Part shown: positions 1-64,000 of the stretch, in pieces | How the letters are laid out: the number at the start of each line of letters is the position of its first letter | Position numbering within the stretch: the first letter of the stretch is position 1 | Source: Gemmatimonadota bacterium | GTDB taxonomy: Bacteria; Gemmatimonadota; Gemmatimonadetes; Gemmatimonadales; GWC2-71-9 | Assembly (NCBI GenBank): GCA_022710485.1 | Contig: JAKLGU010000001.1 | Coordinates: 124,001 to 188,000, forward strand | Direction: 5' to 3' | DNA length: 64,000 nucleotides | Translations under genes and position numbers: made by a program | The notes under the pieces: generated by a model | Told to the model about the DNA's origin: nothing | Databases searched by the model: none | The model's input: only the letters and a program-made list of their open reading frames with translations

Positions 1-515
1 CGCTCAGCTTCGGCCTGGCCGCGCTGGCCGACCTGGCGGGATCGGCGCTGATCATGGGCGCCTTCGCCGCGGGGATCATCTTCGCGCGGACCGAGCAGGC
101 CAACGCCATCGAGCACCGGGTCCGCCCCGTGGGCGCCCTCCTGACGCCGATCTTCTTCGTGAGCGTGGGGAGTTCCCTCGACGTCAACCTCCTCAACCCG
201 ATGCGCCCAGGCGGCGCCTCGCTCCTGCTCGTGGCGCTCGGACTCACCGCCCTGGCCATTCTCGGCAAGGTGGCGGCCGGCTATGCCGCCCCCTGGGCCA
301 GGTTCCGCCGTCTGGCCGTGGGGGTCGGGATGGTGCCGCGCGGCGAGGTCGGCCTCATCTTCGCCGACGTCGGACGCCGCTCCGGCCTCCTCACCGACGA
401 CGTCTTCAGCGTCGTGCTGCTCATGGTGATGGGCACCACCTTCGTGGCGCCGCCGCTCCTCAAGCTCCTCTTCCGGGGCGAGCCGTCGGGAGCCACTCCC
501 GAGCCGGCCCGCTGA
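1..515 (+). CDS. Cation:proton antiporter, C-terminal part
   Basis: The gene is cut by the left edge and the reading frame is already open at base 3. About 170 residues remain. They contain several hydrophobic segments and the motif run [13 protein letters not shown], then TPIFFVSVG and [17 protein letters not shown]. This pattern is typical of the last helices of Kef/NhaP-type CPA transporters, which exchange Na+ or K+ for H+ across the inner membrane. The short polar tail ends in PEPAR. The stop codon TGA is shared with a possible CTG start of the next gene, so the two are probably translated together. Which ion is carried cannot be told from this part. Confidence 0.85.
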
Positions 516-988
516 ACACCGCCGTCAAGTTCCGGACCCGCGCGGCGGCGCTCGACTGGCGGCATGCGCAGTCGGGGACCGTGGTGTTCACCAACGGCGT
601 GTTCGACCTGCTGCACCCCGGCCACCTCGCGCTGCTCGAGGCGGCGCGGGCCGAGGGCGACGCGCTCGTGGTCGGCGTCAACTCGGACGCCTCGGTCCGC
701 CGTCTCGGGAAGTCCCCCGACCGCCCGATCGTCCCCGAAGCGGCGCGCGCCCGGATGCTCGCCGGGTTCGCCGCCGTGGACTGCGTGGTCCTCTTCGACG
801 AGGACACCCCGCTCGCCCTGGTCCAGGCGCTCAGCCCCGACGTGCTGGTCAAGGGAGCGGACTACAGCCGCGCGCAGATCGTCGGCGCCGACTTCGTGGA
901 GGCGCGCGGCGGACGGGTCGTGCGCGTGCAGCTCGTGCCCGACCAATCAACTACTCGCCTCGTGGAGCGCCTGCGTGCCTCGCCCTGA
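512..988 (+). CDS. rfaE2: HldE/RfaE2-type nucleotidyltransferase
   Basis: This is a Rossmann-fold nucleotidyltransferase with the hallmark [15 protein letters not shown] (HxGH site), followed by [15 protein letters not shown] and DVLVKGADY. Family members join ADP to D-glycero-D-manno-heptose 1-phosphate for LPS inner core or related sugars. The first GTG, at 581, begins inside the conserved nucleotide-binding strand, and family-like sequence ([17 protein letters not shown]) reads upstream of it without a stop. The start was therefore placed at CTG 512, which overlaps the preceding TGA and gives 158 residues, the usual size. No ATG, GTG or TTG fits better. It lacks the kinase half of bifunctional HldE. 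The end overlaps rph by 14 bp. Confidence 0.8.
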
Positions 989-1685
989 CGGTCGATCGAA
1001 CGACGAACTCCGCCCGCTCGTGCTCGAGCGCGGAGCCAATCCCTACGCCGAAGGATCGTGCCTGGTCCGCGCGGGCGGCACGCTGGTCCACTGCACGGCG
1101 AGCGTCGAGGCCGGGGTGCCCTCCTGGCGGCGCGGGTCGGGGCAGGGCTGGGTGACCGCCGAGTACGCCATGCTGCCGCGCGCCACGAGCGAGCGTACCT
1201 CGCGGGAGCGGAACGGTCCCGGCGGGCGGACCCAGGAGATCCAGCGCCTGATCGGCCGGTCGCTCCGGGCGGCGATGGGGACGATGGCGTTCGGCGAGTA
1301 CACCATCCGTGTCGACTGCGACGTCCTCCAGGCCGACGGAGGCACCCGGACGGCGAGCATCACGGGCGCCTGCGTCGCGCTCGCCGACGCGACGGCGTGG
1401 CTGTCGCGAACGACGGGGGTGCCGGATCCGTTCGGCTGCCTCGTGGCCGCGGTGTCGGTGGGTGTCGTGGAGGGAGAGGTGCGCCTGGACCTCGCCTACC
1501 TCGAGGACAAGGAAGCGGGCGTAGACGCGAACTTCGTGATGCTCGAGCCGGACCGGTTCGTGGAGGTGCAGGGGACCGGCGAGGCGGGGACCTTCAGCCG
1601 GACGGAGCTGGACAGCCTCCTGGCGTACGGGGAGCGGGGCATCGCCCGGCTCTTCGCCCTGCAGCGGAAGGCGCTCGGGCGGTGA
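975..1685 (+). CDS. rph: Ribonuclease PH
   Basis: This 236-residue protein is the phosphorolytic 3'-5' exoribonuclease that trims tRNA 3' ends. It begins at GTG 975 with [13 protein letters not shown], the conserved N-terminus of the family. It carries [22 protein letters not shown] and the signature [20 protein letters not shown], which includes the phosphate-binding arginine. [13 protein letters not shown] and DANFVM complete the two RNase PH halves. The length matches the family. It overlaps the upstream gene by 14 bp and shares GTGA with rdgB downstream. An rph-rdgB pair is common in bacteria. Confidence 0.95.
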
Positions 1686-2314
1686 AGCTCCTGGTGGCCA
1701 CGCGGAGTGCAGGCAAGCAGCGCGAGGTCCGGCGCCTCCTGGCGGATTCGGGGCTCGACCTCGTCTTTCCCGAGGATATCAACCTCTTCGAGGACCCGGC
1801 CGAGGAGTTGCTCGAGAACAGCGACAGCTTCCGGGCCAACGCCCGGGCCAAGGCGGAGCACTTCGCCAAGCGTTCAGGACTCCCGACCGTGGCCGATGAT
1901 TCCGGGCTCGAGGTGTTCTACCTCGGCGGCGCCCCGGGCACGCGCTCGAAGCGGTGGGCGGGCGCCACGGGGACGGCGGCGGACGTGGACGCCGCCAATA
2001 ACGCCGAACTCCAGCGGCGACTGGCGGGGGCCCCGGAAGCCAAGCGGGCGGCGAGGTATCGGTGCTCGCTGGTGCTGGTGAGGAAGGTCGGGGCGCTGCC
2101 GGAGGTGTTCGAGGGGGAATGCGCTGGCAGGATCCTGGCGGAGCCGGCCGGAACAGCCGGGTTCGGCTACGATCCCTACTTCTGGTCGGCCGACCTCGGA
2201 AAGAGCTTCGGCGAGGCGACCGACGCCGAAAAGGACGGCGTGAGCCACCGGGGCCGGGCGTTCAAGGCGCTCCGGACGGCGCTCGCTGCAACGACGCTGC
2301 CCGCCAGCGGCTGA
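1682..2314 (+). CDS. rdgB: dITP/XTP pyrophosphatase (RdgB/HAM1)
   Basis: The 210-residue product belongs to the HAM1/RdgB family, which hydrolyses non-canonical purine triphosphates (dITP, XTP) to the monophosphate and keeps them out of DNA and RNA. It opens with LLVATRSAGKQREV, equivalent to the conserved ATxNxxK nucleotide-binding motif. VADDSGLEV, GTAGFGYDPYF and the late KDGVSHRGRAF follow, all diagnostic. GTG 1682 overlaps the rph stop by four bases. Its last 53 bp overlap the 3' end of the lipoprotein gene on the opposite strand. Confidence 0.95.
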   Translation: MKLLVATRSAGKQREVRRLLADSGLDLVFPEDINLFEDPAEELLENSDSFRANARAKAEHFAKRSGLPTVADDSGLEVFYLGGAPGTRSKRWAGATGTAADVDAANNAELQRRLAGAPEAKRAARYRCSLVLVRKVGALPEVFEGECAGRILAEPAGTAGFGYDPYFWSADLGKSFGEATDAEKDGVSHRGRAFKALRTALAATTLPASG

Positions 2315-3425
2315 ACAGGACGAATCCGCCACCGAGCAACAGCGCCACCACCGCGGCGGCCGACAGCGCGACCTGGAAGATGAGCCGCCGGAGGATGGCG
2401 GCCGACCGGTCGAGGGTCCGTACCGTCACGCTGTCGATGGACAGGAAGGCGGCGATCCGCTCCTCCCGAACCTGCCGCATCAGCACCTCCCGCTCCAGGT
2501 TCAGCGCGGCCTCCAGGGCCACCCGCTGGTCCGCCACCGCCTCGAACGCCAAGACCCGCTGCCGGTCGACGTCGCGCATCAGCGCCTCGCGCCACCCGTC
2601 GAGAAACGCCGGGAACCCGTCGGCGAACGTGCCCACCGAGCCAAGCGACGTGCTCACGGTACCGACGAGCGAGTCGACGGCTGGAGCGCGCAGCGCCTCT
2701 CCCCCCGCGAGTTCGGCGTTCCACCGGGCCTGCGCGGCCAGCGTCTCGTTCAGGTAGCTCAGCCGGTAAGTGACGTTCACCAGCGTGCGCTCCATGTTGC
2801 CGACGCTGGCCGCGAGCGAATTGTCGCTGAGGCCAAGCGCCTTCCAGTCGGAACTGAGGAAGGAGGCGCGGCGGAGCGCCGGGCCCTGCATCGGATGCTC
2901 CGCGGCCCAGGCCCGGAGGTGGGCCTCGGAATTCGCCGACAGCTGGCCGCTCCGGAGGTTGCCCGACACCAGGTCGAGGGCCGCCTGTTCCGCCGCCGCC
3001 GCCGCCGCGACCGCGACCGGCTGCCCGGCGCCGAATGAGGTCTTCCCCGCGCCGATCTCGACGTAGTCCGAGAACTGGATCGTGAAGGCGTACAGGTCGG
3101 CGGCGGCGATCACCGGATCGATCCGCAGCGCCGCCTCCTGCACCAGCGGGATGGCCGAGATCTTCAGCAGCAGGGCATTGCGCCGGACGTCGACGTCGGT
3201 GGATGCCGCCTGGATGCTGTCCGCGGCTGACTCGATCAACGTGGAGATGGCGCGCCCCGTCTCGAACGCCTGGAGCTGGATCAAGGCGGCCGAACTCGAC
3301 ACCTCGGGGGCGGCCTGCATGCTGGCCGACTGCGTCGGCACCTTGGCGCAGGCACCCGCCAGCAGGGCGAGGGCGGAGAGGAGGGCCAGGCGGCGTGCGG
3401 TGGGGCGGGACAGGGAGAGGTTCAT
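2262..3425 (-). CDS. Lipoprotein with C-terminal membrane helix, function unknown
   Basis: The 387-residue product starts with a basic N-terminus and hydrophobic stretch ending in the lipobox LAGAC (Cys about 26), so it should be lipidated and exported. The middle is largely helical and alanine-rich, with long heptad-like stretches (for example RQRVLAFEAVADQRVALEAALNLEREVL) that could form coiled coils. Near the C-terminus there is a strong hydrophobic segment (about 350-372) followed by FSRWR, an inner-membrane anchor. Lipid plus transmembrane anchoring in one protein is unusual. No domain was recognised. The gene converges on rdgB with a 53-bp overlap and is divergent from the lipoprotein at 3547. 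Confidence 0.75.
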   Translation of the reverse strand: MNLSLSRPTARRLALLSALALLAGACAKVPTQSASMQAAPEVSSSAALIQLQAFETGRAISTLIESAADSIQAASTDVDVRRNALLLKISAIPLVQEAALRIDPVIAAADLYAFTIQFSDYVEIGAGKTSFGAGQPVAVAAAAAAEQAALDLVSGNLRSGQLSANSEAHLRAWAAEHPMQGPALRRASFLSSDWKALGLSDNSLAASVGNMERTLVNVTYRLSYLNETLAAQARWNAELAGGEALRAPAVDSLVGTVSTSLGSVGTFADGFPAFLDGWREALMRDVDRQRVLAFEAVADQRVALEAALNLEREVLMRQVREERIAAFLSIDSVTVRTLDRSAAILRRLIFQVALSAAAVVALLLGGGFVLFSRWRAASLQRAPSGAP

Positions 3426-3546
3426 CTCCGGATATTACGGGCCAGCTTCGCTCGCGCAAGGCGCGCGGTTAGGTTACGGCGTGCAGATGTACAAGAAGAC
3501 GGGTGACCGACGTCTTGTGTATATACCCATCGTGCGGAGGTCGAGC

Positions 3547-4245
3547 ATGACCCGTCTCACCACATCCGGCGCGCGCCTGGTCCTGGCCTTGGGACTCGCC
3601 GTTGCCGTCGGCTGCAGCGATTCCGATGGAACCGGCGTCACGCCGGACTACACGCTGACCGTCGATCCCACGACGCTCACCATTCTCCCGGGAGAGGCCG
3701 GCGTCACGACGGTCACCCTGACGCGCACCGACTTCGACGGGGAGGTCACGCTGACCACGAGCGGCACGCCCGCCGGGATCAGCGGGAGCTTCGACCCCGC
3801 CATCACCACCGGCACCACCTCGACGCTCACGGTCGGGGTCACCGCCGGGACGACGCCGGGCGACTACAGCATGATCGTGCGCGGCAACAGCGCCGCCGGA
3901 ACCCGCGCCAGGTCCCTGGCGATTACCGTGGCGCCGCCGCTGCCTGATTTCGAACTGTCTGTCGAGCCAGGCGCCATTACGATCGCGCAGGGCGCCAGCG
4001 CCACCACGGGCGTCATCCTGGCGCGGACCGACTTCACGGGCGCCATCACATTGGCCCTGAACGATGCGCCGGTCGGCGTGACCGGCTCGTTCGATCCCGC
4101 CGCCCCCACGGGAGTCGGTTCGGTCCTCACTGTCACGGTCGGCGCCGCCGTGCCCCCGGGCATCTACGACCTGACCGTCGAGGGCACCGGCGCGCCGGGC
4201 AGCCGGTCCGACCTCCTGTTGCTCACGGTGACCGCCGCGCCGTAA
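3547..4245 (+). CDS. Lipoprotein with two Ig-like repeats
   Basis: ATG 3547 is preceded by a good Shine-Dalgarno (GGAGG at 3536-3540, 6-nt spacing). The 232-residue product has a signal peptide ending in the lipobox AVGC. It then has two homologous repeats of about 90 residues, starting YTLTVDPTTLTILPGEAG and FELSVEPGAITIAQGAS. Each runs through a TRTDF/ARTDF motif, GxxGSFDPA and a closing strand ending in LxITVAP/LLTVTAAP. The layout suggests two surface beta-sandwich modules. It may bind other envelope components, but nothing shows a ligand. The intergenic region upstream carries an imperfect inverted repeat (AAGACG...CGTCTT, 3496-3516) and an AT-rich TATATA that may be part of its promoter. 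Confidence 0.75.
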   Translation: MTRLTTSGARLVLALGLAVAVGCSDSDGTGVTPDYTLTVDPTTLTILPGEAGVTTVTLTRTDFDGEVTLTTSGTPAGISGSFDPAITTGTTSTLTVGVTAGTTPGDYSMIVRGNSAAGTRARSLAITVAPPLPDFELSVEPGAITIAQGASATTGVILARTDFTGAITLALNDAPVGVTGSFDPAAPTGVGSVLTVTVGAAVPPGIYDLTVEGTGAPGSRSDLLLLTVTAAP

Positions 4246-4274
4246 CCCCGGTCCGCGCTCACCCCCTGACGGCT

Positions 4275-4320
4275 GGCGGCCGGCACCCTCGACACCACTG
4301 TCGACTAGGCGCCGGCCGCC
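4275..4320. terminator. Long hairpin between convergent genes
   Basis: A perfect 10-bp inverted repeat (GGCGGCCGGC at 4275-4284, GCCGGCCGCC at 4311-4320) encloses a second 6-bp stem (TCGACA/TGTCGA, 4289-4304). It lies between the convergent genes ending at 4245 and 4305. The right arm is inside the last codons and stop of the minus-strand acyltransferase. There is no U-run, so this may be a bidirectional or Rho-assisted terminator, or simply an mRNA 3' stabiliser. Confidence 0.5.
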
Positions 4321-5729
4321 TTGCCGTGCAGGTGGGCGATGGAATTGGCGTAGTAGCGTAACGCGTCCAGCTGGTCGGGCGCCGCCCGGAACAACCCCTC
4401 CGATTCCATCACGAACCGGCGCAACGTCAACATCCGCAGGCCTACCTCGAACGCGTACTCCTGATCGTGTCGCGGGATGTAGAGATGGGCGCCGTCGGCC
4501 TCCAGCTCCCGCATCCGGGCGTGCGCCGCGGCCTTGAGGTCGAATCCGCTCAGGGCCCGTTCCGGATCACGCGCGAAGATCTCGGCGACCAGCGCCACGG
4601 GAAGCACCGGGATGACCCGGCCGATGGCGTCCATCAGTTGCGCCGCGAACCGGCCCACTTCCGCCCGCCGCGCCGTTTCGTCGAGTCCCGGAAAGTGCAG
4701 CCCGCGTTCCCGCACGTAGGCCCGCATCGAGAGCGGGGTGCCGAAATTGACACAGGCATACCCGAAGCGGTGCCACCGCCCGCTGACGATCAGCCAGAGG
4801 TTCCGGAGGGAGAACTCGGCACCGACCACGAGCCCCCGCCACCGTCCGGGCCGCGGCTGGTCGGGCCGCAGCTTCAGCAGCTGGGTGCGGTCCTCCAGCA
4901 CCCGGTCGTAGTTGATCCCGACGGGGATGAAGACGAGATCCCGGTCGCCGTTGGCATCGAACCCCTTGAGCATGTAGTCGAGCAGGCCGAACTTCGGCGC
5001 CCGCAGCAGGCCGTCGACCGTCAGGCCGCCCTCGGGAAACACCGCCTGCGTCACGCCGGCGGTCGTGGCCATCTGGACGTAGCGGGCGAGCACGATGCGG
5101 TACAGCGGATCGCCCGAGTTCCGCCGCACGAAGTACGCGCCCATGGCACGGATCAACTGCTGCAGCGGCCAGATGCGCGCCCATTCCCCGACCGCATACG
5201 AGAGCGCGGTGCGTTCCGCGGCCAGAAACGCGGCCAGGACGTAGTCCATGTTGCTGCGGTGGTTGATCACGAACACGATGGTCGATTTCGGGGAGACCTC
5301 CGCCAGCGCCGCCTCGTCCACATAGCCGATCCGGACCCGGTACAGCGTGCGTGCCACCGTCCGCGCTAATGCGTAGCCGACCCGGAAGTAGATGTAGGCG
5401 TTGAACGACGGCACGATTTCCCGCGCGTAGCGGTCCACCCGGCGCCAGGTGACGCGGAGCGACGCTCCCTGCTCGCTCGCGTGCGCGGCGGCCGCCGCCT
5501 GCACGACCGGATCATGGAACAGCCGGTCGATGAGGACCTGGCGGCGCGTCAGCTTGAACGACGGGAGCTCGACGTGGAGCCGGGCGTTGACCTCGCCGAT
5601 CAGGACGTTGATGCGGCGCCGAAAGAACCACCGCATCCCCGGCGCGAGCAGCAGCACCAGCGCCGCCCACCCAGCCAGGCCTGCCAGGATGAGGAAGGCC
5701 CACCAGGGCAGGGTGACGGTATCGCTCAT
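4305..5729 (-). CDS. PlsB-like glycerol-phosphate acyltransferase family protein
   Basis: The product (474 residues) has an N-terminal transmembrane helix (about 8-30) and the acyltransferase motifs in order: NHRSNMDY (HxxxxD catalytic motif), YFVRRNSGDPLYR, FPEGGLT and FIPVGINYDRV. This is the order in PlsB/GPAT and LPLAT enzymes, which acylate glycerol-3-phosphate or a lyso-lipid at the membrane. It is shorter than proteobacterial PlsB (about 800 residues). ATG 5729 was preferred over GTG 5744 because GGAG lies 9 nt before it and it avoids overlap with the upstream gene. The genome also has plsY in this window, so its substrate is open. Confidence 0.8.
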   Translation of the reverse strand: MSDTVTLPWWAFLILAGLAGWAALVLLLAPGMRWFFRRRINVLIGEVNARLHVELPSFKLTRRQVLIDRLFHDPVVQAAAAAHASEQGASLRVTWRRVDRYAREIVPSFNAYIYFRVGYALARTVARTLYRVRIGYVDEAALAEVSPKSTIVFVINHRSNMDYVLAAFLAAERTALSYAVGEWARIWPLQQLIRAMGAYFVRRNSGDPLYRIVLARYVQMATTAGVTQAVFPEGGLTVDGLLRAPKFGLLDYMLKGFDANGDRDLVFIPVGINYDRVLEDRTQLLKLRPDQPRPGRWRGLVVGAEFSLRNLWLIVSGRWHRFGYACVNFGTPLSMRAYVRERGLHFPGLDETARRAEVGRFAAQLMDAIGRVIPVLPVALVAEIFARDPERALSGFDLKAAAHARMRELEADGAHLYIPRHDQEYAFEVGLRMLTLRRFVMESEGLFRAAPDQLDALRYYANSIAHLHGKAAGA

Positions 5730-5733
5730 CGAC

Positions 5734-6996
5734 TCACACTCCACCCGCCGGTTGATCCTGCATGAAGAAGCCGCGCTTCTCGAACACCCGGGGCGACAGT
5801 CCGCGACCGCCGGCGCGCAGCGTCCGCTTCAGGACGAAATCGAAGAGGAGGGGATTGTGGTCGCGGATGGCCGCCAGCGGGCCGGCGGCCGACGGCTCGA
5901 GCAGGCCCTCCGCGGCCAGCTGGTCCGGCGAGAAGAGCGGCAGGATGCCCGGCAGGGGATAGTCCGAGCCGTTCACCAGGCGGCCTTCCCAATCGCCTCC
6001 CGCGGATCCACGCTCGATGATCCGCCGCAGCGCCTCCCCGGCCCGCGCCCGCTGCGTCACCGCCGAGAGGTCTCCGTAGAGGCGCCCGGCGTGCGCGGGC
6101 AAGTCCATCAGCCGCGCGAAGAGCAGAAAGTTGTCGGTCCACGGGCCGTGCGGGCCCGCGTCGAGGTCGCGCCCCCGGCCCATCGTGGCGCAGTGCGCCA
6201 CGACCACCCGCACCCCGTGCTCCAGCGCGCGGCGGAGCCGGAGGGGATTGCCCAGCGACTGCTCACCGGTCAGGGCGCGCTCCTCGCCGGCGTGGGAAAT
6301 CAGCGGGAGGCCGAGTCTCGCAAGCGCCTCGTAGTAGAAGTCGCAACGCGGCGCGCCGGGGTCGATGCCCTGCGCGGCGGGAATCCACTTGACCGCCCGC
6401 GCGCCCAGCCGGTGCACCCGCTCCAGCTCGGCGACGGCGTCGGGGCGGTAGGGGTGGACAGAGGCGGCCCACTCGAACCTTGAGGGATTGGCGGCGGCCG
6501 CGCGGGCGCAGTAGTCGTTGGCCACGTACAGCTGGGTCGCGCCGTCCTGCCGGACGCCCTCGGCGTCGTGATAGGCGTCGAACGCCAGGAGGAGCATGCG
6601 GAAGCCGGCGGGGAATGGTGTCGCGAGGGACTCGAGCCGCGCGAGGTACTCGGCGCCCGCCCCGGTGCCCGGTTCGAGGCAGGCGGCATTCAGGAAGACC
6701 CGGCGCTGGGTCTCGGCCACCGGCCACCGCCAGGTGCCGGCACGGTCGCTGAACCAGGCCTCGGAGTCGGGGCCGCCGTCGCCGAAGAGGTGGACGTGGG
6801 AATCCCAGATCAGCGCCGGATCCACGCCGTCCCATGCCTCCCGCACGAGCGGGTGCCCCGCGAGTGCATCGGGGAGTGGCCCCAGGCAGGGGTTGATGAG
6901 CCCGGGCGAGCGCAGGACGCGCCAGGCCAGGACACCGGCCACCCCGGCAATGCCGGCCAGTCCGGCCATGGCGAGGAAGCGGCGACGGGATGTCAT
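5734..6996 (-). CDS. Amidohydrolase-family metal-dependent hydrolase with N-terminal anchor
   Basis: From ATG 6996 the protein begins MTSRRRFLAMAGLAGIAG, a twin-arginine-like export signal or membrane anchor. The rest fits the amidohydrolase-2 TIM barrel: WDSHVHLFGD (metal-binding HxH), VKWIPAAQGIDP, ISHAGEE, VVAHCATMGRG and NGSDYP, whose aspartate usually closes the metal site. Such enzymes hydrolyse or decarboxylate cyclic and carboxylated substrates; the substrate here is unknown. Its stop lies 4 nt before the acyltransferase start, so the two form an operon. An upstream in-frame extension was rejected because the Tat-like motif should be N-terminal. Confidence 0.75.
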   Translation of the reverse strand: MTSRRRFLAMAGLAGIAGVAGVLAWRVLRSPGLINPCLGPLPDALAGHPLVREAWDGVDPALIWDSHVHLFGDGGPDSEAWFSDRAGTWRWPVAETQRRVFLNAACLEPGTGAGAEYLARLESLATPFPAGFRMLLLAFDAYHDAEGVRQDGATQLYVANDYCARAAAANPSRFEWAASVHPYRPDAVAELERVHRLGARAVKWIPAAQGIDPGAPRCDFYYEALARLGLPLISHAGEERALTGEQSLGNPLRLRRALEHGVRVVVAHCATMGRGRDLDAGPHGPWTDNFLLFARLMDLPAHAGRLYGDLSAVTQRARAGEALRRIIERGSAGGDWEGRLVNGSDYPLPGILPLFSPDQLAAEGLLEPSAAGPLAAIRDHNPLLFDFVLKRTLRAGGRGLSPRVFEKRGFFMQDQPAGGV

Positions 6997-7037
6997 GGAT
7001 GAGGGAAGTTGCGGCTGGTGCCCCGGGCAGGGCAAGG

Positions 7038-7066
7038 TTGCTCACCGACCACGCGCTCCGTAAGTT
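7038..7066 (+). promoter_or_regulatory. Candidate sigma-70-type promoter for the DUF3604 operon
   Basis: TTGCTC (7038-7043) and TAAGTT (7061-7066) are separated by 17 bp in the gap between the divergent amidohydrolase and DUF3604 genes. The match is partial and the leader to the start codon would be about 125 nt, so the call is tentative. Confidence 0.3.
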
Positions 7067-7195
7067 GCACGTTCCCCTTCCCAAAGCGCCGATGGCCGCC
7101 GACATTCTGGACCGACTCACCACCGGCCGACTTGGCCACCGCGCCCCCGGAGTCGATGCACCTCAACGGCGCACCCTCACCCCAGAGCAGACACC

Positions 7196-9103
7196 GTGAA
7201 GCACATGACCCGATCAACCCGCGTGGCCCTCGTCGTCCTGCTCCTGACTGGTGGATACAGCCAGGTCGCCTCTGGACAGGGTGGCCAGACTTCCGCTCCC
7301 AGGCCCCCAACGGAATACTCGCCCTATCCGGGTCAGACCTTCCCCAGCCGCGTGTACTGGGGCGTCGCCCACGTCCACACCGGGTACTCCTTCGATTCCG
7401 GCATGTTCGGCGTCACACTGACCCCTGATGATCTCTTCCGCGTGGCACGGGGCGGGGAAGTCGTCATGGACAACGGCCAGCGCTTCAAGCAGGACCGGCC
7501 GCTGGACTGGGTCGCCATCACCGACCATGCGGAGTACATGGGGATTTCCGATCAGATCCGTGCCGGGAGCCCCGCGCTGCTCGCCAACCCGCAGGGCAAG
7601 CGGTGGTACGAGATGTCGCAGCAGGGCCCGGATTCGGGCGTCAAGGCCGCGATCGAGGCCGTCGTGTCCATGCAGACCGGTAAGCCGGTCTTCGATGCAA
7701 GCACACTCGTCACCAGCGCCTGGGCCCACGCCACCGAGGCGGCGGAGAAGTGGAACCAGCCTGGCGTCTTCACCACGCTGCACGGTTTCGAGTGGACCTC
7801 GGCTCCCGGCGGGAACAACCTGCATCGGACCGTCATCTTCCGCGACAACGCGGACCGCGTCAGCCAGGTCCTGCCGTTTTCCACCTTCGACAGCCAGGAT
7901 CCGGCTGCTCTCTGCAAGCACATGACCGCATACGAGATGCAGACCGGCGGACTGGTCCTGGCCATCCCGCACAACGGCAACCTGAGCAACGGCCTCATGT
8001 ACACGGCGGAGACCTACGACGGCCGACCGATGGACCGGGCGTACGCGGAAGCGCGCGCCAGCCACGAGCCGCTCATGGAGGCGACCCAGATCAAGGGCGA
8101 CGGCGAGACCACCCCATCCCTCTCGCCGACCGACGAATTCGCCAGCTTCGAGCGCTGGGACTACAACCTGGGGAATATGGTGCCGGCCGAGGCCAGCGTG
8201 CTGAAGGGCAACTACGTCCGCTCGGCGTTCAAGCTGGGGCTCGAGCTGGCCGCCGCCCTCGGTGTCAACCCCTACCAGGCCGGCTTGATCGGCGGCAACG
8301 ACGCCCATGTGGGCGTGGTCACCACGCGGGAGGACAACTTCTTCGGCGAGTTCGGCAATGGACTGCCGTCACCTGACCGTTGGAAGACGCCCCTGGTCAT
8401 CAAGGAGAATGATCCCAAGAAAGGGCCGCTGGTCTCGGTGTGGAATGAATCCGCGTCGGGCCTGGGCGGCGTCTGGGCGCGCGAGAACACCCGTGAGGCC
8501 ATCTGGGACGCGCTGAAGCGGAGGGAAGTGTACGCCACCACCGGCGACCGGCCCGTGGTTCGCGTCTTCGCGGGCTGGAACTTCGTCCGGGCGGACCGGA
8601 ATCGTTCGGATTTCGCGGCCCATGGGTATGCCCACGGCGTACCGATGGGCGGCAACCTGTCCAGGGCGCCGGCCGGCAAGCGCCCCGCCTTCCTGGTGCA
8701 GGCCCTCCGGGACCCCGACGGGCCGAACCTCGACCGCATCCAGGTCGTCAAGGGCTGGCTCGGGAAGGACGGGAAGACGCACGAGCGGATCTTCGACGTC
8801 GCGGTCTCAGGCGGTCGCACCATCGGGCCGGACGGCCGGTGCACCACCCCGGTTGGCAATACCGTCAACGTGGCTGAGGCGACCTACACCAACTCCATCG
8901 GCGCGGCGGCGCTGTCGGCGTTTTGGGTGGACCCGACGTTTATCGCGTCTGACCGGGCCTTCTACTACGTGCGCGTGATCCAGATCCCTTCGCCTCGCTG
9001 GACCGCCTACGACCAGAAGCGCTTCGGCGTCACCATGCCCGCCTACGTGCCGATGACGGTCACCGACCGCGCCTATACATCGCCCATCTGGTACACCCCG
9101 TGA
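7196..9103 (+). CDS. Secreted DUF3604 (PHP-like) protein
   Basis: The 635-residue product has a cleavable signal (VALVVLLLTGGYSQVASGQ) and matches the DUF3604 family in length and motifs: HVHTGYSFDSG (HxH), WVAITDHAEYMG, IPHNGNLSNG, IGGNDAHVG and YATTGDRPVVRVFAGW near the end. The histidine/aspartate pattern resembles PHP-domain metal phosphoesterases, so a secreted metal hydrolase is likely; the substrate is not known. The start may be GTG 7196 or ATG 7205. It is followed 7 bp later by a parvulin-type PPIase and then HupE, an arrangement that recurs in other bacteria. Confidence 0.85.
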   Translation: MKHMTRSTRVALVVLLLTGGYSQVASGQGGQTSAPRPPTEYSPYPGQTFPSRVYWGVAHVHTGYSFDSGMFGVTLTPDDLFRVARGGEVVMDNGQRFKQDRPLDWVAITDHAEYMGISDQIRAGSPALLANPQGKRWYEMSQQGPDSGVKAAIEAVVSMQTGKPVFDASTLVTSAWAHATEAAEKWNQPGVFTTLHGFEWTSAPGGNNLHRTVIFRDNADRVSQVLPFSTFDSQDPAALCKHMTAYEMQTGGLVLAIPHNGNLSNGLMYTAETYDGRPMDRAYAEARASHEPLMEATQIKGDGETTPSLSPTDEFASFERWDYNLGNMVPAEASVLKGNYVRSAFKLGLELAAALGVNPYQAGLIGGNDAHVGVVTTREDNFFGEFGNGLPSPDRWKTPLVIKENDPKKGPLVSVWNESASGLGGVWARENTREAIWDALKRREVYATTGDRPVVRVFAGWNFVRADRNRSDFAAHGYAHGVPMGGNLSRAPAGKRPAFLVQALRDPDGPNLDRIQVVKGWLGKDGKTHERIFDVAVSGGRTIGPDGRCTTPVGNTVNVAEATYTNSIGAAALSAFWVDPTFIASDRAFYYVRVIQIPSPRWTAYDQKRFGVTMPAYVPMTVTDRAYTSPIWYTP

Positions 9104-9110
9104 GCCGGCG

Positions 9111-9983
9111 ATGAAACGCATCCTCAACGAGCCGCTGCTGCACTTCACCCTGCTGGGGGCAGCGATCTTCGTGGCCAGCAGCCTGGGGTCCTTCGGCCGG
9201 GAGCGCACACCCCAGGTCATCGTGATCTCCCAGGGCGACCTCGCCTCGATGACGGAGGCGTTCGTCCGGACTCGGCTCCGCGGGCCCACGCCCGAGGAGT
9301 TCGATGCGATGATCCACGATCGGGTGCAGGACGAGGTCTATGCCCGCGAGGCGGTGGCCCTCGGCCTGGACCAGGGCGACCAGATCATCCGTCGGCGCCT
9401 GCGGCAGAAGATGGAATTCGTGTCCCAGGGGTTCGCCGAACCGGTGGAACCGACCGACACGGAGTTGCAAGAGTACCTCAACCTGCATGCCGCCGACTAC
9501 ACCGCGGAACGCCGGTTCTCATTCCACCAGGTGTACCTGGATCCCACGCGCCGTCACGCGACCCTGACCGCCGACCTGACCAGGCTGCTCGCCCGACTGG
9601 ACCAGGTCGGCGAAGGCGCGAGCCTCGCGGACCTTGGCGACCCGCTCATGCTGGATCACGAGTACGACAGCACGGCGTTGCGTGACGTCCGGGGGCTGTT
9701 TGGACCGCAGTTCGCGGCCTCGCTGGACAGCCTTCCGATCGGTGAATGGGTGGGCCCGGTCGCATCAGGGTACGGAGTGCATCTCGTGTACCTCCTGGGC
9801 CGGCACGGCGGGCAGACGCCTCCGCTCGCGCTCGTGCGTTCGGCGGTGCACCGCGACTGGCTTGAGACCAGACAGCGCGAGCAAGCCGCCCGGAACTACC
9901 AGGCGCTGCTCCAGAAGTACACCGTGCGGATCGACACCATCCCGCCGCCGAGAGGCGCATCCGACCTGGTCGGAGCATGGTGA
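9111..9983 (+). CDS. Membrane-anchored parvulin-type peptidyl-prolyl isomerase
   Basis: The 290-residue product has one N-terminal hydrophobic segment (about 10-28), so it is tethered to the membrane with its bulk outside. A helical SurA-N-like region follows (RVQDEVYAREAVALGLDQGDQIIRRRLRQKMEF). The second half resembles the PpiC/rotamase domain: FSFHQVYLD, LFGPQFAASLDSLPIGEWVGPVASGYGVHLVYL. It probably helps fold its exported neighbours. It sits 7 bp after the DUF3604 gene and overlaps the HupE gene by 7 bp. Assignment rests on motif order; catalytic activity is not certain in such divergent family members. Confidence 0.8.
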   Translation: MKRILNEPLLHFTLLGAAIFVASSLGSFGRERTPQVIVISQGDLASMTEAFVRTRLRGPTPEEFDAMIHDRVQDEVYAREAVALGLDQGDQIIRRRLRQKMEFVSQGFAEPVEPTDTELQEYLNLHAADYTAERRFSFHQVYLDPTRRHATLTADLTRLLARLDQVGEGASLADLGDPLMLDHEYDSTALRDVRGLFGPQFAASLDSLPIGEWVGPVASGYGVHLVYLLGRHGGQTPPLALVRSAVHRDWLETRQREQAARNYQALLQKYTVRIDTIPPPRGASDLVGAW

Positions 9984-10969
9984 TGCGCCGCCTGGTGCTC
10001 CTGCTGATGTGCGTCGCCTCCCTGACCAGCCAGGCGCGGGCGCACGAGGTGCGTCCGGCGTATCTGGAGCTGCGCCAAACGGGCCCAGACACCTACAGTG
10101 TGTTCTGGAAGATCCCCGCCATCGGAGACCAACTGAGCCTCGGCATCGCCGTGGCCCTGCCGGCGGGGTGCAGCCGCCTCTCCGAGTCCCAGCCGGTCTG
10201 GCTCAACGCGGCGCGGATCGAACGATGGACCGTCCGCTGTCCCGGCGGATTGACCGGAAGCACAGTCAGCGTGGCCGGGCTGGGGGCGACGGCAATCGAT
10301 GTCCTCGTCCGGGCCGAACGACTCGACGGCGCCACCCAGACCGTCCGGCTCACGCCGTCGTCGACGTCCTTCGTGGTCGAGGCCACCCCCGGCCGGATGG
10401 AGGTGGTCCGCAGTTACCTGCCGATGGGCGTCGGGCACATCCTGGGCGGATTCGACCACCTGCTCTTCGTCCTTGCCCTGCTCATCATCACGCAGGGCAC
10501 CTGGCGGCTGGTCAAGACCGTGACCGCCTTCACCGTGGCCCACAGCATCACGCTGACCGCGGCGACCCTCGGCTTCGTGCACGTGCCGCAGCGGCCGGTG
10601 GAGGCGGTGATCGCCCTGAGCATCGTGTTCGTGGCCGCGGAAATCGTCCACGCGCGCCGGGGCGTCCAGGGGCTCGCCGCCCGGGCGCCGTGGATCGTGG
10701 CGTTCACGTTCGGGCTGATGCACGGGCTCGGGTTCGCGGGCGGGTTGAGCGAGGCCGGCCTGCCGGCGGCGCACGTTCCGATCGCCTTGCTCTGCTTCAG
10801 TGTCGGCGTGGAGATCGGTCACGTGGTATTTATCGCCGGGGCGCTCTCGGCGATCGCGCTCCTGCGTCGCAGCCGGATCGGCTTTCCACGCTGGACCGAG
10901 CTGGTGCCGACCTACGCCATCGGCGGCGTGGCCATGTTCTGGGTCATCCAACGCCTGTCGGCGTTCTGA
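9977..10969 (+). CDS. HupE/UreJ-family membrane protein
   Basis: A signal peptide ends at QARA/HEVRPAYLEL, leaving a histidine at the mature N-terminus. A periplasmic beta-rich region of about 120 residues follows, then roughly six transmembrane helices carrying the family motifs MGVGHILGGFDHLLFVLALL, FTVAHSITLTAATLG and FTFGLMHGLGFAGGL. The histidines and aspartate within membranes suggest metal handling; HupE proteins are linked to nickel, cobalt or copper movement, but this long subfamily (330 residues) is not characterised by the sequence alone. The preceding two genes are translationally coupled to it. Confidence 0.85.
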   Translation: MVMRRLVLLLMCVASLTSQARAHEVRPAYLELRQTGPDTYSVFWKIPAIGDQLSLGIAVALPAGCSRLSESQPVWLNAARIERWTVRCPGGLTGSTVSVAGLGATAIDVLVRAERLDGATQTVRLTPSSTSFVVEATPGRMEVVRSYLPMGVGHILGGFDHLLFVLALLIITQGTWRLVKTVTAFTVAHSITLTAATLGFVHVPQRPVEAVIALSIVFVAAEIVHARRGVQGLAARAPWIVAFTFGLMHGLGFAGGLSEAGLPAAHVPIALLCFSVGVEIGHVVFIAGALSAIALLRRSRIGFPRWTELVPTYAIGGVAMFWVIQRLSAF

Positions 10970-10997
10970 GGGATCCGGCGGCGGCAGGGTGGGCGGG

Positions 10998-11025
10998 TTG
11001 GCGGCGCGGGGTGAGCGGTTATCTT
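10998..11025 (+). promoter_or_regulatory. Promoter of tRNA-Pro
   Basis: TTGGCG (10998-11003), a 16-bp spacer and TATCTT (11020-11025) lie 10 bp upstream of the mature tRNA 5' end. Placement and spacing fit a sigma-70-type promoter. Confidence 0.6.
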
Positions 11026-11035
11026 GCAGGACGTT

Positions 11036-11109
<74 letters not shown>

Positions 11110-11124
11110 TAATCATCACAGGAG

Positions 11125-11155
11125 CCCCGCCGTCATCACTGACGGCGGGGTTCTG
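11125..11155 (+). terminator. Rho-independent terminator after tRNA-Pro
   Basis: An 11-bp perfect stem (CCCCGCCGTCA at 11125-11135 with TGACGGCGGGG at 11140-11150), a 4-nt loop and a short T-rich tail (TTCTGT) form a typical intrinsic terminator. Confidence 0.85.
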
Positions 11156-11198
11156 TGCATACTATCGGTCCGCGGACAACCCGGACACATTTCCTCGC

Positions 11199-11738
11199 AT
11201 GGCCCTTCGATCCATTCTCCTCCTGTTCGCCGCGGTACTTGGCTCGGCAAGCACGGCCTCCGGTCAGTCGACCCTGACCCTGGCCGAGACCGCCCGCTGG
11301 CTCGAGACCGACGGGACGGAGATGGCCACGAGTTCCAGCGACACCAGCCTCACGAACGTCCGGATGGTGTCGCTCACCTCGAAGGCCGCGCTGCAGCTGG
11401 CCGAGTGCCGCCTGACCATCATCGTGACCGACAACTCGGGCGTCTCCGGCACCCGGACCACCATGCAGGTCCCGATGAAGGAGGTCGACGTCACGGCGGT
11501 GCGGGTGGTGGCGCGAGCGGAGGGCTGGCACGACTTCATCTACATTCCGGGCAAGTACTTCGTCACCATTCCCGCGCGGGCGCCCGAGAGCTACCCGTTC
11601 CGCACCATCACGAGCCGCGGCGAGCAGCGGTCCTACCTGGCCACCATCCCCGCCAAGGACCCCGAGGCGGGGGCGATGCTCATGGCGGCGGTCCTGCGCG
11701 CCGCGGAGCTCTGCGGGGCACCAGCCACGCCACGCTGA
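11199..11738 (+). CDS. Secreted protein of unknown function
   Basis: The 179-residue product starts with a clear signal peptide (MALRSILLLFAAVLGSASTASGQ). The mature part is mainly beta-strand-like with no recognised domain. It contains WLETDGTEMATSSSDTSLTNVRMVSLTS, a cysteine at about residue 69 (LAECRL) and another near the C-terminus (ELCGAP), which could pair. YIPGKYFVTIPARAPESYPFRTI is a distinctive central stretch. It stands alone between the tRNA terminator and a DUF1801 gene. The start is the first ATG; no strong ribosome binding site is visible. Confidence 0.65.
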   Translation: MALRSILLLFAAVLGSASTASGQSTLTLAETARWLETDGTEMATSSSDTSLTNVRMVSLTSKAALQLAECRLTIIVTDNSGVSGTRTTMQVPMKEVDVTAVRVVARAEGWHDFIYIPGKYFVTIPARAPESYPFRTITSRGEQRSYLATIPAKDPEAGAMLMAAVLRAAELCGAPATPR

Positions 11739-11766
11739 ACTACCCCACGATCCGGAGCGACTCCGA

Positions 11767-12123
11767 ATGCGATCCGACCAACCGCGACCGACGACGGTCG
11801 ACGAGTACATCGCCGGCTTCCCGCCGCCCGTGCGGAAGCGACTGACCGCGATCCGGAAGGCTGTCCGCACGGCCGCGCCGGACGCCGCCGAGGGCATCAG
11901 CTACGGCATCCCGGTCTACAAGCAGGGCCGCATCGTGGTCTACTTTGCGGCGCACACCAACCACATCGGGATATACCCTGCGCCGAGGACCGACGCGGCG
12001 TTCAAGAAGGAGCTCACCGCGTACGGGGGCGGGAAGGGCACCGTGCAGTTTCCCCATGACGCTCCGATTCCCCTCGACCTGGTCAGGCGGATCGTGGAAT
12101 TCCGTGCCAAGGCTCGCCGGTGA
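11767..12123 (+). CDS. DUF1801 / YdhG-like protein
   Basis: This 118-residue protein matches the DUF1801 family: TVDEYIAGFPPPVRKRLTAIRKAVRTAAPDA, EGISYGIPVYK and a later YGGGKGTVQFPHDAPIPLDLVRRIVEFR. Members include YdhG-like and frataxin-fold 'iron chaperone' annotated proteins; their biochemical role is poorly fixed. It is cytoplasmic, with no signal peptide. Its stop overlaps the GTG start of the next gene (GTGA), so the two are probably co-translated although their products act in different compartments. Confidence 0.85.
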   Translation: MRSDQPRPTTVDEYIAGFPPPVRKRLTAIRKAVRTAAPDAAEGISYGIPVYKQGRIVVYFAAHTNHIGIYPAPRTDAAFKKELTAYGGGKGTVQFPHDAPIPLDLVRRIVEFRAKARR

Positions 12124-12707
12124 GGCCACCGGCGTGCATTGCCAAAGCCGCAGTGTTCGCGTTCCTCCTGGTCGGCGCCGTCACCACGGGTGCGGCCCAG
12201 GAACAGCTCCGCCCTCGCGGATTGTGGGGGCGTGCGACGTTCGGGATGAGCAGCCTCGACCAGTCCTGCGATTCATGTCAGTTCACCGGCGCCGGCACCG
12301 CCTCCAACTTCAATCTCGTCGGCGGGTACGCCTGGCCGGCCGTGGCCGTCGGCTTCGAGCTCGGATCCATCAGCCGGCAGGGAAACCAGGGCGATGTCTC
12401 GCTGATCCTCCTGACCGTCGCCTGGTACCCTTGGCCCGCCTCCGGCGCGTTCTTGAAGGGAGGGGCGGGCACCTCAAAGTACCTCGGCTCGCAGGATGCC
12501 GATGGCATCCGCAGCAGCGAGGCCCACGGCTTCGGCGCGCAGTTCGGGGTGGGGATCGACCTCTCGATGGGCAACATCGGCATCGCGCCGTTCGCGTTCG
12601 TGCAGTACGCGCACCAGGACGAGGCGACGGCGTATGGGTTCCTCCCAGCGGGCCGCAACATGACGCAGTGGGATTTCGGGGTCGGGGTCGGAGTGACGGT
12701 GTTCTGA
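12120..12707 (+). CDS. Outer-membrane beta-barrel-like protein
   Basis: The 195-residue product begins at GTG 12120, overlapping the previous stop. It has a signal peptide ending near TTGAAQEQ. Alternating-hydrophobicity strands follow, with typical barrel features such as NFNLVGGYAWPAVAVGFELGS, ILLTVAWYPW, FGAQFGVGIDLSM and a last strand ending in aromatic phenylalanine (WDFGVGVGVTVF). These fit an 8-stranded small outer-membrane barrel. Two cysteines (SCDSC) lie near the mature N-terminus. No specific family was recognised. Confidence 0.7.
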   Translation: MRPPACIAKAAVFAFLLVGAVTTGAAQEQLRPRGLWGRATFGMSSLDQSCDSCQFTGAGTASNFNLVGGYAWPAVAVGFELGSISRQGNQGDVSLILLTVAWYPWPASGAFLKGGAGTSKYLGSQDADGIRSSEAHGFGAQFGVGIDLSMGNIGIAPFAFVQYAHQDEATAYGFLPAGRNMTQWDFGVGVGVTVF

Positions 12708-12731
12708 CGGGCGACCCGCCCCGAACGACAA

Positions 12732-12763
12732 ACAGCCGGCCCGACTCTCGTCGGACCGGCTGT
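12732..12763. terminator. Bidirectional terminator
   Basis: A 14-nt inverted repeat (ACAGCCGGCCCGAC at 12732-12745, GTCGGACCGGCTGT at 12750-12763; two central mismatches) lies between the convergent barrel protein and cspA genes. It can serve both strands. Confidence 0.75.
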
Positions 12764-12800
12764 CATTATCGAACCGTGTGGTTCGCCAACGCCAGAGGCG

Positions 12801-13013
12801 TTAGGAAGCCGCGCGGGTCACGTTCTCGGCCGCCGGGCCCTTGGCGCCCTGGACCACATCGAACTCCACCTTTTCGCCTTCAGCCAGCGACTTGAAGCCG
12901 TCGCCGTTGATGGCGGAGTGATGCACGAAGCAATCCTTCGCGCCGCCCTCGGGGGTGATGAATCCAAAGCCCTTCGCATCGTTGAACCACTTCACAGTTC
13001 CGGTGGTACGCAT
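12801..13013 (-). CDS. cspA: Cold-shock protein (CspA family)
   Basis: This is a single cold-shock domain of 70 residues. It contains the RNP1-type motif [11 protein letters not shown] and the RNP2-like DCFVHHSAI, preceded by GTVKWFND. It binds single-stranded RNA/DNA and prevents RNA structure. ATG 13013 was chosen because GGAG lies 7 nt before it and the domain starts there. It has its own promoter (13057-13086) giving a leader of only about 37 nt, much shorter than the long cold-sensing leader of E. coli cspA. This suggests constitutive rather than leader-controlled expression. Confidence 0.97.
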
Positions 13014-13056
13014 TGCTGTACTCCATCTCTTCTTGAATCGGACCGCGGCGTTGCCG

Positions 13057-13086
13057 TGTATACCGACTTGTACTGCCCCGTGACAA
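13057..13086 (-). promoter_or_regulatory. cspA promoter
   Basis: On the minus strand TTGTCA (13086-13081) and TATACA (13062-13057) are separated by 18 bp. Both hexamers are close to the sigma-70 consensus. Transcription would begin about 13050. Confidence 0.75.
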
Positions 13087-13151
13087 GCCCTCACGGGAAG
13101 GGTGGTGCGATGGCACTGAGGACCTCCCCAGGCGCCACCAACGGTCTCGCA

Positions 13152-13183
13152 AACAAAAGGGGCCACAGCATTGCCGGGGCCCC
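13152..13183 (-). terminator. Terminator of the large Ser/Thr kinase gene
   Basis: On the minus strand GGGGCC pairs with GGCCCC across a 13-nt loop and is followed directly by TTTTGTTTG. It is about 107 nt after the kinase stop codon and just upstream of the cspA promoter. Confidence 0.75.
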
Positions 13184-13289
13184 AACGTTCACTCGGATGT
13201 AGTCCGCGTATACGTGCTTCGACCGCTGCAGGAACATAGCGACGTGTCCCGCCGCGCGCAACCACGAACTTGCCGATGCCCCGCGCCCG

Positions 13290-16259
13290 TCATTCCCCCG
13301 GCGGCGGCGCGACGCCCTGCATCCGCCCATGGCCCTGTTGCGCTTCCTCCCGAATCCACGCCAGCGAGGGCACGGGACGGTCGAAGCGACGCAGCAGCTG
13401 CTCGTAGTCGTACCGGGCCAGGGTCGAGTCCCCGCGGCCCTCGTGGAGCCGGGCCCGCTCCAGCAGCGCATACGCACGGAAGACACCCATAATGGCGACG
13501 CGCCTCGCCGCCAGGTCCACACCATCAATCCAGTTGAGCTGCCGGAGCGCCGCGACGGTGTCGCCGGACGCCGCCAGCGCACGCGCCGCCATGAGCCGGT
13601 GTACCGGAATCGGTGCCGGGATCTGCCACCCATCCTCGCCTGAGGGCAGCCACCGGCGATCAAACTCGAGCTGGGCCAGCGTGTCGGCCGCCGGCCGGAA
13701 CTGGCCCTGCCGAATCGGCTCGAAGGTCCCGAGGGCGCGCGCGAGGAGTGGCCCGCTCGGGTCCCCGGCCTTCCGGACACGCACGGCAGCCACGGACACC
13801 CCTGCGCTGTCGCCCGCGGCCGACGCGTCGAGGCCGTCCAGCCACTCCGCCTCAGCGCGATCCCTGGGCGAGAGCGAGGCGCGCACCGCGTCGAGCTCAC
13901 GCTTCCAGGTGGCGACCACCTCGTCCGGAACGCCGCCGATCCACCCGCCGATGGTCGCCAGCCGGTAGCCATCGAGCGGCCTGCCCTCGCGAATGGAGCC
14001 CACGACCGCCAGCGCCGAATCCCACGCGCCGCGACTCGCCCACGCCCACGCCCGCGCCCGCTGGGTGTCGTCATGAATGCGCTCGCCTCGCGGGTCCCGG
14101 GCGAGTTCGGGGAGCACGAATGTCGCGATCTGCGGCGCGCTGGCCGCCATCCAGTACCCGACGCGAGGGTCCATCGCCTGCGTCGGGGCGGCGGCGATCG
14201 CGGCTCGCAATCCGGACAGGTCTGGAAGGGTCTCGACCGTCGGGTCCGCCCACCCATTCGCCTCGCCCAGCCACGGCGCCTCGGGAGGGACGTCGCCCCC
14301 ACCTGCGACCGCTGCCGCCCATCCGACCGAGTCCTTGAGGTACAGCGCCTGCGCCAGGTGCGCCCAGGCAGGCACGAACGAGGGGTTGAGCTCGACGGTC
14401 CGGCGCAACTCGGCAATCGTCTCCTCGGGGCTTGTCCCGTAGATCAGCCCGCCGGTGTGGAAGCTGTTGTCGGCCAGGACCCACCAGCCCCACCAGTAGT
14501 CGGGGTAGTCCCGCAGGATGGCCTGGAAGCGCGCGCGGCTGCTGCTCCGTCGGTCCAGCGTCTCGTCTTCCCGGGTCATCTTCGGCACTTCGAGCATCCG
14601 GCGCTCGCGATCGGGAAGCTCGTCGAGGTGCGCTTCGACCCGGTTGCGGATGGCGGTGTCCGCCGGGCGGAGCATGTACGCGCTCCGGATGTAGTTGAGC
14701 CGGTACCACGCGAGCCACAGCGTGCTGTCCGCCTCCACCGCGGCAAGGTAGGCGTCCTCCGCCTCCTGCATCTGGTACGCCGCGAACGCCGCCTCACCTT
14801 TCAGGAAGGCGCGCATCGCGGGCCAGGAACGCGTCGTGACCGCCGCCACGCTCGGCGTCGGCGCGTCCCGGCCGCGCCAGATCTGGCGGAGCAGGCCCCA
14901 CGCGAGGGTGTCGGTGAGCGCCGAGATGCTGTCCGGCGGCGCCGAGGCGGACAGGGTGGCGAGCGCCACGGAGGAATCGGAGCGGTACAGCGTGAGGTCG
15001 GCGCGGACCAGTCCTCCGGTGCGCACGAGGCCGCCGTAGAGCACCGCGCCAGCGTGGAGCTTTCGGGCGAGCGCCTGCGCCTCCGCCAGGGTCGGACTAC
15101 CGCCGGCCACTTGGGCGAGGATCGTCTGTGGATCGCTGAGCCGGAGGTTGCCCTGGCCGTCGAGGTTCGCGCTCAGCAGCATCGCGAGGTCGCGGCCGAT
15201 CCGGCCGAGTGCGGTGTCGCCCGGCGCGCCGCTGGGAGGGACGACGGCGATGACAGAGATGTCCTCAGGAACTGGCGTGCCGCCTGTCCGCTCGCCGAAG
15301 AAGCGCCAGGCGGCAACGGCCGCCAGCGAGAGAACCGCCACTCCTGCCCATCGCCGGCTCCGGCGGGAGCCGCGTGGCGGGGCAGGCACCTGCGCCGTGC
15401 CGCCGGCCGGCGTGGAGAGCGAGTCGAGAGCGTTCACGATGTCCCGCGCCGATTGCGGACGGTCGGCAGGGCGCTTGGCGAGGCAGCGCATGACGAGCGA
15501 GGCGAGCCCCGGTGGCAGCTCGGGGCGGCGGCGCTCGAGCGCCTCGGGCGCCTCCGCCGCGTGCGCGGCGATCAGGGCGGCGGACGACCGGCCCGTGAAC
15601 GGCGGCTGCCCCGAGAGCAACTCGTACGCCAGCACACCGAAGGCGTAGATGTCGGCGCGGTGGTCAGTGGTCGGATCGGCGAGCCCCTGCTCGGGGGCCA
15701 TGTACACCGGCGTCCCGATGGCAAACCCAACCGAGGTGATGCCGCTCTCGCCCGCGGGGCCGGCGGATTCGGACATCGCCTTGGCCACACCGAAGTCGGT
15801 CACCACGGCGTGCCCGGCGGTCACCAGGACGTTGTCCGGCTTGATGTCCCGGTGGATGACGCCGTGCTCGTGCGCGTACACCAGCGCGTCGGCCACGTCG
15901 CGCAGGAGCCGGCGCGCCTCCTCGACCGGCAGCTCGCCCGATTTCTCCAGCCGGGCGCGGAGCGAATCCCCCTCGATGAGGGGCATCGTATAGTACAGGA
16001 GGCCGTCGGCCACGCCGGCCGAGAGGAGGGGAACGATGTGCGGGTGCTGGAGTCGCGCGGAGACTTCGATTTCGCGGCGGAACCGGTCGGTGCTGAGCAT
16101 CTGCGCCAGGTCCGGCGGCAGGACCTTGAGGACGACGGGGCGGTTGAGGGAGGTCTCCGTGGCCACGAAGACGCGCGACATCCCCCCGCCCAGTTCGCGC
16201 TGGATGGTGTAGGTGGTGCCGAGGGAGGAGTCGAGCCGGGCGCGCAGTTCGTCGGTCAG
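13290..16259 (-). CDS. Membrane Ser/Thr kinase with large TPR-like extracytoplasmic region
   Basis: The N-terminal third is a Hanks-type kinase: ELGGG glycine loop, VVLKVL lysine, HRDIKPDN catalytic loop, DFG and GTPVYMAPEQ. The ATG at 16181 lies after the glycine loop and would remove it. The start was therefore placed at CTG 16259 (reading TDELRARLDSSLGTTYTIQRELGGG), which has GGAG 8 nt upstream; this gives 989 residues. A transmembrane helix (about 310-325) follows a basic linker (RGSRRSRRW). The remaining 650 residues are helical repeats with a 'VIAVVPPSG...' segment, as in kinases of Gemmatimonadota and Acidobacteriota. It probably senses an envelope signal; targets are unknown. Confidence 0.85.
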   Translation of the reverse strand: MTDELRARLDSSLGTTYTIQRELGGGMSRVFVATETSLNRPVVLKVLPPDLAQMLSTDRFRREIEVSARLQHPHIVPLLSAGVADGLLYYTMPLIEGDSLRARLEKSGELPVEEARRLLRDVADALVYAHEHGVIHRDIKPDNVLVTAGHAVVTDFGVAKAMSESAGPAGESGITSVGFAIGTPVYMAPEQGLADPTTDHRADIYAFGVLAYELLSGQPPFTGRSSAALIAAHAAEAPEALERRRPELPPGLASLVMRCLAKRPADRPQSARDIVNALDSLSTPAGGTAQVPAPPRGSRRSRRWAGVAVLSLAAVAAWRFFGERTGGTPVPEDISVIAVVPPSGAPGDTALGRIGRDLAMLLSANLDGQGNLRLSDPQTILAQVAGGSPTLAEAQALARKLHAGAVLYGGLVRTGGLVRADLTLYRSDSSVALATLSASAPPDSISALTDTLAWGLLRQIWRGRDAPTPSVAAVTTRSWPAMRAFLKGEAAFAAYQMQEAEDAYLAAVEADSTLWLAWYRLNYIRSAYMLRPADTAIRNRVEAHLDELPDRERRMLEVPKMTREDETLDRRSSSRARFQAILRDYPDYWWGWWVLADNSFHTGGLIYGTSPEETIAELRRTVELNPSFVPAWAHLAQALYLKDSVGWAAAVAGGGDVPPEAPWLGEANGWADPTVETLPDLSGLRAAIAAAPTQAMDPRVGYWMAASAPQIATFVLPELARDPRGERIHDDTQRARAWAWASRGAWDSALAVVGSIREGRPLDGYRLATIGGWIGGVPDEVVATWKRELDAVRASLSPRDRAEAEWLDGLDASAAGDSAGVSVAAVRVRKAGDPSGPLLARALGTFEPIRQGQFRPAADTLAQLEFDRRWLPSGEDGWQIPAPIPVHRLMAARALAASGDTVAALRQLNWIDGVDLAARRVAIMGVFRAYALLERARLHEGRGDSTLARYDYEQLLRRFDRPVPSLAWIREEAQQGHGRMQGVAPPPGE

Positions 16260-16293
16260 GGCTGGGGCTCCGGGCGGCTGGGATGGCTCCCCT

Positions 16294-16321
16294 AAGATAT
16301 CGGTGACCGCGGCGTCCGAAA
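16294..16321 (-). promoter_or_regulatory. Candidate kinase promoter
   Basis: On the minus strand TTTCGG (16321-16316), a 16-bp spacer and TATCTT (16299-16294) precede the CTG start by about 35 nt. The -10 hexamer equals that of the tRNA-Pro promoter. Confidence 0.4.
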
Positions 16322-16344
16322 GGGGAGCCGCCCGCTTCCGCGGG

Positions 16345-17088
16345 CTACTCGGTGACCCACCCCGGCGCGCGGTAGGCGCCCGGCTCGAAGATCGCCGGGT
16401 CGAGCGCCGGCACCGGATCCGCCTTCATGTCCCGGTACTCCTCGGTGAGCGTGACGACGCCGTTCTCAAGGAACAGTACCTCCGTCTCGATCCAACCCTT
16501 GCCCAGCTTCACGTACTTGTTGAACTGGACGTCCGTGATCACCCCTGGCTTCTGCGGATGGGTGGCCAGGCTGCGCACGAACACCAGCCGCTCCTGGTCC
16601 ACCCAGAACTGCGTGGTGGTGGTATCGCCCTCCGCCGCTCCCACGATCCAGACCTTTCGGCCCTGCCAGCTGCCGCTCCGCACCTTCGAGAGGTCGTAGC
16701 CCAGCGCCGTCAGCGTCGCGATCGTCTTCTCCGCCGGCTGTCCGTACACGTCGAAGCCAAGCAGGAGGAGAGGATGCACCAGCGACCGCGCCAGCTTGGT
16801 CTCCCCGCCGACATACCGGTATATGGAGTCGTTCCGGAAGAGCATGACGCTCTGCGCCGCGAGCGGGGCGATGTCGATGCGGAGCGCGCCGGGGATCCGC
16901 ATGGCCTCGTACCAGGTCTCCACCGAGCCGTCGGCGTGCCTGGTCGCCTGCACGAACGTCAGTGTCCGGTACCACTTCCCCTCGTACTTTGCCTGCATCA
17001 TCCGGATCACGTCCGCGCCGGTGGTCGGGTCAATGACGGCGGACGACGGTGAGATCATCAGCGCCGCCAGGAATGGGAGAACGAACAC
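16345..17088 (-). CDS. Secreted LolA-like / outer-membrane lipoprotein-sorting-type protein
   Basis: GTG 17088 has GGAGG 5 nt upstream and opens a signal peptide (MFVLPFLAALMISPSSA). The mature protein is a beta-rich half-barrel-like chain: KWYRTLTFVQATRHADGSVETWYEAMRIPGALRIDI, SIYRYVGGE, GRKVWIVGA, QFWVDQERLVFVRS and GWIETEVLFLENG. This succession resembles the LolA/LolB or 'outer membrane lipoprotein-sorting protein' fold that shields lipid acyl chains in the periplasm. It lacks a lipobox. Sequence similarity is weak, so a role in lipoprotein sorting is only suggested. It precedes the kinase gene on the same strand by 85 bp. Confidence 0.65.
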   Translation of the reverse strand: MFVLPFLAALMISPSSAVIDPTTGADVIRMMQAKYEGKWYRTLTFVQATRHADGSVETWYEAMRIPGALRIDIAPLAAQSVMLFRNDSIYRYVGGETKLARSLVHPLLLLGFDVYGQPAEKTIATLTALGYDLSKVRSGSWQGRKVWIVGAAEGDTTTTQFWVDQERLVFVRSLATHPQKPGVITDVQFNKYVKLGKGWIETEVLFLENGVVTLTEEYRDMKADPVPALDPAIFEPGAYRAPGWVTE

Positions 17089-17306
17089 GCAGACCTCCGA
17101 GGTGGGTAACGAGACGGGGTAAGACTCCCCGGTACCTACGCCCTTCCAGCGACGCCGGTTTCCCGCCAGGCCACTCGGGCGGCGATGCCGTCACGCCAGA
17201 CCGCTGGCGCAGTGCGATTCCATGATTCATATTCAGCGGCGGCGCCGGGCCTCCCCTCCCCATAAACGTCGCCCCGGAGCGCTCCTTGGGTCACTCCCGC
17301 ACCATC

Positions 17307-17855
17307 ATGTCGCCGTGGACCACGCTGTTCATCGCGGTGCTCGTGTCGTGTTCCTCAGGCGACGGGGAACCGACCGCACCGGCGCCGGCCCACCCGATCA
17401 ATCCCATTCCTGACAATCTCTGGCGACCGATACCGCCAGTGACCGGCAACTGGGTGCTGATCCAGAGTGAGAGTGGCGACTGGGTGGGGCAGGGCCGGCG
17501 GTGGGTCATCACCCCAGACAGCACGCCGGTGTTCTTTCCCGCCTCGACACCCCCCGGAGTGGTGATGATCGCCCACCCCTGGCAGGCGTCCCTCGCGCCG
17601 ATGCAGTCCCTCGCCCAGCTGGAGAAGGGCTACTACCCGAACGTCGGGAGGTTTCCCTCGGAATCCCATGGGGGCTCCGACTGGGGCGGCGACGGGCGCG
17701 GGTGCAACGAGGTCTCTGGCTGGTTCGCGATCGATTCGATCCGATACGCCGGCGACACCCTCATGGTGCTTGAGGTCCGCGCGGAGCAGTACTGCGACGG
17801 CGGGACCGCCCCTCTGCATGGCGCCATCCACTGGAGACGGCCACCGCCACCCTGA
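17307..17855 (+). CDS. Small lipoprotein, function unknown
   Basis: ATG 17307 gives MSPWTTLFIAVLVSCSSGDG, a signal with the lipobox LVSC. The mature 165 residues are proline-rich at the start, then contain GNWVLIQSESGDWVGQGRRWVI and a tryptophan/glycine-rich stretch SHGGSDWGGDGRGCNEVSGWFAID. Two cysteines (GCNE, QYCDG) may form a disulfide. No domain was recognised. A longer TTG start at 17286 is possible but would put seven residues before the signal. It lies between the divergent LolA-like gene and tRNA-Arg. Confidence 0.6.
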   Translation: MSPWTTLFIAVLVSCSSGDGEPTAPAPAHPINPIPDNLWRPIPPVTGNWVLIQSESGDWVGQGRRWVITPDSTPVFFPASTPPGVVMIAHPWQASLAPMQSLAQLEKGYYPNVGRFPSESHGGSDWGGDGRGCNEVSGWFAIDSIRYAGDTLMVLEVRAEQYCDGGTAPLHGAIHWRRPPPP

Positions 17856-17947
17856 TCGACTGGGCCACCTCCGGCTGTCGGCCGCCCCACATATCTTGTA
17901 TCATTGTCCTCTCGTGTGCCGCCTCGCCCATGGCCTCCATCACGCGC

Positions 17948-18021
<74 letters not shown>

Positions 18022-18046
18022 TGTCTCCCCAACGCCGCTGGATCCC

Positions 18047-19423
18047 ATGCCCGCATTGCCATCCCTCCCCACCCGTGACGAGCTGCGGGCGCTGCTGACG
18101 CTGGCGGTGCCCGTGGTGGTGGTCCAGGTCGGGATGATGATGATGGGGGTGGTGGACACCATCATGGTCGGGCACCTGAACGCGGAGGCGCTCGCCTCCG
18201 TGGCGCTGGGCAACCTCTACTTCTTCGGCGTGGCCATCTTCGGCATGGGCGCCCTCATGGCCCTCGACCCGATCGTGGCGCAGGCCGTGGGCGCCCAGGA
18301 CGAGCCGGCCATTGCGCGCGGGCTGCAACGGGGACTGCTCATCTCGCTGCTGCTCGCCGTCCCGGCGATGCTCCTGATGCTCCCCGTCCGTCCGGTGCTG
18401 GTCTGGCTGCGCCAGCCGGCCGAGGTGATTCCGCTCGCAGAGACGTACGTCTGGCTCGTGCTCCCCGGCGTGCTGCCGTTCCTCGCGTTCGGTGTCCTGC
18501 GCCAGACCCTGCAGGCAATGGGGCGGATGCGGCCGATCGTCCTGACCATCGTCGCCGCGAACCTGCTCAACGTCCTCCTCAACTGGATTCTCATCTTCGG
18601 CCACTTCGGCGCCCCACCGCTCGGCGTCGCCGGCTCTGCCTGGGCCACCACCATCAGCCGCTGGACCATGGTGCTCCTCCTGGGCGGCCTCGGGTGGCCG
18701 ATGCTGCGCCGCCACCTCTCGTCGTTCCGCCCGGAAGTCCTGCACCTCAAGCCGCTGGGCCGGATGCTGCGGCTCGGCTCGCCGATCGGCGTGCAGCTCC
18801 AGCTCGAGTACACCGCATTCGGGCTGACCGGCGTGCTGATCGGCATGCTCGGGGTGGACCAGATGGCCGGGCACCAGGTGGCGCTCAACCTCGCCTCGCT
18901 GACCTACATGGTCCCGCTCGGGGTCTCTGCCGCAGCCGCCGTGCTGGTCGGTCAGGCGGTCGGCCGGGACGATCCGCTGGCTGCGCGGCGCTCCGCACGG
19001 ACGGCACTCATTGTGGGCGCGGGGTTCATGCTCGTGACCGGGACGATGTTCCTCACCATGCCGCGCCTGTTCGCGGGACTGTACACCAACTCGGCGGCGG
19101 TGCTGCTCGTGGCTTCGTCGCTCCTGCCGCTCGCCGGATTGTTCCAGGTGTTCGACGGCATCCAGGTCGTCACCAGCGGCATCCTCAGGGGCCTCGGCGA
19201 CACACGGTCCCCGATGATCATCAACCTTATCGGGTTCTGGGGCGTAGGTATTCCGGCGGGACTCTTCCTCGGCTTCACGGCAGGGATGGGCGCGCAGGGG
19301 CTCTGGTGGGGCCTTGTGCTCGGGCTGGCGGCCGTCGCCGTCATCCTGTTGGTCCGGGTGCGGTACCGGATCCGGACCCGGCTGGGGCGCGTCGTGATCG
19401 ACGACCACGCCCACACAACGTAG
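18047..19423 (+). CDS. MATE-family multidrug/metabolite exporter
   Basis: The 458-residue product has twelve predicted hydrophobic segments in two homologous halves, the MATE layout. Each half starts with a family-like segment: PVVVVQVGMMMMGVVDTIMVGHL in the first and SPIGVQLQLEYTAFGLTGVLIGMLG in the second. GHQVALNLASLTYMVPLGVSAAAAVLVGQAVG and LRGLGDTRSPM are also typical. MATE proteins export cationic drugs or metabolites using Na+ or H+ gradients. Length and topology are normal. It follows tRNA-Arg(UCU) closely. Confidence 0.93.
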   Translation: MPALPSLPTRDELRALLTLAVPVVVVQVGMMMMGVVDTIMVGHLNAEALASVALGNLYFFGVAIFGMGALMALDPIVAQAVGAQDEPAIARGLQRGLLISLLLAVPAMLLMLPVRPVLVWLRQPAEVIPLAETYVWLVLPGVLPFLAFGVLRQTLQAMGRMRPIVLTIVAANLLNVLLNWILIFGHFGAPPLGVAGSAWATTISRWTMVLLLGGLGWPMLRRHLSSFRPEVLHLKPLGRMLRLGSPIGVQLQLEYTAFGLTGVLIGMLGVDQMAGHQVALNLASLTYMVPLGVSAAAAVLVGQAVGRDDPLAARRSARTALIVGAGFMLVTGTMFLTMPRLFAGLYTNSAAVLLVASSLLPLAGLFQVFDGIQVVTSGILRGLGDTRSPMIINLIGFWGVGIPAGLFLGFTAGMGAQGLWWGLVLGLAAVAVILLVRVRYRIRTRLGRVVIDDHAHTT

Positions 19424-19459
19424 GCAACACGCTGTCGCGTATGAGGTTATATTTCAGTG

Positions 19460-20365
19460 ATGCCTGCCAACCGAGCGTTTTCGCTCACGCCACCGCTCAG
19501 ACCGGAACCGCGGTGGCAGGGCATGGCAATTTCGCTGGCCATTTACGGCGCCCTTTTCCTGGCGGGGATGGTGCTCAAACGCGGCCCAGCCGCCGCACCG
19601 GAGCAGACGGCCACCGCTGAAGAGATCCAGGCCGCGCGCGAGCAGCTCGACAAGCGACAGGTCCGGATGGTGTATCTCCCTCCTGCAGCACAGCCACGCC
19701 AACAACCGGCTACCCCTCCGGTCAGGCTCCCCCCGCCCAAGTCGGGTGGCCCAACCAAGACGCCGGAGCCCGACGCCGACCCGATTCGCGCCATCCGCTC
19801 GCCGGTCGCCGACCCGGGAGGCGACACCCGCACGCTGGGCGATGGGGCCGAGGCGAGTCAGCCGAAGATTTCCCCCCCACGGCCGATGCCCCTCGCCCTG
19901 AACCCCGGGCCCTCGGCGCCATCGCCCGCGGAACCAGCTCCCTCCGCAGCCCCTGCCTCGTCCGGCCGGCCCGGCGGCATCCAGCTCGGGCCGCGCCTCG
20001 GGCTCGCGCCCCGGGACCCGCGGCCGTGGACGCAGTCGATGCCCGAGGCAGGGGATTCGTGCCCGACTGTCATGCCCGACTCGACCAAGCCCGGCGAGCC
20101 CCGCATGGGATCGGCCACGGGACGGGTCCTCGCGGTGCAGGGCGGCGCGCCGATGCCGAACGCCCACCTCCAGATCGTCGGCACCTCGTTCGTGACCTTC
20201 ACCGACAACAACGGCGAGTACATCCTGACGTTCGACGCTTCGCTCCTCGATCAGTGCCGAACACAGTACGTGCGGGTCAGCGCGCCGGGCTACGAGCCTC
20301 GCCTCCTTGTCCTCGTCATCGGCCGCAACGTCCGCAGCGACGACGTCGCGCTCCGCCGACACTAG
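19460..20365 (+). CDS. Membrane-anchored proline-rich protein with a carboxypeptidase-regulatory-like domain
   Basis: The product has one N-terminal transmembrane helix (about residues 23-40) and then a long proline/alanine-rich linker reminiscent of TonB-type periplasm-spanning segments. The C-terminal 90 residues contain ATGRVLAVQGGAPMPNAHLQIVGTSFVTFTDNNGEYILTF, a carboxypeptidase-regulatory-like beta-sandwich repeat. It may span the periplasm and bind an outer-envelope partner. A TATATT hexamer ends 6 bp before ATG 19460, so the transcript could be nearly leaderless. The gene is 6 bp upstream of the phosphatase gene. GTG 19457 is an alternative start. Confidence 0.65.
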   Translation: MPANRAFSLTPPLRPEPRWQGMAISLAIYGALFLAGMVLKRGPAAAPEQTATAEEIQAAREQLDKRQVRMVYLPPAAQPRQQPATPPVRLPPPKSGGPTKTPEPDADPIRAIRSPVADPGGDTRTLGDGAEASQPKISPPRPMPLALNPGPSAPSPAEPAPSAAPASSGRPGGIQLGPRLGLAPRDPRPWTQSMPEAGDSCPTVMPDSTKPGEPRMGSATGRVLAVQGGAPMPNAHLQIVGTSFVTFTDNNGEYILTFDASLLDQCRTQYVRVSAPGYEPRLLVLVIGRNVRSDDVALRRH

Positions 20366-20371
20366 CGCGCC

Positions 20372-21034
20372 ATGACGACTCCCCGCTTTCGCACCGTCAT
20401 CTTCGACTGCGACTCCACCCTCAGCGCCATCGAGGGGATCGACGAACTCGCCGTCGGCTGCCGCCGGGAGATAGCCGCCCTCACCGAGGCCGCCATGCGG
20501 GGGGAAGTCCCCCTCGAACAGGTCTACGGGGCGCGCCTCGCCCTGATCCGTCCGGACCGTGCCTCGGTCGACGCGCTGGCGGGCCGGTACATCGCGGCAG
20601 CCGTGGAGGGCGCGCGGGAAACGGTCGGGGCCCTCCGCGAGCACGGGGTCGAAGTCCGGATCCTCTCGGGCGGGCTCCGGCAGGCCATCCTGCCGTTCGC
20701 GGCGTGGCTCGGCCTGGCGGAGTCCGACGTGGCCGCGGTCGATCTCTACTTCCATGATGACGGTGGCTACGCCGGCTACGACGAGTCGTCCCCACTGGGC
20801 CGCTCAGGCGGAAAGCGCCTCGTCGTCGAGTCGTGGCGGCCGGGGCTGCCCGGGCCCGTCCTCCTGGTGGGCGATGGAGTCACCGACCTCGAGGCACGTC
20901 CCGCAGTGGACCGGTTCGTGGCTTACGCCGGGGTGACGGACCGGCCCGCGGTCACCTCCGCCGCCGATGCGGTCATCCGGAACGCGTCCCTGCTCCCGGT
21001 CCTGCGCGAAGTTCTTCACGCGGACAGGGGCTGA
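20372..21034 (+). CDS. serB: HAD-family phosphoserine phosphatase-like protein
   Basis: The 220-residue protein has the HAD motif I FDCDSTLSAIEGIDELA (nucleophile and acid aspartates), a conserved arginine region, motif II SGG and motif III/IV GDGVTDLEA. The sequence DCDSTL and the four-helix cap are those of phosphoserine phosphatase, which makes L-serine from O-phosphoserine. The two next genes are an aminotransferase and serA, giving all three steps of the phosphorylated serine pathway together. A related sugar-phosphate phosphatase is less likely in this context. Confidence 0.85.
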   Translation: MTTPRFRTVIFDCDSTLSAIEGIDELAVGCRREIAALTEAAMRGEVPLEQVYGARLALIRPDRASVDALAGRYIAAAVEGARETVGALREHGVEVRILSGGLRQAILPFAAWLGLAESDVAAVDLYFHDDGGYAGYDESSPLGRSGGKRLVVESWRPGLPGPVLLVGDGVTDLEARPAVDRFVAYAGVTDRPAVTSAADAVIRNASLLPVLREVLHADRG

Positions 21035-21100
21035 ATCTTCAGGATCCCGCCGCCTATCTTTCGCCCTCTGCGCCAACCGCCCCCACTCGAGAGCGTCACC

Positions 21101-22189
21101 ATGGCACCGTTCGGCAACTTCTTCCTTCCTGGCCCCACCGAAGTGACCGAGGATGTGCTCGCCGCCCAGACCCACCCCATGATCGGACACCGGGGGAAGG
21201 GAATGGAAGAGCTCCTGGCGAAGATCCAGCCGTCGCTCCAGCGCGTCTTCCGGACGACCAGGCCGGTCTACATCTCTTCTTCATCGGCCACGGGGTTGAT
21301 GGAGGGCTCCCTCCGGAATGGCGCTCGCCGTCGAGTCCTCTCGCTCGTCAACGGCGCGTTCAGCGACCGCTTCCACAAGATCGCGCTCGCCTGCGGGCTG
21401 GAGGCCGACGCGCTCGAGGCGGAATGGGGAGGCATCCACACGCCGGAGCGCGTCGCCGAGGCACTGAAGGGCGGCCAGTACGACGCCGTGACGGTGGCGC
21501 ACTCCGAGACCTCCACCGGCGCGCTCAATCCCATCGCCGAACTGGCCAGGGTGACCCACGCCGCGGGCGACGTCGTCCTGCTGGTGGACAGCGTGACAGG
21601 GGTGGCGGGCGTCCCCGTGGAAAGCGACGCCTGGGCGCTCGACTTCGTGCTCACCGGCTCCCAGAAGGCGCTGGCCCTGCCGCCGGGCCTCGCCTTCGGC
21701 GTGGCGCAGCCGAACATCCTGGAGCGGGCCCGCGCCCAGAAGGGCCGCGGCATCTACTTCGACTTCCTGGAGTTCGAGAAGTTCACGCTACAGAACCAGA
21801 CGCCGAACACGCCGGCCGTCTCGCTGCTCTTCGCCCTGGCCAAGCAGCTCGAACGCATCGACGCCGAGACCCTGCCGGTCCGCTGGGCGCGCCACGAGGC
21901 GATGGCCAGGCGCACCTGGGCGTGGGCCGACGAGATGACGGCGCGGGGCGTGCCGGTTCGCGTCCTGGCGCCGGAGGGGTACCGCTCCTGGACCGTGACC
22001 TGTCTGACCGTGCCGCCGGGGAAGAAGGGGAGCGAGGTCAACGCCGCCATGAAGGCGAAGGGGATCGTGATCTCGGCGGGGTACGGGAAGCTGAAGGACT
22101 CCACCATACGCATCGGGCACATGGGCGAGCACACGGTGGCGGAGCTCGACCGCGTCCTCGCCGCGCTGGAAGAGGTGCTCACGTCATGA
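21101..22189 (+). CDS. Class V aminotransferase (SerC/AGXT type)
   Basis: This PLP enzyme of 362 residues starts FFLPGPTEVTEDVLAAQ, a hallmark of the alanine-glyoxylate / serine-pyruvate aminotransferase branch. VAHSETSTGALNPI, LLVDSVTGVAGVPV and TGSQKALALPPGLAF follow, the lysine in SQKAL being the PLP-binding residue. Between a phosphoserine phosphatase and serA, its likely job is making phosphoserine from 3-phosphohydroxypyruvate, replacing classical SerC. This is inferred from neighbours; the fold alone does not fix the substrate. The stop overlaps the serA start (ATGA). Confidence 0.85.
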   Translation: MAPFGNFFLPGPTEVTEDVLAAQTHPMIGHRGKGMEELLAKIQPSLQRVFRTTRPVYISSSSATGLMEGSLRNGARRRVLSLVNGAFSDRFHKIALACGLEADALEAEWGGIHTPERVAEALKGGQYDAVTVAHSETSTGALNPIAELARVTHAAGDVVLLVDSVTGVAGVPVESDAWALDFVLTGSQKALALPPGLAFGVAQPNILERARAQKGRGIYFDFLEFEKFTLQNQTPNTPAVSLLFALAKQLERIDAETLPVRWARHEAMARRTWAWADEMTARGVPVRVLAPEGYRSWTVTCLTVPPGKKGSEVNAAMKAKGIVISAGYGKLKDSTIRIGHMGEHTVAELDRVLAALEEVLTS

Positions 22190-23784
22190 CTGCGACCTAC
22201 CGCGTGCTGATCGCCGACAAGATCGCGGCCGACGGGCTGGCCCCGCTGCGCGAGGACCCGCGCTTCGAGCTGATCACGAAGCCTGGCCTGAGCCTGGCCG
22301 ACCTGACCCAGGCGCTCACCGAGGTGGACGCCGTCATCGTCCGGAGCGCCGCCAAGGTGCCCCGGGAGGCGATGTCCGCCACCACGCGCCTCAAGGTCAT
22401 CGGGCGCGCCGGCGTCGGCGTCGACACGATCGACGTGGACGCCGCGACCGAGAAGGGCATCGCGGTGCTCAACGCGCCGGCCGGGAACACGATCTCCGCC
22501 GCCGAGCTCACCATGGCGCTGATGCTCTCCCTGGCGCGGCGCGTCGCCGCCGCCGACCGCTCCATGAAGGCGGGGGCCTGGGACCGCGCCAAGCTGGGCG
22601 GCAGCGAACTGTACGGCAAGACGCTCGGCCTGGTGGGGGCCGGCCGGATCGGCGGCGAGGTGGCCACCCGTGCCCGCGCCTTCGGCATGCGCGTGGTGAT
22701 CCACGACCCGTACCTGCATCCCGATCGCGCCAAGTCGCTGGGCGCCGAGCTCGGCACGCTCGACCAGGTCCTGGCCGAGGCCGACGTCCTCTCGGTGCAC
22801 GTGCCGCTCACCGACGGCACCACCGGCCTCATCGGCGCGGCGCAGCTCGCCCGGCTCAAGAAATCGGCCTTCGTGCTCAACGTGGCGCGCGGGGAGATCA
22901 TCGACGAGGCGGCGCTGATCGAGGCGCTCCGCGCCGGATCCATCGCGGGCGCGGGCCTCGACGTCTACAACGTCGAGCCGCTGCCGGCCGACCATCCCTT
23001 CCGCACGCTGGAAAACGCGGTGCTCACGCCGCACCTGGGCGCCTCCACCGAAGAGGCCCAGCAGAACGTCGCCCTCGAAATCTCGGCGGCGGTGCGCGCG
23101 GCGCTCCTCGAGGGAGACCTGAGCCGCGCGGTCAACGCCCCCGGCGTAGGCGGGGAGCGGATGCGCCGGCTGAAGCCGCTGCTCGACCTGGCCGAGCGGC
23201 TGGGGCGCATCGGCGCCGCGCTGGCCGGCGCGCGCCTCAAGACCGTCCAGGTGCGGTACGCCGGGCGTGAAGAGGACGGGCTCGGGCCGATCGCCGCCGC
23301 TGCCCTGATCGGGGTGCTCTCGGAGGTGGTGGGCCAGCGCGCCGTCAACGTCGTCAACGCCATGCACCTGGCCACGGGGCGGGGCATCGCCGTCGAGCGC
23401 ACCCGCCTGACGCCGCGGGACGACTACGCCGAGTACCTCGAGGTTCGGCTGACGGGCGAGGAGGAGAGCATCCGGGTGGGAGGCGCGGTGCTGGAAGGGG
23501 CGCACCCTCGCGTGGTGCGAATCGGCGACTACCACGTGGACATCCTCCCCCGCGGCGACCTGGTCCTGCTCCGGAACCGCGACGTGCCGGGCGTCATCGG
23601 GCGTGTCGGCACCGCGCTCGCGGCCGCCGGGATCAACATTGGCCAGTACAACGTCGCGCGGCTCGAGGCCGGCGGTCAGGCGCTGGCCGCCATCGGCGTG
23701 GATGCCCGGCTGAGCCCGGAGCATATGGAAACGTTGCGGGCGTTGCCCGAAGTCACCGCCGTCCGGCAGGTGGAGCTCGACTAG
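22186..23784 (+). CDS. serA: D-3-phosphoglycerate dehydrogenase
   Basis: The 532-residue protein is the long, type 1 form. It has a D-2-hydroxyacid dehydrogenase domain (GRAGVGVDTIDVDAATEKGI, the NAD site GLVGAGRIGGEVATRARAFG, NVARGEIIDE, GLDVYNVEP, LTPHLGASTEEAQ). An intervening ASB domain and a C-terminal ACT domain follow (LVLLRNRDVPGVIGRVGTALAAAGINIGQYNVAR). It oxidises 3-phosphoglycerate to 3-phosphohydroxypyruvate, the first step of serine synthesis. The ACT domain suggests feedback control by serine. ATG 22186 overlaps the aminotransferase stop. Confidence 0.97.
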   Translation: MTATYRVLIADKIAADGLAPLREDPRFELITKPGLSLADLTQALTEVDAVIVRSAAKVPREAMSATTRLKVIGRAGVGVDTIDVDAATEKGIAVLNAPAGNTISAAELTMALMLSLARRVAAADRSMKAGAWDRAKLGGSELYGKTLGLVGAGRIGGEVATRARAFGMRVVIHDPYLHPDRAKSLGAELGTLDQVLAEADVLSVHVPLTDGTTGLIGAAQLARLKKSAFVLNVARGEIIDEAALIEALRAGSIAGAGLDVYNVEPLPADHPFRTLENAVLTPHLGASTEEAQQNVALEISAAVRAALLEGDLSRAVNAPGVGGERMRRLKPLLDLAERLGRIGAALAGARLKTVQVRYAGREEDGLGPIAAAALIGVLSEVVGQRAVNVVNAMHLATGRGIAVERTRLTPRDDYAEYLEVRLTGEEESIRVGGAVLEGAHPRVVRIGDYHVDILPRGDLVLLRNRDVPGVIGRVGTALAAAGINIGQYNVARLEAGGQALAAIGVDARLSPEHMETLRALPEVTAVRQVELD

Positions 23785-23863
23785 GGACGCCCTTGCGGCA
23801 ATGGGCTCCGGCTGGGACATTTCCGAAGCACCAACGTCCCCTCCTGTCCAGTCCGGAGCATCC

Positions 23864-25381
23864 TTGCCGCGAGTTCTGCATCTGCTGGTCCTGGCCTTGG
23901 CCGCTGCGATCCCGGCCCAGGCTCAAGAGCCACGACTCGGCACTATCGATTTCCCCACCTCAGCCGCGCCGGCCGCCCAGGCCGCGTTTGTCCGCGGCGT
24001 ACTTTACCTCCACAGCTTCGAGTATGCATCGGCCGCCGCGGCGTTCCAGGAGGCCCAGCGGCTCGAGCCGGGCTTTGCCCTTGCGTACTGGGGCGAGGCG
24101 ATGACCCTCAACCACCCGGTCTGGAACGAGCAGAACCGGGCCGGCGCCCAGGCCGTCCTTGGCCGGCTGGCCCCCACACCGGAGGCGCGGCAGGCCCGCG
24201 CCACCACCGACCGCGAACGCCGCTTCCTCGCCGCCGTGGAGCAGCTCTACGGCGACTCCGGCTCCAAGCCACGGCGGGACACGCTCTACGCCCGCTCGAT
24301 GGAGGCGCTCGCGGCGGCCTATCCCCACGACGCCGAGACCCAGGCATTCTATGCCCTCGCGCTGCTCGGCCTCAGCCAGGGGAACCGGGTCGTGCCGACC
24401 TACATGCGTGCGGGGGCCATTTCGCTCGCACTCATGCAGCAGTATCCCGACCACCCGGGGGCCGCGCACTACACCATCCACTCCTTCGACGACCCGGACC
24501 ACGCCATCATCGGTCTGCCGGCCGCGCGCGCCTACTCGCAGATCGCGCCCGCCGCGCCGCACGCGCAGCACATGACGACCCACATCTTCCTGGCGCTGGG
24601 GATGTGGAACGAGGTGGTGAGCCAGAACGTGATCGCGGCCGGCCCGAACCCGGCCGCCTGGCGGCCCGGGCATTACACCGAATGGCTGCACTACGGGCTG
24701 CTGCAGCTCGGGCGCTTCGCGGACGCCGATTCCCTCTACCGGCGCACGCTCGGGAACATCGGGACGACCCCCAGCGCAGGGCGGACCAGTTCGGCGCTCA
24801 TGATGCACGCGGCGCAGGTCATCAACGCGGAGGAGTGGTCCGGCCCCCTGATCGCGCTTCGGCCCGCGTCGGTGAACGGGTCCCGCGGGGCCCGTGCGGC
24901 CGACGCGTTCGCGATCGGGTACGCCGCGCTCCAGCGGGGCGATCAGGCCGCCGCCGCCGCGGAGGGGGCGCGACTCCGTGCCATCGTCGCCGAAACGGGC
25001 GCGCCCGGGGACGAAACGCAATCCGGCACGGTGCACGCACTCGACATCGCCCTGGCCGCGGCGTCGGCGTTCCACGACGGCCAGGTCGAAACGGCGCTCC
25101 GCCTCATCCGCGAGGCCGCCGCCAGCGAGGACGCGCTGGCGGTGGAATTCGGGCCGCCGACCGTGGTCAAGCCGACGAACGAATTGCTCGGTGAGATGCT
25201 GCTGGCCATGGGGCGGCCCGCAGAAGCCCAGGAGGCCTTCACGCAGGCCCTCGCCCAGTACCCGCAGCGGCTTCTCTCGCTGCGCGGCCTCGCCACCGCG
25301 GCGCGCGCGGCGGGGGATGTGGAGGTCGCGGTGAGGGCGGAAGGCCAGTTGCCCCCAGGCACGCGGCAGGGCGGGGAATGA
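23864..25381 (+). CDS. Secreted TPR-repeat protein
   Basis: TTG 23864 has GGAG 5 nt upstream and directly opens a signal peptide (PRVLHLLVLALAAAIPAQAQ); ATG 23801 would add 21 non-signal residues. The mature 485 residues contain repeated helix pairs, such as YASAAAAFQEAQRLEPGFALAYWGEAM, MEALAAAYPHDAETQAFYALALL and GRPAEAQEAFTQALAQYP. HYTIHSFDDPDHAIIGLPAARAYSQIAPAAPHAQHMTTH is rich in histidine and conserved-looking, so metal or ligand binding is possible. The last codons overlap the kinase start by 4 bp. With the kinase and multicopper oxidase it forms a three-gene operon. Confidence 0.8.
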   Translation: MPRVLHLLVLALAAAIPAQAQEPRLGTIDFPTSAAPAAQAAFVRGVLYLHSFEYASAAAAFQEAQRLEPGFALAYWGEAMTLNHPVWNEQNRAGAQAVLGRLAPTPEARQARATTDRERRFLAAVEQLYGDSGSKPRRDTLYARSMEALAAAYPHDAETQAFYALALLGLSQGNRVVPTYMRAGAISLALMQQYPDHPGAAHYTIHSFDDPDHAIIGLPAARAYSQIAPAAPHAQHMTTHIFLALGMWNEVVSQNVIAAGPNPAAWRPGHYTEWLHYGLLQLGRFADADSLYRRTLGNIGTTPSAGRTSSALMMHAAQVINAEEWSGPLIALRPASVNGSRGARAADAFAIGYAALQRGDQAAAAAEGARLRAIVAETGAPGDETQSGTVHALDIALAAASAFHDGQVETALRLIREAAASEDALAVEFGPPTVVKPTNELLGEMLLAMGRPAEAQEAFTQALAQYPQRLLSLRGLATAARAAGDVEVAVRAEGQLPPGTRQGGE

Positions 25382-26391
25382 GAGCCGACCTCCCGGCCCG
25401 GCTGTCGGCCGCGCTCGGCGACCGCTACCGACTCGAGATGCGGGTGGACGGCCAGCCCGCGCTCATCGGCGAGGGCGGCATGGCCACGGTGTTCCTGGCC
25501 GAGGATCCGCGCCACGATCGCTGGGTGGCCGTCAAGGTGTTGAAACCCGACGTGGCCACCGCCATCGGCGCCGAGCGCTTCCTGAGAGAAATCCACATCG
25601 CCGCGCAGCTCCATCATCCGCACATCCTCGGGCTGATCGACTCCGGACAGGCCGACGGCCTGCTGTATTACGTCATGCCCTACGTCTCCGGCGAGACCCT
25701 CCGCGAGCGGATCGAGCGGGAGGGCGCGCTGCCGATTCCCGACGCCGTGCGCCTGATTCGCGAGGTGGCCGACGCCCTGGCCCGCGCCCACAAGGCCGGT
25801 GTCATCCACCGGGACATCAAGCCGGAAAACGTCCTCATCGAGGAGCGGCACGCGCTCGTGGCCGACTTCGGGGTGGCCAAGGCGCTGAGCGAGGCCACCG
25901 ACTCGGTACTGGCCGGCCGGTCCACGGCCGGCTTCACCATCGGCACGCCGGCCTACATGGCGCCGGAACAGGCGGCGGGCGACCCGAAGATCGATCACCG
26001 GGCGGACATCTATGCGCTCGGCATCGTGGCCTACGAGATGTTGACGGGCGACGTGCCCTTCAACGCGCCGACGCCGCAGGGAATGCTCGCGGCCCAGGTG
26101 TCGGTGGAACCCGCCCTGCTGCGCACCAGGCGCCTGGATGTGCCGCCCATGCTCGAGGCGCTGGTGATGAAGTGCCTCATCAAGGACCCGGCGCAGCGCT
26201 ATCAGCGCGCGGACGAGGTCCTGGTCGCCATCGAGGCGATGGGCACGCCGAGCCTGCCGGGGTTCGGCGGCACGGCCCCGCCGGCGCCCGCCTCCTGGTA
26301 TGCCAGGTTGCCTCACGGCGCCCGAGTCGGGCTGATCCTCGGGGCGATCGTCCTGGCCGCGCTCCTCCTCCTGGCGGTGTTCGGGCGATGA
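25378..26391 (+). CDS. Short membrane Ser/Thr protein kinase
   Basis: The 337-residue protein is a complete Hanks-type kinase: IGEGGMATVFLAED glycine loop, VAVKVL lysine, IHRDIKPENVL catalytic loop, DFGVAKAL, GTPAYMAPEQ and DHRADIYALG. One transmembrane helix at the extreme C-terminus (about 314-334) leaves almost nothing outside the cell. Unlike most bacterial receptor kinases, it has no sensor domain of its own; the secreted TPR protein upstream could serve that purpose. ATGA overlaps tie it to both neighbours. Confidence 0.9.
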   Translation: MRADLPARLSAALGDRYRLEMRVDGQPALIGEGGMATVFLAEDPRHDRWVAVKVLKPDVATAIGAERFLREIHIAAQLHHPHILGLIDSGQADGLLYYVMPYVSGETLRERIEREGALPIPDAVRLIREVADALARAHKAGVIHRDIKPENVLIEERHALVADFGVAKALSEATDSVLAGRSTAGFTIGTPAYMAPEQAAGDPKIDHRADIYALGIVAYEMLTGDVPFNAPTPQGMLAAQVSVEPALLRTRRLDVPPMLEALVMKCLIKDPAQRYQRADEVLVAIEAMGTPSLPGFGGTAPPAPASWYARLPHGARVGLILGAIVLAALLLLAVFGR

Positions 26392-28238
26392 ACCTCCCCG
26401 CGTGGCTCGCCTCGGCGCTCGCCCTGATGCTCCTGCCCACGGGCTCCGCGATCGCACCGAGCCGCGTCACCCCCAACGACAATCGCCAGCCCGCCGGCCG
26501 GCTCGAGAACGGTGTGCTGACGCTCCGGCTCGAGGTACGGCTCGGCGAGTGGTTTCCGCAGGACGAGGCCGGCCCGAGCGTCACGGTGCCGGTCTTCGCC
26601 GAGGAAGGGAAGGCGCCGCAGGTTCCGGGACCGCTCATCCGCGTCCCGGCCGGCACCATCCTCGACATTACCGTCACCAACCAGCTGGCGGACACTGGCC
26701 TCACGATCTTCGGGTTCTTGGAGCGGCCGGCGGCGGGGGCCGATTCCGTGCGGCTCGCGCCGGGTGAGTCGCACCGCTTCCGGTTCCGCGCGGGCGCGGC
26801 AGGCACCTACGAGTATGGCGGGCGCACGGAGCGTCGGGAGTACATCGCCTTCGAGACGCTGGAGGAGACGCAACTGGCAGGGGCGCTGGTCGTGGACGCG
26901 CCCGGGGCCAGAGCTGATGACAGGGTGTTCGTCCTGAACATCTGGGACAAGCCGGAGGACTCGCTCGACGGCACCATCCGCCCCGAACGGCACGTCCTGA
27001 CCATCAACGGCCGCGCGTGGCCGTTCACCGAACGCCTGAGCTATACGGTGGGCGACTCCGCGCACTGGCGCGTCGTCAACGCCAGCAGGCACGTGCACCC
27101 GATGCACCTGCACGGATTCTACTTCCGGGTCACCGCACTGGGCGGCTTCGACTCCGATTCGGCCTACGCCCCTGAGAACGAGCGGCTGGTGGTCACGGAG
27201 AGCATGCTGCCGCAGTCCAGCATGGCGATGGCGTTCCAGGCCCGCGAAGAAGGGAACTGGCTCTTCCACTGCCACCTCATCTATCACGTGAGCCCCGGCG
27301 CCAACCTGACCTGGCCTGACGGCGCTCCCGCTGCCCACGATGAGCACTTCCACATGGGAGGGCTCGTGCTGGGGCTCGTCGTCGCCCCGGGACCGACGCC
27401 GACGCCACGGCTCAACCCCGCGACGATGCGGCTCGTCGCCCGCGAGGCGCCGCGACCCACCGGCCCCAACGGGGTCATCATGGGCTATCGGCTCGGCGCA
27501 CCCCCGGCGGATGCGCCGGTGACCATGCCGTCCCCGGTCCTGTTCCTGACCCGTGGCGTCCCGACCGACGTGACGGTGGTGAACCGTCTCGATGAACCGA
27601 CGGGGGTGCACTGGCATGGCCTCGAACTCGAGAGCGCCTCTGACGGCGTGGCTGGGTGGAGCCAGACGGGCGGCCGCCTGTTTGCCCAGATCCAGCCCGG
27701 GGACTCCTTCGTGGCGCACCTGACCCAGCCGCGCGCCGGCACCTTCATCTATCACACCCATTTTCAGGACGAGATCCAGCTGACCTCGGGCCTCTACGGA
27801 CCGATCGTGGTGCTTGAACCCGGAGAGATCTTTCAGCCGGCAACCGACCACATCTTCCTGACGGGGCGGGACGGCGAGGAAGGGAAGGTCCTCCTGAACG
27901 GGGATTCGCTGCCGACACCCGTCACCTGGGCGGCGGGGCAGACCCACCGGCTCCGGCTCATCAACATCATGCCGTACGGGCGGGTCACCTGGCGGCTCCT
28001 CAAGGGAGATTCGGTCACGGTCTGGCGTGCCGTGGCGCGCGATGGGGCCGATCTTCCTGCCTCGCAGCAGCGAGTCGGCCGCGCCGCCTCGGTCATCGAC
28101 GTCGGGGAAACCGCCGACTTCGAGCTCCCGGCCGCCGAACCGGGCAGCTACAAATTGGAGATCGGACCCCGGAAGGATCCGCTGGTGGCTCAGGTCATCC
28201 AGATCGGGAACCCGCTCCCACCAAAGACAGCGCCATAA
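26388..28238 (+). CDS. Multicopper oxidase with inverted order of copper motifs
   Basis: The 616-residue exported protein has four cupredoxin-like units. The usual C-terminal copper motifs, HPMHLHG (237-243) and HCHLIYH (294-300, with the type 1 Cys295), occur first. The usual N-terminal ones, HWHG (408-411) and YHTH (455-458), come later. All ten histidines and the cysteine expected for T1, T2 and T3 copper are present. The first unit has lost its own ligands (FGF and YEYGG at the equivalent places). Multicopper oxidases couple one-electron oxidation of phenols or metals to O2 reduction. Here the trinuclear site would form between units 2 and 3. It overlaps the kinase gene by 4 bp. Confidence 0.88.
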   Translation: MNLPAWLASALALMLLPTGSAIAPSRVTPNDNRQPAGRLENGVLTLRLEVRLGEWFPQDEAGPSVTVPVFAEEGKAPQVPGPLIRVPAGTILDITVTNQLADTGLTIFGFLERPAAGADSVRLAPGESHRFRFRAGAAGTYEYGGRTERREYIAFETLEETQLAGALVVDAPGARADDRVFVLNIWDKPEDSLDGTIRPERHVLTINGRAWPFTERLSYTVGDSAHWRVVNASRHVHPMHLHGFYFRVTALGGFDSDSAYAPENERLVVTESMLPQSSMAMAFQAREEGNWLFHCHLIYHVSPGANLTWPDGAPAAHDEHFHMGGLVLGLVVAPGPTPTPRLNPATMRLVAREAPRPTGPNGVIMGYRLGAPPADAPVTMPSPVLFLTRGVPTDVTVVNRLDEPTGVHWHGLELESASDGVAGWSQTGGRLFAQIQPGDSFVAHLTQPRAGTFIYHTHFQDEIQLTSGLYGPIVVLEPGEIFQPATDHIFLTGRDGEEGKVLLNGDSLPTPVTWAAGQTHRLRLINIMPYGRVTWRLLKGDSVTVWRAVARDGADLPASQQRVGRAASVIDVGETADFELPAAEPGSYKLEIGPRKDPLVAQVIQIGNPLPPKTAP

Positions 28239-28240
28239 GT

Positions 28241-28268
28241 CTTTGTAGCATAGGCCTATAGCCCAAAG
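28241..28268. promoter_or_regulatory. Palindrome between the oxidase operon and kdsB
   Basis: ATAGGCCTAT (28250-28259) is a perfect palindrome flanked symmetrically by CTTTG (28241-28245) and CAAAG (28264-28268), all sharing one centre. It starts 3 bp after the oxidase stop and ends 33 bp before the kdsB -35 box. It may be an operator or a weak terminator; there is no T-run. Confidence 0.4.
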
Positions 28269-28300
28269 CCACTCCCGTCATTTCGGTCCCGGCACGACTT

Positions 28301-28329
28301 TTGACGGGGGAGCCGCGTCCTATTAGATT
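28301..28329 (+). promoter_or_regulatory. Promoter of the kds-lpt operon
   Basis: TTGACG (28301-28306), a 17-bp spacer and TAGATT (28324-28329) form a good sigma-70-type promoter. The -10 box ends 5 bp before the kdsB ATG, so the transcript would begin at or within a base or two of the start codon. This implies a leaderless mRNA. Confidence 0.65.
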
Positions 28330-28334
28330 CTGGG

Positions 28335-30749
<2,415 letters not shown>

Positions 30750-30750
<1 letters not shown>

Positions 30751-31562
30751 TGTCCTGGACCTTCGACCGCAGCCCGTTCCTGATCGCCGGGCCCTGCATG
30801 GTCGAAGGGGACGAGCTCATGCTGCGCGTCGGCGAGGCGTTGGCCGCGCTGTCGGCGCGCCGCCGGTTGCCGATCTGTTTCAAGGCCAGCTTCGACAAGG
30901 CGAACCGCTCGCGGGGCGGGGGAGCGCGCGGGCCGGGGCTCGACGAGGGCCTGCGCGCGCTCGAGCGGGTGCGCGCTGCTACCGGCCTGCCGATCCTCAC
31001 CGACATCCACGAGGCGGCGCAGGCCGCGCCGGCCGCGGAGGTGGTGGACATCCTCCAGATCCCCGCGTTCCTCTGCCGGCAGACCGACCTCCTGGTGGCC
31101 GCCGGGCGCACCGGGAAGCCGGTGAACGTGAAGAAGGGGCAGTGGATGCAGCCCGAAGGGATGCTGGGCGCGGTGGAAAAGGTGAAGGGCGCCGGCTCGC
31201 GCGAAGTGGCCGTCACCGAGCGGGGCACCTTCTTCGGCTACGGCGACCTCGTCGTGGACATGCGGAGCTTCCCGAGGATGCGCGCCGCGACCGGTGTGCC
31301 GGTCATCTTCGACGCCACCCACTCCGTCCAGCAGCCTGGCCAGGGCGAGGGAGGCGCGAGTGGCGGCCTGCGGCACTTCATCCCGCCGCTCATCGCCGCC
31401 GCGGCGGTGAGCGGAGCGGACGGGTTCTTCCTCGAGACGCATCCCGACCCGGCGCGCGCACCGAGCGATGCCGCGACGCAGTGGCCGCTCGACCAGCTCG
31501 ACGCGCTGATGGACCGGACCCTCGACCTCTGGGCCCGCGCCCGCGAGGCCGGCGGTGCTTGA
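30750..31562 (+). CDS. kdsA: 3-deoxy-8-phosphooctulonate synthase
   Basis: KdsA condenses phosphoenolpyruvate and arabinose 5-phosphate into Kdo-8-phosphate. The 270-residue sequence has FLIAGPCMVE, CFKASFDKANRS, LTDIHE, LQIPAFLCRQTDLLVAAG and VNVKKGQWMQP, then VTERGTFFGYGDLVVDMRS. The asparagine in KANRS and the cysteine in GPCMVE are the positions that separate metal-free and metal-using forms; the cysteine suggests the metal-dependent form. It overlaps pyrG by one base and kdsC by 8. Confidence 0.97.
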
Positions 31563-32112
31563 CCCGCGGGTGGCGCGGCGGGTCCGCCTCCTGGCGCTTG
31601 ACGTCGACGGCGTCCTCACCGACAACGGCGTGTACATCGGTGCCGCCGGCGGGGGCGAGCGGGTCGAGCTCAAGCGGTTCGACATCCAGGACGGCCTCGG
31701 GCTGGCGCTCCTGGACGGGACCGGAATCCGCGTCGCGATCATCAGCGGTCGGCGGTCCGAGGCCACCGCGCTACGCGCCCGGGAACTCCGGATCGACGAC
31801 GTCCTCCAGGACTCGGGAGCTCGGAAGGTGCCGTTGCTGGCTTCCCTGCTCGACAAGCACGGCCTCGGCTGGGACGAGGTGGCGTTCGTGGGCGACGACC
31901 TCGCCGACGTGCCCGTGATGCAGCGCGTCGGCCTCCCCATCGCGGTGGCCAACGCCGTGCCCGAAATGAAGGCGATCGCGGCGTACGTGACGGAGGCGTC
32001 CGGCGGACGGGGCGCCGTCCGGGAGGTGGTGACCGCCGTGCTGCGCGCCCGCGACGAATACGACGCCGCCGTGGCACGCTATCTCGCGGCGAGGGACGGC
32101 CATGACTCGTGA
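31555..32112 (+). CDS. kdsC: Kdo-8-phosphate phosphatase
   Basis: KdsC removes phosphate from Kdo-8-P. It is a cap-less HAD protein of 185 residues with motif I LALDVDGVLTDNGVYIG, motif II IISGRRSEA and motif III/IV FVGDDLADVPVM. These are characteristic of the KdsC subfamily. The GTG start at 31555 lies inside the end of kdsA, and the 3' end overlaps kdsD by 11 bp. The C-terminal tail (AVARYLAARDGHDS) is slightly longer than usual. Confidence 0.95.
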   Translation: MLDPRVARRVRLLALDVDGVLTDNGVYIGAAGGGERVELKRFDIQDGLGLALLDGTGIRVAIISGRRSEATALRARELRIDDVLQDSGARKVPLLASLLDKHGLGWDEVAFVGDDLADVPVMQRVGLPIAVANAVPEMKAIAAYVTEASGGRGAVREVVTAVLRARDEYDAAVARYLAARDGHDS

Positions 32113-33067
32113 TCCAGCGGCGCTGACGGCCCTCGGCCGGCGGGTGCTCGAGCTCGAGGCGAGGGAAGTCGTGCACGCGGCCCGGCGGCTCGACGGCTCG
32201 TTCGCCCGGGCGGTGGAGCTCCTCGCCGCGGCCAGGGGGCGGGTCATCGTGTCCGGCGTGGGCAAGTCCGGCCTCATCGCGCGCAAGATCGCGGCGTCCC
32301 TGACGTCCACCGGCACTCCCGCCACCTACCTGCACCCGGTGGACAGCCTCCACGGCGACCTCGGCATCGTGGGGCGCGACGACGTGGCGATCCTGCTCAG
32401 CAAGAGCGGGGAAACAGAAGAACTCTTCGGCCTCCTCGCGGCGCTCCAGCGCCTCAGTGTGCCGATCATCGCGCTGACCGGCGGGGTCGACTCGACGCTC
32501 GCCAAGGTGGCGCGCGAGGTGCTCGACGCCGGCGTGGCGGAGGAGGCCTGCCCGCACGACTTGGCGCCGACCACGAGCACCGCCGTGGCGCTGGCGCTCG
32601 GTGACGCGCTGGCGGTGGCGCTCCTCGAGGTGAAGGGGTTCCAGCGGGAGGATTTCGCGGAGCTGCATCCCGGCGGATCGCTCGGCCGGAAGCTGCTGCT
32701 CCGGACCCGCGACGTCATGCTCCCGCCGCAGGGGGTGCTTGGTCCGGGCGCGACCATGCGGGAGGGCGTCGTCGCGCTGGCCAAGCACCGCGGGCTGGCC
32801 ATCGTGGCGGACGGCGGAAAGGTGCTGGGCGTCGTCACCGCCGGGGACCTGAGCCGGCTCGCGCAGTCGGATCCGGCGTTCCTCGACGGCCTCGCCTCCG
32901 CGGTGATGACCCGGACGCCGCGCACGGCGTCCACCGAGGAACTGGCGGCTGCGGTCCTCGGCCGGATGGAGCGCCACGGCATCATGGCCATGCCGGTCCT
33001 CGATGAAGCGGACCGGCTCGCCGGCGTCATCCACCTCCACGACCTGATGCGCGCGGGGGCGGGGTGA
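32102..33067 (+). CDS. kdsD: D-arabinose-5-phosphate isomerase
   Basis: KdsD converts ribulose 5-phosphate to arabinose 5-phosphate, the first dedicated step to Kdo. The 321-residue protein has an N-terminal SIS sugar-isomerase domain (VIVSGVGKSGLIARKIAASLTSTGTPATYLHPVDSLHGDLG, SKSGETEE, LAPTTSTAVALALGDALA). A pair of CBS domains follows (RDVMLP and VMTRTPRTASTEELAAAVLGRMERHGIMAMPVLDE). This is the normal layout of KdsD/GutQ. Together with kdsA/B/C it completes the pathway in one operon. Confidence 0.96.
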   Translation: MTRDPAALTALGRRVLELEAREVVHAARRLDGSFARAVELLAAARGRVIVSGVGKSGLIARKIAASLTSTGTPATYLHPVDSLHGDLGIVGRDDVAILLSKSGETEELFGLLAALQRLSVPIIALTGGVDSTLAKVAREVLDAGVAEEACPHDLAPTTSTAVALALGDALAVALLEVKGFQREDFAELHPGGSLGRKLLLRTRDVMLPPQGVLGPGATMREGVVALAKHRGLAIVADGGKVLGVVTAGDLSRLAQSDPAFLDGLASAVMTRTPRTASTEELAAAVLGRMERHGIMAMPVLDEADRLAGVIHLHDLMRAGAG

Positions 33068-33627
33068 CGGCCGCCCGGGTCGTGACGGTGGGGGTGATCG
33101 TCGCGGCGGTCGCGTTCGCCGCCGGGTGCAACGAGACCGGCGCCCGGCCCGGCGTGCTCGCCACCGCCGCGGACACCGCCGACCAGACGCTCATCAAGGT
33201 GCGGCACTACATCACCCGCGACGGCGTCCAGAAGAGCCTGGTCGAGGCCGACACCGCCTACTACTACGAGGGGTCGCAGTCCTTCGAACTCCGGGTGGTG
33301 ACGGTCACTTTCTACGACGCCGACGGAGCGCCGACCTCCACTTTGACGTCGAACGAGGGCACCTACCAGACGATGACCGGGGCCATGCAGGGCCGTGGCA
33401 ACGTCGTGGTCCGGTCGGCGGACCTGACGCGCACGCTGAAGAGCCAGGAGCTGAACTACGACCCGGGGAAGAACGAGATCTCCACCGACCAGCCCTACTC
33501 CTACGACCAGGGTGGCAACCATCTCGAGGGAACCGGCTTCACTTCCGACCCGAACTTCCAGCGGATGACGACGACCGCCCCGAGAGGCAGGGCCGCCGAA
33601 GGTGTCGTCCTCCCGGGGTCTGAATGA
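33064..33627 (+). CDS. lptC: LptC-like LPS export protein (lipoprotein form)
   Basis: The 187-residue product has a signal with the lipobox FAAGC rather than the plain membrane helix of E. coli LptC. The rest is beta-rich and matches the LptC family in GVQKSLVEADTAYYYEGSQSFELRVVTVTFYDADGAPTSTLTSNEGTY. LptC connects the LptB2FG transporter to the LptA bridge in the periplasm. Position directly before lptA-like and lptB genes supports the call. Both ends overlap neighbours by 4 bp. Confidence 0.85.
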   Translation: MTAARVVTVGVIVAAVAFAAGCNETGARPGVLATAADTADQTLIKVRHYITRDGVQKSLVEADTAYYYEGSQSFELRVVTVTFYDADGAPTSTLTSNEGTYQTMTGAMQGRGNVVVRSADLTRTLKSQELNYDPGKNEISTDQPYSYDQGGNHLEGTGFTSDPNFQRMTTTAPRGRAAEGVVLPGSE

Positions 33628-34973
33628 CGCCGGCGCGGTCCCGGATCCTCGCGGCGGTGGGTGCGGCGGCGCTGTTCAGCCCGGCGGGGCTTCATTCCCA
33701 GGGTGAACCGCGACACTGCCGACTGGTGCTCGAGCCCGGGGCCCGGACGGGATACGCCATCGGCCAGAACAACTACTTCGCCGCCGGCAACGTGCGGCTC
33801 AGGTGTGAGGGGAGCTCCGTGCGCATCCGGAGCGACAGCCTCGCCTCGTACGCCAGCCAGATCGTCGAGTTCATCGGCAACGTGCGCTACGAGGACTCCT
33901 CGATGGTGATGACGGCCGACCGCGGCACCTACCGTCGGGACGGCGAACGGTGGGAAGCGCGCGGCAACGTCGTCACGCGGAACACCGGCGGGTCCACGAT
34001 GCGGGGGCCCTCGCTCGACTACCTCCGGATCGTTCCCGGGTTTCGCGACACGGTCGAGGTGTTCGCCGACGGCCGGCCGACCATCGACTACCTGCCGCGA
34101 GACTCCACGGGAGCGGAGCAGGAGAAGTACGTGATCGTCGGCGACCGCGTGCGCATGAAGGGCGAGGACCGGCTCTGGGCCGGCGGCCGGGTCACGATCG
34201 ACCGGAGCGACGTGTCCGCCCACGCCGACTCGATGCGGCTCGACACCGGCGTCGGCCAGGACGGTGCGCTCATCGGCAGGGCGCAGGTCGACGGGCTCGG
34301 GAAGGATGCCTTTTCGCTGACCGGCAGCACCATCAACCTCCGGCTGGAGCAGAACGACTTGACCTACGTGCAGGCGAATGGGGCGGGGAAGGCCGTCAGC
34401 GCGGACTGGACCCTCGTGGCCGACACCATCGGCCTCGACGTGAACGCGCGCGTCCTCGAGCAGACCCTCGCCTGGGGCTCCGCCGTGCGGCCGCACGCCG
34501 TCTCCGCCACCTACGAGATCACCGCGGATTCCCTCGCGCTCGACTCGCCCGCCAAGGTGCTGACGGAGGCCCGGGCGTTCGGGAAGGCGTGGGTGGCCAG
34601 TGGCGACGATACCACCACCGCCCAGCGCGACTGGCTGCGCGGCGACACCGTCACCGCGCGATTCGCCAGGGTGGACACCGCCGGAAAGTCGAAGACGGTC
34701 GTCCACCGGGTCGAGTCGTGGAAGGATGCCAGTTCCTTCTACCAGGTGTTCGATCCGGCCCGGCCCGGCGTGCCGTCGCTCAACTATGCGCGGGGCAACC
34801 GCATCCTGGTGCTCATGAAGGACGGCCCCGAAGGGGGGGTTGAGCGGGTCGAGATCCAGGGGAAGGTGGACGGGGTGCAGCTCGAGCCGAAGCCGGCCGC
34901 CGCGAAGGACACGACGGCCGCCACGCCGCCGAAGCCCGCCGTCGATTCCACGGCGGGCGCGGTGCAGCCGTGA
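33624..34973 (+). CDS. lptA: LptA/OstA-type periplasmic LPS bridge protein, long form
   Basis: A signal peptide (ILAAVGAAALFSPAGLHSQ) leads into beta-jellyroll repeats typical of OstA/LptA: NYFAAGNVRLRCEGSSVRIRSDSLASY, IVEFIGNVRYEDSSMVMTADRGTYRRD and WEARGNVVTRNTGGSTMRGP. At 449 residues it is more than twice the length of E. coli LptA (185), so several OstA-type segments appear fused and could span the periplasm with fewer subunits. A low-complexity Pro/Ala/Thr tail closes it. It follows lptC and precedes lptB in the export cluster. Confidence 0.85.
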   Translation: MTPARSRILAAVGAAALFSPAGLHSQGEPRHCRLVLEPGARTGYAIGQNNYFAAGNVRLRCEGSSVRIRSDSLASYASQIVEFIGNVRYEDSSMVMTADRGTYRRDGERWEARGNVVTRNTGGSTMRGPSLDYLRIVPGFRDTVEVFADGRPTIDYLPRDSTGAEQEKYVIVGDRVRMKGEDRLWAGGRVTIDRSDVSAHADSMRLDTGVGQDGALIGRAQVDGLGKDAFSLTGSTINLRLEQNDLTYVQANGAGKAVSADWTLVADTIGLDVNARVLEQTLAWGSAVRPHAVSATYEITADSLALDSPAKVLTEARAFGKAWVASGDDTTTAQRDWLRGDTVTARFARVDTAGKSKTVVHRVESWKDASSFYQVFDPARPGVPSLNYARGNRILVLMKDGPEGGVERVEIQGKVDGVQLEPKPAAAKDTTAATPPKPAVDSTAGAVQP

Positions 34974-36136
34974 CGCATCCCGCCTGGCTGGACGGCCTGG
35001 CCCAGCGCGACGCCTCGCTGTCGCTCGCGCTCGCGGCGCTGCTCCATGCCGCCGATGCGGACGGGGCGGTGGACCTCGACCGGCTCGTGATGGGCTACCG
35101 CAGCACCTTCCTGAGCGCGGTCGAGACGATCCCCGGGCTCCCGCGCTCCGAGCTCAGCGGCGATCAGCTGCGCGAGAGCCTGTCGCATTCCGTGCTCCCG
35201 CGACTGGCGGACGGCGGGTGGGTGGCCGACACGAGCGCGACAAAGTGGGCAGTGGTGCGCGCCACGCCGACGTGGTGGCCCCAGGCCGCGGCCGACCGCG
35301 GCGCCGCGCTCGCGCACCTGCTCGCCGCGGCCCAGCAGGCGCACGACCGTCGGGACACTGGGGGCGCCGTACCCGCGGGGCGCGCGAGCGTGCTCGAGGG
35401 CGTCGGGCTCTGCAAGAGCTTCCGCCAGCGGCGGGTGGTGAACGACGTCTCGGTCCGGGTGGAGCAGGGAGAGATCGTGGCGCTGCTCGGCCCCAACGGC
35501 GCCGGCAAGACGGTCACCTTCTACTGCCTCACCGGGATCATCCGGCCCGACGCCGGCCGCGTGCTGCTGGACGGCCAGGACGTCACCAGCGCCCCGATGT
35601 ACCAGCGGGCGCGGCGCGGGCTGGGGTACCTGGCCCAGGAGCCGTCGGTGTTCCGGCGCCTCTCGGTCGAGGACAACGTCATGGCGATCATCGAGATGCT
35701 GCCGCTGTCGAAGCCGGAACGGCAGGAACGCCTCGAGCAGATGCTCGACGAACTGTCCATCAAGCACCTGCGGAAGAGCATGGCGTACTCCCTGAGCGGC
35801 GGGGAGCGGCGGCGGCTGGAGATCACCCGGGCGCTCGTGACCCAGCCGAAGTTCATGCTGCTCGACGAGCCGTTCGCCGGCGTGGACCCGATCGCCGTCA
35901 ACGACATCCAGACCATCGTCGCCGGCCTGCGCCACCGCGGGCTCGGCGTGCTCATCACCGACCACAACGTCGAGCAGACGCTCGACATCGTGGATCGCGC
36001 CTACATCCTCTTCGAAGGAAAAGTCCAGGCCGCTGGCACCGTGCCCGAGCTCGTGTTCGACGAGCGGGTCGCCCAGCTCTACCTGGGGCCCACCCTGACG
36101 GCCAGGCTCCGGGCCCGATTGGAGAACGTCGCGTGA
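34970..36136 (+). CDS. lptB: LPS export ATPase LptB with a novel N-terminal extension
   Basis: Residues from about 141 form a complete LptB ATPase: FRQRRVVNDVSVRVEQGEIVALLGPNGAGKT (Walker A 174-181), Q-loop YLAQEPSVFRRLSVEDN, signature LSGGERRRLEI, Walker B FMLLDEPFAGVDPIA and H-loop ITDHNVEQTL. The first 140 residues are extra; E. coli LptB is only 241 residues. The extension is mostly helical (DASLSLALAALLHAADADGAVDLDRLV) and has no recognised motif. The start GTG 34970 overlaps the lptA stop (GTGA), and no break separates the extension from the ATPase, so the fusion appears real. Confidence 0.92.
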   Translation: MTHPAWLDGLAQRDASLSLALAALLHAADADGAVDLDRLVMGYRSTFLSAVETIPGLPRSELSGDQLRESLSHSVLPRLADGGWVADTSATKWAVVRATPTWWPQAAADRGAALAHLLAAAQQAHDRRDTGGAVPAGRASVLEGVGLCKSFRQRRVVNDVSVRVEQGEIVALLGPNGAGKTVTFYCLTGIIRPDAGRVLLDGQDVTSAPMYQRARRGLGYLAQEPSVFRRLSVEDNVMAIIEMLPLSKPERQERLEQMLDELSIKHLRKSMAYSLSGGERRRLEITRALVTQPKFMLLDEPFAGVDPIAVNDIQTIVAGLRHRGLGVLITDHNVEQTLDIVDRAYILFEGKVQAAGTVPELVFDERVAQLYLGPTLTARLRARLENVA

Positions 36137-37656
36137 AAACAGGACTCTCGCAGCACCTCGGCCAGCGGCAGGAACTGCGCATCAACCCTCGCCTCTACCA
36201 GGCGATGGACATGCTCTACATGCCGATGATGGACCTCCAGCAGCACCTGAAGCAGGAGCTGCTCGTCAACCCCTTCCTCGAGCTCCTCGAGCCCGAGGAG
36301 GAGGAACAGGACGGCGCGGACCGCGAGAAGGACAAGGAGCAGGAGAAGGAGGCGGCCGCCAAGGAAGAGGAAATGGACTGGGAGGAGATCCTCCTCAACG
36401 GCTTCGACGTCGGCGGGACGCGCGAGCAGCACGAGCAGCTCGAGTACACCGAGGCGGTCACGGTGCAGAGCCGCGACCTCGTGGACCACCTCCGCGAGCA
36501 GTTGAAGATGATGCACCTGACCCCACGGCAGGTGCTGCTGAGCGAGGAATTCCTGGGCAACATCAAGGACGACGGCTTCCTCGCGGCCTCGCTGGAGGAG
36601 ATCGTCGGCTCGGTCAACCAGCTGATCACGTCGCACGCGCGGGACAACGCCGACGTGGAGGACGACGCCGACCTCGACCTCGACGCCCTCGACGCCGACC
36701 CCGCGGCCGGGCAGCTCCCGGCGGGGGTCACGCTGTACGGGCTGGAAGAGGCCGAGGAGATGCTCAAGGTCATCCAGTCGCTCGACCCCCCGGGCATCGG
36801 CGCGCGGGACATCCAGGAGTGCCTGCTGATCCAGCTGCGCGAGCTCGACCAGACCGAGACGCTTACCTACCGCCTGGTGTCCGAGGCGTTCGGCGACCTC
36901 ATCGCCCACCGGTGGAACGACCTGGCCCGCCGGTTCGGGGTGCCGGCCGCGGCCGTACAGGCGGCCGCCGACTCGCTGGCCTCGCTCGACCCGAAGCCGG
37001 GGCTCAAGTACTCCGGCAAGGACGACGGCTACATCACCCCCGACCTGATCGTGGACAAGATCGACGGCGGGTACAAGGTGTTCCTCAACGACACGGGGAT
37101 GCCGCGGCTCCGGCTCTCCCGGGCCTACCAGGAAGTCACCCGGGACCGCAAGAAGCTCACGCCGGAGAACCGCGAGTTCATCGCCTCGAAGATGAACAGC
37201 GCCACCTGGATGATCCAGGCCATCGAGCAGCGGCGCCAGACCATGCTGAAGGTCATGAACTTCATCGTGGACCGGCAGCGGGAGTTCTTCGAGAAGGGGA
37301 TCGAGTACCTGAAGCCGCTCACCCTCCGGGAGGTGGCCGAGGTCATCAACATGCACGAGTCCACCGTGAGCCGGGTCACGAACGAGAAGTTCGTGCAGAC
37401 CCCTCGTGGCGTGCTGCCGCTGAAGTTCTTCTTCAGCAGCGCCCTGTCCACGTCGTCCGGCGAGGACGCGAGCGCCCGGTCCATCCGCGCCAAGCTCGAG
37501 AAGATGGTGGCCGACGAGGACACCGGGAAGCCGCTCACCGACCAGCAGATCGTGCACCTCTTCCAGGAGCAGGGGATCAAGATCGCCCGGCGTACCGTCG
37601 CCAAGTACCGCGACCAGCTCGGCATCCTCCCGGCCCGGATGCGGAAGCGGGTATGA
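36133..37656 (+). CDS. rpoN: RNA polymerase sigma-54 factor
   Basis: The 507-residue factor has the region I glutamine/leucine-rich start (QRQELRINPRLYQAMDML), an acidic region II with a run of glutamates (about 53-80), and the core-binding region. The DNA-binding part has the HTH LREVAEVINMHESTVSRVTNEKFV and the RpoN box ARRTVAKYR near the C-terminus. GTG 36133 overlaps the lptB stop. rpoN directly after lptB is the same order as in Proteobacteria, which supports a shared ancestral cluster. Confidence 0.97.
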   Translation: MKTGLSQHLGQRQELRINPRLYQAMDMLYMPMMDLQQHLKQELLVNPFLELLEPEEEEQDGADREKDKEQEKEAAAKEEEMDWEEILLNGFDVGGTREQHEQLEYTEAVTVQSRDLVDHLREQLKMMHLTPRQVLLSEEFLGNIKDDGFLAASLEEIVGSVNQLITSHARDNADVEDDADLDLDALDADPAAGQLPAGVTLYGLEEAEEMLKVIQSLDPPGIGARDIQECLLIQLRELDQTETLTYRLVSEAFGDLIAHRWNDLARRFGVPAAAVQAAADSLASLDPKPGLKYSGKDDGYITPDLIVDKIDGGYKVFLNDTGMPRLRLSRAYQEVTRDRKKLTPENREFIASKMNSATWMIQAIEQRRQTMLKVMNFIVDRQREFFEKGIEYLKPLTLREVAEVINMHESTVSRVTNEKFVQTPRGVLPLKFFFSSALSTSSGEDASARSIRAKLEKMVADEDTGKPLTDQQIVHLFQEQGIKIARRTVAKYRDQLGILPARMRKRV

Positions 37657-38621
37657 GCTTTCCCGAGCGGACCGGCCCGGTGGACGTGAGCGTCCTGGTC
37701 CCGGCCAAGGACGAGGCCGAGAACCTCCCCGAGTTCCTGCGGCTCTGCGCGGAGGCGCTCGGGCCCGCGCCGTTCACCTTCGAGGTGGTGGTGGTGGACG
37801 ACGGCTCCCGCGACCGCACCGCGCTGGTGCTCGAGGCGGAGCGGGTGCGGAACACCTTCCTGACGGTCGTGACGCACAACCGGCAGCGCGGGATCGCCGA
37901 CGCGCTCCGCTCCGCCGGCGACGCCGCCCGCGGGGACGTGTTCGTCTTCTATCCGGCCGACCTGCAGTACCTCCCCGAGGACATCCCGGCGCTCGTGGCC
38001 CCCATCCTGGCGGGGCGCGCCGACATCGTGACCGGCACCAAGCAGGGGAAATACGAAAAGGCGTTCGTGTCCCGGATCTACAACACCCTCTGCCGATGGC
38101 TGTTCGGCGTCCGGGTCACGGACCTCAACTCGGTCAAGGCGTACCGCCGCGACGTCATGGCCAACGTGCCGCTCCGCCCCGACTGGCACCGCTACATGGT
38201 CGTGGTGGCCGCTGCGGAGGGCGCGCGCCTCACGTCGCTGCCGGTGCCGCTCTACCCGCGCAAGGCGGGGGTCTCGAAGTTCAACTGGAAGCGGATTCCC
38301 GTCGGCGTGCTGGACCTCCTCTCCGTCTGGTTCCAGCTCCGCTTCGGCCGCAAGCCGCTCCTCTTCTTCGGCGGCATCGGCGCCGCGCTCTTCCTGGTGG
38401 GGTTCCTCGGCGGCGTCGTGGCGCTGGTGCTCCGCTTCGGCTACGGCATCGGCTTCCGGCCGTTGCTCAACCTCGTGGAAACGATGGTCATCAGCGGCAT
38501 CGTGCTCTTCGGCTTCGGGTTTGTGGGCGAGATGATCGCGGGGTTCCGGGAGGACATGCAGGCGCTGAGGCGGGATCTCGCCCGGTTGGCCTCGCCATCC
38601 CAGCGGAGTGACCCGCCATGA
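37653..38621 (+). CDS. Membrane glycosyltransferase, family 2
   Basis: The 322-residue product has a GT-A domain: SVLVPAKDEAENLPEFL, VVVVDDGSRDRT (nucleotide-binding aspartates), GDVFVFYPADLQYLPED and KQGKYEKAFVSRIYNTLCRWLFG. Two C-terminal transmembrane helices follow (about 230-255 and 268-290). The architecture equals polyprenyl-phosphate glycosyltransferases such as ArnC/GtrB, which load a sugar onto undecaprenyl phosphate at the inner membrane. The donor sugar is not clear. ATG 37653 overlaps the rpoN stop. Confidence 0.9.
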   Translation: MSFPERTGPVDVSVLVPAKDEAENLPEFLRLCAEALGPAPFTFEVVVVDDGSRDRTALVLEAERVRNTFLTVVTHNRQRGIADALRSAGDAARGDVFVFYPADLQYLPEDIPALVAPILAGRADIVTGTKQGKYEKAFVSRIYNTLCRWLFGVRVTDLNSVKAYRRDVMANVPLRPDWHRYMVVVAAAEGARLTSLPVPLYPRKAGVSKFNWKRIPVGVLDLLSVWFQLRFGRKPLLFFGGIGAALFLVGFLGGVVALVLRFGYGIGFRPLLNLVETMVISGIVLFGFGFVGEMIAGFREDMQALRRDLARLASPSQRSDPP

Positions 38622-39829
38622 TCGCCCCGAGTGACCGCTCGCGGCAGGCCCTCTTCGCAGTATGCCTGACACTGTCAGCGGTCGGCTGCGGCGGCGACGA
38701 AAGCGGGCCTGGGCCAGCTCCAGGGTCCGTCCCCACCACCGTCGTCGTGACCGGGCCCGGCACGCTTGTACAGGGTGAGAGCGCCCAATTCTCGGCGACC
38801 CTCCTTGACCAGCACGGGGACACGATCACTGAGACGTCGTTCGCCTGGTATTCCCAAGACTCCACGGTGGCCTATGTGTCGCAGCAGGGCCTGGTCACAG
38901 TCAAGAAGCCGGGCTACTGCATCATCTACGCGGCGGCCAAGCCCGTCATCGGCTCAACGCTCATCCTTATATCGGACGCGGCGATAGCAACACGCTTGGT
39001 GGTCGCCGGAAAGCCGTCATCCCTGTCGGTGTTTGGGAACAAGGCCTACATCGGGCTGACCAATTCTGACTCCACTCTCATCTTGGACATCGCCGGAGAG
39101 CGGGTGACCGGTTCCATCCGGACCGGGCCCGGAGGCGTCGCCTTCGACCCGACGGGAACACGTGCGTACTTCGCCCACTCGGACTCAATCTGGGTGCTTG
39201 ACCCTGGCGCCGACACCCTGATTGCGAAGGTCCGGGTCGGTCCATCCCTGCGGATGCCCCTCACGTCCGCGGATGGGCAGACAATCTGGGTGCTATCAAC
39301 GTGGTTTGACCGGCGACAGCTTTACGCCGTGGACGCGGCGACGATGTCGGTGACCGATAGCGTCGCCGTTCCGTTGTCCACCGATCGACTCGTCCTGCAC
39401 CCGGGCCTGAATCGCCTCTACCTCGATGGAGACTACGAGACGGAAGTTCGCGAATACGACGCGAGCACCCTCGACCCGCTGCGGACGTGGAGCCTTGGCG
39501 GACGGCCGAACGGGATGGCGTTTTCTCTCGACGGAACGCGACTCTTCGTCGCCAATGGGCAGAACTGGGTGGACGAGATTCTGCTCTCGAGCGGGGCGGT
39601 GAGCGCACCGAAGCCGCTGCCGGCCGGAGGATTCGACATGGTGCTCTCGCCGGACGGCGCACGCCTCGCAGTCAACGCCGGAGGCTATGTCTTTTTCCTG
39701 TACGCTTCGAACCTGGCATTGGCAAAGACCGTCGTCATCGGCGGAGGCGCAGTCGGCTTGGCCTTCAGGCCCGATGGAGGCCGCCTGCTGGCGATCAACG
39801 TCAACAGCTGGGTCGACTTCATCCGTTGA
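38618..39829 (+). CDS. Beta-propeller lipoprotein with an Ig-like domain (copy 1)
   Basis: The product (403 residues) has a signal peptide with lipobox SAVGC. Residues about 38-120 form a bacterial Ig-like (Big2-type) module (VVVTGPGTLVQGESAQFSATLLDQHGDTI). The rest forms YVTN-type propeller blades: FDPTGTRAYFAHSDSIWVLDP, SLGGRPNGMAFSLDGTRLFVANGQNWVDEI and RPDGGRLLAINVNSWVDFIR. It resembles surface proteins that bind partners through the propeller; no ligand is evident. The next gene is a paralog with the same plan. ATG 38618 overlaps the glycosyltransferase stop. Confidence 0.8.
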   Translation: MIAPSDRSRQALFAVCLTLSAVGCGGDESGPGPAPGSVPTTVVVTGPGTLVQGESAQFSATLLDQHGDTITETSFAWYSQDSTVAYVSQQGLVTVKKPGYCIIYAAAKPVIGSTLILISDAAIATRLVVAGKPSSLSVFGNKAYIGLTNSDSTLILDIAGERVTGSIRTGPGGVAFDPTGTRAYFAHSDSIWVLDPGADTLIAKVRVGPSLRMPLTSADGQTIWVLSTWFDRRQLYAVDAATMSVTDSVAVPLSTDRLVLHPGLNRLYLDGDYETEVREYDASTLDPLRTWSLGGRPNGMAFSLDGTRLFVANGQNWVDEILLSSGAVSAPKPLPAGGFDMVLSPDGARLAVNAGGYVFFLYASNLALAKTVVIGGGAVGLAFRPDGGRLLAINVNSWVDFIR

Positions 39830-39872
39830 TGATCGCCCGCCACACAATCGACTCACAGCGAGAACATCTACC

Positions 39873-41144
39873 ATGAGCATCTCATCCGCCCGCGCCCTTC
39901 AGGCGGCTGCCTCCGACGGAACACTCCGACCGGTGACACCGTTCCGTCGGCTTGTGCTGTGCTGCGGCCTGTGCTCCGCGGTGGCGCTGGGGTGCAGCGA
40001 TGCTGAGGCGCCGACACCGCCGCCTGAGCCGCAGCCGGTGGCAATCGTCCTCTCGGCACCCGACAGCGTGCTGACCCGCGGCGAGGTGGTGCAATTCACG
40101 GCCACGCTCCTCGACTCCACGGGGGCACCAATCTCCGGTGGGAGTTTCGCCTGGAGTTCGCTGTACCCGGCGATCGCGAGCGTCGCCAGCGGTGGCAACG
40201 CCGTCGGCGTTGACGTCGGCGATACCCGCATCATCGTGACGGCCAGCGGGCTCACCGCCTCCGCGCCGTTGCAGGTCCGCGATACCGTCATTTCTCGGCG
40301 GGTCGACTTCCGCCCCTGGACACCGTTCGGATTGGCGGTGCGCGGATCGAGGGCGCTGATCACCCTTCTCGATGTCGATTCTGTGGTCAGAATTGAGCTA
40401 CCTGGATTTACCACGAGCGGCGACGCCGCCACTGGACAGTACCCGACCGGGATCGCCTTCAGCCCGAGCGGGGCAAGGGCGTATGTGGCCAACCAAGATG
40501 GGCTGCTCACCGTCCTCGATCCCGCCACGATGTCGGTCGTTGATACGGCGCGGTATCGGGGCGGATTGACCGCTGTCCTCGCCACCGAGACTGACAGGAT
40601 TTGGGTGACGATCGGGGACAGAGATACCTTGTACTCGCTCGATCCCGTGACGCTGCAGGTTCTCGACAGCGGGAAGACTGCCACCGGCCCGAATTGGATC
40701 GTCAAGAGCCCGACGCTTCCGCGCTTGTACGTCAACGGAAGCGCCTCCGGTGCGGTCTACGAGTTGAATTCCCAAACGCTGGATTCGATTCGCGGGTGGA
40801 GTCTTGGGGGTGCGCCGCAGGGGATGGCCATCTCTGCCGACGGGGCCACGCTCTATGTTGCCAATGAAGGCGGCTGGTTGGACCGCATCGCCCTCGGTTC
40901 CGGGGTGGTGGCTCCCCGTACTCCCCTCGATGATGCCGCGTTCGGCCTGGCGCTTTCTCCCGACGGGTCGCGGGTGGCAACATGCGGCGGATTTGGGGGG
41001 AGGGTGACCCTGCTGAGCACGCTCACCCTCTCGACGATTCAGACGTACCTTGCCACCGGCGTCGCGCGTCGATTGGAGTTCACGGCGGACGGAACTCACC
41101 TCATCATGACGAACGAGGCGGGTTGGGTGTACTACATCCGTTGA
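39873..41144 (+). CDS. Beta-propeller lipoprotein with an Ig-like domain (copy 2)
   Basis: This 423-residue protein repeats the plan of its upstream neighbour: signal and lipobox VALGC, an Ig-like module (LSAPDSVLTRGEVVQFTATLLDSTGAPI), then propeller blades (FSPSGARAYVANQDGLLTVLDPATMSVVDT, SLGGAPQGMAISADGATLYVANEGGWLDRI). It ends in EAGWVYYIR, like the SWVDFIR of copy 1. The two are tandem duplicates that have diverged. Its stop overlaps the TTG start of the next glycosyltransferase, so it belongs to the same operon. Function unknown. Confidence 0.8.
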   Translation: MSISSARALQAAASDGTLRPVTPFRRLVLCCGLCSAVALGCSDAEAPTPPPEPQPVAIVLSAPDSVLTRGEVVQFTATLLDSTGAPISGGSFAWSSLYPAIASVASGGNAVGVDVGDTRIIVTASGLTASAPLQVRDTVISRRVDFRPWTPFGLAVRGSRALITLLDVDSVVRIELPGFTTSGDAATGQYPTGIAFSPSGARAYVANQDGLLTVLDPATMSVVDTARYRGGLTAVLATETDRIWVTIGDRDTLYSLDPVTLQVLDSGKTATGPNWIVKSPTLPRLYVNGSASGAVYELNSQTLDSIRGWSLGGAPQGMAISADGATLYVANEGGWLDRIALGSGVVAPRTPLDDAAFGLALSPDGSRVATCGGFGGRVTLLSTLTLSTIQTYLATGVARRLEFTADGTHLIMTNEAGWVYYIR

Positions 41145-42334
41145 AGATCCTCCTCGTCACCCACAACTTCCCCCGCCATGCCGACGACATGGCGGGGGCG
41201 TTTCTGCTGGCGCTGGCGCGCGGACAGCAGGCGCTCGGGCACGAGGTCCGGGTCCTCGCACCGCACGGCCCCGGCCTGGCGGAACGGGAAGTCGTGGGCG
41301 GTGTCGAGGTGACGCGGTACCGGTACGGAAGCGAGGCACAGGAGACGCTCGCCTATGCCGGCACGATGCACGAGCAGGCGCTCCGCTCCTGGCCCGCCCG
41401 CTGGCGCCTGCTCCAGTTCATCCGCGCAAGCCGGCACGCCCTGCGCCGGGAATGCGCCCGCTTCCGGCCTGACGTGCTGCACGTGAACTGGTGGGTCCCC
41501 GGCGGCTTCGCTTTCTGGCCCGGCAACGCCTCGAGCGTGCCGGTGGTGCTCACCTCGCACGGCACCGACCTCTTCCTCCTCGACCGCTTTCCGGTTGCGC
41601 GCGGCGTGGCCGGCCCGATCTTCCGCGCCGCCGCGCAGGTGACCGTCATCTCCAGCCCCCTCGTCCAGCGGGTCGCCCAACTCGGCGTCCCGGCCGGCCG
41701 CGTCACCGTGCTGCCGATGCCCGTCAGCGCGGAGCGGTTCGCCGCCCCGCTGCACAACGTGCGGGACGCCGGCCGGCTGCTGTTCGTCGGCAGGCTGATC
41801 GAGCGGAAAGGCGCAGAGTACGCGATTCGGGCCGTGGCGGAGCTCAGAGGGCGGGGCAGGGCGGCTCGCCTGACCGTCATCGGAGACGGGCCTGAGCGCA
41901 CCGCGCTGGCCTCCCTGGTCGAGGGACTCCACCTGCGGGATGCGGTGGACCTGGTCGGCGCCCTCCCGCACGACGCCGTCGCGGAGCACTTCCGGACCGC
42001 GAGCGTGCTCCTCATGCCGGCGGTGACCGACTGGAAGGGAGAGCAGGAGGGGTTCGGGATGGTCCTCGTGGAGGCGATGGCGAGCGACCTGCCTGTCGTG
42101 GCCACCCGAAGCGGGGGCATCCCGGACGTCGTCACCGACGGGACGACCGGGCTCCTCGTCCCGGAACGGGACGCCGGCGCGCTCGCGGCCGCCGCCGCGC
42201 GCCTGCTCGACGATCCCGCGCTTGCCGGGCGCCTGGCCGCCGCCGCGCGTGCCGACCTCGACGCCCGCTTCTCCCCCGACGCGATCGCGGCGGGGTTCGA
42301 TGGCGTCTACCGTCGCGCGATGGAGGCGGCATGA
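41141..42334 (+). CDS. Glycosyltransferase family 4
   Basis: TTG 41141 overlaps the previous stop and starts LKILLVTHNFPRHADDMAGAFL, the expected N-terminus of GT-B enzymes. The family 4 signature is complete: LTSHGTDLFLLDRFP, LLFVGRLIERKGAEYAIRAV, VIGDGPERTAL and EGFGMVLVEAMASDLPVVATRSGGIPDVV, the last containing the E-x7-E motif. It transfers a sugar from a nucleotide donor to a lipid or glycan acceptor in the cytoplasm. It lies with other glycan genes after the propeller lipoproteins; acceptor and donor cannot be read from sequence. Confidence 0.92.
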   Translation: MKILLVTHNFPRHADDMAGAFLLALARGQQALGHEVRVLAPHGPGLAEREVVGGVEVTRYRYGSEAQETLAYAGTMHEQALRSWPARWRLLQFIRASRHALRRECARFRPDVLHVNWWVPGGFAFWPGNASSVPVVLTSHGTDLFLLDRFPVARGVAGPIFRAAAQVTVISSPLVQRVAQLGVPAGRVTVLPMPVSAERFAAPLHNVRDAGRLLFVGRLIERKGAEYAIRAVAELRGRGRAARLTVIGDGPERTALASLVEGLHLRDAVDLVGALPHDAVAEHFRTASVLLMPAVTDWKGEQEGFGMVLVEAMASDLPVVATRSGGIPDVVTDGTTGLLVPERDAGALAAAAARLLDDPALAGRLAAAARADLDARFSPDAIAAGFDGVYRRAMEAA

Positions 42335-43272
42335 GCCCCGCGCTCCACCAGTGGCTCCGCCGAGGTCTCCAGGTGGCGGGGCTCACTGCCGCCGCCTGGT
42401 ACCTGGTGCACACGGGGGAGGCCCATCGAGCCGAACTGGCAGCGGTCCCGGTGACGCTGCGCCTCCTCCCGCTTCTCCTGGCGTCGGCGCTCACGGTCGC
42501 TACCTGGTTCCTCCTGGTACGGACCTGGGCGTGGAGCCTTCGGTGGTGGGGGCAGTCGCTGCCGATGCTCACCGCCGTGCGCATCTGGTTCATCACCAAC
42601 CTGAGCCGGTTCGTCCCCGGCGGCATCTGGCAGTTCGCCCACATCTCGGCCGAGGCGCTCGGCGCGCGGATCAGCCCGGTGGCCGCCACCGGGGCCATCC
42701 TCTTCCAGCAGCTCGTTCTGCTCGGCACCGGTATCGCGCTTACCGTCTCGCTCGCGCCGGTGCTCCCCACCGCCGTGACGGGCACCACCGACCCGGTGCT
42801 CGCCCTCGGGCTGACCTCGCTCGGCGTCGTTGCCGCCATTATTTTGCTCCCCGTTGCCGCGCCGACGCTGGAGCGGTGGAGCAGCAGGCTCCTCAGGCGG
42901 GAAATCCGGTGGCCCACGCCCTCGCGGCGGGAGATGACCCGGTACGTCGGGACGCTGGTGCTTCCCTGGATCGCCTACGGCGTGGCCTTCTGGGGGTTCG
43001 GGCTGGCACTGCTGGGAGACGCCGCCCCGCGAGTGCTGCCGGCCGCGGCCGCCTTCATCGGGAGCTATGTGGCGGGGATCATCGCCGTCTTCGCCCCCGG
43101 CGGACTCGGCGTGCGTGAGGCCGCGATGGTCGTCCTCCTGTCGCCGATCACGGGCCCCGCGCCCGCACTGCTGCTCGCCGTCGCCTCCCGCCTCTGGCTC
43201 GTGGCGCTCGAGATCCTCACCGCGCTCGGCGTGCTCGTGTGGCACCGCAGGGGCGTCCCCTCGTCGGAGTGA
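42331..43272 (+). CDS. UPF0104 / LPG-synthase-type transmembrane protein
   Basis: The 313-residue integral membrane protein has about eight helices and the family features NLSRFVPGGIWQFAHISAEALG, ATGAILFQQLVLL and AVFAPGGLGVREAAMVVLL. These are typical of the flippase-like half of lysylphosphatidylglycerol synthases and of UPF0104 proteins seen beside glycosyltransferases. It may move a lipid-linked intermediate across the membrane, a role suggested by neighbours rather than by motif. It overlaps the upstream gene by 4 bp. Confidence 0.85.
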   Translation: MSPALHQWLRRGLQVAGLTAAAWYLVHTGEAHRAELAAVPVTLRLLPLLLASALTVATWFLLVRTWAWSLRWWGQSLPMLTAVRIWFITNLSRFVPGGIWQFAHISAEALGARISPVAATGAILFQQLVLLGTGIALTVSLAPVLPTAVTGTTDPVLALGLTSLGVVAAIILLPVAAPTLERWSSRLLRREIRWPTPSRREMTRYVGTLVLPWIAYGVAFWGFGLALLGDAAPRVLPAAAAFIGSYVAGIIAVFAPGGLGVREAAMVVLLSPITGPAPALLLAVASRLWLVALEILTALGVLVWHRRGVPSSE

Positions 43273-43281
43273 CCTGAGCCC

Positions 43282-45609
43282 ATGCTTTCGCGAATGACCC
43301 AGCGCTTCCCCGTCCTCACCGCGGCCGGCCTGTACACGGCGGCGGTGGCACTGGCCTTCCTGCCATTCTTCCGCGGCCAGTTTCTCGTCAACGCGATGAG
43401 CGACGCCCGGACCGGGTTTCCGGGTCGGGAACTCGCGGCCGCTTACTACCACGCCAACGGCGGCATCCTCCAGTGGATGCCGTACACCTTCGGCGGGATG
43501 CCGTTCCTCGCCAACACCGGCAACGGCGACACCTTCTACCCGACCTTCCTGCTCCGGCTGGTGCTGTCGCCGGACGCCGGCGTCTCGCTCGGCTTCATGA
43601 TCCATCTCGTGCTGGCCGGCCTCTTCATGTTCCTGTTCCTGCGCGCGCTCAAGCTGGACTGGGGCGCGGCGTTCACCGGAGGCGCCGCCTACCTGATGAG
43701 CGGCCAGATCGTGTCCCTGGTCAGCCCGGGGCACGACGGCAAGCTCTTCGTGAGCGCCCTCCTTCCGCTGGCGCTCTATTTCCTGTACAAGGGCGTCACC
43801 ACCGCCTCCTGGCGGAACTACGTCGGGTTCGGCGTCACGGTGGGGCTCTCGCTCATCACGCCGCACGTGCAACTGACCTACTACCTCCTCATGGCCGCCG
43901 GCTTCTGGTGGTTCTACCTGGTGTTCCTGAGCGGAGAACGCCCGGCCGGCTCCTCGTGGGCGGGGAGCGCCGCGCTTTTCGCCGGCGCGCTCGTGCTCGG
44001 CTTCGCGCTCGCCGCGATCCAGTTGATGCCCTTCTTCGAGTACATCCAGTACTCCCCGCGCGGCGCGGAGGGAAGCAGCAGCACCGGGTACGAGTACGGC
44101 ACGGGGTGGTCGATGCCGCCGGAAGAAATTCTCGGAACGCTGTGGCCCGCCTTCATGGGCAACCTCCGCGACTACTGGGGCCGCAACCCCTTCAAGCTGC
44201 ACAGCGACTACATCGGCGTGGCGACGCTCATCCTGGCCAGCTTCGGATTCCTGCTCGAGGGGCGGCGGCGGCTCGCCTGGTTCTTCGTCTTCCTGATCGT
44301 GTACGGCCTGCTCTTCGCCTTCGGCGGGTACACCCCGTTCTACCACATTCCGTACGCCGTCCTGCCGGGCATCAGCAAGACCCGCGTGCCCTCCATGATC
44401 TTCTTCCTCGTCTCGTTCAGCGCTGCGGCGCTCGCCGCCATGGGCGTGCAGGCGCTCGTGCAGCTCGACGACGCCGTCCGCCGCCGGCGGCTGATCTGGC
44501 TGGCCGGCGGGCTCGGCGTCCTGACCCTGCTGGCGGTTGGGGGAGGATTCCAGCCGATCATGAAGGCGATGGCCGACCCGCAGCGCTTCGGCGGTGTCAT
44601 TACCAACTACCCGAATTTCCGGATTGACGCCGTCCGGGTGCTCCTGTTCGGCCTGCTCGCCGCCGGGCTCCTCTGGCGCCGGTTCCCGCAGGCCACCTGG
44701 GGGCTCGCGCTCGGCGGGCTGGTGCTGCTCGACCTCTGGACCGTCGAGCGGCAGTTCATCCAGTGGACGCCGCCGGCGTCGCAGAGCTTCGCGGCCGACG
44801 GCGTGGTGCAGGCGGTCCAGGGTGACTCGACCGTCTTCCGGGTCCTGCCGTACGGCGTGTACGACGAGAACCGCAACTACCTCATGACCCACCGGATCCG
44901 GTCCGTGTTGGGCTACAACGGCCAGGAGCTCCACCGGTACGACGAGCTCCTCGGCGGCAAGAACGAATGGAAGAACATCGGGAGCCCGAGCATCTGGCGG
45001 CTGCTGGCCGTGAAGTACGTCGTGCTGCCGCAGGAGATCGAGGGCGCCAGCCTGACGAAGATCGCTGGACCGGTGCCGACTCACGACGGGCAGCAGGCGT
45101 ACGTGTACCGCTACGAGGATGCGCAGCCCTTCGCGTCGCTGGTCCCGATGGCCATCAAGACGCCCGAGGAGCAGATCATCCCGACGCTGGCCGACCCGCG
45201 CTTCGACGGGCGGCGCTTCGTGCTGGTGTCGCCCGACGCCCCGGTCGGAATTACGACTCCGACGGGACCGGCGGACATCATCCCCGACCCGGTCACCACC
45301 GTGCAGCCGAGGGAAGGCCAGTACCGGTTTACCCTGGGGGCGCCGGCCGCGGCAGACGCCTTCCTCTCGGTGTCGGAAAACTGGTACCCGGACTGGCACG
45401 CCACGGTGGACGGCAAGCCCGCGGAGGTGGTGCGCGCGCAATTCTCGCTCATGGCCGTGCCAGTGCCCGCGGGCGCCAAGCAGGTCGAGCTGACCTTCGC
45501 CTCGGCGGCGTACCGGAAGGGGAAGGCCGTCACCTTCGCCATCCTCGGCCTGCTGACGCTGCTCCTCCTCGTGGACGGGGCGGCACGGCTCCGGAGGCCC
45601 CGTGGCTGA
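43282..45609 (+). CDS. YfhO-family membrane protein
   Basis: The 775-residue product has about 12-14 hydrophobic segments followed by a roughly 250-residue exported C-terminal domain and a last helix (FAILGLLTLLLLVDG). Early motifs include GRELAAAYYHANGGILQWMPYTFGGMPFLAN and GHDGKLFVSALLPLALYFLYKG, and later NWYPDWHATVDGKPAEVVRAQ, all of YfhO type. YfhO is a GT-C-like family linked to glycosylation of lipoteichoic acids in Firmicutes; here a role in glycan transfer outside the inner membrane is likely. It ends inside the next glycosyltransferase gene. Confidence 0.88.
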   Translation: MLSRMTQRFPVLTAAGLYTAAVALAFLPFFRGQFLVNAMSDARTGFPGRELAAAYYHANGGILQWMPYTFGGMPFLANTGNGDTFYPTFLLRLVLSPDAGVSLGFMIHLVLAGLFMFLFLRALKLDWGAAFTGGAAYLMSGQIVSLVSPGHDGKLFVSALLPLALYFLYKGVTTASWRNYVGFGVTVGLSLITPHVQLTYYLLMAAGFWWFYLVFLSGERPAGSSWAGSAALFAGALVLGFALAAIQLMPFFEYIQYSPRGAEGSSSTGYEYGTGWSMPPEEILGTLWPAFMGNLRDYWGRNPFKLHSDYIGVATLILASFGFLLEGRRRLAWFFVFLIVYGLLFAFGGYTPFYHIPYAVLPGISKTRVPSMIFFLVSFSAAALAAMGVQALVQLDDAVRRRRLIWLAGGLGVLTLLAVGGGFQPIMKAMADPQRFGGVITNYPNFRIDAVRVLLFGLLAAGLLWRRFPQATWGLALGGLVLLDLWTVERQFIQWTPPASQSFAADGVVQAVQGDSTVFRVLPYGVYDENRNYLMTHRIRSVLGYNGQELHRYDELLGGKNEWKNIGSPSIWRLLAVKYVVLPQEIEGASLTKIAGPVPTHDGQQAYVYRYEDAQPFASLVPMAIKTPEEQIIPTLADPRFDGRRFVLVSPDAPVGITTPTGPADIIPDPVTTVQPREGQYRFTLGAPAAADAFLSVSENWYPDWHATVDGKPAEVVRAQFSLMAVPVPAGAKQVELTFASAAYRKGKAVTFAILGLLTLLLLVDGAARLRRPRG

Positions 45610-46321
45610 GCGCGTCCTGGTCGTCATCCCGACCTACAACGAGATCAAGAACCTCTCGCAGATCGTCCCGGAAGCCCTGCGGCAGGACCCCCGCATCGAG
45701 GTCCTTGTGGTGGACGACGGCTCGCCCGACGGGACGGGGGCGCTCGCCGACCGGATGGGGGAGGAAGATCCCCGCATCCATTGCCTGCACCGGACGGCCA
45801 AGGAGGGCCTGGGCAAGGCGTACCTCGCCGGGTTCCGCTGGGCGCTGGAGCGGGACTACGACTTCATCTTCGAGATGGACGCCGACTTCTCGCACGACCC
45901 GAAGTACCTGCCGACCTTCCTGGGGGCCATCGAGGACGCCGACGTCGTCATCGGGTCGCGGTACAAGACGGGGGTGAACGTCATCAACTGGCCGATGAGC
46001 CGGCTGCTGCTGTCGTATGGAGCCAACCTTTACGCCCACTGGATTACCGGACTGCCGCTCACCGACTCCACGGGCGGCTTCAAGTGCTTTCGCAGGGAGG
46101 TTCTCGCGACACTTGAACTCGACCGGGTCCGCTCCAATGGCTACTCCTTCCAGATCGAGATGAGCTTCCGGGCCTGGAAGCGCGGCTTCCGGCTCAAGGA
46201 GATCCCCATCGTCTTCGTGGACCGGGTGGAGGGGCAGAGCAAGATGAACAAGCGGATCGTCCGGGAAGCCATCTGGATGGTCTGGTGGCTTCGGCTGCGT
46301 TCCATGGTGGGGAAGCTGTGA
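45602..46321 (+). CDS. Dpm1-type polyprenyl-phosphate mannosyltransferase
   Basis: The 239-residue GT2 enzyme without a membrane domain reads VLVVIPTYNEIKNLSQIV, VLVVDDGSPDGTGALADRM, GLGKAYLAGFRWALERDYDFIFEMDADFSHDPKYL and GSRYKTGVNVINWPMSRLLLSYGANLYA. STGGFKCFRREVL completes the pattern of dolichyl/polyprenyl-phosphate mannose synthases. It probably provides a lipid-linked hexose to the YfhO-like enzyme encoded just upstream, with which it overlaps by 8 bp. GTG is the start codon. Confidence 0.92.
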   Translation: MAERVLVVIPTYNEIKNLSQIVPEALRQDPRIEVLVVDDGSPDGTGALADRMGEEDPRIHCLHRTAKEGLGKAYLAGFRWALERDYDFIFEMDADFSHDPKYLPTFLGAIEDADVVIGSRYKTGVNVINWPMSRLLLSYGANLYAHWITGLPLTDSTGGFKCFRREVLATLELDRVRSNGYSFQIEMSFRAWKRGFRLKEIPIVFVDRVEGQSKMNKRIVREAIWMVWWLRLRSMVGKL

Positions 46322-47142
46322 GCGGCGCCAGCTTCTACAAGATGTCCGGCTCGGGCAACGACTTCGTCATGCTCGACGGGCGCCAGACCACTCCCGCCGA
46401 CTGGCCGGCGGAGCGAATCCGGGCGGTCTGCGACCGGCGGGACGGGGTCGGGGCGGACGGCCTCCTCATCCTGACGCCGGAGGCCCCGGGGACCGTCCGG
46501 ATGACCTTCTGGAACTGCGACGGGAGCCCCGCCAACATGTGCGGGAACGCCGCCCTCTGCAGCACCCGCCTGGCCACCCACCTGAAGATGGTACCCACGG
46601 CAGGGATGACCCTCGCCACGGGCGCAGGGCCGTTCCCGACCCGCTGCGTGGGCGACGGAGACCTGGCGGAGCTCAACCTGCCCGACTTCGACCTCCCGGC
46701 GGAGGTGCCGGGCATGGCCTTGGCCCCCGGCGAGCTGTGGATCCGGAAGGCCGTGGTGGGGGTCGAACACCTGGTAACGCGGGTGGCCGACCTGGAGGGG
46801 TTCGACCTCCCGGCCCGTGGGCGGGAGCAGCGCTTCCACCCGGCCATCGCCCCGAAGGGGGCCAACGCCAACTTCGTGGGGCAGCCCGACACCCCCGGCG
46901 GGCCGTGGCGGATCCGGACCTACGAGCGTGGGGTCGAAGGAGAGACACTGGCCTGCGGCACCGGGACGGTGGCGGCCGCCGTGGCCCTGGCCGCCCTTGG
47001 CGAGGCCAGCTTGCCGATGACGCTCCTCTCCCGAAGCGGCCGCGAGCTGACGGTGAGGGCCACAGTGGAGGGGGGCAGGGCCGTCGATGTCTGGCTCCGG
47101 GGTGAAGCCCGGCTGGTCTTCACCGGAGTTCTGGGGTCCTAG
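46318..47142 (+). CDS. dapF: Diaminopimelate epimerase
   Basis: DapF interconverts LL- and meso-diaminopimelate for lysine and peptidoglycan. The 274-residue protein has FYKMSGSGNDFVMLDG, the first catalytic cysteine in NMCGNAALC and the second in LACGTGTVAAAVA. The two symmetric halves and length are standard. GTG 46318 overlaps the glycosyltransferase stop. It is the last gene of the long envelope operon, just left of the AT-rich gap containing dif. Confidence 0.96.
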   Translation: MSGASFYKMSGSGNDFVMLDGRQTTPADWPAERIRAVCDRRDGVGADGLLILTPEAPGTVRMTFWNCDGSPANMCGNAALCSTRLATHLKMVPTAGMTLATGAGPFPTRCVGDGDLAELNLPDFDLPAEVPGMALAPGELWIRKAVVGVEHLVTRVADLEGFDLPARGREQRFHPAIAPKGANANFVGQPDTPGGPWRIRTYERGVEGETLACGTGTVAAAVALAALGEASLPMTLLSRSGRELTVRATVEGGRAVDVWLRGEARLVFTGVLGS

Positions 47143-47238
47143 CGGCTCCCCGGAGGCGTCTTTCCCACCTGATTCGATAGTATTCTAACTCGTTCCCCCA
47201 AAACAGATTACAGCGACAGCGTCCGGCAGGGGAGCCAC

Positions 47239-47257
47239 TTCTCCACAGTTATCCACC
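47239..47257 (+). other. Two DnaA-box-like 9-mers in tandem
   Basis: TTCTCCACA (47239-47247) and TTATCCACC (47249-47257) each match the DnaA consensus TTATCCACA at 8 of 9 positions, one base apart. They lie 6 bp left of the dif-like site. No dnaA, dnaN or parAB gene is nearby, so an origin is unlikely. Confidence 0.4.
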
Positions 47258-47262
47258 AAGGT

Positions 47263-47290
47263 ACTTAACATAACATATCTTATACGTCGT
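47263..47290 (-). other. dif: dif-like chromosome dimer resolution site (XerC/XerD)
   Basis: Read on the minus strand, the 28 bp consist of an XerC-type arm ACGACGTATAA, a 6-bp centre GATATG and an XerD-type arm TTATGTTAAGT. The XerD arm matches E. coli dif at 10 of 11 positions. The inner seven bases of the XerC arm (CGTATAA against CGCATAA) match at 6 of 7. Overall 19 of 28 positions agree. The site lies in an AT-rich gap between two convergent genes, exactly where long plus- and minus-strand gene blocks meet. XerCD act here to resolve chromosome dimers at division. Confidence 0.75.
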
Positions 47291-47310
47291 TGCTGCACAG
47301 GCCAATAAGA

Positions 47311-47340
47311 AGGGCGGCACCCCGTTTGGAGCCCCGCCCT
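47311..47340 (-). terminator. Terminator of the YfgM-like gene
   Basis: AGGGCGG (47311-47317) pairs with CCGCCCT (47334-47340). On the minus strand the stem is followed by TCTTATTGG. It lies 30 bp past the stop of the gene ending at 47370. Confidence 0.6.
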
Positions 47341-47369
47341 CAGTCCATCGCGAGCCGCCGACCATACCC

Positions 47370-48056
47370 CTACTTCGCCAGCGTCATCCTGCCCTGCGTG
47401 AACTCCGCCAGCCGGACCCTCGCCTCGGTCAGCGCGGTCGTCTTGGGGTACTTGTCGATGATCGCCTGGAGCGCCTTGACCGCCTCGTCCACCTTGCCGG
47501 CATTGCCATACGCCCGGGCCGCCGACAACAGGTATTGGGCCTTCAAGTAGTCCACCTCGGCATCCTCGGCGGCGCCCACGTAGGCCGCCCCGGCCTCCTC
47601 GGGCCGGCCAGCGTTCTCCAGCGCCTCGCCCAGGAGCCCCTGCGCCGGCACCTTGTAGACCTTCTTCGGGTTGGTCTTCAGGTACTCCTGCAGGCTGACC
47701 ACGGCGAGCTCGCTCTGCCCGTTGACCATGCGGACCTGATTCAGGGTGACCACCGCCTCCGTCGCGGCGTCCGTCCCGCTGAAGGTCTCGATGATCTTCT
47801 GCAGCTCGCTGGCGGCCAGCGGCAGGTTGCCCGATTCGGCGATGTTCCGGGCCTGGTCGAGCGCCTCCGCCGCGCGGAGCTGCCTGCGCTGGCCCGTCTC
47901 CGTGACGACCCAGGCGCCCAGCGCGAGGACCACCACCGCCCCGGCGATGCCGAGGACGAGCCTCTGGTGCTTGCGCACCCAGATCATGGGGTCGGCCACT
48001 TCGGCTGCGACGGTGGGCTGCTGTGTCTTCTTCGGTGGTACGGTCGGTGAGGACAT
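47370..48056 (-). CDS. YfgM-like membrane-anchored TPR protein
   Basis: The 228-residue product from ATG 48056 has a short cytoplasmic N-terminus, one transmembrane helix (about 32-54: LVLGIAGAVVVLALGAWVV) and a periplasmic helical-repeat domain. The repeats include LPLAASELQKIIETFSG, SELAVVSLQEYLKTNPKKV and KVDEAVKALQAIIDKYPKTTALTEARVRLAEF. The layout matches the YfgM/TPR_21 family, ancillary to the SecYEG translocon. In many genomes yfgM sits next to der; here der is about 5 kb upstream on the same strand, separated by other genes. An upstream extension running into tRNA-Arg was rejected. Confidence 0.8.
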   Translation of the reverse strand: MSSPTVPPKKTQQPTVAAEVADPMIWVRKHQRLVLGIAGAVVVLALGAWVVTETGQRRQLRAAEALDQARNIAESGNLPLAASELQKIIETFSGTDAATEAVVTLNQVRMVNGQSELAVVSLQEYLKTNPKKVYKVPAQGLLGEALENAGRPEEAGAAYVGAAEDAEVDYLKAQYLLSAARAYGNAGKVDEAVKALQAIIDKYPKTTALTEARVRLAEFTQGRMTLAK

Positions 48057-48103
48057 GGGTCTCCGGTACTGGCCAGTGAAAACAGGTTCGATGCGCACGC
48101 AGG

Positions 48104-48177
48104 TGCCCCCGGCGTGAGTCGAACACGCGGCCAACAGTTTAGGAAACTGCTGCTCTATCCAGCTGAGCTACGGGGGC
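48104..48177 (-). tRNA. tRNA-Arg(CCU)
   Basis: On the minus strand the acceptor stem is GCCCCCG/CGGGGGC, the D arm GCTCAGCTGGATAGAGC, and the anticodon stem GCAGT/ACTGT has loop TTCCTAA, so the anticodon is CCT. The T arm is GCGTG-TTCGACT-CACGC and the discriminator is A. CCA is not encoded. A good promoter lies 10 bp upstream. Confidence 0.96.
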
Positions 48178-48187
48178 AAAGCCTTTA

Positions 48188-48217
48188 AGAATATCCGGTT
48201 AGGCCGGCGGCCGTCAA
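48188..48217 (-). promoter_or_regulatory. Promoter of tRNA-Arg(CCU)
   Basis: On the minus strand TTGACG (48217-48212), an 18-bp spacer and TATTCT (48193-48188) precede the tRNA by 10 bp. This is a good sigma-70-type match. Confidence 0.75.
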
Positions 48218-48228
48218 CAACGGATCTC

Positions 48229-48759
48229 CTAGATCTTGAGCAGGACGTGCACCGGGGCGTCCACCAGCTTGCCCCGCCCACCGTCCGCCACCGTCTCGAG
48301 GATGAAGGCGTACCCCACCACCTTCCCCTGGAGCGCCTTCACGAGCTGCCCGGCCGCCTCCGCCGTGCCGCCGGACGACAGCAGGTCATCCACCACGATG
48401 ACGCGGTCGGCCGCGACGAAATCATCCCGGCGGGCCTCGAGGGAGTCGCCGCCGTACTCGAGCGAGTACACCTGCCGGACCTGGACCCACGGGAGCTTCC
48501 GCGGCTTCCGGGCTGAGATGAACCCGGCGCCGAGCGCCACCGCGATCGCCCCGCCGAGGATCTGGCCTTGCGGCTCCACCCCGACGACATGGGTGACACC
48601 CTTCCCCTCGAAGGGCGCGACCATCGCGGTCACCACTTCCTTCAGCAGGGCCCCGTTCCGGAACACCCCGACGCTGTCATAGAACGTCGTTCCGAGCTTC
48701 GGGTAGTCTAGAATGGGCCGCAGCGCGGTCTTGATCTTGGTCTCGAGGGACATGGCCAT
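48229..48759 (-). CDS. apt: Adenine phosphoribosyltransferase
   Basis: Apt salvages adenine to AMP with PRPP. The 176-residue protein shows GTTFYDSVGVFRNGALLKEVV, VVGVEPQGQILGGAIAVALGAGFISARKPRKLPW and the PRPP-binding motif VIVVDDLLSSGGTAEA. ATG 48759 has AGGAG 9 nt upstream. The classical apt motif usually reads DDLLATGGT; the serine replacements here are conservative. It is the last gene of the minus-strand run and follows acyP by 32 bp. Confidence 0.93.
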   Translation of the reverse strand: MAMSLETKIKTALRPILDYPKLGTTFYDSVGVFRNGALLKEVVTAMVAPFEGKGVTHVVGVEPQGQILGGAIAVALGAGFISARKPRKLPWVQVRQVYSLEYGGDSLEARRDDFVAADRVIVVDDLLSSGGTAEAAGQLVKALQGKVVGYAFILETVADGGRGKLVDAPVHVLLKI

Positions 48760-48791
48760 CGTCTCGAACTCCTCTCACAACAATGAGCTAA

Positions 48792-49064
48792 CTACCGTAT
48801 TTCAAATTGCTTGTAATGCGGCCCATCATCCGAAATCTCGGATATTTTCACATTCGTGACAATCGCGGACGACGGGCCCTCCTCGAGGCACGGGATGAGG
48901 GCCTCGAGCGCGTCGTCCCTGCCCTCGACCTCCCCCTCCACCGCTCCGTCCTCTCGGTTCCTGACCCAGCCGGTCAGCCCGAGCGGCCTGGCCTCCGCCT
49001 TCACGAACCACCGGAAGCCGACCCCCTGCACCCGGCCCGTCACCACGAAGCGGATCCGTTTCAT
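48792..49064 (-). CDS. acyP: Acylphosphatase
   Basis: The 90-residue protein has the signature RIRFVVTGRVQGVGFRWFVKAEA, which includes the catalytic arginine, and GLTGWVRNREDGAVEGEVEG with the catalytic asparagine. It hydrolyses acyl-phosphate bonds in the cytoplasm. The start overlaps the dedA stop by 4 bp (ATGA). Confidence 0.95.
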   Translation of the reverse strand: MKRIRFVVTGRVQGVGFRWFVKAEARPLGLTGWVRNREDGAVEGEVEGRDDALEALIPCLEEGPSSAIVTNVKISEISDDGPHYKQFEIR

Positions 49065-49684
49065 GCCGCGGGCCTCCGCCTCCGGTGCCAGACCACGTAC
49101 CCGACGACGATCAAGATAAGGACCGGCAGGAGGTAGAGGAACGCACGGGTGCTGTAGGCCTTGACCACCCCTTCGACGAGCGTGGCCTCATGGCGGCCCA
49201 CGAACCACCCGATGTAGACCAGGATCCCGCTCCAAATCCCCGCCCCGAGCGCCGTGAACACCACGAACCGCCCGAGCGGGACCCGGGCCATCCCGGCCGG
49301 GATCGAGATCAGCTGCCGGACGACCGGTACCAGCCGCCCGATGAACGTGCTGATCTCGCCGTGCCGGGCGAAGAAACCCTCGGCCCGGTCCAGGTGCTCC
49401 GCGCTGACGAGAAAGTACTTGCCATATCGCCTCAGGAACGGCTCGCCCACCCGTATCGCAAACCAGTAGTTGAAGAGCGCCCCCAGGATGCTGCCGAACG
49501 TCCCGGCCAGGACTGCCAGCACAGGGTCCATCCGGCCCTGGGCCGCTAGGTAACCGGCGGGCGGCATGACGAGTTCGCTCGGAAAGGGGATGAACGAGGA
49601 CTCGATGGTCATGAGGACGACGATGCCGGTGTAGCCGAGCGTGGAGACGGCATCCACCAGCCACTGGACGACGGAATGCAGCAT
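49061..49684 (-). CDS. DedA-family membrane protein
   Basis: The 207-residue protein has four to five hydrophobic segments and the DedA motifs FIPFPSELVMPPAGYLAAQG, GALFNYWFAIRVGEPFLRRYGKYFL and FFARHGEISTFIGRLVPVVRQLISIPAGMARV. Members such as YghB and UptA/PopT move undecaprenyl phosphate or other lipids across the inner membrane. Which lipid applies here is not known. It follows pcm by 11 bp. Confidence 0.93.
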   Translation of the reverse strand: MLHSVVQWLVDAVSTLGYTGIVVLMTIESSFIPFPSELVMPPAGYLAAQGRMDPVLAVLAGTFGSILGALFNYWFAIRVGEPFLRRYGKYFLVSAEHLDRAEGFFARHGEISTFIGRLVPVVRQLISIPAGMARVPLGRFVVFTALGAGIWSGILVYIGWFVGRHEATLVEGVVKAYSTRAFLYLLPVLILIVVGYVVWHRRRRPAA

Positions 49685-49695
49685 GAATCAACCGG

Positions 49696-50370
49696 TCAGG
49701 AGGTGGAGGGACGGAAGCCCAGCTCGCCGAGGAGGGGCACGAATCGGACGTCGCCGAGGGAGGTGGTGACGATGCGGTCACCCTCCCGCTGCAGCAGTTG
49801 CAGGACCTGCGAGTCGCGGTCGCCGATCGGGATCACGAGCCGGCCCCCGGGGGCCAGCTGCTCGATCAGCGGCGCGGGCACCGACGGGCTCGCGGCGGCC
49901 ACCAGGATCGCGTCGTACGGCGCGAAGGGCCGCCAACCGAGGGTGCCGTCGCCCACAAGCACCGTCACGTTGCGGACGCCTGCCCCTTCGAGCGCCGTCC
50001 GGGCTTCCGAGGCGAGCGACTGGATCCGTTCGACGCTGAACACCGTGTCGGCCACCAGGGCGAGGAGCGCCGTCTGGTACCCGGAGCCCGTGCCGATCTC
50101 GAGCACCTTCTCGCGGCCGGTGAGCTGAAGCACCTCGAGGTACCGGGCCTGCACCCAGGGCTGCGAGATCGTCTGCCCGCCCCCGATGGGAAGCGCGGAG
50201 TCCTCGTACGCACGGTGCCGCACGCTTGGCGGCACGAAGAGGTGCCGCGGCACCTGGGAGACGGCGCGCAGCACGGCGAGGTCGCGGATGCCCTTGGCCT
50301 GCAGTTCGCCGACCAGGCGCGCGCGGAACCCGCCGTAGCTGTCCCCCGCCCCTACGGGGCCAGCCGCCAT
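49696..50370 (-). CDS. pcm: Protein-L-isoaspartate O-methyltransferase
   Basis: Pcm uses SAM to methylate isoaspartyl residues and start repair of aged proteins. From ATG 50370 the protein has 224 residues: LQAKGIRDLAVLRAVSQVPRHLFVPP, LPIGGGQTISQPWVQARYLEVLQL and the SAM-binding VLEIGTGSGYQTALLA. The earlier in-frame start would add about 50 residues that are surE sequence in another frame. It overlaps surE by 19 bp, and surE-pcm is a classic bacterial pair. Confidence 0.95.
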   Translation of the reverse strand: MAAGPVGAGDSYGGFRARLVGELQAKGIRDLAVLRAVSQVPRHLFVPPSVRHRAYEDSALPIGGGQTISQPWVQARYLEVLQLTGREKVLEIGTGSGYQTALLALVADTVFSVERIQSLASEARTALEGAGVRNVTVLVGDGTLGWRPFAPYDAILVAAASPSVPAPLIEQLAPGGRLVIPIGDRDSQVLQLLQREGDRIVTTSLGDVRFVPLLGELGFRPSTS

Positions 50371-51101
50371 CCCCGGACCGTGTCGAGAAGTGGGTAGTTC
50401 GTGAGGTCCATGTGGAGAGGCGTTAGGGAGACGTATCCCTCGGCCACGGCGTAATGATCCGAGTCTTCCCCACCCGTCCAGGTGATCGTGCCGCCACCGA
50501 CCCAGAACATCTCCCTGCCCCATGGATCCTGCATCCGCGTGAGCGACTCGGAAAAGAACCGGCTTCCGAGGCGGGTGACCATCGTCCCCTTCACGTCCGA
50601 GGCCGGGACGGCGGGCAGGTTCACATTGAGAATCGTGTCCGCCGGGAACGCGGGCACCGCGACGACCTGCTGCACCAGTCGCTTCAGCAGCGATCCGTAG
50701 GTGGCGAGCATCTCCGGGTCGTGCCCGGCAAAGGAGATGGCCACGCCGGGGATGCCGAGCGTGACGGCCTCCATGGCCACCGCCACCGTGCCGGAGTAGA
50801 GCACGTCCTCGCCCATGTTGGGTCCGTGGTTGACCCCGGAAAAGACGAACGACGGGCGTTCGGGCAGGAGTGCGTTGACCGCCAGGAGGACGCAGTCGGT
50901 CGGCGTGCCGTCCACCTGATACGCGCCGTCGGGCCGGAGTGCCGCGCGGAGCGGCCGGTGCAGCGTGAGCGAGTGGCTGGTCCCGCTCTGCTCGCGGTCC
51001 GGCGCCACCACCGTCACGTGCCCCACGCTCCGGCAGGCCTCGGCCAGGAGTCCGATACCCGGCGCCAGGATCCCGTCGTCGTTGCTGACCAGGATGTGCA
51101 T
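50352..51101 (-). CDS. surE: 5'/3'-nucleotidase SurE
   Basis: SurE is a metal-dependent nucleoside monophosphatase active in stationary phase. The 249-residue protein begins MHILVSNDDGILAPGI, with the metal-binding aspartates. SGTSHSLTLHRPLR, DGTPTDCVLLAV and VFSGVNHGPNMGEDVLYSGTVAVAMEAVTLGIPGVAIS follow. Its ATG shares one base with the stop of the MerR-like gene, and its end overlaps pcm. Confidence 0.96.
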   Translation of the reverse strand: MHILVSNDDGILAPGIGLLAEACRSVGHVTVVAPDREQSGTSHSLTLHRPLRAALRPDGAYQVDGTPTDCVLLAVNALLPERPSFVFSGVNHGPNMGEDVLYSGTVAVAMEAVTLGIPGVAISFAGHDPEMLATYGSLLKRLVQQVVAVPAFPADTILNVNLPAVPASDVKGTMVTRLGSRFFSESLTRMQDPWGREMFWVGGGTITWTGGEDSDHYAVAEGYVSLTPLHMDLTNYPLLDTVRGWRLAP

Positions 51102-51499
51102 CAGCCCGCGGCCTCGCCCCGGTCGGGGCGCTTCGCGGGCTCGCGGCCCTCCAGCACCTTGAGCACGTCGTCCACTTCCTGCCGCAGCTCGTGGATGGTC
51201 TCGGCGCCCATCGCGCGGCGCGCCGCCCCGCGCAACTCCCCGGTCCGGCGGTACTGCTCGATCTTCTGCCGCGCCCCCTCGATGGTGTACTTCTCGGTGT
51301 ACAGCAGGTGCTTGACCAGCATGATGAGCTCGACTTCGCGGCTCTTGTAGACCCGGTTGCCGGAGCGGTTCTTGGCCGGGTTGAGGAACCGGAACTGGCT
51401 CTCCCAATAGCGGAGGACGTGCGGCTTGAGGTCCGTCAGCGCGCACACCTCGCCGATCGAGAAGAACTCCTGTGTGGGCCGTGGATGTGTCACCGCCAC
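51101..51499 (-). CDS. MerR-family transcriptional regulator
   Basis: The 132-residue protein opens with EFFSIGEVCALTDLKPHVLRYWESQFRFLNPAKNRSGNRVY, a clear MerR winged HTH. A coiled-coil-like dimer helix follows (ETIHELRQEVDDVLKVLEG). It lacks cysteines of metal-sensing members, so its signal is unknown. It sits inside a housekeeping operon between gpsA (10-bp overlap) and surE (1-base overlap). A MerR gene next to surE/pcm recurs in related genomes to my knowledge, but the targets are not evident here. Confidence 0.9.
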   Translation of the reverse strand: MAVTHPRPTQEFFSIGEVCALTDLKPHVLRYWESQFRFLNPAKNRSGNRVYKSREVELIMLVKHLLYTEKYTIEGARQKIEQYRRTGELRGAARRAMGAETIHELRQEVDDVLKVLEGREPAKRPDRGEAAG

Positions 51500-52488
51500 T
51501 GCTCCGCCTTGAGGGTCCGTTCCATGAGGTCGGCCACCGCCTGCTTCGGCGCCTTCCCCTCGAAGAGGATGGCCGCCACCTGCGCCGTGATCGGAAGCTC
51601 CACGCCGTACCGCGCCGCCAGCCCGACGGCCGACCGGGCGGTGTTGACGCCCTCCGCCACCGTGCGGTGCGTGGCGGTGTACTGCTCCAGCCGCTCCCCC
51701 TTGGCCAGCGCCATCCCGAGCGCCCGGTTGCGGCTGAGGCCGCCGGTGGCCGTCAGGATCAGGTCTCCCATGCCGGCCAGCCCCGCAAAGGTCATCGGCT
51801 GCGCCCCCATCGCCAGGCCGAGCCGGGTCATTTCGGCGAGGCCGCGGGTGATCAGCGCCGCGCGCGGGTTGTTGCCCAGCCCCAGCCCCTCCAGGATTCC
51901 CGCCGCGATGGCCACCACGTTTTTCAGCGCGCCGCAGAGCTCCACGCCGACCAGGTCGTCGTTCGAGTAGACCCTGAATTTCGGGGTCGAAAAGGCGTCC
52001 TGCACCACCGCGGCCACCGCCGGGTCGGCGGCGGCGGCCACCACCGCGGTCGGCTGGCCCTCATGGACCTCCGCCGCGAAGCTCGGCCCGGAGAGCGCCA
52101 CGACCGCGCGGCCGGGTAGGCTCTCCGCGAGTACGGCGTGCGGCAGCAGGAGCCCGGGCGCCTCGATGCCCTTGGTGGCGCTCACGATGATCGCGTCCTG
52201 CCGGATGCCGGGGTGGAGCGGCGCGGTGACGCCGCGCGCGACGTGGCTCGGCGCCGCGGAGAGAACGATGGGCGCGTCATCCACGGCCTCGAACGGGTCC
52301 GCGCACGCCACCAGCCGCGGGTCCAGCGCCCGCCCGGCCAGGAACACTTCGTTTTCGTGGCGCTCGTTGACGCTCCGGACCACCTCGGCCTCGTAGGCCC
52401 ACAGCCGGACGTCGTGGCCCTTGCGGGCGAGCAGGTCGGCCAGGGTGGTGCCCCAGCTCCCTGCGCCGAGCACGCCGATGCGCGTCAT
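51490..52488 (-). CDS. gpsA: Glycerol-3-phosphate dehydrogenase [NAD(P)+]
   Basis: GpsA makes glycerol-3-phosphate for phospholipids. The 332-residue enzyme has the N-terminal dinucleotide motif IGVLGAGSWGTTLADLLARKGH, SATKGIE, ALSGPSFAAEV, GVELCGALKNVVAIAAGI with the catalytic lysine, and NPRAALITRGLAEM. It precedes plsY's product in the pathway: the two genes overlap by 4 bp and act consecutively. Confidence 0.97.
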   Translation of the reverse strand: MTRIGVLGAGSWGTTLADLLARKGHDVRLWAYEAEVVRSVNERHENEVFLAGRALDPRLVACADPFEAVDDAPIVLSAAPSHVARGVTAPLHPGIRQDAIIVSATKGIEAPGLLLPHAVLAESLPGRAVVALSGPSFAAEVHEGQPTAVVAAAADPAVAAVVQDAFSTPKFRVYSNDDLVGVELCGALKNVVAIAAGILEGLGLGNNPRAALITRGLAEMTRLGLAMGAQPMTFAGLAGMGDLILTATGGLSRNRALGMALAKGERLEQYTATHRTVAEGVNTARSAVGLAARYGVELPITAQVAAILFEGKAPKQAVADLMERTLKAEQWR

Positions 52489-53105
52489 GGTGCGGCAGGC
52501 CCTTTCGCGTGGCGGCCGAACCGGTTTTCGGTGCCGGCCGCGAGCCGTCGGAGGTTGGCGCGATGCATCCAGATGATGACCGCGGCGAGGACGAGGTAGA
52601 GCCAGATGCCCTCGCGCCGCGCGGGGTAGAACGCCCACACCAGCGCGGGGAAGATGCCGGCGGCCACGACGGACCCGAGCGACACGTACCCGCTGGCCCA
52701 GACGATCACCGCCCACACGACGAGGCAAAGGCCGACGGCCATCGGCGCCAGTCCCAGCACGACGCCCGCGCTCGTGGCGACGCCCTTGCCGCCCTTGAAG
52801 CCGACGAAAACCGAGAAGACGTGCCCCACGACCGCGAGGACGCCGCACACCAGCGGGAACCAGGGCAGCGCGCTGGCCGCGGGGCCGATGATCAGGACCG
52901 GCACCGCCCCCTTGGCGACGTCGAAGATTCCGACCGGAATGGCGTACCGCCATCCCATGATGCGGTAGACGTTGGTGGCGCCCAGGTTCTTGCTGCCGTG
53001 CTCCCGGAGGTCGATCCCCTTGAACACCCGCCCCGCCAGGTAGCTGGTGGGGATGGCGCCGAGGAAGTACGAGGCGGCCAGCGCGGCGATCTCGGCGGGC
53101 GTCAC
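52485..53105 (-). CDS. plsY: Acyl-phosphate:glycerol-3-phosphate acyltransferase
   Basis: PlsY transfers an acyl group from acyl phosphate to glycerol-3-phosphate at the inner membrane. The 206-residue protein has five to six helices and the three family motifs: FLGAIPTSYLAGRVFKGIDLREHGSKNLGATNVYR, GHVFSVFVGFKGGKGVAT and a later FYPARREG. GTG 53105 overlaps the der stop. This is the main bacterial route to lysophosphatidate and makes the separate PlsB-like protein at 4305-5729 functionally ambiguous. Confidence 0.95.
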   Translation of the reverse strand: MTPAEIAALAASYFLGAIPTSYLAGRVFKGIDLREHGSKNLGATNVYRIMGWRYAIPVGIFDVAKGAVPVLIIGPAASALPWFPLVCGVLAVVGHVFSVFVGFKGGKGVATSAGVVLGLAPMAVGLCLVVWAVIVWASGYVSLGSVVAAGIFPALVWAFYPARREGIWLYLVLAAVIIWMHRANLRRLAAGTENRFGRHAKGPAAP

Positions 53106-54427
53106 GGGTTCCGCCCCGACCGGCGCTTGAACTTGAGCCGCAGCGGCGACCCCTCGAACGACCACGCCTTCCGGAAGCCGTTGATCAGGTACCGCTCGTA
53201 CGACTCCGGGATGTCGTCGGGCCGGCTGCACACCACGGCGAACACCGGCGGCGCCGTGCCCACCTGCGAAGCGTACAGCAGCTTCACCTCGTGCCCCGGC
53301 TTCTGGGGAGGATTGCTGTGCTGCACCAGCTCCTCGAGGACCTTGTTGACCTCGGCGGTGGGAATCCGGCGCTCGCGCGCCGCCGCCACCTCGAGGATCT
53401 CCTCCGGGAGCTGGTGCACCCGCTGTCCGGTTTCGGCGGACAGGTAAACGAACTTGACCCACTCCAGGAACGGCGCCTTCGACCGGAGCTCCTGCTCCCC
53501 CCGCCGGGCGGTGTTGGCGTCCTTCTCCTTGATCAGGTCCCACTTGTTGACGGCGATGATCAGCCCGCAGCCCTGGTCCCACGCCTCGTTGGCGATTCGC
53601 AAGTCCTGCGTGTGCAGCCCGAGCGAGGCGTCCACCACCAGCACGCAGACCTGGGCCCGCTCGATGGCGCGCTGGGTCCGGAGCGTGGAGTAGAACTCGA
53701 CGTCCTCGTGGACCCGCGCCTTCTTTCGGAGGCCCGCCGTGTCGATGAAATTGATGAGGCTGCCGTGCGCGCGCATGACCGAGTCCACCGCGTCGCGGGT
53801 GGTGCCGGCCACGGGCGACACGACCACGCGGTCCTCGCCGAGGAGCCGGTTGATCAGGGACGACTTCCCCACGTTGGGCCGGCCGACCACCGCCACGTTG
53901 ATCGCGTCGTCGAGCTCCCCCGCCAGCTGCTCCGGCAGCCGCTCCACGATGGCGTCGAGCAGGTCGCCGCTCGCCTTGCCGATGGCCGCCGAGAGCGGGA
54001 TCGGGTCCCCGAGCCCGAGGCGATAAAACGCCAGGTGGCCGGTGGTGTCGGGCAGGTCGTCCAGCTTGTTCACGGCCAGGATCACGGGGCGCTTCGCTCG
54101 GCGGAGGTGCGCGGCAATTTCTGCGTCCACCGGCGTCAGCCCTTCCTTGCCGTCCACCAGCATCACCACCAGGTCCGACTGTTCGACTGCCAGGTCCACC
54201 TGCCGGCGGATGGCGCGGTCCATCGAGTCGCGCGAGTCGGGCACCAGGCCGCCCGTGTCCACCAGCCAGAAGCGACGGCCGCCCCAGTCCGCCGTGCCGA
54301 AGTGCCGGTCACGCGTGGTACCCGCCTGGTCGGAGACGATGGCGCGCCGTCCGCCGAGGAGTCGGTTAAAGAGGGTGGACTTGCCCACGTTCGGGCGGCC
54401 CACCACGGCCACGGTCGGCATGCTCAT
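53102..54427 (-). CDS. der: GTPase Der (EngA)
   Basis: Der helps assemble the 50S ribosomal subunit. The 441-residue protein has two G domains in tandem, each with GRPNVGKS(T/S), DTAGL/DTGGL and NKxD/NKWD elements, and a C-terminal KH-like domain (EVKLLYASQVGTAPPVFAVVCSRPDDIPESYERYLINGFR). ATG 54427 overlaps the stop of the upstream gene (ATGA); ATG 54421 is an alternative start two codons later. Length is normal. Confidence 0.97.
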   Translation of the reverse strand: MSMPTVAVVGRPNVGKSTLFNRLLGGRRAIVSDQAGTTRDRHFGTADWGGRRFWLVDTGGLVPDSRDSMDRAIRRQVDLAVEQSDLVVMLVDGKEGLTPVDAEIAAHLRRAKRPVILAVNKLDDLPDTTGHLAFYRLGLGDPIPLSAAIGKASGDLLDAIVERLPEQLAGELDDAINVAVVGRPNVGKSSLINRLLGEDRVVVSPVAGTTRDAVDSVMRAHGSLINFIDTAGLRKKARVHEDVEFYSTLRTQRAIERAQVCVLVVDASLGLHTQDLRIANEAWDQGCGLIIAVNKWDLIKEKDANTARRGEQELRSKAPFLEWVKFVYLSAETGQRVHQLPEEILEVAAARERRIPTAEVNKVLEELVQHSNPPQKPGHEVKLLYASQVGTAPPVFAVVCSRPDDIPESYERYLINGFRKAWSFEGSPLRLKFKRRSGRNP

Positions 54428-55701
54428 GAAGTAACCGGCGCGGCAAGCGCGTCCGTGAAATGATGGGAGAAACGGATCTTCACCGGCAGCTGCGCCTGCA
54501 GCGCGTGGGCCTCGACGTCGTCCATGAACAGCAGGTCGTCGTTGATGGACTCCGCCGGCAGCAGCGCCAGGTCGAGGTCCCCCCGGTCGCGGAGTGCGGC
54601 GAGGAACGCGGCGCCAGGCAGCAGCCCCGCCGTCGTGACGGACGGCCCGAACAGCGTGTTTGACAGCACAATCAGCTCGAAGGTGGCGCCGGTGGCCTCG
54701 GTGAGCGGGGCCAGGACCTGCGGCATCAGCGCCCCCATGGACGTGCCCGTGACCACGCCGATCCGCTTGCCGGCCAGGTGGCCCAGCTCCCCTGCCCCCT
54801 CGCGGATCCGGGCCTGGAGGTATCGCACCGAGCCGACGCCGTTTTCCACCTGGTCGAAGTCGTCGTAGGCCTCCGGGCCGGGCAGCGGGAGCCCCGCGCG
54901 GAGGTAGAGCTCGTCGGCGCCCAGGCACCACGCCTTGCCCCGCTCGGCGCGAGCGACGGCGGCGTGGCGCTCCACCAGCCGCACGGCGGCGGCGCACTCG
55001 GCCTCGGTCGGCTCGCGCACGAGGTGGTGCTTGCTGAACTCGGTGAGCCCCACGGGCACGACGGAGACGCTCAGCACCGCGTCGCCGAAGGCGTAGAGGT
55101 CGTTGAGCGACTGCTCGAGCACGGCGCCGTCGTTGACGCCGGGCGACATCACGATCTGGGTGTGGAACTGGATCCCGTGCGTCGCGAAGCCCCGCAACTG
55201 TTCGAGGATGTCGGGCGCCGTGGGATTCCGCAGCAGCCAGCGACGGACGGTCGGGTCGGTCGCGTGCACCGACACGTACAGCGGGGAGAGGCGGTACTCG
55301 ATGATCCGGTCCACATCGCGCGGCTTGAGGTTGGTCAGCGTGGCGAAGTTGCCGTACCGGAAAGAGAGCCGGTAGTCGTCGTCCCGGATGTAGAGCGTGT
55401 CCCGGAGCCCGGTCGGGAGGCCGTCCACGAAGCAGAAGTCGCAGCGGTTGGCGCAGCGCCGGATGCGGGGGGCCTCGAGGCCGAGGCCCATCGGCAGCCC
55501 CTCGGGCCGCTCGATGTCGAACTCGATCTCCTCACCGCCCGGCTGACGGACGTGGAGGGTGAAAGCGTCCTCCGCGGTCAGGAACTCCCAGTCGAGGAAA
55601 TCCTCGAGTGGACGTCCGTTCACGGAGAGCAACTCCGTCCCGACCGCCAGGCCGAGTTCTTCGCCCAGAGATTCGGGCTGTACCGCGTTCACTCGGATCA
55701 T
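54424..55701 (-). CDS. DUF512 / PDZ-radical SAM-like protein
   Basis: The 425-residue protein starts with a PDZ-like module (MIRVNAVQPESLGEELGLAVGTELLSVNGRPLEDFLDWEF). A CxxxCxxC cluster motif follows (CANRCDFC, Cys 83, 87, 90), then FVDGLPTGLRDTLYIRDDDYRLSFRYGNFATLTN, the DUF512 pattern. The fold predicts a 4Fe-4S radical SAM-like protein; the reaction is unknown. ATG 55701 was chosen for AGGA 7 nt upstream and family-like N-terminus; GTG 55749 is possible. It neighbours der, as in many bacteria. Confidence 0.88.
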   Translation of the reverse strand: MIRVNAVQPESLGEELGLAVGTELLSVNGRPLEDFLDWEFLTAEDAFTLHVRQPGGEEIEFDIERPEGLPMGLGLEAPRIRRCANRCDFCFVDGLPTGLRDTLYIRDDDYRLSFRYGNFATLTNLKPRDVDRIIEYRLSPLYVSVHATDPTVRRWLLRNPTAPDILEQLRGFATHGIQFHTQIVMSPGVNDGAVLEQSLNDLYAFGDAVLSVSVVPVGLTEFSKHHLVREPTEAECAAAVRLVERHAAVARAERGKAWCLGADELYLRAGLPLPGPEAYDDFDQVENGVGSVRYLQARIREGAGELGHLAGKRIGVVTGTSMGALMPQVLAPLTEATGATFELIVLSNTLFGPSVTTAGLLPGAAFLAALRDRGDLDLALLPAESINDDLLFMDDVEAHALQAQLPVKIRFSHHFTDALAAPVTS

Positions 55702-55871
55702 CCACACGTCCTGAAGTCGATTCGGCCGTACCAGGGGGGCCACACTCAAAGATGCGTGGATCGTGTTATAATATCAAGGGTTAGGGCTTCACACCTCACG
55801 TAATGCGTGCGGCCCGTCCGGTGGCCTGCCACTTTCTGAAAAGCGATCATTGCCGCAGCAGCGGAAAACGA

Positions 55872-55906
55872 GAGCCCCGCCCGGGTCACTGACCCGGGCG
55901 GGGCTC
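55872..55906 (-). terminator. Strong intrinsic terminator
   Basis: A 16-bp perfect stem (55872-55887 with 55891-55906) with loop ACT is followed, on the minus strand, by CGTTTTCC. It ends the lipoprotein gene at 55943-56578 and separates it from the der operon. Confidence 0.85.
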
Positions 55907-55942
55907 CGAACTGCGGTACGGCCGAGCGGGGCAACGCCCCGA

Positions 55943-56578
55943 TTACATGCCGGACGTGGTGTCCGCCGGGGCCGCAGTGGCCGTGGCAATCACCAGGTCA
56001 CCGGTGGCCGGGTCGATCGTGGCCACGCCAGCCTCGGTCACGGCGCCAGTGGCATCGAACCGCTCGCCCCAGAGCACCGGCTCGGCGGCGCCGCACTCGG
56101 TCGCGTCGAGGTAGGTGGCGGTCCAGCCGGAACCGACCGGGGCGCCGGCCACGTTGCCGGTCGCGAAGAGCGCGGTCAGGGTGTTCGCCATGGCGACGCC
56201 GCCGGCAGCGCACACTTCGTCGTCTTCGACGGCGATGTACAGGATCTTCTCTTCGTCATCCCACACGAAGGTGGCGTCTGCGGCCGTGCTGTCGCCGTCG
56301 ACGTCGACCTGCGCGACCCACGAGGAATCGCCGGCGTCGCCGTCCTGGGCGGTGTTGACGGACATCGGGCCGCTCGTGGCGGCGGTGGCCATCGTGGCCG
56401 TCGCCGGGGCCGCCGGCGCGGTGGCCATGGCGGTGGTCGTGGCAGTCGGCGGGCTCGAGACGGTCGCGGAGGTCGGCGCGGCGACTACCGGAGCGGCCTC
56501 GGGCGCCTTCTCCTTGCTGCACGCGGCCAACGCAACGAGCGCCACGGCAGCGAACATCGTTCCCTTCATGCTACGCAT
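55943..56578 (-). CDS. Alanine/threonine-rich lipoprotein
   Basis: ATG 56578 has AAGGAG 6 nt upstream. The product, 211 residues, has a signal with lipobox LAAC and an Ala/Thr/Pro-rich, low-complexity stretch of about 60 residues (ATVSSPPTATTTAMATAPAAPATATMATAA). A compact acidic domain follows (WVAQVDVDGDSTAADATFVWDDEEKILYIAVEDDEVCAAGG) with two cysteines that may pair. The linker suggests the domain is held away from the membrane. No family was recognised. It has its own strong terminator. Confidence 0.7.
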   Translation of the reverse strand: MRSMKGTMFAAVALVALAACSKEKAPEAAPVVAAPTSATVSSPPTATTTAMATAPAAPATATMATAATSGPMSVNTAQDGDAGDSSWVAQVDVDGDSTAADATFVWDDEEKILYIAVEDDEVCAAGGVAMANTLTALFATGNVAGAPVGSGWTATYLDATECGAAEPVLWGERFDATGAVTEAGVATIDPATGDLVIATATAAPADTTSGM

Positions 56579-56742
56579 ATCCTGCTCCTTCATGGGGTGG
56601 GTGACACGAATACGACGCCGGAATGGTCCGCCATCGCCTGCTTCGACATGCCGGGTCACAATCCGGGTGCGCGGCCAGACGCCCAGGGTTCGGCACGAAT
56701 CGGCAACAATATACACGGTATCGTGTTGCAATGCAGGTGGGG

Positions 56743-57825
56743 CTAGCCGCGGGGCGCCGGCGGCGGCGCGGCGCGCCCCTGTGCCATCTCCACGATCCGG
56801 CCGAGCGTCGCGGAGAACGAGTGGCCCGCCACCTCCGCCGAGTGCATGAACGAGACGCCCTCCGTCAGGTCGGGGTTCGGGTTCACCTCAAGCACGTAGA
56901 CGTGGTTCTCGGCCGAGACCCGCAGGTCGAGGCGGGCGTAGTCGCGGCAGCCGGAGACCCGGTACGCCCGGATGGCGACCTCCTCGATCCGCTTGGTCAG
57001 GCGCTTCGAGATCTCCGCCGGGCAGTGGGCGTCCACCTGGTGAAACACCTCCGCCAGCGGATCCCACTTGGCGGCGTAGCTGATGACGGTCGGCTGGTCG
57101 GGTGGCAGCTTGGAGAAGTCGTATTCCACCGGGGGGAGCATGACCGCCGGGTCGTTGCCGAGGATGCCGACGTGGAATTCGCGCCCCTCGATGAACTCCT
57201 CCACGAGCACCGGCGCGCCGAACTCGGTGAAGACGCGCTCCAGTTGCGCCAGCAGGCCGGGCCGGTCGTAGACCACGCTCCGGCCCTCGATCCCAGCGCT
57301 CCCGTCCTCGCGGGCCGGCTTGACGATGAGCGGATAGTGGAGCCCGTGCCGCACGGCGATCTTCGGCTTCCAGAGCTGGTGATAGCGGGGGGTGAGGACG
57401 CCGTTCGCGAGGAGGAGCTGCTTCATCAGCCCCTTCCGCCGGCAGATGGCCAGGGCCATCGGGGGCGCGCCGGTGTACGGGAGCCGGTAGAGGTCGAGGA
57501 AGCCCGCCACCGCCGGCTCGAGTTCGGCGTCGTCGTGGAACGACTCGACGAGATTGAACACGACGTCGGGCCGCCCCCGGCGCACCAGCCGCTCCAGTGT
57601 GGCGATCTTGTCCTGCAGGTTGACGCCGCGGGCCTGGAAGCCCTCTTTCCTGAGGGCGGCAATGATGGCCTCGTACTCCTCGGCCACCGTGGCCACGGCG
57701 ATGTCGTAGGTGGGGGTGAAGCCGAGCGAGGCGGGGTCCACGTGCTTGAGGGCGTCGTAGCCCTCGTCGCTCACGCTGTTGTAGAGGACCACCACCGAGC
57801 CGCGCGTGCGTGCCGTAGGCATCAT
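56743..57825 (-). CDS. D-Ala-D-Ala-ligase-like ATP-grasp protein
   Basis: The 360-residue protein carries the ATP-grasp fold in the order of D-alanine-D-alanine ligases: PDVVFNLVESFHDDAELEPAVAGFLDLYRLPYTGAPPMALAICRRKGLMKQLL, YPLIVKPAREDGSAGI, VLVEEFIEGREFHVGILGN and LRVSAENHVYVLEVNPNPDLTEG. It is not in a mur/dcw context, so cell-wall dipeptide synthesis is not assumed; it may join other amino acids or peptides. It is divergent, 45 bp apart, from a C39-like cysteine peptidase, and the two could act on the same peptide. Confidence 0.85.
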   Translation of the reverse strand: MMPTARTRGSVVVLYNSVSDEGYDALKHVDPASLGFTPTYDIAVATVAEEYEAIIAALRKEGFQARGVNLQDKIATLERLVRRGRPDVVFNLVESFHDDAELEPAVAGFLDLYRLPYTGAPPMALAICRRKGLMKQLLLANGVLTPRYHQLWKPKIAVRHGLHYPLIVKPAREDGSAGIEGRSVVYDRPGLLAQLERVFTEFGAPVLVEEFIEGREFHVGILGNDPAVMLPPVEYDFSKLPPDQPTVISYAAKWDPLAEVFHQVDAHCPAEISKRLTKRIEEVAIRAYRVSGCRDYARLDLRVSAENHVYVLEVNPNPDLTEGVSFMHSAEVAGHSFSATLGRIVEMAQGRAAPPPAPRG

Positions 57826-57869
57826 TCCCTCATCCGCTTACCTTTTTGCAGTCCCGAACCGGATCGGAC

Positions 57870-58742
57870 ATGGGAATATACCCACAACCCAACATCTGGC
57901 AGTGCGGCCCGTTCGCGCTCAAGCACGCCCTGGTGACCCTTGGCGTCCTCAAGGACGAGCGGGAAATCAGCAAGCTCGCCGGCACCCATTGGTGGCATGG
58001 CACCGACGACCTGCAGCTGGGCCGTGCCGCACGGAAGTTCGACTGCGACCTGCTGATGATCCGGCGGCACCAGGAGGCGCACGCCCGCGCCGAGCTGGTG
58101 CGCTACCTCCGGCGCGGGATTCCGGTTCTCCTCTGCGTCGAGGAATGGAGCCACTGGCTGACGGCCGTCAACGTCGAGCAAGGGAAGTTCATCCTCCTCG
58201 ACAGCCGGGAGAAGAAGGTGGTGACCATCGCCGACTGGCCGACGCTCCGGCGGCGGTGGGTGTACCACGAGGACGACGAGGTGGACGACACCGTCACCCA
58301 CACCTTTTACGACCTCCACCCCGTCGTGCCGCGGGCCCGCCGGCAGTCGCAGGCGCAGTTCTCGCTCACGCGCGCCCGCGCGCTGCGCCGCCACACGAAC
58401 CGGCAGCTCGCCGAGCTCTGGGACGTCTACCTTGGCGACCTCCTGGTCCTCTGCCGCACGCGCACCCCCCTCAGCCAGAAGGTGTTTTCCCTCGGCGAGT
58501 TCCTGCGGCGCCACCAGGAGATGATCATCGAGCAGGTGGATTTCTGGCACGGGAACATCGATACGAAGGCCGCGCGCAAGGTGCTGGGCAATCTCCATTT
58601 CGTGGCCGACACCTACGGGCTCGTCATTCACGCCGAGCAGGAAAAGCGGGCCATCGCGGGCATCACCACGATCCTGGCCCTCTGGGCGGCGGCTTCGCAC
58701 GGCGTCAAGCCGGTGTACGGTCCCCGCCCGCGGAGGCGCTGA
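57870..58742 (+). CDS. C39-like (papain-fold) cysteine peptidase-like protein
   Basis: From ATG 57870 (290 residues) the N-terminus reads IYPQPNIWQCGPFALKHAL. Gln11 and Cys12 resemble the oxyanion Gln and nucleophile Cys of papain-like C39 peptidases, His95 (WSHWLTAV) the general base and Asp111 (ILLDSRE) the third residue. The C-terminal half is helical and unlike known bacteriocin exporters; no transmembrane helix is present, so it acts in the cytoplasm. Divergent to an ATP-grasp ligase. TTG 57846 is an alternative start. Function unknown. Confidence 0.7.
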   Translation: MGIYPQPNIWQCGPFALKHALVTLGVLKDEREISKLAGTHWWHGTDDLQLGRAARKFDCDLLMIRRHQEAHARAELVRYLRRGIPVLLCVEEWSHWLTAVNVEQGKFILLDSREKKVVTIADWPTLRRRWVYHEDDEVDDTVTHTFYDLHPVVPRARRQSQAQFSLTRARALRRHTNRQLAELWDVYLGDLLVLCRTRTPLSQKVFSLGEFLRRHQEMIIEQVDFWHGNIDTKAARKVLGNLHFVADTYGLVIHAEQEKRAIAGITTILALWAAASHGVKPVYGPRPRRR

Positions 58743-58777
58743 CCGCGGAGGACCCCGACCGACTGGTTTGATCCGAA

Positions 58778-58811
58778 AGAGCCGCCGGGATCCCTGGATC
58801 CTGGCGGCTCT
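58778..58811. terminator. Bidirectional terminator
   Basis: AGAGCCGCC (58778-58786) pairs with GGCGGCTCT (58803-58811), and the stem continues through GGATCC on both sides to a tiny loop. It lies between the convergent C39-like and EEP-family genes. Confidence 0.75.
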
Positions 58812-58840
58812 CTCGCTTGCGCTACGTTACGGTCAGAGGG

Positions 58841-59959
58841 TCAGATCCTCCGACCCCGCGGGAACAGGATGCTGGCCGTGACCGCCGCGTGGTCGGAGGG
58901 CCAGATCCACTCGCCCGCGCTGTTTCGGATCCGGTCCGATGGCACGTTGCCGAACAAGTCCACCCGGCCCTGCAACGAACGCGGACCGCGTGCGTTGCCG
59001 AGCCCGCGGGTCCACACGTAGTCGATCCGTTCGTGGAGTTGCGGGTTGTGGTTGGACAGGTCGGCGGCCTGGCAGCAGGTATAGCCGCGCACGCCGGGAC
59101 GCAGCGCGCCCCAGACGTCCGTGAAGCCGGCGTCCACCATCACCTGGTAGGCAGGGGAGCCGGGCTGGGCGTTGAAGTCACCGATCACCACGGCCGGCGA
59201 GGCCGTGCCCAGCGAAGCAACCATCTCCCCGACCTGCAGCGCGTGCAGCTGCAGCAGCAGCTCGTCGGGCCCCGTGCCTTCGGTGTGCAGGCTCACGAAG
59301 GTGTAGGGCGTCCCGTCCACCACCGCTTCCATCGTGACCCAGCCCCGCTGCAGGTCCACGCCGGGGGCCACGACGCCGAGGTTGGCGGCGAAGGTGTGGC
59401 CGGCGGCGGAGAGCACCTGCACCCGGCTCGCGTCCACCAGGATCGCTTCGGCGTCGGTCAGGCTGATGCCGGGGGCCGGCGACGCGGTGAAGTTTTCATG
59501 CTCGATGGCGACGACGTAGTTCAGCCCCTCGGCCGTGAGCGCGTCGAGCAGGATCGGGAGAAAGTCCACATGGAGGCTGACGCCGAGCGGCGGGATATCC
59601 ACGCCGATGGTGGAGACTTCCTGCAGGCCCACGACCGCCGGGTGCGTCGGGCCGATCTCGTCCGCAATCGCGGCGGCGCGGACTGCGAAGTCGGTGCGCT
59701 CGATGGTGGCCACCGCGTCGAGCAGCGCGGGGATGTCGTCGTTGGGGTCGGGGGTGGCCAGCGCGGTGATGACCGCGTCCACGTCGGCGCCGACGTAGAG
59801 ATTCTGGGTCATGACCGTGATGGCGTCGGACTCGCCGCGGCCGTGACGCAACTCGAGGCCAGCCTCGTCGGAGAGCGCCGGGCCGGTGGGCGCCTCGTCC
59901 GTGCACGCCTGGCCGAAGAGTACGACCAGCACGGCGAAATACCGCAATGGTGACTTCAT
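58841..59959 (-). CDS. Endonuclease/exonuclease/phosphatase-family lipoprotein
   Basis: The 372-residue product has a signal with lipobox FGQAC and AAGGAGGG upstream of the ATG. The EEP fold motifs are TQNLYVG, VVGLQEVS (metal-binding Glu), SLHTEGTG, VVIGDFNAQPGSP and a closing SDHAAVTASI with the catalytic His. Members cleave phosphodiester or phosphomonoester bonds in DNA, lipids or small molecules; an exported lipoprotein form more likely acts on extracellular DNA or phospholipid. The substrate is not fixed by sequence. Confidence 0.85.
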   Translation of the reverse strand: MKSPLRYFAVLVVLFGQACTDEAPTGPALSDEAGLELRHGRGESDAITVMTQNLYVGADVDAVITALATPDPNDDIPALLDAVATIERTDFAVRAAAIADEIGPTHPAVVGLQEVSTIGVDIPPLGVSLHVDFLPILLDALTAEGLNYVVAIEHENFTASPAPGISLTDAEAILVDASRVQVLSAAGHTFAANLGVVAPGVDLQRGWVTMEAVVDGTPYTFVSLHTEGTGPDELLLQLHALQVGEMVASLGTASPAVVIGDFNAQPGSPAYQVMVDAGFTDVWGALRPGVRGYTCCQAADLSNHNPQLHERIDYVWTRGLGNARGPRSLQGRVDLFGNVPSDRIRNSAGEWIWPSDHAAVTASILFPRGRRI

Positions 59960-60014
59960 GGAACCCTCCTTGGGTGGGGATCAGCCGCTCCTCCGGGAAC
60001 GGGCTGACGTGACG

Positions 60015-60032
60015 GGTCACCGCCTGGTGACC
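60015..60032. promoter_or_regulatory. Perfect inverted repeat upstream of the EEP lipoprotein
   Basis: GGTCACC (60015-60021) and GGTGACC (60026-60032) are separated by 4 bp, 56 bp upstream of the lipoprotein start. It could be an operator. The stretch from 59960 to 60377 holds no gene: besides this repeat it contains the terminator, tRNA fragment and 60251-60287 repeat listed here. Confidence 0.35.
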
Positions 60033-60098
60033 GGAACGACCCCGGCACGATGGTCCACCCCCGTCAAGGATTCGTCAAGACCGGCCCAAACGCAGAAA

Positions 60099-60128
60099 CC
60101 CCCGCCGAACCGAAGGGTTCGACGGGGG
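60099..60128 (-). terminator. Terminator of the interrupted tRNA-Gly
   Basis: CCCCCG (60099-60104) pairs with CGGGGG (60123-60128) and CGAACC (60106-60111) with GGTTCG (60116-60121), with one C/A mismatch between. On the minus strand it is followed by TTTCTGCGTTTG. It lies 20 nt past the tRNA fragment's 3' end. Confidence 0.7.
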
Positions 60129-60147
60129 CATCCGGCGTGTCACGGAG

Positions 60148-60189
60148 AGCGGGCGACCGGGCTCGAACCGGCGACGTCCAGCTTGGGAA
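60148..60189 (-). tRNA. 3' fragment of tRNA-Gly(CCC), likely attachment site
   Basis: On the minus strand the sequence equals tRNA positions 32-73: loop TTCCCAA (anticodon CCC), anticodon-stem half GCTGG, variable ACGTC, T arm GCCGG-TTCGAGC-CCGGT, acceptor half CGCCCGC and T. Homology stops sharply at 60189: the next bases (GAACA on the minus strand) cannot pair as the 5' half of the anticodon stem. This is the pattern left when an element integrates into a tRNA gene and displaces its 3' end. The functional tRNA should be reconstituted at the element's far end. Confidence 0.8.
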
Positions 60190-60250
60190 TGTTCGCGAGG
60201 CTCTTGGCGTAGGTGAGGGGAAGTTGGCGGAAGTTACGCCCTGCAGTAGG

Positions 60251-60287
60251 GTTGGGCCGCGCGCCGCACCAATCCACGCGGCCCAAC
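60251..60287. repeat. 11-bp inverted repeat near the element end
   Basis: GTTGGGCCGCG (60251-60261) and CGCGGCCCAAC (60277-60287) are perfect inverted copies 15 bp apart. They lie between the tRNA fragment and the HEPN-like gene end, so they could be a terminator for that gene or a recombination-protein site. Confidence 0.5.
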
Positions 60288-60377
60288 TTGGCGGCTGTTT
60301 GGTGGGGTTACAGCGAGTTTCGACCACTACTTGGGCCACTAGAGTGGACTGGAGCCTGCTCGGCTTCGACCACGACC

Positions 60378-61376
60378 CTACACTGCCAGGGCCGCAGTCA
60401 GCAGTGCGGGGAGCGAAGTGTCCTCGCGATCCAGCCAAGCACCAGCAGAGTGGCGGGGCGGCAATGCTAGGTGCTCAACAAGGACGTCCGAGAAAATGGA
60501 CTGGAGATACATGTTTACCGCATCGGGGAGGTCGGGAGTCCGACCGCGGTGGACAATCCGGCTCCGTAATCCGAACAGTCGCCCGACCAGGAAGCGATCT
60601 CGGGCTTCGACGCCCGTGAGTCCGTACGCCCGGCCAAGCGACTCACAAATCGGCGTGATATCGGTGGTGTCGTCCATTGCAAGCACCTCAAGGGCGATCC
60701 AAGCCTTCAGGAACCCTTCGACGCCATCCTCTTGGATAGCCTGAGCGTGCCAATGGAGGGCAAGGCTGATGCGATTGCGTTCTGAAACTCCGAACCGCTG
60801 TATGCTCTCGACCGCTGCCCTGGTGGTCGTGCGTGCCTCACGCGAGAGGTTAGGGCGTGGCAAAGCATGCGGGCTCCGGAACACGGGGCCGAAACTCGAG
60901 ATTCTTAGATCCTTGAGCTGGACCACACCCTCCGTCAGGGGCGAATAGGCGATGTTGTCCCCGTGCATGACCGACAGGAGCCCCGCGGCGGCCGCGAGCC
61001 GGCGCCGAGTTGTGGGTTCGTGCCCTTTCACCCCGTCAATGTCATGAGGTGAAATGAGCGCTAGCCACGCGCCGACGACGCTTTCTCTGTCCTCAGCTGC
61101 TGTTTCGTTCAGGTTCAGTGAATAGTCTGCCTCGAGTTTGATGTAGGCCCGCGAGGCGTCGGTGTATCGCACCGTTCCCCAGTGCACGAGTGCGAGTGTG
61201 TCGCCCAGGGGAATAACAACTGGCCGCGCTGGCAACTCGTGCTGCCTGATCATTGCCATCCGATGAACCGCAACCCAAACGCTGCTTGCGTCTCGGTCGG
61301 AGAACCATTCGGGTGGGCTCGCCTTTGCAAAATCGATGAGCTTTGGACGGAAATGCTGAGGCTTGGGGGTGGTCAT
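60378..61376 (-). CDS. Apea/HEPN-like domain protein
   Basis: The 332-residue product has two regions. The C-terminal part (about 190-310) carries FLKAWIALEVLA and RLFGLRSRIVHRG. The R271-x4-H276 (RSRIVH) is the catalytic motif of HEPN ribonucleases, and the helix pattern is that of the Apea-like HEPN group. The N-terminal part is a beta/alpha region without a known motif. HEPN proteins on mobile elements often act as toxins or in phage defence, but no antitoxin gene is next to it; the HTH repressor is upstream. ATG 61376 has GGGAG nearby at 6-nt spacing. It looks less GC-rich than the chromosome to the left. Confidence 0.6.
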   Translation of the reverse strand: MTTPKPQHFRPKLIDFAKASPPEWFSDRDASSVWVAVHRMAMIRQHELPARPVVIPLGDTLALVHWGTVRYTDASRAYIKLEADYSLNLNETAAEDRESVVGAWLALISPHDIDGVKGHEPTTRRRLAAAAGLLSVMHGDNIAYSPLTEGVVQLKDLRISSFGPVFRSPHALPRPNLSREARTTTRAAVESIQRFGVSERNRISLALHWHAQAIQEDGVEGFLKAWIALEVLAMDDTTDITPICESLGRAYGLTGVEARDRFLVGRLFGLRSRIVHRGRTPDLPDAVNMYLQSIFSDVLVEHLALPPRHSAGAWLDREDTSLPALLTAALAV

Positions 61377-61461
61377 GGCATTCTCTCCCATCCCAGGGGA
61401 CGGTGCGGCGAGGAGAGCGCTCCAGTTCCAATACGACGGGGCGCTGGGGTCACCGACACCC

Positions 61462-62406
61462 TCACGAATCTCCAGCTACTGCTACCGCCGCTCGCGCCAG
61501 GGCGCTTGGGCGGTCCAGGCGAATAAGTTCCGCGCGAATCGAAGCACTCAAGTAGCCGGCGAGCAATCCACGCCGGTCGAGCTCTTCCAACTGCAGCGAC
61601 ACGCCTGATTCGTCGAGCCGCACGAAGCGGAGGAGTGTCGTCGGGGCTTCCTCTGGGCCATCGAGTGTCACCAACTCCTCCCGCAGCGCGGCAACAGCAT
61701 CTGGCGGGAGCAGTGGCGCCAGGATCCGGGCTTGCGCTAGGGCGAGCTCGGCGAACATCTCAGGTGAGTACCGACCCCACCGGCGCTGCAGCCCCAGCCG
61801 GAGGGCGTGCCAATGCCCGGCGTATTTCCCCTTCCACGAGACGCGGATCGCCGCCAACAACGCTTCGCCGAGCGCATTGACCGGCAAGAGCTCGAGTCCC
61901 GCCTCCTGGTACGCCTGAGCGGGCGACATCTTGGTTGGATTCGGCTTCCATTTCCCTTCCAGTATGAGCTTCAGGCGGATGGGCCCCACTCTCCTGCCCC
62001 ATTCAGGGTGCGCCTCGAACAGAGCTGGATACCGTTCAGGGTGAGTGAACACCTCGGCGAGATTCGGGAGCCAGATGCCGAATTGCTTGAGCGCTCGATC
62101 CATGTAGTCCGCATACGCCAGAAGCCTCGGCACCGTCTCGCGCCCGACAAAGGCTTCACGCGCGGCTTCCGGGGGTAGTTCCCGGACGAGGGCCATGAAC
62201 ACCGGCTCGCGGACGCCCACCGCCCTTCCCCGGCGCATTCGCCACAGTCTCGTCCGATCGACCTTCAGAGCCGCCGCGACGGCAGTGGCGCCCCGATCCT
62301 GAACCAGTACGGCGAGCGCCCGTGCAAGGGCGCCTGGGTCGCACACCCTCACGAGGTGCCGAGCCGATTCTTTGGTCCGCCGTGTTGTGTTGCTTTTCTT
62401 CGGCAT
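61462..62406 (-). CDS. HTH repressor-like regulator of the element
   Basis: The 314-residue protein from ATG 62406 has a perfect AGGAGG Shine-Dalgarno at 7-nt spacing. A helix-turn-helix is visible at about 36-60 (DRGATAVAAALKVDRTRLWRMRRGRAVG). The large C-terminal part (LPRLLAYADYMDRALKQFGIWLPNLAEVF... LAPLLPPDAVAALREELVTL) matches no known repressor domain. It is divergent from the excisionase-like gene, and the shared gap has a promoter and a palindromic operator overlapping it, so it probably controls itself and the element's excision genes, as a phage-type switch does. Confidence 0.7.
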   Translation of the reverse strand: MPKKSNTTRRTKESARHLVRVCDPGALARALAVLVQDRGATAVAAALKVDRTRLWRMRRGRAVGVREPVFMALVRELPPEAAREAFVGRETVPRLLAYADYMDRALKQFGIWLPNLAEVFTHPERYPALFEAHPEWGRRVGPIRLKLILEGKWKPNPTKMSPAQAYQEAGLELLPVNALGEALLAAIRVSWKGKYAGHWHALRLGLQRRWGRYSPEMFAELALAQARILAPLLPPDAVAALREELVTLDGPEEAPTTLLRFVRLDESGVSLQLEELDRRGLLAGYLSASIRAELIRLDRPSALARAAVAVAGDS

Positions 62407-62427
62407 AGTCCGCCCTCCTAAAGCAAC

Positions 62428-62456
62428 ACCATAGCACGGCATACTCTACCGTGCAA
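62428..62456 (-). promoter_or_regulatory. Repressor promoter
   Basis: On the minus strand TTGCAC (62456-62451), a 17-bp spacer and TATGGT (62433-62428) form a good promoter. The transcript would begin about 62421, just before the AGGAGG. It overlaps the palindrome listed next. Confidence 0.7.
62434..62454. promoter_or_regulatory. Palindromic operator in the divergent gap
   Basis: GCACGG (62434-62439) and CCGTGC (62449-62454) form a perfect inverted repeat with 9-bp spacer. It sits between the -35 and -10 boxes of the repressor promoter, so its occupation would block that promoter. It is the best candidate site for the neighbouring HTH protein. Confidence 0.6.
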
Positions 62457-62490
62457 GTAGATAGCGGCCGCAACTAGAGAGGGGATTGAG

Positions 62491-62706
62491 ATGGCTGACC
62501 AGGAGCTCATGACAGCCGCTGAGGTCGCAGAGATGCTCCGCGTCTCAGTATGGCTCGTGTGGCGCTGGACTAGGGAGGGCGTGCTTCCGAGCATCCAGCT
62601 CGGCCGGAACTACCGGTTCCGCCGTTCGGAGGTCGAACGCTGGGTCACAGCCGGCGCGCGGAAGGTGACTGGGCGGATCGTGGCCGACCCACAGCCGGCA
62701 GCCTGA
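62491..62706 (+). CDS. Excisionase-family helix-turn-helix protein
   Basis: The 71-residue protein is essentially one DNA-binding domain: LMTAAEVAEMLRVSVWLVWRWTREGVLPSIQLGRNYRFRRSEVERWV. This is the HTH_17 / MerR-like excisionase (BldC/AlpA-type) pattern. Such proteins direct excision of integrative elements or control their genes. It has GAGGGG upstream and lies 85 bp from the divergent repressor start. The 266 bp to the next gene contain no convincing coding sequence, only an imperfect hairpin near 62868-62891. Confidence 0.85.
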   Translation: MADQELMTAAEVAEMLRVSVWLVWRWTREGVLPSIQLGRNYRFRRSEVERWVTAGARKVTGRIVADPQPAA

Positions 62707-62972
62707 GGCCAGAAAGCAAACCGGCCCGGGCCGTCGAGCCTCAATGCAGTCGCGTCTGGGGGACGCTCCATGCAACGAAACACGGCTCCGATCAGGCGCA
62801 CCATCCAGTTCACCCGCGCGCTGCAAGCGCGCCTTGCGCCGCGGAACGGCAAGTCCTGAAGACACGAAGCCCCCGGCTGCCGGCCAGGGGCTCCGCTCAC
62901 CACCTACGCAGAAGGCGCTGCGCACGTGAAATCTAGCACTCGACCTACACACATCAAGCGCCAGTCTGCGCT

Positions 62973-63596
62973 GTGACTGATGCGATCAAGCGGCCCGATG
63001 GGACGGGCAAGCCGCTCCCGGAGCGTAGCCAAGTCCCGATGTGGCCACTGGAGAGGTATTCGCTCAGCATCGCCGCAAAGCTCACGCTCCTGGCGCTCTG
63101 CCGGCATACCGCGGCGGACGGCCGAGCCTATCCGAGTGAGAGTCGGATGGCTTCCAACGTGAAGGTCTCCGAGACCACAATCCGCAAGGGGCTCAAGGAG
63201 CTCACTCGCCTGGGAGTGATCTCCTGCCAGCGGAACAAGCGCGGCGAGGGATGGGCTCGTAACTCCTATCGTGTCAAGCTGAAAGCCCCCGAAGTGGGTC
63301 AGGACGTGACCCACGGTGGGGTGGGTGGGTCAGGAGGTGACCCACGGTGGGCCAGCACGCGACGGCAGGTGGGTCACGTCGTGATGGAGGGTGGGTCACC
63401 ACGTGTTGGTGAACGTAGCAGTGAACGTTCCATAGAACGTACCACCGACGGCCCTCGTGTTACTCACGAGGAGAAAAACACCAACAGCGCAGCCCAGGAA
63501 CCTGGTGTCGTCTCCGGCGAGGCCCCTCTGGCCACGGTTCGTCGACTCACAGAGCACCTCACCCCACCCTCGCGCGTGGGGAGAGGCGGCAAGTGA
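62973..63596 (+). CDS. Replication-initiator-like HTH protein with internal repeats
   Basis: GTG 62973 opens a 207-residue product. Its first half is a winged HTH of the HTH_36 type found in phage and plasmid replication proteins: ERYSLSIAAKLTLLALCRHTAADGRAYPSESRMASNVKVSETTIRKGLKELTRLGVISCQRN. The second half is low complexity (VGGSGGDPRWASTRRQ, ERSSERSIERTTDG) and is encoded by repeats of TGGGTCA and GAACGT. Embedding repeats in an initiator gene is how lambda O carries the origin. The function is inferred from fold and repeats; a simple regulator is possible. Confidence 0.65.
   Translation: MTDAIKRPDGTGKPLPERSQVPMWPLERYSLSIAAKLTLLALCRHTAADGRAYPSESRMASNVKVSETTIRKGLKELTRLGVISCQRNKRGEGWARNSYRVKLKAPEVGQDVTHGGVGGSGGDPRWASTRRQVGHVVMEGGSPRVGERSSERSIERTTDGPRVTHEEKNTNSAAQEPGVVSGEAPLATVRRLTEHLTPPSRVGRGGK
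63295..63398 (+). repeat. Iteron-like TGGGTCA repeats
   Basis: TGGGTCA occurs at 63295, 63326, 63370 and 63392 (spacing 31, 44 and 22 bp). The first two are part of 26-bp units (63295-63320 and 63326-63351) with one mismatch, each containing the inverted form TGACCCA 5 bp away. The repeats lie in coding sequence of the HTH protein. Confidence 0.8.
63411..63446 (+). repeat. Three tandem 12-bp GAACGT repeats
   Basis: GAACGT appears at 63411, 63423 and 63435, exactly 12 bp apart. In frame these encode ERSS-ERSI-ERTT. The array follows the TGGGTCA cluster. Confidence 0.8.
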
Positions 63597-63874
63597 TCAA
63601 CCAGCCTGCCCTCAAGTCCAGAGACGTCCCCTTGGGCTCAGACGCCCTGCTCAGGATCACGGCCGTTTGCGACCCCACCGGTGTCAGGCTCGAGCTCCGG
63701 GTCTGGCGCGCCTCGCCGGCGGACCGCAGCGACGATCGCTTCCGCCCGACCGGTGAAGCCATCACCCTGCCGATCGCGGCGCTGAAGCCGTTCCAGCTCG
63801 CGCTCGCCAAGGTGGGGGTCGCCGCCCTCGAGCTTGAATTCCGCCGCCCCTGGCCTCGGGAGGACACCCCATGA
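63593..63874 (+). CDS. Small PC4-like DNA-binding protein
   Basis: The 93-residue protein, from GTG 63593 overlapping the previous stop, reads VRLELRVWRAS...RFRPTGEAITLPIAALKPFQLALAKV. The order (strands, then RPTxxGITL-like motif and a helix) resembles bacterial PC4/YdbC single-stranded DNA-binding proteins, which are common on phages and elements. Similarity is by pattern only. It overlaps the next gene by 4 bp (ATGA). Confidence 0.6.
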   Translation: MINQPALKSRDVPLGSDALLRITAVCDPTGVRLELRVWRASPADRSDDRFRPTGEAITLPIAALKPFQLALAKVGVAALELEFRRPWPREDTP

Positions 63875-64000
63875 TCGACGGACAAGACTGGCTGACCACA
63901 GTGCGCGTGACGGACCCCGCGGCCTGGTCACGGAAGGCCACAGCCCGGGAGCTCCGGGAAGAGGTCGCCCGGCTCGAGGCGAAGCAGCGGGAGGCTCTCG
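63871..64000 (+). CDS. N-terminal part of an unknown element gene
   Basis: ATG 63871 overlaps the stop of the PC4-like gene and the frame stays open to the window edge (43 residues). The start reads MIDGQDWLTTVRVTDPAAW and continues as a charged helix (RELREEVARLEAKQREAL), probably a coiled coil. No function can be assigned from this fragment. Confidence 0.55.
   Translation, partial: MIDGQDWLTTVRVTDPAAWSRKATARELREEVARLEAKQREAL

Follow-up and report, generated by a model that had tools for sequence, protein, structure and literature searches.

Conserved DnaA-box-like sites adjoin the chromosomal dif site of Gemmatimonadota

XerC and XerD bind the two arms of dif, and on the arrival of FtsK first XerD and then XerC exchange strands, which converts a chromosome dimer to monomers. 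To our knowledge, descriptions of the chromosomal dif site name XerC, XerD and FtsK as its sole requirements. The motif GGGNAGGG is the FtsK guide motif of E. coli. The locus analyzed here lies in a 64,000-nucleotide stretch of a Gemmatimonadota genome (the window) and resembles the chromosomal dif/XerCD/FtsK systems already described (Carnoy and Roten, 2009, PMC2731167; Kono, 2011, PMC3025954) in having a single-copy, 28-bp site with two arms, in the convergence of polarity on that site and in the accompanying XerC, XerD and FtsK gamma domain. It differs from them in its conserved DnaA-box-like sites, which lie beside dif at a fixed spacing; no DnaA-box-like site was found within about 300 bp of E. 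coli dif. For the only Gemmatimonadetes genome then available, a dif site had already been predicted (Kono, 2011), and the occurrence of dif in Gemmatimonadetes is no new finding.

Xer sites with accessory sequences are found on plasmids, cer with ArgR and PepA and psi with ArcA and PepA (review PMC5357621). An Xer core with a flanking protein-binding element is common to these sites and to the present locus, where binding is predicted. Here, however, the site is chromosomal and its two 9-bp boxes, of the DnaA type, lie no more than 24 bp from the arm, whereas in the plasmid sites the accessory DNA spans approximately 180 bp. The DnaA-box-like sites here also compare with the boxes that datA, DARS1 and DARS2 carry outside the origin (PMC4585315), but in the present case the spacing is locked to a terminus recombination site and only one or two boxes are involved. 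A literature search that covered subscription journals in part retrieved no report of DnaA boxes adjoining dif, and conserved DnaA-box-like sites beside dif are, as far as we found in the literature searched, new.

The preliminary description of this DNA called a dif site at window positions 47263-47290 (28-mer ACTTAACATAACATATCTTATACGTCGT; reverse complement, ACGACGTATAAGATATGTTATGTTAAGT) from its likeness to E. coli dif, given as 19 of 28 positions overall and 10 of 11 in the XerD arm. Both counts were reproduced with ACGACGTATAAGATATGTTATGTTAAGT, and nothing on either strand of the 634-kb contig matched E. coli dif at more than these 19 positions (runner-up, 17). The top match in simulated 64-kb sequences was 15-17 in 39 of 40 and 19 in the other, so likeness to E. 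coli dif is by itself weak evidence. At the level of sequence, the identity of the site was decided by comparison with relatives, including a matrix built from relatives outside the genus, which gave 56 bits at dif and -4 bits at the second-best place on the contig. At up to three mismatches the site is single-copy in the 2.53-Mb assembly (incomplete, about 80%), and the search for a better dif-like site that the preliminary description had proposed as a check yielded none on the 634-kb contig by either measure. With up to three mismatches allowed, 147 of 250 genomes from the order contain the core TTAACATAACATATCTTATACG, almost always in one copy, and a reversed-control version had zero matches in the same 250 genomes. 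Among the sites of the order the arms are constant, with TTNACATAA of the XerD arm almost unchanging in the site alignments, and the central hexamer changes (CATATC, CATCTA, TACATC, and CATGTA); this combination is the signature of an Xer site. The two 11-bp arms around a variable 6-bp centre by which dif is recognized are thus all present. Two copies of dif, often at contig ends, were seen in assemblies G038, G101, G205, G127, G133, G142, and G192, which could reflect an element integrated at dif, a mixture of strains or an assembly artefact.

The proteins that act on dif are encoded in the genome. XerD (346.5 bits; cut-off, 329.6) is encoded 75 kb from dif and XerC (319 bits, slightly below the cut-off of 335) on a different contig, so that both recombinases, which the preliminary description had asked to be located, are present; an FtsK with the gamma domain is also encoded. 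The orientation of GGGNAGGG is directed to dif from either flank (214 motifs on the 634-kb contig). The best change-point in GGGNAGGG polarity, at contig positions 171072-172598, brackets dif at contig positions 171263-171290, placing the switch no more than 1.5 kb from dif, with a log-likelihood ratio of 24, whereas none of 1000 permutations gave more than 11. In two complete relatives with dnaA at the start of the record (G043 and G058), dif lies 42% and 45% of the way round. The sharp polarity switch and these positions support the claim that the window spans the replication terminus. In G021, a one-contig assembly, dif lies just 26% from dnaA, suggesting that the replication arms may be unequal. 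Open reading frames on one strand run into dif from each side, a layout that agrees with the figures given earlier for the converging gene stretches (about 19 kb on the left and about 10 kb on the right). An extreme of GC skew had also been expected at dif, its absence there to count as refuting the call, and here the outcome was divided. In skew computed from sampled genome stretches, the extremes of the contig itself fell at 49 kb and 586 kb rather than at 171 kb, the skew there being too weak to show where the terminus lies, but in G058 it was positive directly before dif and negative after it. Single copy, conservation of the arms, GGGNAGGG polarity, position in relatives and the presence of XerC, XerD and FtsK gamma all support the original call, and the sequence at 47263-47290 is almost certainly dif.

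The features of the locus are compiled in Table 1. As originally described, dif lies between two convergent genes, dapF and a gene called YfgM-like in the preliminary description and here assigned to a TPR protein; the first scored above the DapF cut-off and the match of the second, to YbgF/BamD, was weak. The AT-rich gap between these genes had been explained by dif. The site is indeed there, but this account of the gap is incomplete, as it also contains a conserved element that resembles a DnaA box and is linked to dif.

Table 1. Positions in the window of dif, the adjoining 9-mers and the flanking genes.
Feature	Position	Strand	Remarks
dapF, diaminopimelate epimerase	46285..47142	+	TIGR00652, 172 bits (cut-off 115); end toward dif; start codon uncertain
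Distal DnaA-box-like 9-mer, TTCTCCACA	47239..47247	+	Start 26 bp before TTAACATAA; kept at -26/-27 in relatives
Proximal DnaA-box-like 9-mer, TTATCCACC	47249..47257	+	10 bp nearer dif than the distal 9-mer
dif, 28 bp	47263..47290	-	XerC arm ACGACGTATAA, centre GATATG, XerD arm TTATGTTAAGT, read on the - strand
XerD-binding arm of dif	47263..47273	-	TTATGTTAAGT; 10/11 against E. coli
Central region of dif, 6 bp	47274..47279	.	CATATC on the + strand; variable among relatives, unlike the arms
XerC-binding arm of dif	47280..47290	-	TTATACG kept on the + strand in relatives
TPR periplasmic protein, YbgF/BamD-like (weak, below family cut-offs)	47370..48068	-	End toward dif; start codon uncertain

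The first DNA comparison with relatives revealed that conservation extends beyond dif on the XerD side, where a pair of 9-mers spaced 10 bp apart makes up the sequence TTCTCCACA-G-TTATCCACC (47239-47257). The tandem TCCACANTTNTCCAC has one occurrence in the whole genome, at dif, and TTNTCCACA is scarce (4 in 634 kb); the pattern TTNTCCAC is too unspecific for genome-wide counting. Compared with the DnaA box TTWTNCACA, TTCTCCACA departs at the third base and TTATCCACC at the ninth, and exact TTATCCACA and TTTTCCACA occur at the position of the dif box in some relatives. With one site taken per genus and at most one mismatch, the distal 9-mer was present at -26/-27 in 49 of 54 genera and the proximal 9-mer in 21, and 53 genera had a box in at least one of the two places. 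The other 256 combinations of offset and strand gave a mean of 0.05 and a maximum of 2 of the 54 genera with a box. Across 106 sites, the box columns held approximately 0.9-2 bits except at a free third base, while the spacer was mostly near random and the outer flanks were near random. A composite pattern of box and dif, with 11 gap lengths allowed, was found in 140 of 371 genomes of the phylum and had no control match; among the matches listed, all but one had a gap of 17 or 18. We are highly confident that the boxes and their spacing are under selection together with dif.

The order dapF-dif-TPR is conserved in families f1-f3, and shared ancestry of the gap had therefore to be weighed. The eight sites read in family f7 have the box at an unchanged distance with neither dapF nor the TPR gene detected nearby, which ties the box to dif and not to these genes. 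The XerD-side box was absent at dif of family f6, in which 9 of 30 sites had a box in inverted orientation, TGTGGANAA, on the XerC side at a distance of 13-15 bp past TTATNCG, in some cases as a tandem. Family f10 had dif in 19 of 22 genomes, and none of these 19 sites had a XerD-side box. Box-free dif sites in f10, in part of f6 and in E. coli indicate that the boxes are not required for dif generally, and the variation of the box-to-arm distance by lineage means that no single geometry holds.

A single form of the element, in which TTATG lies on the XerC side and the boxes lie on the XerD side, was scanned in 84,980 genomes and gave 31 stretches, most of them isolated or repeats from one metagenome-assembled genome (MAG); in the form scanned, the element is not general among bacteria. 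The sole coherent group outside Gemmatimonadota among the 31 matches was Peregrinibacteria and relatives. Here a palindromic Xer site, TTAACATAA-N6-TTATGTTAA, is flanked on either side, at 12-13 bp, by boxes of the TTWTCCACA type, and a xer gene adjoins it where examined. Box-flanked palindromic Xer-like sites were located at L263 (~6398-6464), L276 (~1783-1848), L271 (~245-311), L259 (~3289-3353), and L258 (~2839-2903); the XerC/D-family gene beside a Peregrinibacteria-type site was tested in L263 and, in L276 and L259, recognized from sequence similarity. One Chitinivibrionia MAG (L264, L269, L270, L274, L275, L280, and L283) had a box and a dif-like sequence at many contig ends, probably the ends of a repeated element. 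Single genomes labelled Kapabacteria, Bacteroidetes and Margulisbacteria also had a dif-like site with a DnaA box next to it (L279, L286, and L285), with identical spacing in L279 and L286 (gap 20) and a gap of 18 in L285.

The protein that binds the dif-side boxes is probably DnaA, which is favoured because the motif is DnaA-box-like, the same motif lies upstream of dnaA and the DnaA protein is normal. Either TTTTCCACA or TTATCCACA was found upstream of dnaA in four of the five genomes in which it was located, TTTTCCACA being the one in this genome, whose DnaA carries a normal DNA-binding domain. No oriC was located, the dnaA regions showing isolated boxes only. The third base of the box at dif is C or G in 31 of 49 cases as against A or T upstream of dnaA, and the affinity of DnaA may thus be low or the binder different. 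In the latter case dif would be real and another protein would read the TTNTCCACA-like box as a lineage-specific fork-trap terminator or terminus organizer, in a role like that of Tus, RTP or MatP. The location of the box at the terminus, its one-sided orientation in f1-f3 and f7 and the divergent third base are in keeping with such a protein, but the motif equals the DnaA box at 8 of 9 positions, tandem boxes one turn apart fit DnaA and the same factor would be needed in Peregrinibacteria, whose Xer sites carry the same motif; we consider a binder of this kind unlikely. Another DnaA-like protein, which has two AAA+ domains of the DnaA type and apparently no DNA-binding domain, the NCBIfam matches ending before it, was considered as the binder and set aside. 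It was located at L031 (70-1992, - strand), L032 (1489-3267, + strand) and G000:C41 (~23426-25015), and a second match of this kind was present in all eight Gemmatimonadota genomes searched; in L031 and L032 its gene adjoins a small GTPase gene, of MglA type as judged by eye.

DnaA might also occupy the boxes with no effect on Xer recombination, the boxes acting as reservoir or reactivation sites like datA or DARS whose location at the terminus is incidental. In E. coli, box clusters located outside oriC are known to regulate DnaA (PMC4585315), but titration needs no spacing from the XerD arm that is fixed within 1 bp across 54 genera, and just one or two boxes are present, making this explanation improbable. 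Still less probable is a plain dif beside a box that is a relic of a slowly changing intergenic region or a regulator of dapF or the TPR gene. The gene order kept in f1-f3 agrees with this, but the box is conserved between a spacer and outer flanks that are near random, the two genes point toward each other, a search for a promoter-like site gave none, and the f7 sites, with the box in place away from any detected dapF or TPR neighbour, strongly disfavour it. That the element is a replication origin, which DnaA boxes next to AT-rich DNA resemble, is scarcely credible given that polarity converges on it and does not diverge, that it lies 42-45% from dnaA in the two complete relatives and that the AT-rich DNA belongs to an Xer site under constraint.

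The reading we prefer is that dif here has an accessory site to which DnaA probably binds and which would modulate Xer recombination; it has a better than even chance of being correct. In this reading dif is the chromosome-dimer resolution site at which the polarity of the FtsK guide motif converges, forming a composite element with one or two tandem boxes at a fixed distance on the XerD side. The 10 bp between boxes corresponds to one helical turn, so that proteins bound there would lie on the same side of the helix, adjacent to XerD. DnaA bound at the boxes, on the side where XerD is met by FtsK, could then modulate recombination, serving XerCD as an accessory factor or as a gate, for example by keeping XerD inactive until FtsK translocates through from the box side or by helping two dif sites to pair until FtsK does so. 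An effect of the boxes on Xer recombination is, taken by itself, a tentative proposal. Somewhat short of an even chance, too, is given to the broader proposal that DnaA beside dif at a fixed helical phase directly controls XerCD, an arrangement that would have evolved at least twice (in Gemmatimonadota and Peregrinibacteria) and switched sides within Gemmatimonadota.

Conservation of a DnaA-type site at a set distance from dif across 54 genera would imply that dimer resolution in some bacteria involves one more protein and, if the proposal is true, dimer resolution would be tied to the replication cycle. The arrangement would offer a testable link between the initiation of replication and the last step of chromosome segregation, and the conserved boxes adjacent to dif hint at an undescribed connection between the start and the finish of chromosome replication.
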